Source: Viridothelium virens
Lineage: Eukaryota > Ascomycota > Dothideomycetes > Trypetheliales > Trypetheliaceae
Reading direction: 5' to 3'
DNA: 64,000 nucleotides
Assembly (NCBI GenBank): GCA_010094025.1
Contig: ML991839.1
Coordinates: 99,985-163,984, forward strand
Both the position numbers and the translations under genes were made by a program. This document shows positions 1 through 64,000 of this stretch, in pieces. The notes below the pieces were generated by a model. It worked only from the letters and a program-made list of their open reading frames with translations, was not told the DNA's origin and searched no databases. The stretch's first letter is position 1. The number at the start of each line of letters is the position of its first letter.

Positions 1-541
1 TCTTGAAAGTGGATGGCTGGCGTTATGGGGCGGCAGGAGGCTGGTGTGTGCTCGCATCATCGTGGCAGACGGCGTTGATAGGGCCAGGGCTTACCTAGAG
101 CATGGGCCTAGAGCATGGGCCTAGAGCATCCGCCTGCGTCATTGTGCAGTCGTCGCCGGGAGATCCACACGAAGGCAATCTCTGCGGTATCTGTGTGTCT
201 ACATCGAAATCATCCTCGTGGCTTCGCGTCGATCATCCTGCCAAAGAAAATTATACCGCTTGAATCGGGTTTACTCCGCTAAGATAGGTCAAGGTTTATT
301 GAAAGCATGCCAAGATGCTCGCCCTTTTCGGCAATGTCCGCGCGGCAACATGTAATTAGCTCTGTCACCGTAGGACGGTGGTCGAGCAGCTCTGTACTAG
401 GTTGAGCCACAAGCTATAAGGCAGCATTATTCGCCTTCAGGTTATTTCCCCCCTTCTCCAGAACTCTACCGTGATCATCTTCTCATCGTCTCCTCATCGT
501 CTTCGGTCAACTGTCAACCCAACCGAACGTCCTTATTCATC
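1..541. other. Intergenic / window edge
   Basis: No coding region is supported here. It holds the 13-bp tandem repeat at 94-129. A pyrimidine-rich stretch at about 445-500 resembles the C/T-rich blocks near fungal transcription starts and probably belongs to the promoter or 5' UTR of the gene starting at 542. Confidence 0.5.
94..129. repeat. 13-bp tandem repeat, about 2.8 copies
   Basis: The unit CCTAGAGCATGGG occurs at 94-106 and 107-119, followed by a partial third copy at 120-129. The copies are identical. It lies upstream of the small gene at 542. No function is evident. Confidence 0.85.
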
Positions 542-906
542 ATGGCTCCAACTCAAGATGGTTCCAGTACGAAATCCCCTTCGATGTTCCCGACAATGCC
601 CAGCTTCTAAATTACTGCTCCAGAAAACCCTTTCTCTTCCAGCTATACGGGGCCCTCCAAACCCTCATTACACGTAGCGAATAACCCTTCAGAGCGCCTC
701 GATACAAAGCACTCCGGGCCTGACCATCGAAAACCGGGTGAGGTAGGAGCGTTTTCTCCCAAACAAGTTTGCGAGCAGTTCTGTCTACGAGCCTAGCACT
801 GACAATAGGAAAGGAAGACGAAGCTGGCAATAAGATCTTGCGCAAGGGATTCTTGAATAGGCTTGTGCACGGAGAACATGCTACACCCAATGCAGAGCAA
901 AAGTGA
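542..906 (+). CDS. Small hypothetical protein (78 aa, three exons)
   Basis: I do not recognise this gene. The model starts at the ATG at 542 in a good context (CATCATGGC). Exons are 542-566, 624-737 and 809-906. The introns 567-623 (GTACGA...CTCCAG, with TTCTAAAT as branch site) and 738-808 (GTGAGG...AATAG) keep one frame of 79 codons including TGA. The product is hydrophilic, rich in Ser/Pro/Lys/Asn, and has no signal peptide or membrane segment. Its C-terminal third carries a basic block (KILRKGFLNRLVHG). It sits in a pyrimidine-rich promoter context and is convergent with the CRT10-like gene. The splice sites and frame restoration argue for a real gene, but no family supports it. Confidence 0.5.
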
Positions 907-1207
907 AAGGGCGAGCGTCTAAGAAAAAAATCTGCTGGCGAGCGCAATCAAACAATGTTTCTGCTGAATAGGATTAAGAGGACTGGGACGAAAGGATCAA
1001 GAGGAGCAATCGATATGATGTCCAGTGCGGTATATGGTCTCCTCGCCTCCGATCCGTAGAGGAGTTTAAAGGAGCAATGAATTTGTCTCACGGGCTGGGC
1101 CTCGATAGCCGATGATAAAGAACTCCTACTGGAAACTCATGTATGTAGGGATGAAATGGTACCTGATTGCTTGAGAACCAGCAGCGCTGCTGTGATATCG
1201 TTCTCTG
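907..1207. other. Convergent intergenic spacer
   Basis: This is 3' flank shared by the small gene (+) and the CRT10-like gene (-). I see no gene or repeat in it. Confidence 0.5.
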
Positions 1208-3343
1208 TTAAACGAGAATCTCCGGGACACCCGCTGCCCTATCTCCTTTGTTTCTTTCTCTGCAAAGCTCGTAAGTCAGTATAGTACCATCGAGATATGT
1301 GAGCAAAACTCTCCATCTCTGTGTCGATCCCTGGATCGGTCCAACTGCCATTCCCGCTAGGGGAATCGGCGGTCTCTCTCTGCTCTGTTCTTGCTCTTCA
1401 AATGGTATTTTATGGGCAAGTCTGAAGGTGTAGATCTCATGGTTCCGAAGCTGCACAGCTGCACTTTGATCCTCTTGGATTTGACTACTTTGTCTATGGA
1501 GTTTGCGATTTTGGCCGGAGGGGGGCGAATTTCGGGCGTCTCTGCGTCCTCCTAACTTCTGGTTGGGAGAGCAATCCATTAGGAGAGACTCTTCTGACGG
1601 TTTGAATTGCTTCCGTGGCCGAATCTTTAGGCGCATGTTATCCGTTTTCGGTGAATGCCGAGGTGATTGGACGGAATGCTTAATGAGTTGAATAATTGCA
1701 GCACGCCCTTTACCACAACCAACCACCACAATGCCCAGTTCTGGTACTTCATTTACCATATTGAGACGCTCGCACTGAGGGAAGAAACTAGAAAAAGCGA
1801 ACGATTCTCTCAGCGGATTGTGGAGAATCTGGATCGGGCAGAAGGGCTGTGGCAATTGTGAAGAGAAGTCAAAGCTCAAGACAGGTCCGAGTCCAGCAGC
1901 CGTACGATTTGCGATGACTTCCGATGGTTTTTCTGAGTCGCTTTTGTATACGAACCGAGACCGACCAAAAGTAGTATACTCTGGCTGCAATAAGAACACA
2001 TCGCGAGTTGAAGTACATAAGACTGGGCAATGAGGGAGCGGACTAAGTTCTCCAGCTCTGCAGTCCGATAAGACGCTCATCCAGAATTGCGATCTGTCGT
2101 TGACGGTCTCGAAGCGAGAAGGTCTATCTCTAACGAATAGACCTAGCGAAGATGAAAAATTCGATGTGACTGGTGGGTACTCATCGTCGCTCGACTGTGA
2201 CGTTTCTGGTCCTTGGTACAAATCATCGTCCTCGTTTTCTGTTCCATTCATCGCGTCACCTCCTTCACTGTCGAATACCTCCGTATCCTCCGCCTCGATT
2301 CCCTGCTCTACCCAGGACTCGCGATGTCCGTCTCTTGTATTCACGTCCCAGAACAAATTTGGGATTATCCGAGTCTCTGTTTCGGCTGTACGAAAGGATC
2401 TCTTGTCAAGGAAGAGAACATTCCATCCACCGTGTCTTTCGCTAAACCGGAAATTCCATGGCTCAAAAGATCCGCCGGGTGACCTTGTCCTCATCACAAG
2501 GTCTTCGACACTGCAGTCGTGCTCAAGATCCCAGATAGTCGTAACTCCAACGATATTAGTGCTCGCCAGATATCGTCCGCGAGGATCCTCAGGAGTGTTA
2601 CAGAAGCTGATGTTTGGGATGTTAGAAGGGACTGCGTCAGTTCGGAGGATCTTGCGTCGCCCAATTTCCCGATAGTAGGGAGAATTAGGGCCTGTGGTAC
2701 ATCCACTCTGACTGTCAAACACAGTATTATGTCCTCCCCACTTTGGGCTTGAGTGGCCGTCTGCGCCAGTAAGAGCGAAGCTATAGATTGTAATTTCCCT
2801 CGTATTGGCGCTCACAGCTATCAATCTCGCCTCTCGATGCACAGCCAGTCCCCATGCACTCATTCCAACGTTTTCGTGCAGTATTGGTCGTAAATGGACC
2901 GGTCTGTGGTCCCATTGGCCGTCACGCTGAATTTTACGTGTACCATTGTCAATCGCGTACTGCACATCTTTGACGTAATAAGCGACGACATCTCCATCAT
3001 CACAAGCCACGAGTACGACCTCGTGGTCGCCGAGTCTATCGAGCAGAAGTTGATTTACGGCATGGGGGTAATCGACGCTATGATAGCCGGGCAAGCCAGG
3101 TGCCGAGATAGGCACTTTGATCTTCATTTTAGGTAATCCAAGTTCTTGAGAGGGGAAGCATGGTTCGAAAACTAGGATTTTGTCGATTGATGCAATGAAA
3201 TACAGATTGAACCCATGCGATAACCCCGTCAGGTTGTTCTTCCATTTGAGAATACGAGGTCTGCCGAACTGACTTGGTATTTTGGATCTTTGACAGCTTT
3301 TTGGAATGAGAGACACGCGATGCGCCGGATCCTTTTCCATCAT
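1208..3343 (-). CDS. CRT10-like WD-repeat protein
   Basis: About 711 residues from the first ATG at 3343, in one exon. The sequence resembles fungal CRT10-domain proteins; yeast Crt10 is a negative regulator of ribonucleotide reductase gene transcription. Family-like features are the motif KNNLTGLSHGFNLYFIAS near the N-terminus, a VLVACDDGDVVAYY segment and an MSAWGLAVH segment typical of the WD-like beta-propeller, then an acidic, Ser-rich insert before a C-terminal propeller part ending in LTYLDGTILTYELCRE. Family members usually have an extra N-terminal stretch. The frame stays open without an ATG up to about 3409, so an upstream exon has probably been missed. No signal peptide or membrane segment is seen. 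Confidence 0.75.
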   Translation of the reverse strand: MMEKDPAHRVSLIPKSCQRSKIPSQFGRPRILKWKNNLTGLSHGFNLYFIASIDKILVFEPCFPSQELGLPKMKIKVPISAPGLPGYHSVDYPHAVNQLLLDRLGDHEVVLVACDDGDVVAYYVKDVQYAIDNGTRKIQRDGQWDHRPVHLRPILHENVGMSAWGLAVHREARLIAVSANTREITIYSFALTGADGHSSPKWGGHNTVFDSQSGCTTGPNSPYYREIGRRKILRTDAVPSNIPNISFCNTPEDPRGRYLASTNIVGVTTIWDLEHDCSVEDLVMRTRSPGGSFEPWNFRFSERHGGWNVLFLDKRSFRTAETETRIIPNLFWDVNTRDGHRESWVEQGIEAEDTEVFDSEGGDAMNGTENEDDDLYQGPETSQSSDDEYPPVTSNFSSSLGLFVRDRPSRFETVNDRSQFWMSVLSDCRAGELSPLPHCPVLCTSTRDVFLLQPEYTTFGRSRFVYKSDSEKPSEVIANRTAAGLGPVLSFDFSSQLPQPFCPIQILHNPLRESFAFSSFFPQCERLNMVNEVPELGIVVVGCGKGRAAIIQLIKHSVQSPRHSPKTDNMRLKIRPRKQFKPSEESLLMDCSPNQKLGGRRDARNSPPSGQNRKLHRQSSQIQEDQSAAVQLRNHEIYTFRLAHKIPFEEQEQSRERPPIPLAGMAVGPIQGSTQRWRVLLTYLDGTILTYELCRERNKGDRAAGVPEILV

Positions 3344-5954
3344 AGAACTCAAATGTATGTCGGTTTGTGGTGCAGCTTGTCTGTCAAAGAACCTTGGTCT
3401 TGGTTGTCACAAAAATGACGTGAGGCCGCGCGCTTTAGGAAATCATTTTGAAGCACCCCAAAACAGCACGAGCTGCCGACGACCATGCGTTAAGTTAGAG
3501 AGAGTTTAGAAAAATAACAATGAAAAGCAGGGACAATTTTAATGCAGAGATCAGATCGAGGACGGCCTGGTCAATCGATACCTTGCATTACGGATGGATG
3601 CCCTCAAACGAACGCAAGCCGACGCACGCCGATTAGGGTAGGTAGAGTACCTAGATACACCGCGGTCCCACGACCAGCCACGCCAGCTCCTGTATAAAGC
3701 GCTTGGAAATGTTTCAAATCAAGAAGTCACCCACTCTGACTGTACACTTGCATTCATTTCTTACTCTCTTTTGCCTCCCTCCCACTTGTTTTGGGCATTG
3801 TGAACAAGGCTGGTCCTTGACTGACTATAATTGATACCCTACACGATCCCAACGATGTCTGGAGAGTGATTGTCACTAAGTCTCTGTGCCTTTAGTAAGG
3901 TAAGTTTTTCGACTGTCATGTGGTCTCTTCGTGAAATTAGGTGTGTCTAGAATGTACTGAAGATTTTATAAATACAATAGACGGATAGGTTGCTCATGCA
4001 TGCACATCGTTGCATTCTCGACCTTTCACGGGTACTTATGCTAGTGCCGAAGTTTTTGGGGCATTACTATGTAGATAGGACTAGACAAAGATTCGCATTT
4101 TCCTCTTCAATTTGCTTTGTTCTTCGATTCAGAAGGGTTGTAGACATTACGATTCGTCGTAGAAAATGCCTGTCGTAGGAATACTGCCTCAGCAGCACTG
4201 TTGTGATCCATTCCCGTCGAAAGAATACATTAGGGGGAAAAGCTTCACCCAATGAGGCGTAGCCTTGTGAGACCGCGATAGGCTTCATCGAGACCGACCC
4301 AAATCACGAGATTGCTTTCATAGAGGAACCTTAAATATGATTGAACTACTGTTATTCATGTGCGACTGCTGGGAGGCTTGCGTGGCGTGCTGCAGCTTCG
4401 TAAAGTCCCGCATTCTGGCGGGTGTGACAAACCCTATCATCGGCGTTCAGTTGCAACCATGGAGGTAGATAGCCTTCGATTATCCTTGGAAATCTGCGTA
4501 TCTCTACTTGATATATTTGATAAGACCTGGGGCTCTCTGCTTTCATGAAAATGAGGTAATCGGATTAAACGAGAGAATGGTGTAGCATTTACTTCTGAAG
4601 TTTATGGGTGCACCTGGAACGTAAGGTGGCTGCGAGATGGTAGCACTGCGTCGGGACGGTCTTACCAAGGATGTAGCGCGGGAAATTCAGTCACAGTGCA
4701 TTCGTTCAGGCGCACTGCTGACTCTCGGATGAACTGTCTAGAGACAGGTAGACAGTGAACGCAATCAGCGAATCAAAGTGGCGGAGATAGGCCAAAAAGG
4801 GTCAACTTTGCGACACCGCAAACCCTTGATGGCGTATGTGGATGTGTCTTCTTCTGCGGTACGGTGTTGCTTCGATTAGTTGAACTGAAATGGGTCTCAA
4901 AATGACCAAGCGTCCGAGCAGGTGCGTCCCAATCGAGGAAAGCCACACGGTGATCTGAATGCCGGAGCCGTAGAAGAGCTTCGCCCCGGATTTCAACTCT
5001 GCAGAGGACTTGGCAACATTCAACGTCATATGCTGCTATAGTCTTGAGCAGCAGATTTGTAATCGCAACATCCATACCAATGTCGCGGGTTGACAGAGAA
5101 CCGGAGCCACATCTCGAGGGCTGACAGTACCTGAGCCATAAGGCTCTAAGCCCGAGGCTTGACGCTGCAGGTTGAAGCTTTGTTTGCATTCCCAGGGTTG
5201 TGTGAACTTCACACCACGCGCAAGGAGAGCAGCAGATTAGGCTATGCAAACGGCCCCTTTAGAACAGGCGGGCATTCTCAGACGTCTGTCAGTACCTACA
5301 ATGCCCTTCAACAATATCGAATCCAATGTGTGCGATGCATCTGCAAGTGAGGACCGACGGGAAGGCGCGATGAGCGGGTGCAAGGAGCGTTCGTAACTGA
5401 CTGATTCTGTTTTGATACATCACAAGGACACTGCGATATACCTTGCTGCCAATCCACATATGGTTGCTTCTTGCATCCCAGAAGACGTCTCCATTCAGTG
5501 TCCACTCTCCACTTTCTTTCTTTTCCTGATCTGCTTACTGCCCTCGCTCATTACCAAATTGATCCCTTTTGACGCTGCAAGCCACGCCAGAACGAGTTTA
5601 TTATCCTTTGCCCTACACTCCTTTGTCTTGTTGCACGCCGTACGCCAGGTTGTACGCTGCACCGCGCCTCTCATCTCTGACGACCGATCGGTTTCACGTA
5701 AGTCGAACAATGACGCTCATTGACCTTGCACCTCCGTATCTCGAGGGCTGGACCTCCTGGACTCGATCCACATACTTTGCCATATAAGCTTCACTTCCGT
5801 TTGTCGAGATTCGATTGAATCACCCCATGCGTTCATGCAACTTCACTGACTGATGGTAGCCATCCATTCTTTTCCTGTAAAAGATCTACGATCCCACTTA
5901 CAAAAAAGCCATATTGCTGTCACTGCTCATCGACCGGCCTGAGCATAAAGAAAC
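3344..5954. other. Long intergenic region (2.6 kb), no supported gene
   Basis: There is a promoter-like block: TATAAA at 3693-3698, a pyrimidine-rich run at about 3755-3790, and an ATG at 3855 that opens only four codons before TGA. A strong donor-like GTAAGT follows at 3900. This could be a spliced non-coding transcript or a decayed gene. The ORFs at 4773-5249 (-) and 5412-5723 (+) have no recognisable protein character. A motif related to the TACCTAGGTA palindrome lies at about 3636-3658. The distal part is the promoter of the CAP gene. Confidence 0.4.
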
Positions 5955-6941
5955 ATGCTCCGCTCCACTATTCTCGCTACTGCCTTCGCGGTCGTTGCCG
6001 TCACATCCCCCGTCAGCATCAACAAGCGCGACCTCGTCGTTGTTACTGATATTGTCACGGACATTGTTGTTGTAACTGAGACTGCTGGCGTGGTCGGCAT
6101 TTTTTCTCTCGCAGCGCCAAACTATGCCCCGTACCAACCCAGTGCATACAACATCGCCACTTCAATTTCAGTCAGCAGTAGCCGCGTTGCTTCTCAGGTT
6201 TCCACCGGAGCACGCTTCACCTCTTCGCTCCCTGTTCTTGCCACAAGCAGCAGCGATGAAGTTCCCTTTCCAGTTTCTTCATCCATTCCTAACGGTGATG
6301 CCCAGCCGAGCACCTTTGCCAGCATGGTTGTGGACCATCACAACGCTCATCGCGCCAATCACTCTGCTCCTGACCTCGCATGGGATCAGGATCTCGCAAA
6401 TACCGCAGCCAAAATTGCAGATAGTTGCTACTACGCACATAACATGTAAGTCGTTTCCCGATTTGAGCGTTTGTTCGGTGCGGAGTCCAATGCTGAAATT
6501 TCGTGTAGTGCGATGGACGGCGGTGGATACGGCCAGAACATCGCTGCTGGCGCTCCACCGAGTAACATTTCTGCTGTAATTACCGACTCCTTCTACAATG
6601 GTGAGGTCAACTATTTTGACGGCTTGTATGGCGAGCCGAGTCCAGATATGTCAAAGTTTGAGAACTGGGGCCACTTCAGTCAGATCGTCTGGAAGGCCAC
6701 GGGCTTCGTCGGGTGCGCTGTCCGTAACTGTACCATCGAGAGTCTTGGTAACGTCGGTGCCGATGTCGCGCCATTCTTCACAGTCTGCAACTACAAGGGA
6801 GCTGGTAGGTGCGGAGTTCCCTCATCTTAGAGCCTTTTGCTGACACGCAATCCAGGGAATGTTGGCGGTGAATACGCAGAAAACATCGGTCAGCCCCTAG
6901 GCCACCCGACAATCAATTACGATACATTCGGTCTGCTCTAG
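5955..6941 (+). CDS. Secreted CAP/PR-1 (SCP-like) domain protein
   Basis: 290 residues from exons 5955-6445, 6509-6804 and 6856-6941. The introns 6446-6508 and 6805-6855 restore the family motifs exactly at the junctions. The N-terminus is a signal peptide (MLRSTILATAFAVVAV) followed by KR, a possible Kex2 site. A valine/threonine-rich repeat (VVVTDIVTDIVVVTET) and a Ser-rich linker come next, with the CAP domain from about residue 125. CAP signatures are present: HNAHRANH, GGYGQNIA, GHFSQIVWKAT and the C-terminal NYKGAGN. CAP proteins are extracellular and include sterol-binding PRY and plant PR-1-like members. The substrate here is unknown. The Val/Thr repeat is the unusual part. Confidence 0.93.
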
Positions 6942-7902
6942 CGGAGCGTGAAAATGTTGTCCCATGGTGCAAGCGGCGTGGGATGACCACTCTCTATACT
7001 CTGTCGAGCTGGTCAGCCTTCTTTTCTTTTCTGTACCAGTGGCATTAGGCTGTCACATACCGTGCTGACGCACTCTCGAGGGAGGCTGTCCTCAGAAGTC
7101 CTCCGCATGACTCATTCAAATGGGATCTCTCTCTACTTGTCTTTCCCGTATTGCATGTGAGTGCCGATTGCATGGCCAGCATGAGTTGATTATCCAGCGG
7201 ATACGGGGTAGCGTGGAAAACATCTGCCGAAAAGTCTTTCGATCCTGAGCTGATTGGCATGGAAAACCAAACTTCATTTCTTTGTACATATTGAGAGCCT
7301 GTCAAGGCCACATGATTCTTTATTGATCTCCGGCAGATCTTGTCTCGAAATGAATCTGTTCATGACTGGGCAGCTTCCCCATAAGCGGTCAGCGCGTGGT
7401 TGATGGCACTTGTCCCAATGTAAGAAGTTAGTAGAGAGAGCATAATATCATTGCAAGTTCTTGGTGCAATAGATCGAAGTTCAGATCGCTAAGAAAGATG
7501 GGGGAGAATAGAATGATGCCTAGGTCTTGTCTTGACCAGACGTCGGATTAAGCAAGGCGGCCTACCAACTGGGGTTCGCCGTCGATCCAAACCGCGTCTC
7601 CAATCACAAAGTGGTTCATCTAATCTGTTCCAGCAAGGTGCGGGGCTTGCAGATCGTTCGGACACTGCCGAGCGCGTCTGAAGTACAGAGTACATGCATC
7701 AACCCATAGCCTCGGGCATGGTAATTTGATATCGAATTCAATGCAAATCGCATGGTTGTCGCGACCACGTTGAGAGGCAGATTCTCCGGCATATTCCTTC
7801 CATGGGCTGCTGTTCTCACTGTGCAGCCACTCGACCGAACTCTCCAATCAACGCTCGACACTTCACCCTCGAGCTGTCTTATCCTCATGTGGTAGAGGCA
7901 GC
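6942..7902. other. Intergenic, about 1 kb
   Basis: This holds the 3' flank of the CAP gene and the promoter of the SPATA20-like gene. The short ORFs on the minus strand look like chance frames. I see no repeat. Confidence 0.4.
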
Positions 7903-10490
7903 ATGTCAGCCGTGGCACAATCTTCCGATGGCGCTTCGGAGGAGGGGAATTTGAAGCTGGTTAACCGTCTCAGCGAGAGCCGAAGCCCATATGTAAGCTC
8001 GCTCTCATGTATATGATCGGTTCAGAAGTAGCGAGATTCAATACTGATCCGACATTGCCCATGTAGGTTCGAGAGCACATGGACAATCCAGTAGCATGGC
8101 AGATGTGGAATTTAGAGTCGTTGGCTCTTGCCAAGAAATCTAATCGCCTCCTTTTTGTCAGCATAGGGTACTCGGCCTGTCATTGTACGTCACGTCCGTC
8201 GTTGTATGATTCCTTCTGATCATGACCATTGCGATACAGAGTCAAAGCACTAATTCCAGCAAGGGTGTCATGTAATGGAGCGCGAGTCTTTTTCAAATCC
8301 GCTGATTGCCTCCCTACTCAACAAGCATTTCATCCCCTTGAAATTGGATCGCGAAGAACGCCCAGACGTTGATAGGATATACATGAATTACGTGCAAGCC
8401 ATAAATGGTTCTGGTGGGTGGCCGCTCAATGTGTTTCTCACACCTGATCTGGAGCCACTTTTCGGTGGAACATACTTTCCAGGACCAGACTCTACAACCC
8501 CCGGCGTAGGTCGCACAAGCTTTGAGGGTATTCTGAAGAAAATGCAAGAAGTGTGGACCACTCAACAAACGCGATGCAGACAATCAGCAGGAGAGATAAC
8601 CCAACAGCTGAAAGCTTTTGCGCAGGAGGGGACACTGGCGCCAAGGCAGAGAGGAGGGGTCCAAGAAGATGGGGACGAACCAGACGCCCTAGAGTTGGAC
8701 TTACTGGAAGAGGCGTACGAACATTTTGAACATCGATTTGACAACCAATTCTCGGGATTTGGGAGAGCACCAAAATTCCCAACACCAGTTAACCTAAGAT
8801 TTCTATTACGGTTAGGCGCACAGTTAAAACAAAAGGTAGAAGTCTCAGCATTCGAGAAACCTATGGGTATCCCCGAAATACGGGATATTGTCGGCGAAGA
8901 GGAATGCAAAAAAGCTGGGAGCATGGCTATAAGAACACTTGAGGCAATGGCTAAGGGAGGCATTAAAGATCAAATTGGGGAAGGGTTTGCAAGATACAGT
9001 GTCACCCGTGACTGGAGCCTTCCGCACTTCGAGAAAATGTCGGTGTTCTTCCGGGAAACTTAAACGGAAAAGGTTTAATGAAAGTGCTAATGAATGGGAA
9101 TAGGCTCTACGATAATGCGCAGCTTCTGCCGACGTATCTTGACGCTTACCTTCTGTCCCCCTCTCCTCTGCTACTCGAAACAGTTCACGATCTGGCCACA
9201 TATCTCACCTCTCCTCCATTACATTCCACCGCCGGCGGCTTTTTTTCCGCCGAAGATGCTGACAGTCCGTCAACTGCAGACGACTCAGAGAAGCGTGAAG
9301 GCGCATTCTATGTTTGGACCCTGAAGGAGCTTCAATCGGTCATTGGGAACGATAGAGATGCCGATGTGCTTGCTCGTTATTATGGTGTTCGGGAGAATGG
9401 CAACGTGGCACCTGAACACGATGCGCATGACGAACTCATTAACCAAAATGTTTTGTTCATATCTCAGCGGGCCAGCATTATTGCTAAAGAACTTGGGATG
9501 AGCAAGAGCCAGGTCCAGAGCATTATCAAGGAAGGACGAGTGAGATTAAGAACACACCGAGAAAAGACGAGGCCGAGACCCGTTCTGGATGACAAAATTG
9601 TGACGGCTTGGAATGGACTGGCTATTGGAGGTCTCGCGCGAAGTGCCGCTGTACTTGAGAGCTTGAATGAGGCTACAGACGAGGACAAATCGAGAGCGAA
9701 GCGATACAGAGAGGCTGCAGAGAAAGCGGCTACATTTATCAAAAAAGAGTTGTACGACGAAATGGATGGGCTTCTATGGCGTGTCTATCGTGAAGGAAGA
9801 GGTGACACACCAGCATTTGCAGACGACTACGCGTTCCTAATCAGTGGCTTGATCGACTTGTATGAAGCCACTTTTGATGACAAGTATCTCGCATTTGCCG
9901 ATCGCTTACAACGTGGGTCTAACAATTATGGGATCGGAATTGGCAGATTGCTGATGCTGTCTACAGAGTCCCAAATCTCCCTTTTCTACGATAGTCTCCA
10001 CTCGGGTTTCTTCTCCACTACCGCCGACGCTCCAGATCTTATCCTACGCCTCAAAGACGGCATGGATAGCGCTGAACCGTCTGCCAATGGCGTCGCAGCC
10101 TTGAATCTATATCGATTATCTTCTTTACTGAATGATCCGGAGTTTAACGGGATAAGGTACTCGGCTTATGCGAAGGGCACCTTGGAGGCCTTTAGCGCGG
10201 AGATGATTCAGCATCCGTACCTATTTGCAGGAATGCTAGAGAGCGTCGTCGCGAACAATGTGGGGATCAGGAGCGTGGTAATAAGTGGGTCACATGAGAA
10301 GTTAGAACAACAGATAAATCAGATAAGAACGAGGCCATCAGGGCTGACAGAAACAGTTGCTAGGATTGGTGGTAGCTCAAAGTCTAGTTGGCTTAAAGAT
10401 AGGAATGAGTTGGTTGCGAACATAGATGAGACGAAGGCAGCCGTCTCGTTTTGTGAAGCGGGAACATGCAAGGCCGAGCTCATCTTTTGA
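7903..10490 (+). CDS. SPATA20/YyaL-family thioredoxin-domain (DUF255) protein
   Basis: 771 residues from five exons: 7903-7992, 8067-8184, 8264-9038, 9104-9912 and 9967-10490. The splices rebuild diagnostic motifs. The first intron joins SPY to VREHMDNPVAWQ. The second splits the CHWC motif (residues 68-71) of the thioredoxin-like domain. The third joins HFEKM to LYDNAQL. The fourth (9913-9966, 54 nt, stop-free) must be removed to give the usual run into LFYDSLHSGFFSTT. The C-terminal two thirds form the alpha/alpha-toroid resembling N-acylglucosamine epimerase/glycosidase folds, with LRLKDGMDSAEPSANGVAALNLYRL. The family is conserved from bacteria to man; its biochemical role is poorly defined. 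The start at 7903 gives the expected short N-terminus, but a mitochondrial presequence exon is possible. Confidence 0.92.
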
Positions 10491-10896
10491 CCAGGCAAAG
10501 GCCAGGCTGCGCTTTGGACTACATCTGATCGAATTTCTGGATCGGAGGAAGATCGTGATGATGAACATGATGCATTTCCACGGGTAATGAGCACAATCAC
10601 GAGTCAAATCAATTTCTGATATCCGAGCGAAGCGATTGTGGCGCAACAAGGTGTCTTCGTCATCGTAATTTATTATTGCTTTGACTTTATCAGTCCTCGC
10701 TGAGGAAACGCCTTGTATGATACTTATCTGGGTAGTTATTTTGAATGAAGAATATAGCTCGTTAGACTAATCTTCGGCGCCTAGCTTTTACGCTCAAAGA
10801 AATCATCCATATCACATCAAGATCGTCCGGGCGACCCCGAGAAGACGTCAGGCTCTCTTCCACAGCATTTAGTCCCCTTTTTGACGCGCCTCTCCC
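10491..10896. other. Convergent intergenic spacer
   Basis: This is 3' flank of the SPATA20-like gene (+) and the release-factor gene (-). I see nothing else in it. Confidence 0.5.
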
Positions 10897-11617
10897 CTAT
10901 GACCTATGACGGACCTCCTGGCCTGCAACGTGCCGAGCCGTCTCCTCTCTTTTGCTTGATCCGACAAAAGTTGCTGCATTTTCAGCAAGAGTTGTCAAAC
11001 CCACCTCATCGCTGCAATCATCTGTCTCGTCGATCGCCCCGGGTGTGCTTTTTTCCTGTTCTTCTCGCAGCAACCTATACTTCCTCCGTTTTTTCTTGTC
11101 CGCACTTGCCTTCTTCTTCTTCGCTAGCTGTGCCTTGAGGGCCTTTCGACTTTGGTCGCCGAGCTTGATTTCTTCGAGTCTTTCAGCGAGGATGCGACGG
11201 GCGATCTTTCGGTTTTGAGACCGGGACCGAGTCTCCTGGGACTTGACGACTATACCGGTAGCAAGATGTTTTAACTGAACTGCGCATGAGGTTTTGTTCT
11301 TCACAAGGATGTCAGACTCGCTCAGGTAGCTATCAAGGAGAGCTTGCAGATGATTCATTCCCTTAAGCAGCGACGTGGGTGAAGTGATAACAAGGTCTAC
11401 CAACAATTTTTTGTCCTCCAGGACCGGTACCCTTTAAGAAGGCTTCTTGAATTTCGTTCTCATCAACCGTAGGCCGAGGTGGCATTGGCTTAGCACAGGC
11501 ACATAACGCCGTGCTAAAGCCATGTTTGGTGATCCTCGGTCTGGGCAAGGTATAGAGAACAGCGGGAGACTCAGTCAGAGTTCTAATAAGCCGCTGAAGC
11601 ATGAAAGCTTTCCCCAT
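10897..11617 (-). CDS. Mitochondrial GGQ peptide-chain release factor-like protein
   Basis: 204 residues from exons 11617-11405 and 11298-10897. The 106-bp intron (11404-11299) uses a weak GTTGGT donor, but joining it rebuilds the family motif GPGGQKI-NKT. The catalytic GGQ is at about residues 67-69. It is followed by SCAVQLKHLATGIVVKSQETRSRSQNR and a long Lys/Arg-rich tail (AQLAKKKKASADKKKRRKYR). This architecture (GGQ domain, no codon-recognition domain, basic tail) matches the C12orf65/ICT1-type rescue factors that hydrolyse peptidyl-tRNA on stalled mitochondrial ribosomes. The N-terminus is basic and free of acidic residues, as in a targeting sequence. It is divergent from MCM7, with 318 bp between start codons. 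Confidence 0.88.
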
Positions 11618-11935
11618 CGCTCTGCAACATATTACTAGGAGTTGAGCTATGCAGCCGGTGGCTTGTGGAGGGACGCAAGAATTTGCGGCAAGGGTACGGA
11701 GTAGAGAACTGAGAGGTTATCGTAAATCATTGGCCATAGCGTTGGCGAAACGCGCGAACGACACGGCTTAACGCGAGACGCGTTCTCTTAGGTACAGAAA
11801 CATACATCCCGCTTTTCGATTTCCTCGAGACTACACATATCTGATTCCACCGTAATGACGAATCGCTTATCCAATTGACGTACACTTTAATCCTTTGACT
11901 CCGATCGCTTCTGAGGTGTAATATCACATTTAGCA
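11618..11935. promoter_or_regulatory. Divergent promoter: release factor (-) / MCM7 (+)
   Basis: The 318-bp shared region contains an ACGCGT hexamer (11778-11783), the MluI cell-cycle box bound by MBF in yeasts. It also holds a TTGGCGAAACGCGCG cluster at about 11742-11756 that resembles E2F/MBF sites. Both lie 150-195 bp before the MCM7 start. A TACGGAGTA element sits at about 11695-11703. Periodic G1/S expression of MCM7 through these sites is inference. Confidence 0.55.
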
Positions 11936-14593
11936 ATGGCCCTTCTAATTGCGCGTGCGCCTGTGGACTATCTCGAGCAGCAAGGTTCGTTCAGTATTCT
12001 GGACATATCATTGTACTACGCTTACATGTCTCCAAAGCTGCTTTTGAAGATTTCCTGACATCCTACAAGGGAAATAGCTCATCTGACACTGCCAATGCCT
12101 TGGACGACTTACATATCGATGAGGACGGTCTCAGTGATGAATACGACTTCATGGACGATGCAGACGGAGGCGACATTTCGCGGAGGCAGGGTGTGACAAA
12201 TGGTGGTCCCAAGAAAAAATACATGAAGATGCTGCAAGATGTAGCCGACCGCAACGCAAGCCAAGTCCTAATAGAGCTGGACGATGTAGACGAAGTGCGC
12301 CACTCGCAATATCTTTCACACAATCGCTAATCCACCCGTGAGCGCAGTACGAAAAGTCCCTGGAAGGCCAGTCTTCTGGATTGAAGCTCGTAGAGTCAAT
12401 CGAGAAGAATGCGAATTCATACATCGAGCTTTTATCAAGAGCGGTTGATAAAGTTATGCCACAGCCTTCGAAAGAGCCGACGTGTGACTGTCCTCTCTCT
12501 TATGCCTCAGGATTGACTAGGCTGACACACTCTAGGTTCAAGGACGACGTTCTGGATATCGTCATGACACAGCGCTCAAAACGGAATGAGAGGATACAAG
12601 AGGCTATGGATTCAGATATCGCTGCCGACTCTCCCGAATCGATTTTCCCACCTGAGCTCACCCGGAGATACACTCTTAATTTCAAACCAATGACCCCAGC
12701 TGGATCGAGCAGTGAGCGCAATTCAAAGGCGATGGCAGTCCGGCACGTGAAAGGCGAACATTTAGGCCACCTCATTACGGTCCGGGGCATCACAACCAGA
12801 GTCTCGGATATTAAGCCTTCAGTGCAGGTCAACGCATACTCTTGCGACATCTGCGGTTCTGAGGTGTTCCAGCCGGTCACTACCAAGCAATTCACACCCT
12901 TGGTGGATTGTCCCTCGGCTGAATGCCAAACAAACAATTCCAAAGGCCAACTCTTCCTCTTAACTCGCGCTTCCAAATTTCTTCCTTTCCAAGAGGTCAA
13001 AATCCAGGAGATGGCGGACCAAGTCCCAGTTGGGCATATACCTCGTCAACTGACAATCCACTGTCATGGAACACTCACTCGGCAGATTACTCCCGGAGAT
13101 GTAATTGATGTTGGAGGCATCTTCCTTCCCACACCTTATACCGGCTTCAAGGCCATCAAAGCAGGCCTTCTCACAGACACCTACCTAGAGGCACAGTATG
13201 TCAGGCAGCACAAAAAAGCTTATGACGATATCATCCTTGCGCAACCTACGATCCGACGTATGGATGAATTGGAGCGTTCTGGACAGCTCTATGAGTTTCT
13301 CTCCCGCAGTATCGCTCCTGAAATTTTTGGTCATGCAGACGTGAAGAAAGCTCTTCTGCTACAATTGATTGGCGGAGTGACCAAAAGTATGGGCGATGGG
13401 ATGCGAATCCGTGGCGACATCAACATCTGCCTCATGGGCGATCCTGGTGTCGCCAAATCCCAACTCCTCAAATATATCACCAAAGTCGCTCCACGCGGCG
13501 TCTACACCACTGGTCGAGGTAGCAGTGGCGTGGGTCTTACCGCGGCTGTGATGCGAGACCCTGTCACCGACGAGATGGTCCTCGAAGGCGGCGCTCTCGT
13601 CCTTGCTGACAATGGCATGTGCTGCATCGACGAATTCGATAAGATGGACGATGGCGACCGGACCGCCATCCACGAAGTCATGGAGCAGCAGACTATCTCC
13701 ATCTCCAAAGCCGGCATCACCACTACTCTCAATGCCCGTACTTCTATCCTCGCGGCAGCAAATCCCCTCTACGGCCGCTACAATCCGCGTATCTCCCCCG
13801 TCGATAATATCAACCTCCCCGCCGCCCTCCTTTCCCGTTTCGACATCCTCTTCCTCATCCTGGATACGCCATCTCGCGACGCCGATGAGGAGCTGGCCCG
13901 CCATGTCACCCATGTCCACATCCACAGCAAGCATCCCGAAGACGCCTCCGGCGTCGTATTCTCCCCACATGAGGTCCGGCAGTGGGTTGCACGCGCGCGG
14001 AGCTACCGTCCCGTTGTGTCCAAGGGTGTCAGCGACTACTGCGTTGGCGCGTACGTGCGCATGCGCCAGCAGCAGAAGCGGGACGAGGGCGGGAAGAAGC
14101 AATTCACGCATACGTCGCCACGGACGCTGCTGGGCGTTCTACGGCTCTCGCAGGCTTTGGCACGGTTGCGATTCGCGGAGGAGGTCATCACGGAAGATGT
14201 GGATGAGGCGCTGAGGCTCGTAGAAGTGAGTAAGGCAAGTCTCTATGAAAGTGGGAGGGAGAGAGGCGACCAAACGAGCAGTAGTAAAATTTATAATTTG
14301 GTGCGAGGAATGAGGGCGAGTGGGGCTGCGGCTGTTGGGGACGGTTCGAGTGGAGAGTTGGATCTGAGGAGAGTCCGGGAAAGGGTACTGGCGAAGGGAT
14401 TTACAGTGGACCAGTTTGAGCAAGCGATTGATGAGTACGCATTGCTAGACGTGAGTAACCACCTTGCCATGCCGATATGAAATGAGAAACTGACTAACGT
14501 GGTTGATAGGTGTGGCAAACGGCAGCAGAAGGCACTCGCTTGGTTTTTATTGAGGCTGGAGATGACATAGATATGGATGACGAATACGCATAG
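11936..14593 (+). CDS. MCM7: MCM7, subunit of the MCM2-7 replicative helicase
   Basis: 812 residues from exons 11936-11984, 12038-12294, 12348-12481, 12536-14450 and 14510-14593. The third intron (12482-12535) is 54 nt and stop-free, so it hides inside a long frame; removing it gives [12 protein letters not shown]. Visible motifs are the start [16 protein letters not shown], a zinc-binding CDIC...CPSAEC, Walker [12 protein letters not shown], Walker [10 protein letters not shown], the sensor region [15 protein letters not shown] and the arginine finger LLSRFDILF. The protein unwinds DNA at forks and licenses origins within the hexamer. The last exon ends in an acidic tail ([10 protein letters not shown]). 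The promoter carries an MCB-like element. Length and motifs are normal for the family. Confidence 0.97.
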
Positions 14594-15018
14594 GATTATC
14601 TGGACTGGAGTCTGGATTTTGGCGCATGGTCAGCGTCCGTTTTACACAGTATGTCTCGTAGGTTAAGCCTTGCTCAATCGGCAAGAAAGTAGCTTTTTGC
14701 AATCATTGAAGGGCAGGATTAACTTACAGAGGCCCCGTCTGTTCTGGTCACACCTGAGGATCAGCAAGATACGATGGTGCCACAGAACTGAGACCCTCTT
14801 AGTAACTAGGTATGATAGCAAGTTACATTCTAAACAACTTTCGAGTATGGTAAAACTCGAGAGCACATGCCCAATTTACATAGTACCTAGGTAGGCATGT
14901 TATACTTATGGCCATACTAGTCCAGTGCTATTTCGCTGATCCTTTTTCGCCACCATTCTCGCAATTCTTTCTCTCGTTCTGCTCTTCAGAAGAGAACTAA
15001 GTTCCCCCATCGCCTTGT
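14594..15018. other. Convergent intergenic spacer
   Basis: This is 3' flank of MCM7 and MPC1. It contains a perfect palindrome TACCTAGGTA at 14884-14893, one of several related motifs in the window. No gene is supported. Confidence 0.5.
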
Positions 15019-15640
15019 CTACTTCTCCCTCAAAACCTCTTTTATCCCTTCACTTACCGCGCCCTCGGCCTTTCTCACCCCCTGCCTTGCCTTCTCTTCC
15101 AAAACCTTCTCTCTACCACCAAAATTCCAATAATTTAGATACCGATATCCTTGAGTACATTGCGCGGAGAAATTGACAATGTGGCAGCCGAAAAGGAGGT
15201 AGTTCCTAGGCGTGACGGCCATAGCATAGCGCATAAAGACAGCGGAGTAGCCGACGAGGGCCATGGTCATTGTGCCAGAGATACTATGATGAAGTATTAG
15301 CGAGAGTTAGTGAGAGTGGGAATCGACCAGGTTGCGACTATTCTGGAAGCTTGGGAAGATTGGTGGCAGAAAGTAGAGACGAACGCATGTGTAAGAGACG
15401 ATTTACATTTCGGGGTCTTTCTGAGTGTCTAATACTGCTGCGATGGGAATACCAAAGTTTGAGGCTGGCCCCCAGAAATCTGAAACTCGATTAGTTGTGC
15501 AGTCACTGCGTTCGACTCATTCAATCGTCGTATGCCTGTGAACGATGTGGATTGGAGGAAGACTCACGCGTTGAGCAGAGGTAATCGGTTACTGGGTTGG
15601 CTCGTATCCGCGTATTGAGCGCTTTGATTGCAGCGGCCAT
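15019..15640 (-). CDS. MPC1: Mitochondrial pyruvate carrier subunit MPC1
   Basis: 136 residues from exons 15640-15568, 15479-15407 and 15283-15019 (introns of 88 and 123 bp). The joined protein has the MPC hallmarks in order: [20 protein letters not shown], an [12 protein letters not shown] segment, [20 protein letters not shown], and the helix [20 protein letters not shown], ending in GYRYLNYW and a charged tail. MPC1 pairs with MPC2/3 in the inner mitochondrial membrane to import pyruvate. The length is typical. The N-terminal ATG in [13 protein letters not shown] begins the usual amphipathic helix, so the start is well supported. Confidence 0.93.
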
Positions 15641-16043
15641 ACTGAAGGAAATGGATTGCGCGCACAGAATGGAGAGGATGTACGAGGAGCGTAGAGGAAA
15701 AGGCGTCGTTTAGCAGAAGGCCGCTGAGGTTGCGGTTGAGGTGTGCAGGCCCCGGATTTCGGAGCTTGGAGGGCGCAAAGTTAGCCCAGCATACGACGCC
15801 GCGGACGCGAGGTCGGCGAACAGGGCGGCGGTCTACCGGGGCAAATATAATACGTATTAGAAACGCATATATATCACGCATGAACATGGAGGATTCTATG
15901 TTCTAAGCCTCGTGTATTTACGTTGACTTAAGACAGTTCAGTCAGGCATCTCTGAGTTCTGATTGCCAAAATGGTACATGGATTTCTGCTGTTTACAGTC
16001 TACTGCCTCGTACTCGAGAAGTTGAATTTATTGCTTCATAATT
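15641..16043. other. Intergenic spacer between MPC1 and the alpha-box relic
   Basis: Upstream region of MPC1 and downstream flank of the mating-gene relic. I find no continuation of the MAT protein here, because the alpha-box frame stops at 16044-16046. Confidence 0.45.
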
Positions 16044-16430
16044 CTACAGTTTTCGAGCGCGATCTAAGGTGCCAACAGCATCACAGAACCACTCGCCTTC
16101 GGTCATCTGCAAGCCCCTAGTGGAGAGGTACTCTGCTGAAGCGATGATTCCAATGAACGGGGTTACGAGCTCAAGGAATTTAGACAGGTCGGCGTTATCT
16201 TTACCCTGCTGATCGCGAATCTTGGAGTAGACTTTGGCAAGGACGGTCCATCTGGCTTGGAAGTGGTTCCCCTGCCACAGTACGGTGAGGAGAAGTGAAA
16301 TAGCTTTCTGTCGAAAGTCCAAGAAGATGGGGGACTAGTAGACTTGAAGAAAATTAGTATCACTGGTGCCTGAATTGCAAAGGACAAACATACCGTGAAA
16401 CGCTATGTAGGTTGTCAGTATGGCTAGACC
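16044..16430 (-). pseudogene. Broken alpha-box (MAT1-1-1-type) mating gene relic
   Basis: The frame from 16334 down to the stop at 16044 encodes about 96 residues. These match the core of the alpha-1 domain: SPIF, then QK, LWQ-x4-F-x3-W, VYSKIRDQQGK, a GII motif and YL-x3-G, spaced as in fungal alpha boxes. Upstream, TTYIAFH (ending at 16394) fits the domain's first helix. Between them is a good intron: GTATGT donor at 16393, branch TACTAAT at 16359-16353, CAAG acceptor at 16343. That splice keeps the frame but makes TAG (16337-16335) where the family has a second Tyr before SPIF; the next AG shifts the frame. Homology begins immediately after the SmB stop, so the N-terminus is missing. No protein follows the box either. 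I read it as a truncated, nonsense-bearing relic, not a working mating gene. Confidence 0.7.
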
Positions 16431-16432
16431 TG

Positions 16433-17383
16433 CTATCTGTTGCCACCAAAACCTCCTGGAGGAAAACCACGCCCTTGACCAGGTGGCTGGAATCCGGCAG
16501 GTTGGAAGCCTGCTAGTATTGGATTAGTACCAAGGTCGAATGGTTAGAGTTCCGGAACTTACTTGCTCCCGGAGGTGGCGGTCCTCCTGGAAAACCTTGG
16601 GTTGGTGGAGGAAATCCAGCTACACACAGTATCAGTGTCATGTTATACTGCTCGTAGGCATATGGGGATACTGACGAGCTCCACCTGGTGGCCCACCTCT
16701 TCCTAAGCCACCTGCTCCAGGGAAATTTCCACCTGGAGGGAATTGACCTGGAAATCCAGGCCCACCGACGCCGGCAGCTGGACCAGTCAAACCGCCAGGC
16801 AAGCCTCTACCTGCTGGTCTACTGATCCCGGTTCCAGCCGCCATCGTTGCTGGTGCGCCTGTGGCCCCACCTGGGGCGCTGGTGCCTAATCTCGCTGAGG
16901 GATCACTTGGAGGTGGACCATCGACTGAGCAAGAGACAATGTGGGTACCGCGAACGATGGTGAGACCCAGCGTACGCTTCTCTTCACTTTCAACTAGAGT
17001 AGGTGGCGCCTGCCCGGGTGCTTGTTGTGCTTTGGTCGGCTTGCGTTTGACACGTCTGAATTCTTCCGTATCTGCTAGGACAAGGTTCATGTGCTTGAGA
17101 GATGTCAGTGCTATATGGAGAGATTCTACGACTGGGTGACGATGACTATACCTTATCAAACGCAAGCATCTGGCCGGTCATCTGGCGTCCGTCTGTAAGA
17201 GTGATGCGCATGCGATAATTGATCTGAAGTGAGGTTAGAGTAAATCATGCATGCAGAACAAAACGATTACTCACTAGGTTTGTCTAAATTGAGCGAAGTC
17301 AGCTGGGCCTGTCAACGCAAAGCTTTCCTCGTGAAAAAGAATGCGGTGTCGCCTACCATCTTGCCAGTTTTATTTTGCGCCAT
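16433..17383 (-). CDS. SMB1: Small nuclear ribonucleoprotein SmB
   Basis: 220 residues from six exons: 17383-17357, 17283-17275, 17223-17152, 17093-16676, 16619-16563 and 16512-16433. The second exon is only 9 nt (Thr-Asn-Leu); it is needed to link GKM to INYRMRITL. The Sm fold is clear: INYRMRITLTDGRQMTG is Sm1, and LTIVRGTHIVSCSV is Sm2. The tail is rich in Gly/Pro and ends GFGGNR, as in SmB/SmN. The protein sits in the heptameric Sm ring of the U1, U2, U4 and U5 snRNPs. It is divergent from RPL11, with 303 bp between start codons. The alpha-box relic abuts its stop codon. The exon count is high for so short a gene. Confidence 0.95.
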
Positions 17384-17686
17384 GGCTTAAAGACCGCGCC
17401 CAAAGGCGTCTTTCCGAGTTCTAAAAGAGCAGGTTTATACTGAGGATACGTAGAAGTTTGGAAGTCCAAACGGAAGGAGATAAGTTGAAGATCAAAGTGA
17501 GTGGTGTGATATTGTGGTCGCGGTCTTTGCGAGCAATCTTCGAAGCTTTGGACTTCTGAAGTTCACAATGGTCTGTGCTCAAGCAGCTTCCGAGGTTCAT
17601 CCATCTGCACACAAACCTACATTTTGACTGCGCACCGCGAACTATTGACGCACCAAGATTCCCACCCCCTTCATCAGGTATCCGAA
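17384..17686. promoter_or_regulatory. Divergent promoter: SmB (-) / RPL11 (+)
   Basis: This is a compact 303-bp region between the start codons of two highly expressed housekeeping genes. I cannot name a specific binding site with confidence. Confidence 0.45.
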
Positions 17687-18444
17687 ATGGTACGCAGCAT
17701 TCTCATGACGTCTTCTGGCTAGACTGACGGCAATAATAAGGCAAAAGGTCAGAGCTCCACGCAACAGGCTACAGAAGAGCTGAGGGGCAGCGGCGGCAAG
17801 GACAAGAGCAGCAATCCCATGCGCGAGCTCCGCATCCAGAAACTTGTACTCAACATCTCCGTTGGTGAATCTGGCGACAGACTCACACGAGCGGCAAAAG
17901 TGCTCGAGCAATTGAGCGGCCAAACACCTGTCTATAGTATGATTGAATCTGCACATCTATCAGTTCTCCTGTTTCCACTTCCTCTGACAAGGTCTCCTGA
18001 ATAGGCAAAGCTCGCTACACCGTCCGAACGTTCGGTATCCGTCGTAATGAGAAAATCGCAGTGCACGTCACCGTCCGTGGACCCAAGGCTGAGGAAATTC
18101 TTGAGCGTGGATTAAAAGTCAAGGAATACGAGTTGAAGCGACGCAACTTCTCCGAGACTGGTAACTTTGGGTTCGGAATCAGTGAGCACATTGATCTGGG
18201 TATTAAATATGATCCTGCCATTGGTATCTATGGTATGGATTTCTACTGTTGCATGTGAGTAGTTTGAATGCCCCCTCAAGTGGCTGGCATCGGTGGAGGT
18301 TAACTTCGGCTTTGTAGGACCCGTCCAGGAGAGCGCGTTGCAAAGCGTAGACGTTGCAAGAGCAAGGTCGGCCACTCACATAAGATCGACCAAAGTGAGA
18401 CAATCAAATGGTACAAGAACAGGTTTGAGGGTATTGTCCGATGA
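17687..18444 (+). CDS. RPL11: 60S ribosomal protein L11 (uL5)
   Basis: 191 residues from four exons: 17687-17689, 17741-17936, 18005-18254 and 18318-18444. The first exon contributes only the ATG; the 51-bp intron then joins it to AKGQSS. Diagnostic stretches are [55 protein letters not shown] and [18 protein letters not shown], ending RFEGIVR. uL5 lies in the central protuberance of the large subunit, contacts 5S rRNA and the P-site tRNA, and joins as part of the 5S RNP. Length and sequence are those of an intact gene. The start depends on the intron, since there is no other upstream in-frame ATG. Confidence 0.97.
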
Positions 18445-19509
18445 ACGTAGGATGAGGTTATGGTAACAGCCACGAGTTCCTAGTATGCAAGATTACTGGC
18501 GTTCTATGGTAGCTCTGGAGGCATTCTTGTATCTACACCTGACCAACACAGGGCCTATCAATGGAGCATATTTCATGCCAAGCAAGATCATTACGATGGA
18601 GGTTTCACAAGGGTGATGACCGCATAACCATCGATCACTGCTTGCAGCCACCAGGTTAAGGTGCTTCGGCGTCCATTACTGACTGAGTAGCCTTACAGAT
18701 TATTCACTGCCAGAACACGGTAGGTCGTGCAGATTGTTGTCGTTGCATCTCATTTTTCCGCCCGAAATATTTGAATGCCACACTCCAGAGCAGTGATCGT
18801 AATGAATTCACATCGAGAACGAGCTCGATTCTCGGCATGCATATCTCGGCATGCGACCTTCTACGGGTCGCAGAAAAGAAGCATCCTCCAAGAAGTGAAC
18901 GTCAAGCCTCAGGAGCTCCATGTGCACAGTTCAGTGTGCCGATAAGAACGCACGTACTTTTCACTCACTGGAAATCTTGTCGTATGTACTGTTCTGGTAC
19001 ATTATGTGAGCAGATCCTACGTCAACATCTTGGTAAAGTACATGGAGAGCATTTTGCTAGGTGCCGCCTTCGAGCCAGAAGATATTAAGTCTGGCGACTT
19101 AATTGTCAATCCGGTTTTTGTAGATGCGGGACTCCTTCAAAAAAGGGTTTAGATTCATTACCTTTTGAGTAAGTATTGAAAGGATCAGGAAGAGAAGAAA
19201 AGATACATATGATAAGAAAAGCGAGTCTATAGAAAAGGCTAGCGCCATCCTTACTCTGCCTATTCTAAGCTAGGTGATACCTAGCAAATAGATACCCAGG
19301 GTTCCGTCTCTTGATTGCTACCTTGTTCTTCCGTATACTCCGTACCACATTACCTAGGAGGCAGGTACTACCTAACTGTTGGTGCGAACCTCACACGCTA
19401 GCGCACGTGTTGTCGGATCACGGGTCAATTCGCCTGATATTTCGTCACAACCCTCGAGATTGCTTAGACGCGATACCTACCTACCTAGAAACTTCTAAAT
19501 TATGCTATC
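18445..19509. other. Intergenic, about 1.1 kb
   Basis: No gene is supported; the ORF at 18771-19088 shows no protein-like pattern. It holds several copies of the TACCTAGG/TACCTACC motif (about 19351-19376 and 19474-19488) and ACTCCGTA (about 19337). These lie in the promoter of the CSC1-like gene. I see no tRNA. Confidence 0.45.
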
Positions 19510-22109
19510 ATGGATGAACCTCATCCTACTGACGGCTACAGCAAGCTTTTAGGTGCTGATAACGAAAAGGATACAGTTGTTCAGATCGTCCTTTCCGTTG
19601 CCGTTGGCCTAGGAGCCTTTCTTACATTTTGTGTATGTTGTGCTAGGCTGGAGATGCGGAAGACCTACTAAAGTCATTCAAGGCTCTTCGCCCGAGATGG
19701 TCCGGCCTATATGCAGCTCGTAAGAATCATAAGGATGAGGCCTCGCCGCTTCCGGAGCTACCAGAAACGTTCCTTGGTTGGATACCAGTCTTATGGCGAA
19801 TAACAGAGCAGCAAATACTCGCTTCCGGAGGCCTTGACGCCTTCGTGGTACGTAATCAGAGCCCTTCAGCGTTGGTATACGTACTGATGAAATTGAGTGT
19901 AGTTTCTCAGAACTTTCAAGTTAGCCATCAAATTTCTGACCGTTACTGCCTTTTTCGCCCTTGTTGTAATCAAGCCAGTCCATGACCACGTTTTGAAACC
20001 TGCAAAAGATGAAAAGGAGGATAACTTTGACCTGTGGCGGTTTGATTCGAGATTGATGGAACAATACAAAAATGGCACACTCGCGACCGCATTGAAGAAG
20101 GACATTCAGAGCAACTACCTCTGGATGTACATTGTCTTTGCGTACCTATTCACAGGCCTCGCAATGTATTTGATCGTAGCAGAGACGAGACGTATCATTG
20201 AGGTACGACAAGAATACCTAGGAAGCCAATCAACAATCACGGACCGGACAATTCGTTTATCAGGCATTCCTAAAGAGTTTAGGTCTGAAGAAAGGATCAA
20301 AGAGTTTGTTGAAGATTTAGAGATTGGCAAGGTGGAAAGTGTCACACTCTGCAAAGACTGGAAGGACCTTGATAGTGCCATGGTGGAACGGATGACCATC
20401 TTACGAAGATTAGAAGAGGCCTGGACTGTCCATTTAGGCTACCGTCGAGTAGAGAGAAATCTTGAATCTCTTCCAATTTCGCAACCATCTCCGCCTGGGC
20501 CGACAACTGATAGCGACAATCATGTCCATCACGAAAGCAGTAGGTTGATTACGAGCAACGGCGAACCCTCCCATGTGCGGCCTTACTCTAAAGCTCGCCC
20601 AAAGACAAAGATTCGCTATGGCCGCTTCAAGCTGCAAAGTATGATGGTTGATGCAATCGACTATTACGAGGAGAAGCTGGCAAAAATAGATACCAGAATT
20701 CGAGATTTGCGCCAAAAGGATTTCGAGCCAACGGCACTCGCATTTGTGACGATGGATAGCGTTGCTGCCTGCCAAATGGCTGTTCAGGCTCTCCTAGATC
20801 CTTCACCCCAAGAATTTCTTGCAAAGCCTAGTCCTCCTCCAGCAGATATCGTCTGGCCAAACACCTACTTGTCTAGGAGGAGCCGAGTGGTCAGGGCATG
20901 GGCAATTACTGCCGTGGTTGTTCTCTTAACAGTCTTTTGGTCTGCGATTCTGGTTCCTCTTGCCACTGCCCTAAATCTGGATAATATTGAGGAATTTTGG
21001 CCCCAGCTTGGTCAAGCTCTCAAGTCCGATACCATAGTACGCTCTTTCATCCGGACCCAGTTTCCAACTCTCTTGAGCTCTCTACTATTGGTACTTGTGC
21101 CTTATCTTTATGATTGTAAGTTGGCCGAGCCAGTCTACATTTCAGCAGCTAACACGGATAGGGCTGGCTAATTTTCAAGGCATGACGTCGCAAGGCGACA
21201 TAGAACTATCCGTAATATCCAAGAATTTCTTCTTTACCTTCTTCAACTTCTTTATCGTCTTTACCATTTTAGGAACTCTCTCGAATTTCCTCAAGGACGG
21301 CAACTTTGATAAGCCTTTGAAGGACGTTAACAATGTCGCGGAGAATTTGGCAACATCACTCGCCAAACTGCTCAACTTCTATCTCAACTACATCATACTT
21401 CAGGGTCTCGGGATCTTCCCATTAAGATTATTGGAGTTCGGTAGCGTTGCCTTGTACCCGATTAGCCTCATTGGAGCAAAAACCCCTCGAGGTATAATCA
21501 AGACTTTGTCCATAGCGGCATTGGCTGATAAGTTGCGCAGACTATGCAGAGCTCGTGCAGCCACCCATATTCAGCTATGGCTTCTACCTCCCTCAGACCC
21601 TTTTGATCTTCATAATATGTATTATCTACAGTGTATTGCCTGGCTCTTGGCAAATCCTCCTCGCCGGTCTGGCATATTTTGCGATCGGTTACGTCGTGTA
21701 CAAATATCAGCTACTCTATGCTATGGCCCATCGCCAGCACTCATCCGGTAAGAGCTGGACAATGATTTGCGATAGAGTCATTCTTGGTGTCATTCTCTTC
21801 CAACTCACAACCACCGGCGAAATTGCTCCGAAGGCACCGAAGCTGTCGCCTCTGATTCTGCCATTGCTTGCTGGTACACTGTATTTCAGCTACGTGTACT
21901 CGAGGACCTATAAGCCCCTTATGGGCTTCATTGCCTTGCGAAGCATCAGAAGAGCCGAGCATTCGGATTTGGCTGAAGGCATTCGTGAACATGCTGGGAT
22001 TGATGTGAGAACTATAAGGTATATCACTGAGAGTCTGGCTGGACGAAGTGGTGATGAGTCCGGCGAGGCCCGACATCGTTTCGTCAATCCTAGTCTGATA
22101 GCACCGTAG
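19510..22109 (+). CDS. CSC1/OSCA-type cation channel (DUF221, RSN1-like)
   Basis: 799 residues from exons 19510-19632, 19683-19847, 19903-21115, 21162-21491 and 21541-22109. The splices rebuild YDWLANFQG and GAKTPRDYAELVQPPIFSYG, both family signatures. Order of domains: extracytoplasmic N-terminal helix (VVQIVLSVAVGLGAFLTF), LRPRWSGLYAAR, further membrane segments, a cytosolic region at about residues 204-412 (TDRTIRLSGIPKEF...), then the channel core with several membrane helices (ITAVVVLLTVFWSAILVPLA and after). Family members are calcium-permeable osmosensitive channels or related plasma-membrane and ER proteins. The C-terminus is short, without the extra cytosolic domain of longer paralogues. 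Which subfamily it belongs to is not settled. Confidence 0.93.
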
Positions 22110-23127
22110 GTCACAGACGTACACAACTTTTCCATTGTTGCTAACTTTCGGTAGATTAGAGGATGTTTGGATCGTAGACAAAGACGCAAGACGCGAAGAT
22201 GGCCGCGGTGTTGACTAAAGTGGTATATTTCATGCAAAAGTCTAAACGTTCTCGTTTTGGAATAGATACCCATGGAGCATTTTGACAGTTGAATGCATCA
22301 TAATTCAATACAATAAAAGCTTGCAAAATTTCATCGGGAGGCGCAAAGCTTGCTATGGTGCTGTTACGTTGCGAGAATCATGGATGGCGCACGCCGTGGT
22401 CACCAATGTTCAAGGCAGGTGCTTATGCGTCGTGGTGCCCATTGCAAAGGAAAGCAAGAGCCAAACTCTACTTTTCCACGGCAAGAGGCAAGCACTAGCA
22501 GAAGCACACTCCTCACAAATGAGCTAGCGCGCCCTACGTTTGTTGTTTCCTTTCGTGATCACTGTCATCACTCCTGGTACTTTCACTTACGCATCCCCAA
22601 TCAACTACTTTTGCTTCAACCAGTCCTAATTTATGCCCTCTCTGGAGGAGCCAGTCAGGTCTCCTCTTTGCTTGAGCTGGTCTCCTCTGTATCCCCTTCA
22701 TCTATTTACCTATCCTGAAGCTCAACCTAAGTAAGGCATCAATAGCTTGATTCAAGCGACTCCTCATCTCTTACCGAGCCAGGGGACTTCTCGTCTGATC
22801 CATTGATATTCAAGTCACGCCACGAGTTTCGAGATTGTCCTTTATCCTGGGGTCGCCGGCCTACACCTTCAAGCGCGACGTGTCCTTCCTGCGGCCCCTA
22901 GGACCGTCGAAGGGTCAGATTCAGCCGAGGAGGTAGACTTGGGAGAGAGGTTGAACTGTCAAGCAATCCCCTCCCGAACAGCGTATACATATTTGTCCTT
23001 GCGCGCTGAGGGAGAGACAAGCATATCTAGAGGTAAGTCTCAGTCCAAGACTTTCCGAACCGATGTCTCTCGCTAATTGTTTTGAACCCAAGGGTCCGCG
23101 ACCTCTATAATCCGACACCTGACATCC
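22110..23127. other. Intergenic / 5' flank of the F-box gene
   Basis: Roughly 1 kb with C/T-rich stretches (about 22540-22720), consistent with promoter and 5' leader. No gene or repeat is supported. Confidence 0.4.
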
Positions 23128-26100
23128 ATGTCAATGGCTGGATTCGGCATAAGTGGCGGAAATGTTGGCTCTAGCCAGCATATCAATACGGCCCAAGCTG
23201 AAATGGAAAAGGTGACTAGCACTTCTTGGTGGAGAACTCGAGCTCAAGTCGAAGGCGATGACCAATTGCAGAAGCAAAGCGCGAAGTCTTTGTCCTTCAA
23301 AGCCTCGAGACTTCGTTCCAAGCTGAGGTGGATGTATACAAAATGCGGGAAAGTCTCGTTTCGACGTGTACTGGCCTCTCTCTTTCACTCATCGGATAGC
23401 ACTCCAACGAGTCCCGGACCACTGAAGGTCACACCAGTACGAACAGCTTCCGAATCACTCCTTAGACCATCTACGGGCCTGACTCCGTCTATGAGCGTTG
23501 ACATCCTCTTTCCGCCGGTCTTCACATTCAGTGGCCCTGTCCTACAACCTTCAAGTACCAAGGCGACTCCCTCTACAAGCAGAGCCAGCACAAATCCCTA
23601 TCCAAGGCCACAAAAGAACCATACGCACTGGGACTGCCTCACCGAAGACTTTCCAACTTTAGGGAGCCCGGATGGCTCTAACGACAAAAGCCATGAAATC
23701 ATCTTCGAACCCTTTCATGATCCTCTGTCTCGTAGTCTTTCAGAAACTGCTCCGTCGTCTGAAGGATCGTTAGATAATCATGGAGTTTTGCAATCACTTG
23801 AGCAATCTTCCGACTCAAGGTCAGAGCCACGACATTTTCTTGCACAACAAGCTGATATCTACAGATCAGCTGGACGTTCGTATAATCACACTCGCCTGGC
23901 TTCTGAGTCTTCAGAAGTATACCTCTCTCCTGAGGATAACTCTTCCAAACGATTGTCATTGCTTGAGCCCGATGATCCTTGTCCCACAAGAGCATCGTGG
24001 CTTCCGCTCGAGCTTCTCCATCAAATATTCTACTACCTACACCCTGTGGATTTCAATGCTGCTCGACATATCTGTCAGCGTTGGATGCTCGCAAGCTTGG
24101 ATTGTCGTGTCCTTTGCACGATGATCAGAAGAGCCGGTTGGTCTTCATTGGTGAGGAACCTACCCACCGACGAGGGTGATGATCTTGGTGACGTTAGTCT
24201 CGAGTTGAGACTAAGTGGTGATCTCGCGAGATCGTGTGCTCTAGGGCCAAATTGGACAGGCTCTGGCGTTCACTTCTATTATGAAGGATCGACGCAGCTA
24301 ATCCAACCATATCCACCGAAATGTGCATTGATGGAGACTTGCGATGTGGATTTTACTGGACTCTCATCTGGTGCTCAAGAGACTACTCGAAACAGAGCTA
24401 GCGGTCTCATTTTCACCGTTAGCGCCTGTGGTCGCTTTCTTATGGTGGGAGAGAACAACATGATTTATGTCTATCAGCTGGGTCCCGGACACGACATTCA
24501 TCTTGTGGTACGTATTGCATGCCCTCGGCGAGTCCTCGGAGTTAGTATGGACACCACTTGCGGTCGGTACGCAGTCGCTGCCTTCCTTGACGGCAGATTA
24601 GGAATGGTGTGCGATCTCCAACTATACAGATCAAGTACGTCGAACACTCCCGAAGAGATATGTGATGATTTCTCGAGACATGGTGCTCATTGTCCGATCC
24701 CCCACGATAGAGATAGCAGTGAGGAGAGTTTACGGGGCAACAATAGCCGAAGCAGCTCACCTCTGGCTCTTATCAGTGCAGAAGATTCTTCGGCTCGCAA
24801 ACGGACTATCAGCGTTGCCGCTAATGAGATACCACCGACTGAGAACCAGGAGATATATCAGGTGACAGCACAGCGAAAAGGAAAGACGGAGTTTCAATCA
24901 GATACCTCTAGAAGATCATACAGATCCTCACATCAACCGGTTTGTCCTACTCTGATGCCGAACAAGCGAACAATCTATGAAGATCTCTGTTATCCTGATG
25001 ACCCTCCACGCACGGTTGCGATCTGTCCGTCTCGAAGCTGTGCAGCTTTTGGATGCAATGCTGGTATCCAGCTTCATTGGATTGACGTTGTTACGAAGAG
25101 ACAAGAAGACCGCTTTTTCCCTCTCTCAGCAACAACGGACGTCCTTTACTTTCTACCCCCACGGATCGGCGCTGACGCTACTCCAAGTGTCACAGCTGGT
25201 GTTACTGACCTTCAATCGGACCCACAAGCTCGGAGGTTGCGTCTCATTGGTAGCGCTGTTGCGCCTCATCCGGACACAGTGTTAGGGAGGACGGAGCTAC
25301 GTAGACGTATGTTTGGTGCCACTGATATGCGCTTCGGATGTCAACCAAAGCACCGCAGAGACGGACAATGTCTATTCTCTAATCGAGAGTCATCTAGCGA
25401 CAACAGTATATCTAATCAAAAGCAATTCCACGAGCGGCTACAGCAAGACTGGTCACTGGCTGAACTCGAAGGCTCTGTCAAACAAAAAATCCGCGGTGGA
25501 TCTCACTCATTCCGTCATCATCACATATCTGATCATGATGTCTCGATTGCAGACTTGTGGCAAAAGTGGGCTTCACGCCGTAGACAAGACAAAAAATCGT
25601 TTACGCCAGACTTTGATCATTATCGAGCGATATCTCTCAGTGACGGATATCATATTCTGTTCACCGATCCACCGACTGGTTTGCTATGCCTGGGCTGTGA
25701 CGCACCATTCGAAAGGCCAATGAAGCTGACAAGAAAAATGATTCTCGAGCCGCCATTTTCGCAAGGTAGAATGGCAAGTATGGAGCAGATCTGGCAGAAA
25801 AGCAAAGAATCTAAAATGGACAAAGGCAAAGGTAGAAAGAAAAGGACTTCCACCTCAGAACTGCTCACCCGTTCTGAGGACGAAGGTAGCATTGGACACA
25901 ACTCCCGTGACGACAATGATGTTGTATTGTTTCCTACGGTCTATGCAGCAGGGACGAATCTTCAGAATGGTGTCTTCATTGTTGCAGGTTACGAAGAGGA
26001 CCTTGTGCTCTACACCATTCCTCCTGATATTTTTGCCGTCAGCCAAAAAGAGCTACAACCTACACAAGGCAGCCACAACGAAGCTGGAGGCAATTGGCTT

Positions 26101-27360
26101 TACGAGTCTGTTGATTCAGATTCATCTGCTTCTCAACCTGCTGCAGCCAAGAGTCCGTCGCATCTAAGAACGGGAAATTTGTCTGAGAACGAAAATGACA
26201 TGGAATGGCAGGAGTACTGGCCTGATACAGTTTCCTGGTCAATGGCCGCCACATTCGCCGGTGTGAACAGAGCTGATCCTAGAAGTGCTCCTGATGGACC
26301 CGGCTTTTTCAACAGTCCACCCTTGACGAGGCCCACAAAACCTGGCATCTGGCCAGTAAAGATACGAGGGACATGGTTGGGTAAGGTGCCCACGCTCGTT
26401 GATATTGCTGTCCGCAATGAGAACAGTGAGCTAGCTGTTTGGGCATTTGGAGCCAACGGCCACGCATACGCCTTTGAAATTGATAGCGTTAGGGTCGAGC
26501 GGGACGGGCACGTCCGTTTGAAGCGCAAGCTAGCTTTGCGAACGGGAGAGATCAGGGAAGTAGACCGTGAAAAAATGCCTTGGCATGTTCGCCAAAGCGA
26601 CGTTGCAGATTCCGCCGGCTTTGATGGATGCTCTACTGATATTTTGACGTGGCTGCGGAAAACTGGCAGGACTACCACGCAGAGGTCTAGCCCCACTCTA
26701 GGACGGTCCTGTGAACAGCTCGAGGACTCAGACAGTCCGGAAGATGCCTGCCTATCTCGAGGATATCGCATTGAGGCCACGGACCTTACAGGCAACACTT
26801 CGAGTAGGGCAAGATCGGCTTCAATGTCTACGCTTGTCCCCGGATCCTCAGCCTCAAACGACGTCTCAGAGCAATCTTATCCGATTCGCCCCGACCACTT
26901 TCAATGCTCTCGCTCGCCCAGAACCTCAAGGGGTGCGTCCTCTGAATTCCCTAGAATTGAAGCAGCAAGCAGCGGTTCCCATATTCTCCCCTCGCACCTC
27001 CATCAACTCCCCTTCTCACTCCACCCAGCCCACCCACAGCCACCTCCTCCTATCTCCATCGACTCACTGACCCGAAGTACTGCCCAAAATTCGCCTCTCC
27101 TCTCCAACACGCACTCTGTCCGCCGTGCCTATCCGCGTGCCTGGCGCTCGACCGACCTCGACGAAGTCCCCTACGACTTCCTATCAAGCTATCACCATCA
27201 ATACTCGCGCGGGCGCCTTGCTAGCTTCCGTCCCGATACTCCACCGGCCTGTGCCCTCAATCCCCATAATCCATTCGCGACTCCAGGGACCGTGGGAACT
27301 GGATTCAGGTCCACGTCGGTGCGTTTGAATCAGCCGGATGATGAGGAGGAGCGGAAGTAA
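23128..27360 (+). CDS. Large F-box protein with propeller-like region
   Basis: 1410 residues in one exon from ATG 23128. After a Ser/Pro-rich, probably disordered N-terminus, an F-box lies at about residues 291-335 (LPLELLHQIFYYLHPVDFNAARHICQRWMLAS). F-box proteins bind Skp1 and choose substrates for SCF ubiquitin ligases. Downstream segments such as FTVSACGRFLMVGENNMIYVY and VLGVSMDTTCGRYAVAAFLDGRL look like WD-type propeller blades. Further blade-like parts follow between low-complexity linkers (TVAICPSRSCAAFGCNAGI; SLSDGYHILFTDP). The C-terminal 250 residues are again Ser/Pro/His-rich. The architecture matches a conserved but uncharacterised Pezizomycotina F-box family. The substrate is unknown. 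Confidence 0.88.
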   Translation: MSMAGFGISGGNVGSSQHINTAQAEMEKVTSTSWWRTRAQVEGDDQLQKQSAKSLSFKASRLRSKLRWMYTKCGKVSFRRVLASLFHSSDSTPTSPGPLKVTPVRTASESLLRPSTGLTPSMSVDILFPPVFTFSGPVLQPSSTKATPSTSRASTNPYPRPQKNHTHWDCLTEDFPTLGSPDGSNDKSHEIIFEPFHDPLSRSLSETAPSSEGSLDNHGVLQSLEQSSDSRSEPRHFLAQQADIYRSAGRSYNHTRLASESSEVYLSPEDNSSKRLSLLEPDDPCPTRASWLPLELLHQIFYYLHPVDFNAARHICQRWMLASLDCRVLCTMIRRAGWSSLVRNLPTDEGDDLGDVSLELRLSGDLARSCALGPNWTGSGVHFYYEGSTQLIQPYPPKCALMETCDVDFTGLSSGAQETTRNRASGLIFTVSACGRFLMVGENNMIYVYQLGPGHDIHLVVRIACPRRVLGVSMDTTCGRYAVAAFLDGRLGMVCDLQLYRSSTSNTPEEICDDFSRHGAHCPIPHDRDSSEESLRGNNSRSSSPLALISAEDSSARKRTISVAANEIPPTENQEIYQVTAQRKGKTEFQSDTSRRSYRSSHQPVCPTLMPNKRTIYEDLCYPDDPPRTVAICPSRSCAAFGCNAGIQLHWIDVVTKRQEDRFFPLSATTDVLYFLPPRIGADATPSVTAGVTDLQSDPQARRLRLIGSAVAPHPDTVLGRTELRRRMFGATDMRFGCQPKHRRDGQCLFSNRESSSDNSISNQKQFHERLQQDWSLAELEGSVKQKIRGGSHSFRHHHISDHDVSIADLWQKWASRRRQDKKSFTPDFDHYRAISLSDGYHILFTDPPTGLLCLGCDAPFERPMKLTRKMILEPPFSQGRMASMEQIWQKSKESKMDKGKGRKKRTSTSELLTRSEDEGSIGHNSRDDNDVVLFPTVYAAGTNLQNGVFIVAGYEEDLVLYTIPPDIFAVSQKELQPTQGSHNEAGGNWLYESVDSDSSASQPAAAKSPSHLRTGNLSENENDMEWQEYWPDTVSWSMAATFAGVNRADPRSAPDGPGFFNSPPLTRPTKPGIWPVKIRGTWLGKVPTLVDIAVRNENSELAVWAFGANGHAYAFEIDSVRVERDGHVRLKRKLALRTGEIREVDREKMPWHVRQSDVADSAGFDGCSTDILTWLRKTGRTTTQRSSPTLGRSCEQLEDSDSPEDACLSRGYRIEATDLTGNTSSRARSASMSTLVPGSSASNDVSEQSYPIRPDHFQCSRSPRTSRGASSEFPRIEAASSGSHILPSHLHQLPFSLHPAHPQPPPPISIDSLTRSTAQNSPLLSNTHSVRRAYPRAWRSTDLDEVPYDFLSSYHHQYSRGRLASFRPDTPPACALNPHNPFATPGTVGTGFRSTSVRLNQPDDEEERK

Positions 27361-28641
27361 GAACCTGAGCCTAGGGACGGGGCTTTTTTGATGAGTGAAG
27401 GCCCGGGATAGAGGCTCGAGGAAGCGGGCACCTGGATGGAAAGGGCTGGAATCCAGCTTAAAATGAGGCGGGCGACACTGGAAGGGAAGCGATGGGTGAA
27501 TAGGAGTCGAGAGAGAAAATGAGGGGAGGGTACTACGGAGCAGAAAGAGAGGCGGGTCGAACGAATTGGCGTATAGTGGTGGGCCCCGAATCGCCATTTC
27601 GAGTTTAATTCAAGGACATGGCCGATCATAGGCGTCGATCGTGATGAACTTCTCAGAAAGCACCAAGCTTGGAGAAAGAACGCCTAGATACAGGACGAGC
27701 GACAAGAGTTGCATGTAGAATAGCTTCCCAGAATCCTATTTCAACTCACAAGAGCTACCTAGAACCTGATACACGGTCGAGCGTCTCTCGCACCTCAATT
27801 GTTCTTCGCTCAACTCGCCATAACTGCCTTTCTACGCACTTGCCTATCTAGAACCGACGAATTCCTTGTCAAACATAGTCGCTATCGCCGAGGGGGAATA
27901 TATGCAAGAAAAGCATCAACCCTACCAACCCACCGAACAACAGCCAAAGTAAACCAACAAACAGCTCACGCCAGACCCCTTGCGGGAAGAATTCTGCACA
28001 CTTCCAACTCGCACCGTGATCTCTTATCAATTCATTCGTCCATATGTCCGTTCATCCTAGAATAGATGAAGCTGAGAGCAAAGGAGAGCAAAGGAGAGCA
28101 CGGCAAAAGGAGAGAACGGGATGCAGAGAGGAAGATGAGTGGGCATATAGATCTGATGTCAGGGGATGAATTCTTTTGGTATCTCGAATGTAGAAGAACG
28201 TAATGGCTCAAGAACGCTGCAAGAATTGCCAAGGCGTGGGAATTGCAAGATAGCAGTACAAATCTCCAAATTGAAAGCAAACAGTGGGAATAAGTGCTCG
28301 TAGCATGGTATGGTAGGAAAAGTATAGAAGATTCGTGCACTCTGTACGATTGTCTCTCTTTCTCGTGCACGTTTCGTAAATCGTTCGACAAATTTCGGCA
28401 TTCTTTACAATTTTTTTTTTTTTTTTTGTGAAGGTGTGTAAATTTGTTCCAAGCACGTTGAGACATGAAAGACCGGGCCAATTAGCCCGGAAAGAAAGCA
28501 TATCTCCTTCGAGTACCTTTGGCAGAGTGATGCAGGCCGTTGAGTAATCGAATACGAGTAAGAGTAACGTTATCGCTGTCAAGGAGAGGGCAGAGACGTC
28601 GTGTTCTGATCATGAGGAAGTTGATCATCTTGCACACCTTC
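27361..28641. other. Convergent intergenic region, 1.3 kb
   Basis: This holds the 3' flanks of the F-box gene and the ubiquitin-like-domain gene. It contains an imperfect GAGAGCAAAG repeat at about 28074-28100 and a T17 tract at 28411-28427. No gene is supported. Confidence 0.5.
28411..28427. repeat. Homopolymer T17 tract
   Basis: Seventeen consecutive T lie about 220 bp past the stop of the minus-strand gene (A tract in its sense). Length errors in sequencing are likely here. Confidence 0.9.
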
Positions 28642-30731
28642 CTACATGACCGCACAGATCCCTTCACTAGTCGCAACTACCTTCCTTGGCGGCTCTCGCA
28701 TTCGTTGTCCTCCATAACCAGGCCCACTCGTTGCCATCAGAAACTCAAGTTCTTTTCCCCCTTTTCCCGATTTCCGACCAGCACCTGCCATCCATGACAT
28801 CATTGGCGTGACCTTTTTTTCCTTCTTGAGCCCCTTTACGGCGCCCGATTCCGGGACTACACCGGGACCCATCATCAGTCCATCAAGCGCTGATGGTCCG
28901 GCGGGACCAGGTCCCATTGGTGGCGGGGGTGGAGCCGGCGGTACAAATTTGTCCTTGCCTTTTTTGCTCTTGTTCTTTTTATGGGGTGCGGGCCCAACGT
29001 CCATAGCTAAAATGTCCGGTGGTAGCGCGCCTGGGGGCATCGCATTTGGGTCATGTTTGGGCTTTTCTTCTTCCATCGGCCATAGGTGCATCGTGATATT
29101 CCAATCGGGTTGGACGACGGTCTCCCAAACTTGCGGGAGGATAATTTCACCATTCGGGCCCATCAGATCGTAATGCCGCTCCTGCACATGATAGCCAATG
29201 ATGTCGACATGTTCAAACGCTTGACAGATAAGTTCTTCCATACCCTATTCATACTATCAGCCCTTGTCCAGACGACGGTGGTTTGGCTATAATGCTATAA
29301 TGACGAAAGAAGCAAACCATACCTTCCAGGTCTTGCAAAGGTGGAAAGGAAAAGAGAACTTCCTTCCCACCGCGTCCTTGAACTTAATTGGTTTTTCCTC
29401 CTTTGGTGCCGTGGCCGCTTCCAAATCCTTTTTTGCCTGCTCTGCATCTTTTGCGGCCTCCTCAGTAGCTTTTTTGGCCTCTTCCAATGCTTTATCGGCC
29501 TCCTCTTTCGTCTTCTTCGCTTCCTCTTCAGCTTTTGTCTCAGCTTCCTTTCTCGCATTCGATGCAGCTGCCTCCAACGCTGCAGCAGCCTCTTCCGCCT
29601 TCTTCTTTGCCTCAGCTTGTGCTTGTTCCTTTGCGCGAACTTCTTCTTCGCGCTTGATGCGGTCTTCCTCCATCTTTTGGAGCAGTTCCTTCAGCTCTTT
29701 ATACTCTGAATCATCTTTCTTCTCTGGAGGAGGGGGTGGTGGTGGAGGTGGTGGGGCAGCGGCAGGTGCGGGTGCAGCTGCAGTGACAGGAACTTGTGCA
29801 GCTTTAGGCGGGGAGGGTGTGTGGCGGGGAGGAGGGTATGGATGCCATTGGGGTGGCATTTGTGGAATGTATTGTGGATATGGCACCATGTCCATATCCT
29901 GTGGGTAGACAGAGTACATGGAGTGACGATGAGGGGGATGTGGACGGCCGTAGGCACGCTCGCGTGGTGGTGGTGGTGGGGCATAGGGGGCATCATAAAA
30001 CGCGCCAGGACCTGTAGATAGGGATGAGGCAACGCCAGAGAAAGGGTGATTACTTGGGGCAAAAGGATTACCTCCATAGCCGTATGGATCTTGCGCAGAA
30101 GTTAGGAGACGTGGCTCAGGCGGGACCATGAATGGGTTCTCGAGGGGACTAGGATATCTGCCGAAAGACATGGCGCTTGCTGCAGTCGATGGGAGATGCG
30201 CAACGTTTTGCCACTCGGGCGAAGGATGATGAGATGGATACGGCGCTCGTGGGGGAGGCCCAGGTGCATAATCGTCCGGGTAACCGAAAGCCTCTGGATC
30301 CGGCGGCGAGTTATGCGGGCGAGGCGGTGGATGGGGAGCAGGCGCTGGTCGATGTGGGATGGATGTGTGGTGACGAGGGGGTGCACGTTGAGAATGTCGT
30401 CGTCGTGGCGGATGAGGGTGGTCGACGTGGGGCAAGTTTTGGCTTGAATGCCTTGGTGAGGTTCGCGGTCGCGAGGCAGAGTCCGAAGGTTCGATTTCGT
30501 CTACAAAGTCATAGTCCCCTCCGACCGAATCTGAGTCGCGGCTACCCGACGAAATGTGGATACCAGTATCCTCTGACTCCTCCTCCTCTGATGCGGAAGC
30601 AGCGCGCTCCGAACCAGTCGTTTGACGGACGGTTATTCGCGTTCTTCTGTTGCCCGCGAGGTCAGCATGCTGAGCCTTCGTCCCATGACGTGATGGAGGG
30701 GAACAGCGACTGAGGAATGTACTTACGACAT
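28642..30731 (-). CDS. Proline-rich, coiled-coil protein with ubiquitin-like domain
   Basis: 643 residues from exons 30731-30727, 30646-29323 and 29244-28642. The first exon is ATG plus two bases; the intron 30726-30647 (GTAAGT...AACAG) yields the start MSRTRITVRQ. The reading frame before that intron has no ATG, which decides the start. An acidic/Ser-rich segment is followed by a long Pro/His/Tyr-rich region and a poly-proline run. Next is a charged Glu/Lys/Ala coiled coil (about residues 335-425). A conserved domain lies across the last splice (about 428-505: FKDAVGRKFSFPFHLCKTWK joined to GMEELICQAFEHVDIIGYHV). This matches a fungal ubiquitin-like domain found in many proteins of unknown role. 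The tail is Gly/Pro-rich and ends CAVM, which fits a CaaX prenylation box; that is inference. Confidence 0.82.
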
Positions 30732-33139
30732 CAAGGAAGCCCAAACCAAGGAATTATCCCACTAAGGCCCGTTCTGCTAAGAAGCAGGCCTAGTGAAGAT
30801 AACCTCGTAGCAGTGCCAGCGTGAAGATGGCCGTGTCTTTCTCCAAAATCTGTCGCACCTCGAGTGTGGGTAATGGGTAAGGTGTGGATTGTGTTGGGCA
30901 GCGGTTGCTGCGGGAGCCGGTCGCTTAGCTGAGGAGGGGAGAACCGGATCGCTGGGTCAACACCGCAACGAAGTCTCCACGCCTGAGATCTCAATGCGAA
31001 TGCAATGGAGAAATGTGCGGTCAGTGGATCGGGCTCAAAAATGAAAATCTTTAGGGAAAGACAGATGGCGCGTGGATGAGAACAAGGTTGGAAGTTCGCT
31101 GGATCTAGCCCTGTTTCGAGCTGAGGCGGCCAGAAACAGCCGACGTCAGGCTTCCAGAAAAAAAAAAAAAACGATGCAAGGCCCGAAGTCGCAGATCAGC
31201 TAGACGCAGACGCCAGATGCGACGAGCAACAAGCAAGAAGACGTTTCCGACTCGCGCGAAGAGGCTTGCAATTGGGAGAGAAAGCGATGGCACAGGGCTT
31301 GTTTGGGTACGGTCGAATTGGAATGAGGGGCCGGCGCGGAGCAGAGGGAAACGGAGAGGGCCGCCGTCTTATGCGCTGGCACACGCCCACACTGCTGACG
31401 ATAAAACCGCACGAGGAGGGGTAGGAGCCGATAGGGTAGGATTGGCGATGCAATGGATGTGGATGCCTGGAGATCCCTCCCCGACGGCTTGGCCTTTACG
31501 GATGATATCGTCCAGTAGTGACGGGACCGGGACCTAGATCGATGAGGGGGTAGATCAATCCGCGCGTTTAGCTCGAGATGAATCAGCGGGAAACTACCTG
31601 AGCGAGCGGTCGAGATCAATAGTCAGGCCGAGATTTTTTTAGCTAACAGCAATTTGGGCTGCCATATCCGGACATTAGGCGTTGATATTACTTTTCAGGA
31701 CTGGGATCCGTGGTGCAGCGAGATTTAGGCAACGCCTAAGTAATGACAGATGATGAGTTTGGAAAGCAGGAAGCAAGAGAATGGTGGTCTTGTAAGTAGC
31801 GACGCGATGGGAACAGAGTAACTTGCATTCCGGCCAAGAACGACCAGTGGCAATCGTTCTAGACACGATCATACGTGTGAGCATGCTGCAAGGCAAGACC
31901 CGCCTCTCATATTCTAGTCTATAGATCCACGAGCCTGGTAACAATCACCCCATAGGCTTCTCCTCGGCTTGCTAGCAGATGCAGGATACTCGGTCAATGG
32001 CTATCCTCTCCCGTGGCGCTCGGCACACGCGATCGAAAAGGAAAAAGAGACTACCTCTCCATCCATTCGGCGACTCCACGTCGACGGGAAAGTGGCAAAA
32101 CTGCTGTGGTACTCGAAACATGACCGATTGATGCAATCATCGTACACTAGAATGCCGCTTACAGTGGATCCTGCCTTTGACTGGTTCCAAATCTGCCAAA
32201 TCACAAACGTTGAATACAAGGCAGACGCTGCAAGAGCGGATGCAGCTTCGACCGCCAATAAAACCACCGGTCCCACCTTCATTGCATCTGTTGAGCCTCA
32301 ATTCTTGGCCGTGGTATTCCTGCGTGGGCAGCTTTTTCTTGAACCGGCATTGCTTGGGAGTGCGGTTGGGCCGCTGCTGGTCCCCTCGACTATTGCCGTA
32401 CAAGCCCAATAGTATGGGACTGATGACTTCCAAGGAGGCGGTGAGGAAGAGCTACTGGCGCTATCCACGTGTCTTGGGATCCTGAAAACTTCCAAGTTCC
32501 TAAGGTAAGATACAACCCAACTACGCGGGAACTTCCTCTAGCGTTGGGCGTTGATGGATTACTCGTGGCCTTTGACGCATGGGTCCATAGGAAAACGAAC
32601 CTGAGATCAAAAGTAGTGTTGTAGACAGTAGGAAATACTAGGCAGACTATGGTTTCTCTACGAGACGAGACCAACAGAAGTATGGTAGCATCGAAAGAAG
32701 AGCACCGCAGGATGGGAAGTCGATTTTTCTATCATGTTCCCAGTATCATTATGTTACAAGAGAATCCCCGGCTGCGCTGTGTCCCTGGTAATTCAGGGCT
32801 GAGTCGGTCAAGAGGCCATCCTAGAATGTGGAGGACAGCCAAATCCTCGCTTGCAGAATATGCCTCCCAATGACAAAGCGTGGTGAGAGGATCTTGCCTC
32901 ATCACTTTTCTTCAGACGCCCACCCAATGCGATTATGCACGACACATTCGTGATCCTCCCCCTGCCGAAACCACTTGAACAAAGAAGAAATTCCTCGAGC
33001 CAAACGACTCACATGTATGATGCACGCAAGCCATCGTATAAACCGCAGGATGCACGAGCGATTATGGAAGCGCACTCCTTGCATGGAGAGAGAAGAAAAC
33101 CAGGGTCATGAGAAGGGCAGCAAGACTGCAGAGTACTCG
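30732..33139. other. Intergenic, 2.4 kb, no supported gene
   Basis: This contains the promoter of the ubiquitin-like-domain gene and the 3' flank of SET1. An A14 tract lies at 31158-31171. ORFs such as 31969-32412 (+) lack recognisable features and overlap other open frames. I see no clear repeat. Confidence 0.4.
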
Positions 33140-36100
33140 TCAATTGAGGAATCCCTTGCAGCCCACGGAACCACACAAGCATGGAATCCGATCATCGCTT
33201 CCAATTTCACGCTCGAACTTGTAGTCATACGTGAGCTCCTCGTCTGTGGACCATGTAAGCAAAAATCTGGGGACTACCAGAGGGCTAGAAGAAAATTTGA
33301 AGTTGGGGGACTTACGTTTGGCTATATCCCTCAAGGCATAGATCACAATTCTCTTCCCTCCGTCCACCTTGATAATCTTGGCCGTGCAATTCGGTGTGCA
33401 GCTATGATTGATGAATCTTGCAATCCCTCCTTTCTTCGTCGCATCGACAATCGTATCCTCATCGATGCGAAATAAATACGAGCTGCCGATGCCCTGCTTT
33501 GTGTACCTGATCTCCCGCAGATCCGCGACCCGTTGCCGTACCTTCTCGCCCACGTACTCGATGATCATGTCGTTGGCCGTGATCGGCTCCTCGGCGTACA
33601 GGCCCCAGTTGTGGATAGCAGATCGGTCGAACTTGACAAGCTTCTTCCGCTTCTTAAGCTGATTGAAGCGCATCGCGTCGCCACCCTCGAGCGAGAGGGT
33701 CTGCTTTTGCGTGTTGATATCATTGACGAGGCGCCGGTTGTTGACCCGGTTCTGGCGGGAGGTAGTAGCGGGTGCCGTTTTGGCCGATAAGGCGAATTTG
33801 GTGCCCGACGTCACTTCGGAGGAAGGATCCTTCTTGGCTTTGGCGATACGCTCTTCTCGTTCGCGTTGGACGCGGAGACGATGGGGGAGGTATTTGCTCT
33901 TTTCGGATTCGAGAATCTTCTTGACGGGTTCAGTGCGTGCACAGCCTGAAGGATTGGCGAGATAGTAGCCTTGGATGGCAGGCTCGGAGTGAACGATGCC
34001 ATGCTTTCCACCGTTGTTGAGTGCCTTAAGATCCTTCTGTCTGTAGGCCCAAAGGTGCGCATCACCAACCCTTGATCGCGGCTCATGACCGAGGACCTTT
34101 TTGAGAAGCTGGAAATCCTCATCATCCTGAAGAACGTTTTGCCAGCCAGCCACATCAAAGATTACACCAACGTTATCTTCAACCGTCCTACGGGGCTTCC
34201 CTGTTGATAATCCCCATGCGACTTCGGCTCGTTGTTCATCTTGGACTTCGTTCAATTTTTCAATTTTCTCGATCTCTGCTTCAGCTGCCTCTGCTTGCTG
34301 GGCTTTGGCGTCGAGCTCTTCTTCACCTCCTTGTAGAAGGTTCTTGGTAGATTTTTCGGTCTCCAAGGCTTCTTTCTCCTCCAAGATTTGCTTCTTCGAC
34401 TTCTTCTTGGGCTTCGCCTTAGCTTTCGTTTTGGCAGCTGGGTTTTGTTCTTCCTCTTCAAGATTCCCTTCGTCCAAGGTGATTTCCACAGTCGGCATGA
34501 TTTGATCTTCCTCCTTTGGCGAGGGTGTTTCCCGTTTTATATTGAACAAGACATCATCCTTTTCAGTCCGCCTCCTGAAAACTAATTCTGTTTTGACGCT
34601 CTTGTATAGCTTCGTGCTTGCCGGTATCAGCTTGGTAACCATGTCAAGTTCCGGTATCGACATGTCCTCTGGTTCTTTGTGAAGGAGGTGCCCAAGAGCT
34701 TGTCGGTACCCTGCCTCGATAGAATCGGCCTCATCTTGATCCCAAGAATGGTCATTACTATGCGCGAGCTTACGGCGCTTGGTCGCAGGAGTGTCCACTG
34801 TGTCATCGTCGATCGTAAGTGGAGTCGATGTTCGACTGACTCGGCTAAGGGGTCGGCTGTCATCACCAGTCATTGATGTCTTCTGTTCATCATCGGAATC
34901 TTCATCATCTCTATACATGTCTTGCAGGCGATGATGCAGTGACCGATTCTGAGTAGGCCGAGGAGCACGAACTTTCCGCCGTTCGTCTAGGAATGCGTTC
35001 TGAGGCTCTACTGGTCTTTTGATGCGCCTGGCATTGAGGTCGTAGGAGGATAGAGGTTTCCGGCCTGGACCACTGTAGCCGTGTGCAGATTTGGGCGTAC
35101 TCGGCGTCTCTGTACCTGTAGGGAAGATAAATCCCGGCGGGCGTGTATTCTCGTTTTCGTTAGGATCTGAAATGCCAAGTTTGCGTCTCTTGTCAACGTG
35201 TCGAGCAGGATCCAAACAGTCGAAGAGGAAGGGAATTGCAATTCTGGTCTTGATGTCGCCCATAAGCCTCTCTTTGATCTCAGTTTTTAGCTGCTCTATA
35301 GTTCCCTTGACTGGATCCAGATCCTCTGCTCGTCGCCTCTTCTCGATCTCGAAATCGGCTTCTTCCTCTCTCCTCTGTCGTTCCTTTTCCTCCTTTTCTT
35401 TCTTGATTGCTATTGCGCGTTCCGGCGTCGGGCTTCGCTCGTAATCAGGATTGCCATACTGATGACATTCCATATTCATGATGTAATTGAAAAGAAGGGT
35501 CATGTTGCACTCTTCAAAGCATCGGACTGCCTCCTTCTCACCACGCGCAGAGTCGTCAAAGATCAAGTAGTAGCCAGACTTGTCACAGCGCGTTTCCCGT
35601 ACGTCATAAGCCCTCATCCTCCTCTGCAAGTGTACGATTGTTGTTCCCATCACTGGCACGTAGCAATTCGCAATAAAGATATAAGGCTTCCTCTTGATTT
35701 TGTTCAACACTAAATCCGACTCAACCAGTGCGGCTTCCGGCTTGGTTGGGGGTGCTACTCGTGGGCCTAGTGGCGTCGCACTGGGCGGAATGCTGCTTGC
35801 AGGTCTTCCTGATGGGCCCCTAGGAGCATTCGCAGGAGGGGTGGAAACCTCTGAGGGGGTTGGAGGCGGTTCGGATATCTTGCTGGGTATTGGAGGAGGG
35901 GGTGGAGCGTGCTTTTCGTGTCTTTCGCGTTCGGCTCTTTGCCTCCTGATGATACTATCCATGTGTCGCTTCGTCTTCCTACCCTCCCGATCACGCTCAA
36001 CTCTGATATTGAGATAGCCGATTCTCTGGCCGCTCCCCTCTTTCTCTGCCCTTGATGCCGCTTTGTCTGCTGTGGTGCGTATCTTACTCATTGGACTGCT

Positions 36101-37161
36101 ATCACGGTAACGAACCAAGCAAATGCCGAGCGGACTGCCTGTCGCGGGGTTGCTCTTGATCTGAACCTCTCCAACATCGCCGTATTGGGCCATGAATACT
36201 TTAATTTGTGACTCTGTAACAGTGAGGGGGTCAAAGCCAGTGACGCAGACTTGAGTCGCTGGACCAGGACCGATTGATAGAACCGGGTCAAACTTGTATT
36301 TGATGGCCACAAGTGAGTCTTTTCGATACAGGCCGTCTTTGTAACCGGCAAAGGCTTCTCTTGGATCCGGGGTTGGCACCCGTTCCTGTCGAGTCTCAGT
36401 CAGCGCCGCATTAGGCAGTTTAGAGAGCGCTACTGTTGGATACAGGAAGAGTGAAGACATACCTCCTGCATGACAAAAGTTCTGTATTTGACCTTAGACT
36501 TCTTTCTTTGCTCTCGCGTGAGCCCATCGGCCGTTTCTGGGTCAAAGTGGATTTTGAAGCCCCTCGCTTCGCCCATGCCAGGTTGCGCGGTTCGCCTGGA
36601 TTCGGGGGGGGTGTCAGCAGGAGTAATAGTGCTGGGAGCATGGTTCAGTATTTCTGCCTCCGCCGGCACGCCGGTCGGCGGGCTCTGGTCCATATGTGTT
36701 ACACCATTCGGAAGCTTTGGTTGTATTGGACTGCCGATTTTCTCTGGTGGAGACGACTCTGTATTTGTTAAAGGTGTTAGGGCGTGCGCTCCCAGGGCAG
36801 CACCGTGGCCGTGGGAAGAATGGTGATGGTAGGGATTACTAAAAACTGAAGAAGTAGTGCTAGCAAGGGAGCTTGCTGATCCAACGCCGTTCAAGATGTC
36901 GCCTGATTCTGACGAACGGATTTCATCGTCTTCGCGAGCGCTATGTCCAGGGGCGGAGGCTCGTTCAATCGATCTTGCCTCAGAGACGGCGACAGCAAGC
37001 GTGGTGCCACCGGCAACCGTCGACCTCGAGGTGTTGTCCAAAGCGGGTGACTTTGAAGGCGCTTTGATGACTTCGGAAGAGCTTCTCTTTCGCTTCTTCT
37101 CCAGCACAGAGGGCGCATTGGGGAAAAAGGCTGCAAAGCTGCCCGCAGATGCGCGTGACAT
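33140..37161 (-). CDS. SET1: SET1, histone H3 lysine-4 methyltransferase (COMPASS)
   Basis: 1290 residues from exons 37161-36463, 36385-33316 and 33243-33140. The first intron (77 bp) joins RTFVMQE to [12 protein letters not shown]. The second (33315-33244) is 72 nt and stop-free, inside the SET domain, and its removal gives [15 protein letters not shown] disordered Ser/Pro-rich N-terminus precedes an RRM-like fold (about residues 280-370: [19 protein letters not shown]) and a second conserved block ([13 protein letters not shown]). A long charged linker is followed by the n-SET region and the SET domain (about 1160-1275: [23 protein letters not shown]). The post-[16 protein letters not shown] closes the protein. 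It methylates H3K4 at active genes. The full domain order is present. Confidence 0.96.
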
Positions 37162-39558
37162 ACTACGCTCCTACCTCAATCTCTTCACCTTCCAAACTAC
37201 CATCGCCGGTGTCCGGATATTTGAGGTTGTCCTCGTGAGTTGAGTTGGAAGGGGTGGGTGCTTGTAGCCGACTGTCGTAAGTGAAAAGTGTCGCAACGTC
37301 AGAAAACGCGGGTGCGGGAGGGGAATGATCCACAACGCGAACGAGGCACGTTGCGGCGATTCTGGGGAATCGTTGGGATAAAGTCGCGCCGCGAGGCGAC
37401 AACACGACGACTGAGGATTGGGCGAAGTGCAGAGATGAAGAGTCAAGTGGCGGTATGGGGTGGAGAAGTGAATTGGAAGTTGGTGGATTGTTCACATTCT
37501 TGCCGAGAGTCAGTGAGCTGGAGGCGACCAGGGCGACCCCTTGAGAACCGCTGAATGGGATTTTAGTGGATACTCCCTCCGCAACCGTTCATCGCCATCC
37601 TCCATCTAATCAACTTTTCTCCGTCTTCGCACTCCGAGACGTCAAATTCGTCCATGAAGTAATCGCGGCACGGCATATTTTGATTGCGATTTGATTCAAA
37701 TATCAACTACCTAGGTAAATTTGACTACCGCTCGCAGCTCCGTTTCTGGTCGCCGCTCCCAATCTAAGCCACCGCGATCATTTTACAGATTTAATGTGCT
37801 CCGTACCTCAGATCGATATCCTTATAAAACTCTCACGGCTAGGCGGATTTGTCATTCAAGAATGATGTTGAAAAATTGATGAAGCAGGGCCGCTCGCGTA
37901 TAAAGCTAGACTATCTTCAACCCGGTGTTTTCTCCGAACGATTTGTCGAATACCTTTGTGGCCGCCCATAAAAGTTGCTTGGATATGATTTTGCTGGCAG
38001 AGATTGTGAATATATCAAGGAGTCAAAATATCGGAACGAGGGACAGCAACTCTTGGCGCCTGGAGCCATATCCGTGGAGACTGCCATCAATACTGCACCA
38101 TGCCCGAATTCGCCGTGTTTTCGACCCCGTATACGCTCGCGCTTGCCTTACTATAGCAATACGAGTGCGAAAAACTGCCACTGTCTGGAATCGTGCTGGT
38201 CTGGCAGCGACCAAGCGAGCCATACAGCGGGCAACAGCCTTTACGCTTCGTCGCTCTGTGGCGCCCTTTCTACTCTACTGCTTCTTCGATTGCCTCTTGT
38301 TCGTTGCACTAGAGTAATGATACCAAAATTTCGGAAAACCTAGTGAGTTCAGCGCTGGCTCCTTGAGTTCTGTCCGTTTCCTCATTTCCCGCGTTCTTTC
38401 ACATCGCTCAATGAGCCTTCATAACCAAGCTATCGGCATTCAATTCACGTCTTGTACCTCGAAACTGGCTGCTATGGCAGGGAGGAGTTGCATGCTACAA
38501 TGGACAGATACCTACCATCTGCCCCCTAAATTCCCCTGCAACGGTCGACCACAGATAAGAGGTCGCCAGAACGCCTATGCAGGTACTTACTTCGGAAGAT
38601 ATCCATAGTAAATTTCTCCGTGATCATTGTCAGGTATACTGCAATGAATCACAGCGACACGATTGACTTACAATCAGTCTCTCCGCGCCTATCCGTATTT
38701 ACGGTGACCGGAGTTTACTGGCCCAAGCTGGCGCTCCCAACTACCTCCGGAAATGTAGAAGCAACTGAAGCAATCTAAGATAAGGACCGTCCTTAGACTT
38801 CTTCTTACTCCTCACACCGCCATTGAAGGCGACTTCTTGACTTGTCTCTCCCCTTCTTCATTGCCGTTCTAGGACCATGTTCCGATTCATCTCGCAGAGC
38901 CATGAACGCTCTTCTACTGGGACATGCTTGTACAGTCCTTCGCTTTTCTTCACAATAAATTTGCTCAGCCAGCCCCTCTTCCGGCGTTGCTCTACGGAGT
39001 GAGGGCCTTCGCGTGATATAAGCAGCTGGGTCTATTATAGAAAGACGAGAAAAGCAAACCTCTACTTCCCAAAAGCTGGTACGAATCGCGTCAGCAATGA
39101 CATCTGAAACGAGCAATTCATATACCAATCCTTATAGGGGATATCTTGAAAGGAGTGGATCTCCCGGTTTCGGGTTGCCTTTGGAAACTCTGGATCTAAT
39201 AACAACCAAGAGGCAAAGTCTTAATACTAGCCATATATTTTTGACATCTCTTGCCGTCGCTTTCTTCTTTTTTTCCTCCTTTCTTATGACTGATAAAAAG
39301 ACTGCCTCGACTGACTGAGAAATGAGGCTCTTAGATGTCCTTGATGAATGTTGGGTGGTTGCCCTGAGCTGAATACGGAAACTGCCAACAAAGATAGCCA
39401 TGATTTTACCGCAATGGGCCACGACCTTCAAATCGCATATCGATATCGTCCGGCTCAGAATTAAGCATGAAGCAGGTGGCGCATTTAGGTCTCATTATTT
39501 CCATGTAAACAGGGGGACGACTTGCCGAGCTGGCTAACGCTCTGCTGGCTTGGGAGGG

Positions 39559-39575
39559 CCGCGGACTTCCCGCGG
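39559..39575. promoter_or_regulatory. Double CCGCGG element upstream of the MFS gene
   Basis: CCGCGG-ACTTC-CCGCGG lies 181 bp before the MFS start. On the reverse strand it reads CCGCGG-GAAGT-CCGCGG, one base different from the element in front of the Zn2Cys6 gene (41907-41923). CGG-containing repeats are the usual targets of Zn2Cys6 regulators. Binding by the neighbouring regulator is inference. Confidence 0.6.
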
Positions 39576-39645
39576 AACCCGTGTTCTTCGTCAGTCATTT
39601 GGCTGAGCTTCCAAGCATTGATCAAATCCCAAAAACACAATGGGC

Positions 39646-39651
39646 TATAAA
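39646..39651 (+). promoter_or_regulatory. TATA box of the MFS gene
   Basis: TATAAA in GGGCTATAAAACTT, 105 bp before the start codon and about 70 bp after the double CCGCGG element. This is the normal order of activator site then core promoter. Confidence 0.6.
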
Positions 39652-39755
39652 ACTTCAGGCCTCCTTCTTGATCTTTTCTATGACTTTCTGTCGCTGAGCC
39701 AGAGAGTTCATCCAACCTCATTTAGAAAACCTCTGCCAAATTTTGGAATTCTCCT

Positions 39756-41529
39756 ATGACGATGGCAACTGGGAAGGAACTCCCGTCCACAGCCTCTTCA
39801 ACTTCAGTATCTACAACAGGAGAAAGTCGGCCTAATCACGATTCATCTCAATACGATGTCGAGAAACAGTCTGTCTACGAAAATGATGCTTCGAGCGCTG
39901 CGGTTGCTACGGAACCGTGCAAGGACCCAAACATCGTGGATTGGGGTGGCCCAAATGATCCAGAGAATCCCATGAACTGGTCCACGGTCAAGAAAGTCAC
40001 AGCTATAGGCAATGTCTCACTCATCACGCTTCTATCGTATGTGTTCCTTCCAACTCAAATTTCCTCCAATTAACATCGAACAGTCCTCTCGCATCCACCA
40101 TGATCTCACCTGCGACAGCCGACATTATGGCAACCTTTCACTCCACGGACGAAACTCTTGGCGCCTTTGTAACATCCGTCTATCTCCTCGGCTACGCCTT
40201 CGGGCCCTTGGTAATCGCTCCGCTCTCTGAAATCTTTGGTCGAGCAATCCTCTACAACGTCTGCAACTTCATCTTCTTGATTTTCAGCATTGCCTGTGCA
40301 CTGTCCAATAATCTCAGTGCACTGATCGTCTTTCGCCTCCTGGCTGGAATTGGTGCAAGCTGTCCCATGACACTTGGGGCGGGAACGATCGCAGACATGA
40401 TTCCGTTAGAGAAACGGGGGCTGGCCATGGCTGGTTATATAATGGGGCCATTGGTTGGACCTACTATTGGGCCACTGGGTGAGATTGCTTCGAGTTTTAT
40501 CAACAGAACTTGACTGATAGTAAATAGCCGGTGGATACCTTGCTCAGGCCAAGGGTTGGCGATGGATTTTCTGGCTATTATCTATACTTGTAAGTTTCTT
40601 CAAGTCTTTGAATTGGAAGGCCTGCGTAACGGCTAATAGACGTGACTGCAGGCCGGGTTTGTCTTCGTAGTAACCCTTCTGTTTGTGCGGGAGTCCTACG
40701 CATACGTGATCCTGAAACAAAAGACAGAGCGGTTGCGACGAGAAACAGGAAACCCAAACCTTCGATCGGCTCTTGATACTGGCAGCGGTTCCAAGGTGCT
40801 TTTTGAAACTTCTATCGTCCGACCCATCAAAATGCTCTTCCTCTCACCCATTGTTTTCCTCATTTCCCTTTATGCAGCGACGGTATACGGCTACTTGTAC
40901 CTTATGTTTACAACGTTCCCCCGAGTCTTCGAAGGTCAATATGGCTTTGCAAGTGGTAGTGTCGGACTGACGTATCTGGGCGTTGGAATTGGAGCCTTCT
41001 TTGGCTTGGTGTTCTGCGGCGCAATCTCAGATCGGCTGGTGAAGTCCCTGACCAAACGCAACGGCGGGCCTCCGAAGCCAGAGTACCGACTTCCGGTCAT
41101 GTTTGTTGGGGCTCTTCTCGTGCCCGTCGGCTTGTTCCTGTATGGTTGGTCAGCGGACAAGAAAGTTCACTGGGTCGTTCCGATCATTGGTACAGCATTC
41201 CTCGGTGCTGGGATGTTCATTATAACTGTAAGTTTTCTTGCATCTCGATTGTAGCTATGGCTTACCGTGAATAGATGGCGGCTTTGACCTACCTTGTTGA
41301 TGCTTACACTACCTACGCTGCATCCGCATCCGCCGCAGCTACCGTGTTTCGCTCCCTTCTTGGGGCGCTGCTCCCTTTGGCGGGAGATAGCATGTACAAT
41401 AGTTTTGGGCTTGGCTGGGGCACATCACTCTTAGGTTTTATTGCAGTGGCCTTCATTCCAGTCCCCCTTATCTTCTGGAAGTTCGGCGAGAGAATCCGTC
41501 AAAGCAAATTGTCAAAGGTCAAATTCTAA
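39756..41529 (+). CDS. MFS transporter (DHA1-type, multidrug/efflux-like)
   Basis: 522 residues from exons 39756-40036, 40084-40478, 40528-40589, 40652-41227 and 41275-41529. A cytosolic Ser/Thr-rich N-terminus ends in NDPENPMNW, typical of fungal DHA1 transporters. About 12 membrane helices follow. The loop after TM2 carries PLSEIFGRAILYNV (motif A variant). LLAGIGASCPMTLGAGTIADM and GPLVGPTIGPLAGGYLAQ match the TM4-TM5 motifs of proton antiporters. The small exon 40528-40589 encodes AGGYLAQAKGWRWIFWLL. Members export drugs or small metabolites or take up nutrients; the substrate here is unknown. Its neighbour is a Zn2Cys6 regulator with a shared promoter element. Confidence 0.92.
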
Positions 41530-42045
41530 CCAGATGTTAGAACGAGAGAGATCCCATAGAGGCGTAGCATAGAAGTAGACTGTACCAAGATACCGTAGAG
41601 AATATACAATCTCCACTTGTAATATTATACAAACGAAGTGCCCACTTCCACAATTAAGTCGTGAGGACATAGTGTATCGATCTTTTCAGACACGATATGA
41701 GTTCTACTCCACATGATGTCGTGGGTACACTTAATGTCCAATTCAGCCCGACACGATCGATAGCCTTCCAAAATCAGCTCCACACAGCACCTGAATCTGG
41801 GAAAGTGATTAAAGTATGGTCGGATTGCCGCGGTGATGAATGATCAGATCTGGGCGTCCGTACTCCGTAATCCGGAATCGGGGTCGCATGAGAGGCGGTC
41901 AAAGCGCCGCGGAAAGTCCGCGGAGAGTCCGTGGCAACCCTTCACAGTCCCCAGACCTCGTACACAGTGATTACCTAGACAGCCGTGCATGGCTGTTGCG
42001 CTTTGCAAATGATTTTTCGATGTCCATGGAGTGTCCGTCGCAATA
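41530..42045. other. Intergenic: MFS 3' flank and Zn2Cys6 promoter
   Basis: It contains an ACTCCGTA motif at about 41863 and the triple CCGCGG/CCGTGG array at 41907-41934. No gene is supported. Confidence 0.5.
41907..41934. promoter_or_regulatory. Triple CCGCGG/CCGTGG array upstream of the Zn2Cys6 gene
   Basis: Cores CCGCGG (41907), CCGCGG (41918) and CCGTGG (41929) are spaced exactly 11 bp apart by AAAGT and AGAGT. That places them on one face of the helix. The array ends 111 bp before the start codon. The first two cores match the MFS element (39559-39575) in 16 of 17 positions on the opposite strand. Confidence 0.65.
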
Positions 42046-44317
42046 ATGCCCAAGGAGCAGCAAAAGCAGGTTACGCCTCGTCAGAGGCCGGTGTCTTGTC
42101 GTTTTTGCAGGAGCCGAAAGCTGCGGTGCAGCAGAGAAGCACCCTGCTCAAATTGCGTCTCACGTGGGGTTCACTGTCAATTGGAAGATCCGATTGGGCC
42201 CTCGGGTGGGAGTGCTAACGTCGCTGAGCCTGACATACTTCAACGCCTTGAAAAACTCGAGAAGCTCTTTGATGCTCAGAGATCGGAGCAGGAAGTGGGT
42301 TTAGAAAAGACCCCGCAAAGGCAGCGCTCGGAAAGTGTACAATCTCTACGCGAATGGGCATCGCCTTCAACTTTGTCGTCTCAAATCCAGGGGCTGGATA
42401 ATGATGTGGCGTGGCTCGAGAGCATTTACACCGATCAAAATCTCTCAGTAGGTTTATAAGATTCTGTTGTCAAATATCTTGCCACCATGCTAAGAGAACG
42501 TAGCGTCATAAAATACCATCTCCCAGGATTGTCTTTAGGATATGTCCAATTCAACAGGTCACAGGAGCGCAGCTATATGTCTTCCAGCATGAGCTCCACT
42601 CCACTGCGAGTATTCAACCATCGCGATGTATCTGGCTTCCAAGATATGCAGAGGCTCAAATTTTGTTAGAAAAATTCATCAGTGACGTCCATCATCTGCC
42701 CTACGTTACTCATGTCCCTTCACTACCCTCCATGTTCGAACAGGTCTATACGGACTTGAATCAGCAACACCAGATGAAGCCAGGCCAAGTGATATTACTT
42801 CTCAGTATATTCGCGAGTGCCACTTATTCTTGGTTACGTGGCGACTGCGAGCGTGGCCTTTTCTCCACCCCTTCGGAAGCCAATAAGCAAGCTTCGTGGT
42901 GGATCAAAGCGACACAGGATGTTGTCGATATTGCCCATCGAACATCGAATGTATCAATAGAAGGCGTGCAAGGGATACTGCTTGTATCGTTTGTCTTGGC
43001 CCTTCTTGAAGGAATGTCTCGCAGATGCCGATCGTCATTTTCCACAGCTGTATTGCTAGCCCGAGATTTAGGGCTTCATCGTATCGACCATCCCTCTAAT
43101 GCAGACAGGGCAAACACAGCCCAAGCAGAAATGGGCCGGAGAGCATGGTGGTATATGTGTGCAAGTGAATGGTAAGCATTAGATAACTTACATGATCAGA
43201 CCAGACTAATCAGATTTCAAGGTCTCTTGCGGCAAGGCTCAACGGTGTGACCGAAGGCGTCTACTCATGCCACCCACGTCAGATGATCACCAGAAAGCCT
43301 CTCCATGTCAACGACGAGGAAGTCTTCGACGGCATGACCCGCGCTGAACGGCCTTTATCTCAACCGACGAAGATGTCTTACTCACTGCACAGAATACGTC
43401 TGGCAGAGATTTCTCGCAATATTGTTGATCGCACTCCTCTCACAATGACATACCTCGGTGGTCCAAGTCGTGATGATGTCATGGACATTGACACTGAATT
43501 ACAGATGCTCATCAATGATATTCCACCCTTCTTCTCCATGTCGGAAGCCAAGCTAATAGAGACCTATGAAGTCAGTCGTACGCAGGCAGTGGATATCATG
43601 ACTCAGGGCCACACACTCTATTTCCTTCTCTATGCGCAACGATGCAAGCTCCATCTTCCCTACTTGACCCGTGGTTTCGTGGATACTACGTATTCTTCGT
43701 TGCGGGAAATATGCATCAAGTCCGCACGCCTCAGCATCCAATCTCAATCATATCTATTGAACTCCGGTCTTGGTCCTTCTTCAAGACTGAATTGCGCTGG
43801 ACTTCTTGGAGGTGTGTTTATGGCAAGCATTGTGCTTCTCATGGACCTGTGTGTAAACAGGTCACCTCAACGTGAAGACCAACGAGGAGAGATCGTCGAG
43901 GCTTTTCGTATCCTTGAAGAAGCCAAACAAGAGTCTGAAACTACTTCTAAGTTTGTAGATTCGTTGATGTTTATCCTACGAAAGCATAAGGTCACCCCAC
44001 CAAAATGTACTCTAGCTCAGCAGTTCCTGGTTGAAAGTGGTAAGAGGCAGCTTGGTGCAACACCTAGCGATGGTAATGACACTTCTACCTCACAAGCATA
44101 TGGTGCAGTTACCAAAGACCTGCCCTATGGCGCATCCTCCGGAGCGTGTAAGATGGACGAAATAGGTTCTACCAATATCTCAGTCAATGAGTTTTCGGGC
44201 GGAGATGAAATGTCGTCGTATTTTGACGAGTTGGCTCAAAGCCTCGAACACGGGGACGATCTCGGTAACTTCGACTGGAACAATATCTTTTCTGGTCTAG
44301 ACTCCTCTCTCATCTAG
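42046..44317 (+). CDS. Zn2Cys6 transcription factor
   Basis: 721 residues from exons 42046-42447, 42504-43171 and 43222-44317. The N-terminus has the full binuclear cluster, C-x2-C-x6-C-x5-C-x2-C-x6-C (Cys 18, 21, 28, 34, 37, 44), followed by a short coiled-coil-like ILQRLEKLEKLF. The first intron is inferred from frame: its removal (acceptor GTAG at 42503) leads into PRIVFRICPIQQV and CIWLPRYAEAQILL, typical of the fungal middle-homology region. The second intron joins CASEW to SLAARLNGVTEG. The fungal-specific TF domain spans about residues 190-560. The C-terminus is acidic (FDELAQSLEHGDDLGNFDWNN), a plausible activation region. It lies between the MFS and tannase genes and probably regulates that group. 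Confidence 0.88.
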
Positions 44318-45055
44318 TACAAGATCACAAATTCGATTCAAATCTGACCTTACGCTAAGTTGATATTTTACATGGAAGTGAGACAAGCAAGTAAATGTTC
44401 AGATTCAACCAAGTCCTATACATTTTTGAGCCATTGCGGGACCCCTCAGATATTCCCTATTGAGCAACACGCACGTCTTAGGCCCCAATCATCATAATTC
44501 AAGGGCATAGGAAAGAGGGATACAGGATATAAAGAAGAAAAGTAAAAGCAAAGATGAAGAATACAGAAGTTGAGCATACCTCCGAGATCTTGGATAAGTT
44601 GCTCCACGTTTGAACAAGAGGTACGAAAGAGGCAGTCGTTCTGACGGTCATCTGGGCATCTTATGAATAAGTAAAGATACCAAATATTGCATTAAGTCCC
44701 TGCGGCCCATTGATAACATGATACGGCCTAGAAACAATAGCGTATTCAGCAATTTACTAATCACTTTAAGTACCGAAGAATAAGGTATTCAAGAGTATAG
44801 ATCCCTTATTCGGGAAAAAGGAGAGATCAAATCTTATTTCATGACAGAGTCAACTGAACTTTGATAGGGCATTTAGATTGATTGGTAGAACCCTGGCAAA
44901 AGTTTGGGCAAACTATCAACAAGGTATGTGCGTGATACTCGATCTAGCCATAGCTGAGGAACATGTTCGACTAGGATATAGCAGATATAGGAAGATAATG
45001 AAGATGAGAAATGCTATTGCATACACATTATTTGTCCTAAGCTATAGTCCCCAGT
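44318..45055. other. AT-rich convergent spacer
   Basis: This is 3' flank of the Zn2Cys6 gene and the tannase-family gene. It is noticeably AT-rich. I see no gene or repeat. Confidence 0.45.
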
Positions 45056-46895
45056 CTAATACAGCGCGCGACACTCCCAACTTTCTGCATCATCTTCGTT
45101 CCCGAGTCCAACGTATCGCGCCTGAGTGGGAAATGGACATAATGGTCTCTGTCTAATGACAGGAGCCTCAACACTATCATTAGCAAACTTCGTTGCAATA
45201 ATACTGTCCGGTGCTCTGTCTTCTTCTGTCCAAGCCATCAACGCCAACAAGATATCATGCTTCGGGTCACTAAATCCAGGTACTGAATAGACGCTACTTC
45301 CAAGCTCAAAGGGCTGATTAGCTCCTGCAAAGTACCACGGCGCATCGTTAACACTGTTTGCGCAATGCTGCATCCCAGGGACAAGGAAGAAGCGATACCA
45401 ATCATCGAGATTCATCCCCTTTGCAATCATGGTCTTCAGTACTTGCTTGTAAAAGTAAATGCTACTTCCAGTGGCAATGAGGCCGTCACTCAACCCATGA
45501 TAGTGCAAAAGCTTGCCCCCTCTCTTGTAAAACGGCGTCAAATCAAAGTCATCAGCATTCGCCATGCCGGGGTTGATCTGATCGGCGAGCTGAACGGTGC
45601 TATATGAGAAATTGTTGTAGTTCCAATTGGGATCTGATAGCAAAAAGTTCGCGACCCAGCTCGTACCGAGCGAGTTTGGAGAATTTGTCACAGAAGTGTC
45701 GAGAAGGACTGACCACTGCGCTTCTGAGCCAAGAGCCAAGTGAGGGAAAACGAAGGTCTGGTTTGTTTCGACCCAGTCATTGTAGATATGATACAGGGTG
45801 TTGATCTGTGGTCCGGTTAAGCAAGCCGAGGAGTTGGCATCATAAGGAGGTGAATAAGGAGCCGTTGCGTTTGCCGGGGGCGGGCTCTGATCACAAAGCA
45901 AAGTCTCAGGGTAGAAGTCGCAGCCATATGGATCTGATATAATTCCATCGGCGAGGCCGTCTTGAGCATCACATTGACGGAAGACTTCTGCTGAGATCAC
46001 AGGGAAAAGTGAGGCGGGGATGTGGTTTGCACCATTATTAGGTAGGTTGTACAGACCAACCTTTACAGTCCAAGTCTGTAAATGGGTGGTCCACCAAGCT
46101 GGAGCACCAGCTAACACGCCGTCAAAATCTTCGGGAAACATCTGGACTTCTTTCAGTCCTTGACGACCGCCAGTGGAGCAACCGGAATAGTATGAGTAGG
46201 AGATAGATTTGCCATAATAGCTTTTCGTGAGCTCCTTGGCAAGGGAAACTGAGCCGTGCATGGCACGATAACCCCAGTCGGCCTGGCTTTGAGGATCGTT
46301 CAATGCCCAAGAGCCGTCGCCTGTTGAAGAGATATGGCCTGTATCGGTCGACATGGATGCAAAGCCGTAATGGGAATTGGTTCCCATATCATTCCAGTTG
46401 ATTCCGCCTCTGTAACACCAGTTAATTCTTTCCTGAGCTTGGAAAAGGGATAGAAATTCCGAGAGGAGAGGGAATGCAAGGAAACAAGGTTGAAACCATC
46501 TAAGGATGGCATGGAGCGATCTAACTTCGTGATCGAAAATTGACATACCCAAATCCGCCATTTCCAGAGGATATAAAGCGGCCGTTCCAATCCGTAGCTT
46601 GTGGAAGAAAGAGGCCAAAGTTGAAGGAAGAATTCTCCGATGATGGCACGTTAACTGTCACAGCACATAAAGCTGGCAACTTAGTATCGTTGGTTGGAAA
46701 CTCTAGATCTGCGGGACCTCCGCCAAATGTCCCATTAGCTGGGACTGGAGTAACTTCAATTATTGTCGCGTTAGAACCTCCCGGGAGAAGTTGTGACAGA
46801 GATGACTTTGAGCACGTGTTCGAAGTCTCCGCCAGTATCACAGGGACACCAATTGATATATAGGAAATGCAAGCATGCACGAACTGTCGATACAT
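45056..46895 (-). CDS. Secreted tannase/feruloyl esterase family hydrolase
   Basis: 566 residues from exons 46895-46549 and 46409-45056; the 139-bp intron joins SGNGGFG to GGINWNDMG. The N-terminus has a hydrophobic signal region (ISIGVPVILA). The alpha/beta-hydrolase triad is visible: Ser at about 194 in GCSTGGRQG, Asp at about 424 in HGLSDG and His at about 464 in PGMQHC. The Cys next to Ser (GCS) and the Cys after His (QHC) are the pair that forms the family's characteristic disulfide. Several NxT/NxS sites fit secretion. Members cleave gallate esters of tannins or ferulate esters of plant cell walls; which one cannot be told from sequence. It sits next to a Zn2Cys6 regulator and an MFS transporter. 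Confidence 0.93.
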
Positions 46896-48642
46896 CTTTT
46901 CTCCTCCACAGTCCTTGGGTGATATGAGAGTTTGAGGACACCAGCTAGATTAAGAATATCGACGTAGGCGAACCAATAGTAAGACAAGAACACAGATGGC
47001 TGTCAAATTAGCAGAGATGGATAACTCACTGCAGGAGCCGATAGTCCAAACTTCTGGCTATATACTCCAATTTCAACTCATGCTGCTGTGTCCAACTTGA
47101 TGTCATTGCACTAAAAGGGTGCGACTCATACCCTGGCGACCGTCTGGACATTTCGGCTATTAGAGACGGGTTCTCATCTTCTTCATTTCTATCATTGCCG
47201 TGGGTAATAGGCTAGCTTCACTTCTTGGGGTGCTGCATACTGTACCACAAGGAATTGCGGGGAAGACCCGAGTATCAACCGTGCTAGGGTGTCAAGCTTT
47301 GAAAGATCCTGGAACGATCTGAAGGTACAATAATTACTCCGAAGGTGTTTGCGGAAGCGGAAGTCGGCCAAGTACCTGTACATTGGTACTCTGGAAGCAA
47401 TTTTCGCCTCCGCTTGGTTGGAGCTTCAACTACCTATAGGTACCTTACGGAGTACTCCATAGAGAACGTCAGAAATATTGAAGGGTTTCGAAATATTCAT
47501 CCTACGCTAGCCAGCAGCACCCTGTCAGCTAAGAGTGGCAATCACTAACCTTACTAATGATGGAGCTTCTGCTACGTGATATCAAATCAGGAGTTGACGG
47601 GAGTGAGAGGTTTCCTTCTCGAACTTCTCCTGGTTTAGGATTCTGGCAGATTGAAATTCGGCTTTCCATTACTCTATATGCACGACACTCACACTTACAA
47701 GAGAGGTGCTGCCTTAACAGCCTACAACCGCCAATTTTTATGCATTATTGCCTGTGAACCAATGTGCTCCTGGAATGATTTATCCAAGCTGTCCATAGGA
47801 AATACGTACGCTTCTGTAGTCAAGTCTTGCTTACTCTCTTTTCACGATGTTCAAGCCCGTGTGCGGTACACGCCTTGTGAAGATTAAAACGATGCTACGA
47901 AATGACTTGAACGCCGATCAATCACCAACCCGCATGCTTCCTCACATTTCTTTGACCTAGGATCTACACATAGGTACAGCAATGCAGTGGTGGCGTGCCC
48001 AGAGCCACCCAGCAGGAAGAATGCGGAAGGAATTTTACCAATGCCTTGCCTTGGAGAATTGAAGTTCATCGCACATAATATGTCTTCCGTGGTAGTGCAG
48101 CATGGAGGCATAGAAAGGTTATGCACGTACGCTAATCCGAACCTCTGTTGACAGACTGGATCTGTTTGGCTGGTACCTAGCTCCCATGGAATGGTCCAGA
48201 TTTCGTTGCAATGGGAACACGAATCTGCGTCAGTTGCTGCACTGATTGTCAAGATGGCTTCCGTTATTATAGAAGGAATGCAAAAAGGTATTAGGTGTGA
48301 AGTGATTCCGAAGATATGTTTTCCCAAGAGAGATACACTTTTCTTATAGCGACGTCTGACGGACTACAGATATAACATCTAAGAGACTATAACATGCCGA
48401 GTCTCCCATCGAACTGCCTTAATGCATGCAAGATTTTTGTCCAGTTCACAAATATTCGACTGAGTATCTTACAACATCTTAACTTTTTTCACGTGGACCA
48501 AAGCGAAGCCCGCGGCTAATTTCGCCCATTAGTCCAATCATGTAGGTACCCGGAGCAAATGCGGCACTCTTGTTTTCCTCAACACCGAAGGAATTCCTAG
48601 ACGCCGACATAATATAATCGCATACAGCTGTTTAATGTGTCT
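46896..48642. other. Intergenic, 1.75 kb, with one doubtful Cys-rich ORF
   Basis: This is the promoter of the tannase-family gene. It includes TACCTATAGGTA (47431-47442), TTACGGAGTACTCC (about 47445) and a GCGGGGAAGACCCG stretch (about 47257-47270) that only loosely resembles the CCGCGG element. A Cys-rich open frame at 47884-48258 (-) is listed separately. Confidence 0.4.
47884..48258 (-). CDS. Doubtful Cys-rich open frame
   Basis: A minus-strand frame without a good ATG. It encodes a Cys-rich stretch (about ten Cys, including CSHC and a PPCC pair), then GKIPSAFFLLGGSGHATTALLYLC and CEEACG. The pattern looks more protein-like than most chance ORFs here and could be the main exon of a small secreted protein. 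I cannot find a convincing upstream exon or signal peptide, so it may be chance. Confidence 0.2.
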   Translation of the reverse strand, partial: AILTISAATDADSCSHCNEIWTIPWELGTSQTDPVCQQRFGLAYVHNLSMPPCCTTTEDILCAMNFNSPRQGIGKIPSAFFLLGGSGHATTALLYLCVDPRSKKCEEACGLVIDRRSSHFVASF

Positions 48643-49106
48643 TCAAATGGTTCCCAACGATTCGCTGACGCCTTTGGGTAGCGGGCCGGCAGTATTTTGA
48701 GGGGGATATTCTCCTGCGTAATAGTAAAATGCTCGTCGTGTGATTTCTGAAACATGTTCTGGGAGGTAGAGAGATGCGGCGATGAGGATCATGGAGAGAA
48801 TTAAGAACAGGAGTGAATCTAAAATGTAAAAAGCAAATAGTTAGGAATTGCACAATTCTAATAGAGAAGCTCGTACGAGAGATAGATGAAGGAAAACCCA
48901 TTACAGGCTCACTTACTGAAAATAAATTTCTCCGTAGGCGTGAGCATATACAATGAGAAGGTAACTTCATATTGATAATGCTTGCGCTGGAGCCAATGGA
49001 GGGATTGAGTAGGTTGTAGCATGATGGGAACCAGAAGAATAAGAACGACCGCTGCTGCCAGGGAAGAGAAAGCAACAGATGCAGAGGGTAGAAATCCAAG
49101 GTCCAT
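48643..49106 (-). CDS. Small membrane protein of unknown function (121 aa)
   Basis: Exons 49106-48917 and 48818-48643; the 98-bp intron (GTAAGT...TTTTAG) joins EKFIF to NSLLFLIL in frame. The protein has an N-terminal membrane segment (VAFSSLAAAVVLILLVPIML) and a polar middle (HYQYEVTFSLYMLTPTEKF). A second hydrophobic segment (LLFLILSMILIAASLYL) spans the residues after the junction. A conserved-looking tail follows (PEHVSEITRRAFYYYAGEYP). I do not recognise the family. The splice sites and two clear membrane segments make it a credible gene. It is divergent from PEX1, with 460 bp between starts. Confidence 0.65.
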
Positions 49107-49566
49107 CTTGAGACAAAGGGGAACGGTTATGTTGGGAGTCAGGTTCAGAAGGGAGAGCAGCAGGTCAGAGCAAGGTCAAGAGTGTGAAGATTGTGAGGAT
49201 CCGGACGTCGTGTCAACATAGCCCACAAGTCGCGATCGTTCGCGAGCTTGATTTTTGGAACAGTAACAACTCCAAAGGGCGTAGCTGTGAGAAAGACCAT
49301 CGATGAAGGGAGGACGAAAGCTCCCGGACAATTTCCGACGCGTCGGGCAGCCACCCACCGACTCCGAAGCTGCCAAAGCACATGCAAACAAGGCCAAACA
49401 TGGCGATCATCCTTAGGCTATTACGAGGTAGGTACCTAAGGCAATGAACCCTGCCCGCACATGCCTCGGCCCAGCAAGCAACCTCCAAAATAAACACTTG
49501 ATAATCTATGGTGAGCGGCGAAACATTTACCATGAGGTTTGAACATTGATCTTATATGCCTGTGCT
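49107..49566. promoter_or_regulatory. Divergent promoter: small membrane protein (-) / PEX1 (+)
   Basis: 460 bp between start codons. It contains the TAGGTACCTA palindrome at 49429-49438. No other specific site is recognised. Confidence 0.45.
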
Positions 49567-52500
49567 ATGGCAGCTCCATCGAAGCGAGGTCCATCACTAC
49601 AGGCTGAAGCAGCTCTTGTTCATCAATTGAAAAATTGTCTGGTGAACCTTCCTCCGTCCTTGGTAGCTGTGTTGATTTATGCAAATACTGTTTGTCCCCT
49701 TGTCCAGTATGGTCTTCGCTCTCTTTAACCAATTATTCTTCCTTCTCAGCTCCCGCAAAACGTCGTTGTCGAACTCAATTTTCGGCAAAACACTCCTCGA
49801 ACAACCGGTAATGATGTCGCTTCTCAGCGAAAGTCGGTGTTCTTGGGCTGGACTGGTATGCAGACGACATCGAAGCTGGCATCAGTAGTCGGAAAGGATG
49901 GTATTGCGGGTAGTCGAGGGCCTTCTCGGGAAGATGAGATCAACATCGTCGAACTTGACGCAACATTCGCCCGGCTACTGGGCATAAGCCAGGGCCAGAA
50001 GGTGTTTTCGGGGCTACTCTTATATAGTCGATGCCCCAGAGCTAATTATGATTGGTAGGTTAATATCAATTTGCATGTCGATCCTCCTGAAGCACATACC
50101 GTTCACATAGAGCCGCTGACGCCGTCAGACTGGGAGAGTAGGTAAGATATTGGCTGCGATACGTCCTCTTATGCTAATTAAGAAGTTATCGAGCTACATG
50201 CCAATTTCTTAGAAGTCAACTTCGTCTCTCAAATCCGAGTCTTACCGAGCCCATCCGCCTCTGGACAGCCTAGCCATCCACTAACCCTTCACCTGTCGCC
50301 CACATCTACCGCCAATGTAATCGTTACTTCTCTTAGTCCTCCACTACCTTCCACAGCAACCTTCGCCAAAATATCTGGAGACAATGCCGAGGTTATTGTG
50401 GCTCCAAAAGCTCGTCAAAAGACACCACGAAGTTCGGGAAGAGAGAGCAAAAGCGTGGCCAGCGCCGGCCGGAAGAGCACAGGAGGCAAAAGTGGTACAA
50501 GCACCGTTCGACACGCAAGTGTCCGGACGGATACGCAGATCAGGGATCCTATCTTCTTCCGTGGACTGGATTATGAAGTCATTGCGGACAGATTTGATGA
50601 GCAACAAGACTCGAAGAACGAGGGACTTCAGGTTTGGGTTGATTCTGACGCACTTCTCTCCAAGGCGTTGCGAGGAGTTCGTTGGGTTGCGGTCTCTATT
50701 GTCAGACCCGGTGGCCTACAAGAGCCTCGCGAAATGCAAAGTAGTGGACAAGCCTCCAAAGAATTGGAACCCAGTCCAAGGATAGTAGCAAAATTGCAGG
50801 CTTGGGAGAACGCGCCGGACAGTCGCCATGCAGCTCTTTCATCCCAATTGTGCGCCATTCTACACTCGAAGAATCTTGTGGGAGAGCTTATCAGGATTGA
50901 GGCTGCTCCAACACAAGTCCATAAGCTGCACATGACGCCATCTTCAGAGGCAAAAGATTACTCTCCCCGAAAACTTAAGATCTTTCCCTTTTCAACTGCA
51001 ACAGCCGCCAATGGTAGCGGTCTTCATTTTGGTGGCGATACCAATGCTGAGAAGGAAGAAGCTACTAAAAGATTAGGTGCTCTTTTCGTAGGTGCGGAGG
51101 ATGGAAATGGTCTACTATGGGGACCCGTGACAGACGGTATGATCCTCCCACCTGTAGATTCTGAAGCAGACGGGACTCTTTGGTCAGGGGGTCTCCTTCG
51201 ATTCGATCCACCCCCGATGACAGGCAAGGATGGACGTCAGGTTTCTCTCAGCTGGTATTCTGGATCTGAGAAGAAGCTTACAATGGAGTTGCAGCCTCCC
51301 ATCCCCAAGCCAAGCATTTTCAACGACGACTCTTTCTCCGGGGAGGCTCTTCCAAAGGACTCTCCAGAATTGGTTGGCATTGAAATAGCCAGACAAGACA
51401 CAGCAAGGAATCTCATTCATTTCTCTTCCGTTCTGGTCACTGGCGGGCTTGGGTCTGGTAAGACTTCTTTAGCTCAGCTGATCAGCCATTATCTTCGACG
51501 CCAATTCCTTTATCATGTGACATACTTTCACTGCAGAACATTGATCACAGATGAAATCCGGATATCAACAATCAAGGAAACGCTCAGCCGCATCTTTGCG
51601 AGGGCAGCATGGGGAGCTCGGCTTGGTGGTCGTGCTCTGGTTGTTCTGGATGACCTCGACAGACTATGTCCGACAGAGACAGAGCTTCAAGTAGGGGGAA
51701 ACAACGAAAGAAGTCGTCAAATTAGCGAGATTTTGTGTGCCATCGCTCGCCAGTACAGCTCTTTTGACTCTCCAGTCATCCTTCTTGCTACAGCACAGAG
51801 CAAGGAAGCGTTGAACAGTATCGTTATTGGTGGACATGTGATTCGAGAAATTATCAACCTCTCAGCGCCCAACAAAGAGACTCGTAGGGAAGTGCTAGAA
51901 GCACTCACATATCGGTCTAACAACGACAAAAGCGGACTCGCTGCAGTCAGCACTTCACGCTTCACAGATCAAGGTAGAGTGAAAGGTGTTTTCATGGGCG
52001 CACAAAACTCAGACAGTCGTCCAAACTCTGCTGGAGAAGATGACACTTTCGTCATCAGTCCCCAAATCGACTTCTTAGATATTGCCGGTCGAACCGACGG
52101 CTACATGCCAGGCGACCTTTCACTCCTTGTCTCCCGGGCACGTAGCGAGGCTCTAATACGCGCCATCAACGGTTCTACAACCGGCAAAGTCGAACTCTCA
52201 TCCGAAGACTTTGTATCTGCTCTACGCGGTTTCACTCCTGCATCTCTTCGTACTGTATCTCTTCAAACCTCATCGACCTCATTCTCCTCTATTGGCGGAT
52301 TGAAATATACTCGTCAAATTTTGCTAGAGACGTTACAATATCCGACTACCTACGCGCCTATCTTTGCCAATTGTCCTCTACGTTTACGATCCGGCTTACT
52401 TTTATATGGATACCCCGGCTGTGGGAAGACACTTCTAGCCTCTGCCGTAGCTGGTGAATGCGGTCTCAATTTCATCAGCGTGAAGGGTCCTGAAATATTG

Positions 52501-53484
52501 AACAAATACATTGGCGCCAGCGAAAAGAGCGTAAGAGACCTCTTTGAGCGCGCTCAGGCTGCAAGGCCATGTGTCCTCTTCTTTGATGAGTTTGACAGTG
52601 TAGCACCTAAGCGAGGACACGATAGCACAGGTGTCACAGACCGAGTAGTGAACCAACTACTAACGCAGATGGATGGAGCGGAGGGATTGACTGGCGTATA
52701 CGTTCTGGCAGCGACGAGTCGGCCTGACCTAATTGATCCAGCTCTTTTGAGGCCGGGACGATTAGACAAGAGCTTGATCTGCGATTTGCCAAATATTGAG
52801 GACAGAGTTGACATTTTGCGGACCGTTTGCGGAAAGCTCAAAATTGACGATTCCGTATTGGAGGATGGAGAAGGAGGGCATAATGTCCTTGAAATCGCTA
52901 AACGTACTGAAGGTTACTCCGGTGCTGACCTGCAAGCCGTCATTTACAACGCTCATCTTGAGGCCATTCACGATATTCTCCGGGTTGACGCGAACGGTCA
53001 GACCGATTATCTAAGTGGACCTCAGAGCAAAGACCCAAAATCAAGCAACCATATTCGAGCTCCACGAAAGACACCGGATTTCATCCATTTCCGCTTTGGC
53101 GATCAATCATCGTCTGTTACAACAAATAATGGCGTGGAAGAGACATTCAATAGAGACCTTACAGAGCGCTCCAGGATTGCCGAGCAGCTTGCGAGTCTTC
53201 AGCTGCAACGTAGAAGACAAAAGGAGCTCACTCGCGCCTCACGACATTTTACCCAAACGCATGAGGTCGAGCGAGAAGAAGGCGAAGAAGAAGATAAAGA
53301 GACCGAGCCGGTGATCTCGTGGCCTCATCTAGAATCCTCTCTGCAGGCTACACAACCCAGTATTAGCCCAGAAGAGCGAATGCGATTGGCGCGAATTTAT
53401 CGGGAGTTCGTAGTAGGTAGGAATGGAGAAATGCCGAGTGGGCAAGGTGGGAGCGAAATTGGGGGAAGAACGAGTTTAATGTAA
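49567..53484 (+). CDS. PEX1: Peroxin-1 (PEX1), AAA+ ATPase of peroxisome import
   Basis: 1250 residues from exons 49567-49689, 49750-50001, 50059-50137 and 50186-53484. The splices rebuild the N-terminal domain: NCLVNLPPSLVAV, LPQNVVVELNF, GISQGQK-VNINLHVDPPEAHTVHIEPL and TPSDWE-IIELHANFLEVNF. Two AAA modules follow. D1 has Walker A GGLGSGKTS at about 571 and the non-canonical Walker B VVLDDLD, as is usual for Pex1. D2 has Walker A GYPGCGKTLLAS at about 893, Walker B VLFFDEFDS at about 949, and the SRH segment DPALLRPGRLDKSL. Pex1 pairs with Pex6 on the peroxisome to extract ubiquitinated Pex5 for reuse. The first ATG in MAAPSKRG begins the domain, so the start is firm. Confidence 0.96.
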
Positions 53485-53834
53485 ACTTACTAGGAGATGA
53501 TAAATATTCATTTTCGCATCTATTGCCGCGCTTCAGAATTGATAGTATTTTATAAATTCCAACCTTGATCAGAACTTGGTCACATCAAACGTAGCAAGAG
53601 CGATTTATTTCGTATTCCAGCCCCTTCGTGTGACGGTTTCCCCACACTGCCCCATTCCAAGGGTAACCTGAACGCTAGGTACGCTGTAGCGAACCCTGCC
53701 GAGCATGCGAGCTCCACGCTAATACCTAACCATGCCCCTCGCCAATCGCTCAAAGTCCAGATTTTTATAACGAAAAGCTCCAAGCTCCAAGCTCCAAGCT
53801 CCGATTCACGTTCATTTATATTAATTCAGTGGTC
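53485..53834. other. Intergenic: PEX1 3' flank and RIB4 promoter
   Basis: It contains a heptanucleotide tandem repeat AGCTCCA (about four copies, 53775-53802) just before the RIB4 start. Nothing else is seen. Confidence 0.5.
53775..53802. repeat. 7-bp tandem repeat AGCTCCA, about four copies
   Basis: Near-perfect copies lie 33-60 bp before the RIB4 start codon, probably in the 5' leader or core promoter. Copy number is likely variable between strains (inference). Confidence 0.8.
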
Positions 53835-54619
<785 letters not shown>

Positions 54620-55616
54620 AACATGCAAATTATCGGATCAGCCATGAGTTGAGACTCTGACGGTTGTAATCGGAACCTAATTCATGTGATGAGCTGAGAA
54701 CGACTGGTCAAAACCCTTGGGAAAAGTATGGCTGCGATTTCACACAAGCATAGCTTCATTCGTTCATCCAGCTGAGCACAAGAACGCTGAATAAACTACA
54801 GCCATAGAATCGACTTCGGAATTGTACTATGATCCGGAGTCGCACTTGTACTGGAGTTTGAGTTCGGAGCTTGAGGAGTACTGGTACCCAAGACTTCCGC
54901 TTTGGGCAAGAAGTCAAACCGTGTAATGGCTGTACTCTGGCGGATGCTATGCAAGTAGCTTACAAGAGCTCTCAACCTCCTAATCGAAGTTCAATTCTTC
55001 AAATCCTTTCCTCATTGCCGCTCTACTCATCGATACATCATTGCCTTTATGCGGCAAATGTTCATTCATTCGAGGAGAGATTTCTCTTTCAGTCTTAATG
55101 TCTCTACAGACTCTCGTGTAATTGCAATGATTCCGCCGAGCTTTTCCACATTTATCCGGTCGTATCTTGGGCCCCATATACCCACCTTCGATCCTTTGAG
55201 TGCGGAGAAGCGTAAGATAGTTACCGCCTTTCGTTCGTGTTGAACTTTCTTCTGATGCTCAAGCAATCGAATTTGTTCTCTACGTGAGATATATTCGCCA
55301 CAAAACACTCTCCATAACAGCAGGGCGATTTAGCATGGGATCGGCAATGGAAATGATCACGAGTGTCATAAAAAAGGCGGACGAGTAGAAACCGAAAGAA
55401 TTGGATGTAATGAGGGAGAAATTCTTAGTCTGGACTTCCAAATCGAAGGGTATCTATACTATAGTTGCGATTATACATACATGACTATCACCAGAAAAGG
55501 AATTCCATAATAATATATCTTACACTTCTCAAGCTGACTTTTGAAGCATATTTCTTGCGTACACCATCCAACAAAACCAGAGTCGAAGAATCGCTAGAGC
55601 CCCTTACTCAGAGAGC
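54620..55616. other. Convergent intergenic region, 1 kb
   Basis: This is 3' flank of RIB4 and of the cupredoxin gene. No gene, RNA or repeat is recognised. Confidence 0.45.
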
Positions 55617-56162
55617 TCATGCCTTAAAAGCAATGGATACGTGATCCGCCCTCTTGCGCTCCTTGTTAGAGCTACCTGAAGAAGAACCAGCGAAGTTGGT
55701 AAGAGTACCGCCGGTGATCTGGTTGGCTGGAGTGTTGGTCTCGGCCTTGGAAGCAGCACGCTGGAACTGCACCAATGACGAGGGATCGTCGTCGTTCTCA
55801 CTGGGGTTGATGACGTGGACCATTCCAGCCTGACAGTGCTGAGCCTGAGCGCAGTAGACGGGAATGGGGTTGGTATCGGCAACGTTGACGGTGAAGCTGG
55901 GTTGCTGGCCGTTGGTACCTTGGTTTGCAGGAACGAAGCCGGAGTTGAATTGAAGAGGATTGCCAGGCTGGCAAGCGGCATTGAAGTCCCCAAAAGTGAC
56001 CGTATGGTTATTCGTCATATAGGTGAAAGTGACGGTGTCACCTGGTTGGGCCGTGGTCGATTGAGGTTCGAAGGTCAGCCCATTATCCTGACCGACAGCG
56101 ACAGCATGGTTGGCTGCGTAGGCAAGGGGAGCAAGAGCAACAAGGGCGACCTTGGAATACAT
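55617..56162 (-). CDS. Secreted cupredoxin-domain protein
   Basis: 181 residues, single exon. The signal peptide is MYSKVALVALAPLAYAA. It is followed by a plastocyanin-like domain with AVGQDNGLTFEPQSTTAQPGDTV, NNHTVTFGDF and VYCAQAQHCQAGMVHVIN. His in NNHTV with Cys/His and Met in the second block fit the copper-ligand pattern of blue copper proteins; the ligand assignment is by family analogy. A Ser/Asn/Lys-rich tail without a clear GPI signal follows. Proteins of this class are common in fungal secretomes, are often called extracellular serine-rich proteins, and mostly lack a proven role. A TATA box lies upstream at 56380-56387. Confidence 0.9.
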   Translation of the reverse strand: MYSKVALVALAPLAYAANHAVAVGQDNGLTFEPQSTTAQPGDTVTFTYMTNNHTVTFGDFNAACQPGNPLQFNSGFVPANQGTNGQQPSFTVNVADTNPIPVYCAQAQHCQAGMVHVINPSENDDDPSSLVQFQRAASKAETNTPANQITGGTLTNFAGSSSGSSNKERKRADHVSIAFKA

Positions 56163-57684
56163 TCTGATCTGTTCTTAAGAAGAGATCTTTGTAATTATAT
56201 TAAAATTTAAGAAAGAATGACAAGTCTGGCTTGTTGAGCTTTGGGCTGATCTACAGCAAGTAAATATCAGATGCTAACGAATGAATGAGCCTGCTCAGAA
56301 ATGAACGAAAGAGGTATTAAGGTCAAGCTGGAAAAGTTGAAGAAGCTGATGATCGTGAAAGAAGCAATGCCAAGCCTCATTTATATACCTTTTTGGAAGA
56401 TTACAGTCTTCCATGCCTACTTCGGACTACGCTTCATCAGTGACACGACTATCTTCAAGTTCATCTGGCTAGGTACTTTGATACAGCCAGGAGCATTACC
56501 TGGATGATACTTGAAGCGTTGTATCGCCAAATCTCCCTTTGAGAAAATGAGCGGGTTGACGTTCGGGAACCAGTTCAGTATCGACCCTCCCCCGCAGGTT
56601 CAAGAATTATCCACCATTTGCGTTGAACGACGGTCCAGATCGAATTGAATACTCAAGAGGTGTTTGGTGATGATCCAGAGCCGAATGGGCAATAGTGAGG
56701 CATCGACTGTATCCGTATGCTGGACCGTGTGGCGTTATTTGCAACGATTGTCGTGTAACGTCATCCCCTTGTTAGGTAAATGACTCAATCTCAACAACTC
56801 AGGAACGCGTGTGCCTGACACGGACACCTGTCGACCACAATTTTCCTGGCATGCACGTATCCTATGTGTCAGTATCAGGAGTTGCCCAAACTTTGGATCA
56901 CCAAATATCAGTCAAAGCCTCGATTTGCGATTCAGTCATTTGAGTTGATGTTCTCTGAGTTTCGCGCGAGGTGCGGAGGCAGTGACTCTTCACCACTATC
57001 GAGTACGGTACAGGTCAGCGGAACAGTCGCCTGAAATCCTGGCAAACGGTTGCACAGGTTGCTCAATAGCCACGCGGCTCGACCTCTCTGACATGGAGAA
57101 ATTTGTGAACAGAACGATCGAGAAGTAATTACAATAGGTCGACGTCGTCTCAGCTTGCCAAGCTTGAAACGGAGAGTTGCGACAACGTCTGAGACGCAAC
57201 ATCATTTGCCCACATAGCTGACACGGAAAATTCGACGACAGTGAAGTCCTCAATCATATGATTCTGCCTCTTTCTATCCGTCCTTCCATTCTCCTTGGCG
57301 AAACCATCGCCCTTTAGCGGCTCATGGCGAAACATCCTCCTAGTGCGATCTCTGACACACCTCAAGCAATACTCTTGGACTAGTCACTGGTACCGGCTCA
57401 CGACATTCTCATCTGAAGATATGCGAGAGTCCCTGAGAAAGTCTGGAGATATGGTCTCGACCACGATCGGGCGACAAAATCTCAAACGAATGTACAGGTT
57501 CGGTTCGGTTAGGCCTGCTGAGAATCACTCAAGGATGGCCCAGACTTTCTAAAATTTCTAGGTTCCTCGATTTTGTCCGCACGGGTTCATGCCCAACTCA
57601 ACAGCTCCTGCTTCCGCTCATTGCTACGGAACCTTCCCCTCCGATGTCCATACCAACGTGACTATGGAGGGGACCATTAGGCCC
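56163..57684. other. Intergenic, 1.5 kb
   Basis: This is the promoter of the cupredoxin gene on the left and the 3' flank of the monooxygenase gene on the right. Short overlapping ORFs at 56996-57552 have no convincing protein character. Confidence 0.4.
56380..56387 (-). promoter_or_regulatory. TATA box of the cupredoxin gene
   Basis: TATATAAA on the minus strand, about 220 bp before the cupredoxin start codon. This implies a leader of roughly 180-190 nt. Confidence 0.5.
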
Positions 57685-59092
57685 TCAAGACATGAAGCGA
57701 GCTTTCTTGAGCTCATCATACTCCTCATCGATGTTTCCGCTCCAGATCCATTTCATCCGATCCTTCAGCTTGTCTCTAACAATAGGGAGACAGTCGTCGT
57801 AAGGAAGCTCCGCGCAATCAGGTATCTTCATTTGATAGACTAGTCCTGCTTCACGCGCCGTCTGTTGTGCCCTTTTCGCTCTCGGCAAACGGACGTCTTG
57901 ATAGAGCCGCATATATGGTTCCAACCTGGTCATTACCTCTGCAGGCCTTGAAGCTTTGCTGAGACAGTCAGCTAAAGCGCGGGCAAGGATGTATCCGTCC
58001 TCTAAAGCCTGTCCAGCTCCCGCTCCTGGTCCTGAGTCAGTGGTCTACTTCTCCAATGCGGTTGCTCTACTGGTGAACTGACCTTGATGAGGTAGCATTG
58101 CATGAGCAGCATCGCCCAGCAGCACAACCTTTCCTCCAAAAAATGTCCAATCGTCGAGAGGTTCCCGATCATTGAGCTTCCATTTCGATATTTCCGATGG
58201 CAAGAGTTTGATCAGTCTCCGCACAGTCCCATTGAAACCCTCATAATCTATCTCGGCCTCTTTTCTCCGCGACTTTGATGTCCAACTCTCTCGGAGGTCT
58301 CCAAGTTCGGATTCAGGAACAGCTACAAAGGCCACAATGTTTAAGGACTGATTCCGGCTAATTGGAAAGACCAGGAAATGCTTTCCAGGCCCTAAAAAGC
58401 TTACAGCAAAAGTTTCGAATGGCCACCACTCTTCGAGGTCAGCAATAGGGATAACTCCTCGATACGCGACTCGGCCACTATAGAGTGGCCGATCTTGAAA
58501 GAATTGACCGCGAATGTTTGAATGAATTCCATCACAGCCTACCACTAGGCTTGACGTGATCGTTGTACCATCAGCAAAAGAGACATTTATTGTGTTGCCA
58601 TTTTCCTAAGCATGTCGTTACTCTAAGCTTGTATACCGCGAGTTGCTGCTTTACCTTTACTGACTTGCACATCTTGCCAGTGTGTAATGTAGCAGCATCG
58701 CGCTCTTGTGTTGCCTTGACGAGTAGGTCAAGAAACTCGGCACGCGCTACAGGGGCTTGTCGGATAGGTCCCTCATCTTTAGCTGGGATGGTGAGAATCT
58801 CAGCGCCGTTGTCAAATCTGCGAAATGTTAACCAAACCCCTCGCCGAAAGCCCGCAATCGTGTTGAGCTGTGCTCCGATGCCGATTTGATGAAGAAGCTT
58901 TGCTGCATTGGGCCCTATATGAACGCCAGCTCCAATCTCTTTGTACTGTGCCGCTTGTTCGTAAACATCAATTTTGACCTTGACATTTGTCGCGCTACAG
59001 AAATGATGGATGAACAAGGCGCAGCATAAACCGCCGATACCGCCGCCAACTATGGCTATCTTAAATTGCCTTTCATCATACTCTGGGTCCAT
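57685..59092 (-). CDS. FAD-dependent monooxygenase (salicylate hydroxylase-like)
   Basis: 435 residues from exons 59092-58655, 58605-58083 and 58031-57685. The splices give CKSVK-ENGNTINVSFADGTT and LPHQG-PGAGAGQALEDGY. FAD-binding motifs are present: GGGIGG in KIAIVGGGIGGLCCA, the GD-type motif VVLGDAAHAMLPHQGPGAGAG, and VVGCDGIHSNIR in between. This is the flavoprotein aromatic hydroxylase fold that adds oxygen to phenolic acids using NAD(P)H. I start at MDPEYDERQFKIAIVGGG because that gives the family's usual N-terminus. The frame remains open to an ATG at 59224 (44 more residues). It is divergent from an MFS transporter across 546 bp, so the two probably share control. The substrate is unknown. 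Confidence 0.9.
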
Positions 59093-59638
59093 CTTTGTTG
59101 GATGCGGGCAGGGGGGATCCGCAATCATGGTGTTGCTTGTGTTTTGAATGAGCCGATTCTTCACCAATTCGATTAGGTCGTCAAGGTATAATTCTACCGA
59201 TCTTACATACCTCGGCATCATCAACCCGTCCTTCAGGGATCAATGGTCATCTCGTTATCCGATCCATGTCGTGCTTCTGGGGCCCACGAATTCAGCCCTG
59301 TAGCTAGAGTAGCTGTGCCGTACACCATGGTGCGGGGTTGAGATGCGGCTCTCGGCCACGGTGAAGGCGTGACGCACCCCTTCATCTATGGGCAGTCATT
59401 TAATTACTCATGATGAAAGTGCTGGCGTTTTCGAAGCGTTTCTTTCCTTGCATTATTATTTCCTATCTACAAAAGCTTTGCGGACCTACACAATATACTG
59501 TGATTACCCTAGGAACTGATCGCAAGATTCGAGAAGCTAGATTGATCGATTGCTAAACCATTGTCGTACGCGAAAGTACTCCGCAATTTTTCAGATTTGT
59601 GGCCTTCATTTCGTCAAAGTCAGTTACTGGCTTCAGAG
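59093..59638. promoter_or_regulatory. Divergent promoter: FAD monooxygenase (-) / MFS (+)
   Basis: 546 bp between start codons, with scattered CGG triplets (about 59335-59360) but no copy of the CCGCGG double element seen at 39.6 and 41.9 kb. Part of it may be coding if the monooxygenase starts at 59224. Confidence 0.45.
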
Positions 59639-61169
59639 ATGTTCGAAGGAGAACCAACAAAGACTGAAGCGTCCGTTATCGAATCTTTCCAAACACCCAA
59701 TGATGCGAAAGATTCCAACGGTATCTTACTTATTCCTCAACCCACGAATGACCCCGAAGATCCCCTCAATTGGCCATCATGGCGTAAAAGGATAGTGCTT
59801 GTACAAGTCTCGCTGATCTCGTTCCTTTCTCTGTTTTCTGCGTCATTGATCGTAAGTAACCGGGCTTTTGAGAGCCGCCTTGCAAAGCTCACGTTGAACA
59901 AAGGTGCCTACCTTCGTACCTTTGGGAAAATATCTCCACAAGGACTTGACGGACGTTGCATACGTCGTCAGCATCTTCACTGCTATTATATCAATCTCGC
60001 CACTTGTTTGGAATCCCATTTCGAATGTCTACGGTCGCAGGCCAGTTTACATCGTGAACTTAATCGCCACTGTTGCCTTCTCCGCAGCGTCAGCAGCTTC
60101 TCATGATTACGGTACATTGCTTGCCATGCGAGCGTTGTGTGGTTTGTTGGGTACAGCCGCATTAGGTCTTGGCCCTGCAACAGTTTGCGATCTTTTTTTT
60201 GCACATGAACGCGGACGCTACATGGGCGTTTATACACTTTCTTTCATTACTGGAGGACATATTGCTCCAATAATTGGCGGATACATCGAAAAGAATCTGA
60301 CATGGCGATGGTGTTTTTATGTACCAGCAATCATCGCAGCTGCGCTGTTGATTTCCTTCATCTTGACTGTACCGGAAACTCTTTATTCACGGACACTTGA
60401 TCAATCTACGAAATCTCAGCCAGGCTCTGTCCAGAAGATTTTGATGTTACGGAGAGCTGCTCCTTCGAATAGACTTCGGCCGATCGATTTTCTGCGTCCT
60501 TTTCAAATGTTATTATACCCCAGTGTAGTAGTTCCGACTGTCTATTATGCTACCAGCTTTGGATATGGGACCATTCTCTTTATTTTGACCTCAACCAACA
60601 TATTTTCTCAACTATATCACCTACAGCCCTACCAAGTTGGCGTACTTCTGGGAATACCTTTGACTGTTGGCAGTGTCATAGGCGAGTGCTGCGCTGGCTA
60701 CTTGTCCGACTTGGTAAGCGAGAGGCGTGCAATCCATCGGGGAGGCAAGAGAATACCAGAGGATAGATTCCTCGCCATTTATCCAGGAGCAATTCTGTTG
60801 CCGCTTGGTGTCGCAATCGAAGGCGTCTGTATTACACACAAAACACACTGGATTGGACCAGCAATGGGAGTCGCCATCGCAAGCTTCGGGCTACAGATCG
60901 TGACAACAATCATTTACGCCTATATTGCAGACTGCTACAAGCCGCAGTCAGCAGAAATTGGCGCGGTGCTCAACTTTACTCGCCAGATCTTCAGTTTCTG
61001 CGTTGGCTTCTATGCAATCCAGACGGGCCAAATGATTGGATTCCAGGATGCTTGGATTATATGGGCTTGTATTAACGTTGCTACTTTCTTGCCCGTCATA
61101 ATTCTTGTATGGAAGGGGGAGCGATGGCGTAGAGCTTTAGGTACACCTAAATTCCACAATGATTTGTAA
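59639..61169 (+). CDS. MFS transporter (DHA1-type)
   Basis: 492 residues from exons 59639-59851 and 59904-61169; the 52-bp intron is in phase 0. The cytosolic N-terminus ends in NDPEDPLNWPSWRK, like the other MFS protein in this window. Motif A-like PISNVYGRRPVYIVN follows TM2. LLAMRALCGLLGTAALGLGPATVCDLFF covers TM4, and the TM5 motif is GGHIAPIIGGYI. About twelve membrane segments end before a short basic tail (WKGERWRRALG). The closest groups export drugs or small organic compounds. Its divergent arrangement with a flavin hydroxylase suggests transport of a substrate or product of that enzyme (inference). Confidence 0.92.
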
Positions 61170-62950
61170 ATGGCCTGAATTAGAGCGGAGAAGAATACTT
61201 GATGAAGCTTCTTTTCTCGAAATATGGTTTGAAGCATATCATACTAGTTTTCACCAGATTTTTTTCTGCAACCTGCTAGAAAATTTATATTTTATGTAGT
61301 CTAGTAAAGGTTGTGCCATAACACTCCCGGATCTTTTTTCTCTTTTTCTATCATCGCTTTGGCCTTATTATTGTCGAATTCATAATCCTTTAGATAAGAC
61401 ATCTTATTCACATTGCTTTTGTTCGCCATGTTGAAATTCTTGTTGGCTGCCGTAACTGCCGCCGAATTCCTGACAACAAGAATAAGATCGCAAACTTCTC
61501 CATCTTTAGCCAATACAGCGATCAGTGTGCTAAAAATGGCTACTGCTTTTAAGAAGCTGAGAGCTTAAAATAAAGTAAGATGGATACAATATGAAAGGAG
61601 CGATACTTTTACGTTCCTTATAAACGACTTCTTTGTTCTTGGGATTTATTCTTGAGATTCAACGTCTTTATCAGTTCTTTGTCGATCAAGCGATGTTTTG
61701 ATGAACGTCGCTGTACTTGAGACCTTTGTCGGACATAAGGCGGAGATTTTATTGGAGCAAATCAAGACGCTGAGGAGACTGGAAAATCAAGCTGAAGTAT
61801 TGAGTTAGTAAGACAGCAGCAAAAGACAGTTGTTCAAACATGGAAACTAAGGACATTAACAGTTTTATTATGATCAAAAACATGGCGTTGAAAGATGATA
61901 ATAATGAGAAATTTACGACATTTAAATCGTTTAAAGAGTAAAACAGCTGATGACAATAAGCAGTATTAGGCGAAGGGATTACAAACGAAGAGGATTAAAA
62001 CCGGGAGTACAGCAGAAGCTGAAGCTAAATAATAAATGGGGCTGTATCAGCGCTGTCCATACTGTATAACATATCAGCCTAATTAGGTTGAAGAGAAGAA
62101 AAAGGGCGATTAGGCACAGCCAGCTGATGCGATTGTCAAAGGAGCAGAGAGAAAGGTAGGAGCAAGAACACAAGATTAGGACAGACAGTTGGTGGGGGAA
62201 GGGGGCTTTTATAGACATCAAAAGCAGCACCGGCGTGACACCTGAACGGGGCCCAGCACAGGTGCAGGACCAGCTGGAAACGGGCTGCACCGGGACCAAC
62301 ATTATCCATATAAGCCTAAGTCTTGATGATTTGAGTCTCTTCTTGGGATAAACCTTTCGCTGCTTTTACATAACAATGTACCAACATCATGGTCCGTAAT
62401 TGGCACCTGCAGAGGTCTGGACGCACGGACGTATACAAGGATTTGGACCGCCGTGTAAATCAGTATGGCTGCAGCTGCTCAGTCGGCTTAAAGAAGCTTC
62501 ACATTGGGCCTGTGGCACTACTTGTGCTTATTCGTTCTTGCGACCCTTTAGGTGTATAAAATAAGTCGGTAAGTCTCGCCCGGAGTTTAGCCAAAGATCA
62601 CGTGAAACCAGAGCGGAGTTCGGGTAAGCCCAGTCCACTCCACCCCACATGTAAGACTGGAATGGTCGGACGTGGCTCAAGCAATCGTTCCCGACTCTCA
62701 GCTCTGCCTTGCTTTCGCGCCCTCAGATTTGTCTTGCGCATGGGAGGCGACATTCAATTCTGATCTCAATTCTCAATCTATTCTCTTGGCATATTTCATT
62801 GAATTACAGATTTGTCGCATAGCGAGATATTATTGCCCTTCCTTCTCAGTACCTTTACGTTCGGTTCGAACAGTATGGTGACAGCAAGGCATCAGCCGGA
62901 GAAGGACTGCGTGCACAACGATTCTAGATCTTAGGGTGTGAGGAGAAGAA
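61170..62950. other. AT-rich, repeat-like region
   Basis: Gene-poor DNA with many short interrupted frames. The frame at 61301-61513 (-) is Lys/Asn-rich and not recognisable. A candidate solo LTR lies at 61831-62301. The composition and lack of genes suggest decayed mobile DNA. Confidence 0.45.
61831..62301 (-). mobile_element. Candidate solo LTR (retrotransposon remnant)
   Basis: The 471-bp block begins TGTT and ends AACA, the TG...CA layout of LTRs. On the minus strand it starts TGTTGGTCCCGG and carries TATAAAAG at about 62206-62213, about 90 bp from that end, as expected for a U3 promoter. No clear 5-bp target duplication is seen (ACAGT before, TTATC after), and no coding part adjoins. 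The assignment is tentative. Confidence 0.35.
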
Positions 62951-63191
62951 ATGGTACCGCCTTTCTCTTATGAGGTCTAGGATCATTGACTAACGGGCAA
63001 TTATTCACTAGAACCTAAGCGCGGCGACTTCGGTCATCCTACCCGAAGCCGGAATCCTTGCCGGCTTTCTTTCAGCTATCATTCTTCTGATCACGATTCT
63101 TGTATGGAAATACCTGTTACGACCCAGCCGCGTCAAGGCTGAACGCCATCTCCTTTGTACTTGCTGCAAGCGTTCCACAGACAGGTCGTAA
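62951..63191 (+). CDS. Possible small single-pass membrane protein (60 aa), or truncated gene
   Basis: The model has an ATG-only first exon (62951-62953), an intron 62954-63011 (GTACCG...CACTAG) and an exon 63012-63191. The product has one strong membrane helix (ILAGFLSAIILLITILVWKYLL) followed by a basic, Cys-containing tail (RPSRVKAERHLLCTCCKRS). The last four codons lie in the left arm of the large palindrome, so the frame may have been cut short by that repeat. I do not recognise a family. The hydrophobic segment is convincing, but the first exon is not certain. Confidence 0.35.
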
Positions 63192-64000
63192 CGAGCAAAG
63201 ATCACGTGACTGATTAGTAGTGAGAAGCTACAGATCAGGATAGAGCGATCTGGAGCGATCACCCACGGATCACAAGTTATCACACTGATCAGCAGCGATC
63301 AACCAGAGATCAGTAGAGATCTGATCAGAGGAGAAACAGCTGTGATCGGGGGAAATCACAAGTATATATATGTAGGAGGGAATCAGCTTAACTGACTTCC
63401 TCGCGTTTTATTACCATACTGTACCTACAGTTAGTTACAAGCCTGATTAAACAAGACCTTATTTATTATTTAAGTTGTTTAAGCTTAGTGACCCTTCTTA
63501 CATCACTGGATCCTCGACACTCCGCTCCTACGTAAAAAACCCTGAGACCTTTCTACGTACCTGCTACAAGCTGTTATGAGCCTATACCCCCTAGTACAAG
63601 CACAGCTTGTAGCAGGTACGTAGAGTGGTCTCAGAGTTTTTCACGTAGGAGCGGAGTGTCGAGGATCCAATGATGTAAGAAGGGTTACTAAGCTTTGAAC
63701 AACTTGGTAATAAATAAGGACTTGTTTAATTTGGCTTGTAACTAACTGTAGGTATAGTTTGGTAGGATAATAAAATGCGAGGAAGTTAATTAAGCTGATT
63801 CCCTCTTATATATATATACTTGTGATTTTCCTGATCACAGCTGTTATCCTTCTGATTAGATCTTTACTGATCTTGGGTTGATCGCTACTAATCAGTGTGA
63901 CAACCTATAATCTATGGGTAATTACCCTAAATCGCTCTATCCTAATCTGTGGCTTATTATTATTAATTAATTATGTGACCTTTACTTATTATAACCTGTC
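63180..64000. repeat. Large imperfect palindrome with RIP-like divergence
   Basis: The left arm (63180-63574) and the reverse complement of the right arm (63602-64000, continuing past the window) align along their whole length around a 27-bp loop. The innermost approximately 90 bp are almost identical. Outward, the arms differ mostly by C/T and G/A changes, with the right arm AT-richer. The left arm has about ten GATC tetramers between 63200 and 63360. It could be two copies of a transposon or LTR in head-to-head orientation. Confidence 0.85.

Follow-up and report, generated by a model that had tools for sequence, protein, structure and literature searches.

The alpha-box sequence behind the SmB gene of the lichen fungus Viridothelium virens is one tile of a MAT1-1-1 set, and this set is part of a wider collection of mating-type gene shards dispersed through the genome. 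Beside the MAT genes themselves, we detected at least 32 short matches to the MAT contigs at 15 loci, 30 of them derived from MAT1-1-1 or MAT1-2-1. Together, the pieces reconstitute the exons of both genes, apart from a 67-bp gap in MAT1-1-1, which takes in the final 12 bp of exon 2 together with intron 2. A first-pass annotation of the 64,000-nucleotide stretch analysed here (the window) had described a lone relic at SmB, a description that is not supported now that the piece is seen as one of many.

Results

The MAT1-1-1 piece behind SmB

An alpha-box relic at positions 16044-16430 had been proposed from the reading frames, and profile searches bore this out. Exon 2 alone (16334-16044, minus strand) scored 72 bits against PF04769, and 82 bits once the exon 1 tail was joined with X replacing the stop, compared with a cut-off of 28.1. 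A whole-genome scan with the same profile also recovered the SmB-side piece, with one internal TAG. The piece spans profile positions 50-136 out of 194, and with the TAG inside it the reading frame is incomplete. On the minus strand, 16411-16092 opens with 18 bp from the end of exon 1, continues through a 51-bp intron, and closes with 251 bp of exon 2 (Table 1). Starting at the acceptor AG, the piece agrees with MAT1-1-1 on contig C147 at 234 of 253 bases (92.5%), and the exon 1 tail with 11 bp of the intron matches MAT1-1-1 positions 4890-4918 at 24 of 29 bases (E 0.006). The GT-AG intron with its TACTAAT motif and the upstream exon 1 tail, both recognized in the first pass, agree with MAT1-1-1 in position and phase; the remainder of the window intron aligned with the gene intron no better than shuffles did (0.345). 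Comparison with the uninterrupted gene also upheld the reading of an in-frame TAG where tyrosine is expected.

As had been noted, the homology opens just past the SmB stop, at a distance of 21 nt, so that the piece sits where the SmB 3′ UTR would be; it closes at 16092, and local comparison with the MAT genes detected no MAT similarity in 16091-16044 (minus). The two had been called fused, which is not supported, since SmB keeps its own stop ahead of the piece. The sequence common to the window and C147 comprises only the 253-bp piece and one weak 72-bp match at 62233-62304, and no further MAT flanking sequence was found at SmB in this comparison. A search of Rfam at the gathering threshold returned nothing in the window. 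At 63398-63783, the window carries an inverted pair of about 180-210 bp that is 75-89% similar to several AT-rich places on contig C150, a dispersed repeat.

Table 1. Coordinates of the SmB-side piece and of adjacent repeated copies (window positions, except in the last row, where locus handles are given).
Feature	Position	Strand	Basis or remark
SmB stop codon TAG, end of host gene	16433..16435	-	Frame ends GGFGGNR-stop; LSM domain in related models P0016, P0018
MAT1-1-1 exon 1 tail (gene positions 4890-4907)	16394..16411	-	Match 4890-4918
Intron 1, 51 bp, GT...TACTAAT...AG	16343..16393	-	Placed and phased like the 59-bp intron of uninterrupted MAT1-1-1; diverged
MAT1-1-1 exon 2, first part (alpha box; gene positions 4967-5217)	16092..16342	-	Identity with C147; PF04769
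TAG; tyrosine codon in the uninterrupted gene	16335..16337	-	Sequence comparison
Open-frame tail without MAT similarity (WFCDAVGTLDRARKL)	16044..16091	-	Comparison with MAT genes
Adjacent repeated MAT-segment copies	L053 3088-3552; L050 2894-3300; L051 3038-3444; L030 3435-4310		

Uninterrupted MAT genes in the same genome

Searching elsewhere in the genome, as the first-pass annotation had suggested, we found both MAT genes uninterrupted in the 30.7-Mb assembly: MAT1-1-1 on C147 (345 aa) and MAT1-2-1 on C150 (428 aa), each with three exons in models that we built ourselves. A TGA flagged in the C147 gene by the profile scan falls within intron 1. The two contigs, of 18-19 kb each, bring the genes of both idiomorphs into one assembly and have a flank in common that is 76-85% similar. 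This co-occurrence may reflect either mixed mating types in the culture or homothallism. Searches on either side of the MAT genes returned the repeat-like flank common to C147 and C150 and already known pieces, and nothing else. By domain search, the MAT flank holds an MMM1/SMP-type gene, and an I_LWEQ (SLA2-type) match was located on contig C82. RIP-like dinucleotide indices were 1.16-1.28 and 0.71-0.75 in the AT-rich parts of C147 and C150, whereas the genic window was not RIP-like (0.68, 1.27).

The C147 MAT1-1-1 protein has an identical entry filed as Trypethelium eluteriae (Q9157), and a model of the SmB piece under the same name has an alpha-box stretch identical to that of the window. 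Since the T. eluteriae (Q9157) models P0002 and P0018 are identical to the V. virens-like genome in the compared MAT stretches, the species labels are uncertain.

Number, extent, and tiling of the shards

Using 3 kb around MAT1-1-1 as a genome query, we recovered the gene and at least 16 other matches (14 in MAT1-1-1 and two in an adjoining frame), and 3.2 kb around MAT1-2-1 likewise returned its gene and at least 16 others, both counts being lower bounds. The two in the adjoining frame lie at C77 and at C1:481 kb. Pieces of both genes occur together at one locus only, C1:154363-154644, where they are interleaved. A finer local comparison added a small MAT1-1-1 exon 2 piece at C29 and pieces of a second C150 frame at C1:378-379 kb. 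With matches accepted up to E 1, this comparison gave 57 of them against an average of 12.1 over 20 shuffles; the weakest of the 57 were left out of the piece count. All local matches with E <0.001 run sense to their source frame, including those of the second C150 frame, for which the query used was in the antisense direction. As controls, 3.25 kb of MAT flank with the MMM1/SMP-type gene returned no shards as a genome query, and 5 kb around SmB returned the MAT gene and five matches of 67-72% within a neighbouring frame, read by eye as a helicase.

Among 33 hand-listed matches, the longest was 333 bp and the median 106. The MAT1-1-1 pieces range from 119 bp before the ATG to 16 bp after the stop and those of MAT1-2-1 from 34 bp before the ATG to 160 bp after the stop, and genome searches with both genes and their flanks found no further shard of either gene past these limits. 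Stop codons are present in the window and C19 pieces. At some loci, the same MAT segment is present in two or three adjacent copies that differ in divergence: 89, 71, and 76% identity at C57 and 82 and 89% at C4, with repeated copies also at C19 and C29. The adjacent copies listed in Table 1 look as if one host locus had taken the same segment repeatedly.

When the pieces were ordered along the genes, each overlapped the stretch covered so far by at least 9 bp, the step across the MAT1-1-1 gap excepted, and the overlaps were 9-65 bp once copies had been merged by locus. We compared this arrangement with random placement of pieces of the same lengths, in runs with 15 and 16 pieces and in runs where merging by locus had reduced these to 9 and 9. 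Random placement left a mean of 24-32% uncovered against 0-5% observed, where the 0% of the merged MAT1-1-1 set, which counts the absent intron 2 as covered, is partly by construction. The observed coverage was reached 0 times in 20,000 in each of four runs, with piece limits typed by hand, the span of the pieces themselves as the range, and the pieces of the two other frames left out.

Introns kept and lost

Three of the four MAT introns are retained among the pieces and one is absent. The window piece preserves MAT1-1-1 intron 1, and introns a and b of MAT1-2-1 are kept, in diverged form, at C59 and C43. MAT1-1-1 intron 2 is cleanly absent at C29, where exon 2 runs straight into exon 3; over the 25 bp concerned, a case from a single locus, the agreement is 19 bases with the exon 2 tail against 3 with the tail of the intron. 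The relative P0004 appears to read through the intron 2 donor, so that intron 2 is probably ancestral. The exon 3 part at C29 is identical to the gene at 69 of 70 positions (Fisher p 0.001 compared with the exon 2 tail), which would fit a conversion from the MAT gene that came later and was bounded by the exon, though this is a thin, single case.

Position behind host genes

At 13 of the 15 loci, an upstream frame in the same orientation stops 19-224 nt before the first piece, and at the remaining two, C10 and C21, the 600 nt upstream contain no end of a host gene. Because a convergent far neighbour leaves a piece sense to one neighbour either way, nearness is the better test. In all 13 cases, the nearest downstream antisense frame of at least 130 aa (an open reading frame, taken as a putative gene) lies farther away (186-1726 nt) than the sense stop, by a narrow margin at C59 (273 nt against 214 nt). 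The corresponding sign test, 0.5^13, is approximate, with open-frame neighbours treated as genes. Hosts above the Pfam cut-off were Rpb8, WSC, SQS_PSY, WH2, Peptidase C13, Med10, NIP7, and Whi5, while the Nod1-like host at C77 and the Alba-like host at C59 fell below it. The SmB, DAD3, and uL14m hosts are backed by related models with LSM, PF08656, and PF00238, respectively. Last exons of some hosts (NIP7, Whi5, and DAD3) were assigned by eye from the reading frames rather than from a gene model. The gene models P0016, P0018, P0180, P0068, and P0069 join host proteins (SmB, uL14m, DAD3) to MAT shards; such fusions are probably annotation artefacts.

Divergence and occurrence in relatives

Differences from the uninterrupted genes are spread evenly over the codon positions (39:41:38 for MAT1-1-1 and 71:84:72 for MAT1-2-1, with overlapping copies each counted), as they would be without protein constraint, and a kept coding function was set aside on these counts. 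In the comparison with related species that had been suggested for this interval, a Trypethelium subeluteriae gene model carries the same piece behind SmB, and the uL14m shard likewise recurs at its host in that species. The SmB pieces of T. subeluteriae and the window differ at 6 of 80 residues, compared with 14 between the window and its own MAT1-1-1; P0005 was left out of these counts for want of a matching stretch. Residues 14, 23, 31, 35, 66, 73, and 75 are common to both SmB pieces against all three uninterrupted proteins. At residues 5, 76, and 78, the pieces agree with the V. virens gene and differ from Bathelium and P0004. The pattern is reversed at residues 52 and 60, as a later change of the V. 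virens gene at these sites would predict. These patterns suggest that the copying, or the last refresh, may have taken place after the Bathelium split and before that of T. subeluteriae, and the shared derived residues argue against recent homogenisation at SmB.

At uL14m, the pieces differ from each other at 6 of 54 residues and from their own gene at 7 in each species. They have two changes in common (8 and 43), but at one of ten variable sites, site 42, each piece agrees with the gene of its own species. The T. subeluteriae set includes MAT1-2-1 (P0075) beside the MAT1-1-1 piece (P0016), and its MAT1-1-1 was not among the matches of the protein search, which is weak evidence for heterothallism.

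Discussion

Origin of the shards

From the sequence comparisons, we lean towards the view that the dispersed shards are RNA-derived pieces of a shattered extra MAT transcript copy, captured behind host genes and now decaying. DNA copies would have been made from partly spliced MAT transcripts. These copies would have come to lie behind hosts through template switching to host messages or by capture at the 3′ ends of hosts, and would have become fixed there before the T. subeluteriae split. An RNA step is favoured by the sense site behind host stops, the coverage near the coding limits, and the one spliced junction. RIP needs roughly 400 bp in Neurospora. The longest match is below this length, so RIP may have removed longer duplicates and let short pieces alone persist. 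Within the limits of exons, the MAT gene may later have refreshed some pieces, and most shards would now be inert 3′-UTR passengers. Against this proposal, the three retained introns are contrary to a mature-mRNA origin and weaken a purely retropositional view, single coverage with short overlaps is not what independent captures predict, and C10 and C21 do not fit capture behind hosts.

Retained introns and overlap tiling favour DNA breakage, or are at least compatible with it. A second genomic MAT copy could have been shattered by staggered cuts, its filled-in ends giving the short overlaps and its fragments being captured at breaks across the genome, with antisense and intragenic captures selected out. 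Such an origin, which we consider possible but rather unlikely, would account for the near-single coverage, the three introns, and the interleaved pieces of both idiomorphs on C1. It is hard to reconcile with the clean absence of intron 2 at C29 and with pieces that keep near the coding limits, and the sense site behind stops at 13 of 15 loci would demand strong selection.

It is improbable, in our judgement, that the shards are functional, for example as sense 3′-UTR sequences acting on MAT RNA or as templates maintaining the MAT genes in both mating types. The tiling of both genes, the sense position behind hosts, the retention in two species, and the 69/70 identical piece beside a 19/25 stretch would suit a function, but the even codon-position pattern and the stop codons in two pieces speak against it, and the typical divergence, near 10%, would leave few perfect 20-mers. 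Antisense action is disfavoured by the sense direction of all local matches with E <0.001. In a fuller version, every cell of either mating type would hold complete shattered MAT transcripts of both idiomorphs as sense 3′-UTR segments of a dozen-plus hosts, RNA-templated with short tile overlaps and MAT-refreshed, and the set would help to regulate MAT RNA or be kept as spare template; we regard this as a long shot. The first-pass suggestions of an old MAT locus position, an idiomorph-switch scar, or a translocation are very improbable, since they explain alpha-box homology away from the MAT contig but not a 320-bp stretch without MAT flanks, the other pieces of both genes at 14 further loci, or the T. 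subeluteriae piece behind the same host.

Comparison with known systems

The closest known case is that of the MAT exon fragments of Cercospora beticola. Bolton and colleagues reportedly described, in 2014, dispersed MAT1-1-1 and MAT1-2-1 fragments in C. beticola and C. zeae-maydis that jointly reconstitute exons, and are said to have proposed an RNA (retroposition) origin. Like Cercospora, V. virens is a Dothideomycete in which fragments of MAT1-1-1 and MAT1-2-1 lie scattered over many loci and jointly restore the exons. It belongs to another order (Trypetheliales), and its pieces retain three of four introns whereas the Cercospora type is described as exons only. The V. virens shards lie mostly in sense just behind hosts. 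Two same-host pieces in V. virens and T. subeluteriae also seem to depart from the Cercospora type, in that they have shared derived residues and do not match their own MAT gene throughout. With C. beticola MAT1-2-1 as query, one C. zeae-maydis model, P0235, gave a weak match (47% over 20%). Aylward et al. are also said to have described MAT-associated genes and dispersed fragments in Mycosphaerellaceae and Teratosphaeriaceae; the likeness to V. virens lies in the dispersed MAT gene fragments.

Processed retrocopies are similar in the one precise intron loss and in pieces near the coding limits, but the V. virens shards keep three introns and are many sub-gene pieces at separate hosts. In the scrambled genes of ciliates, ordered segments have short pointer repeats common to successive ends. 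The V. virens shards are likewise ordered segments with short end repeats; here, however, an uninterrupted MAT gene coexists with them.

PMC5431814 and PMC12034460 cite the MAT fragment study of Bolton et al. 2014, PMC8809443 names the V. virens assembly along with relatives in Trypethelium, Astrothelium, and Bathelium, and passages of PMC7513301, PMC4981457, and PMC9453070 contain nothing on MAT fragments. A literature search for Trypetheliaceae with mating type found no paper, and the sense 3′ position of the shards is not put forward here as a new observation.

Shards of this kind can mislead PCR assays for mating type, as well as gene models, in lichens. Dispersed MAT fragments in Cercospora are a reported oddity without explanation. 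A second lineage with a clear rule, in which pieces lie mostly in sense behind hosts, tile end to end, and are of mixed splicing, makes the origin of the fragments testable.
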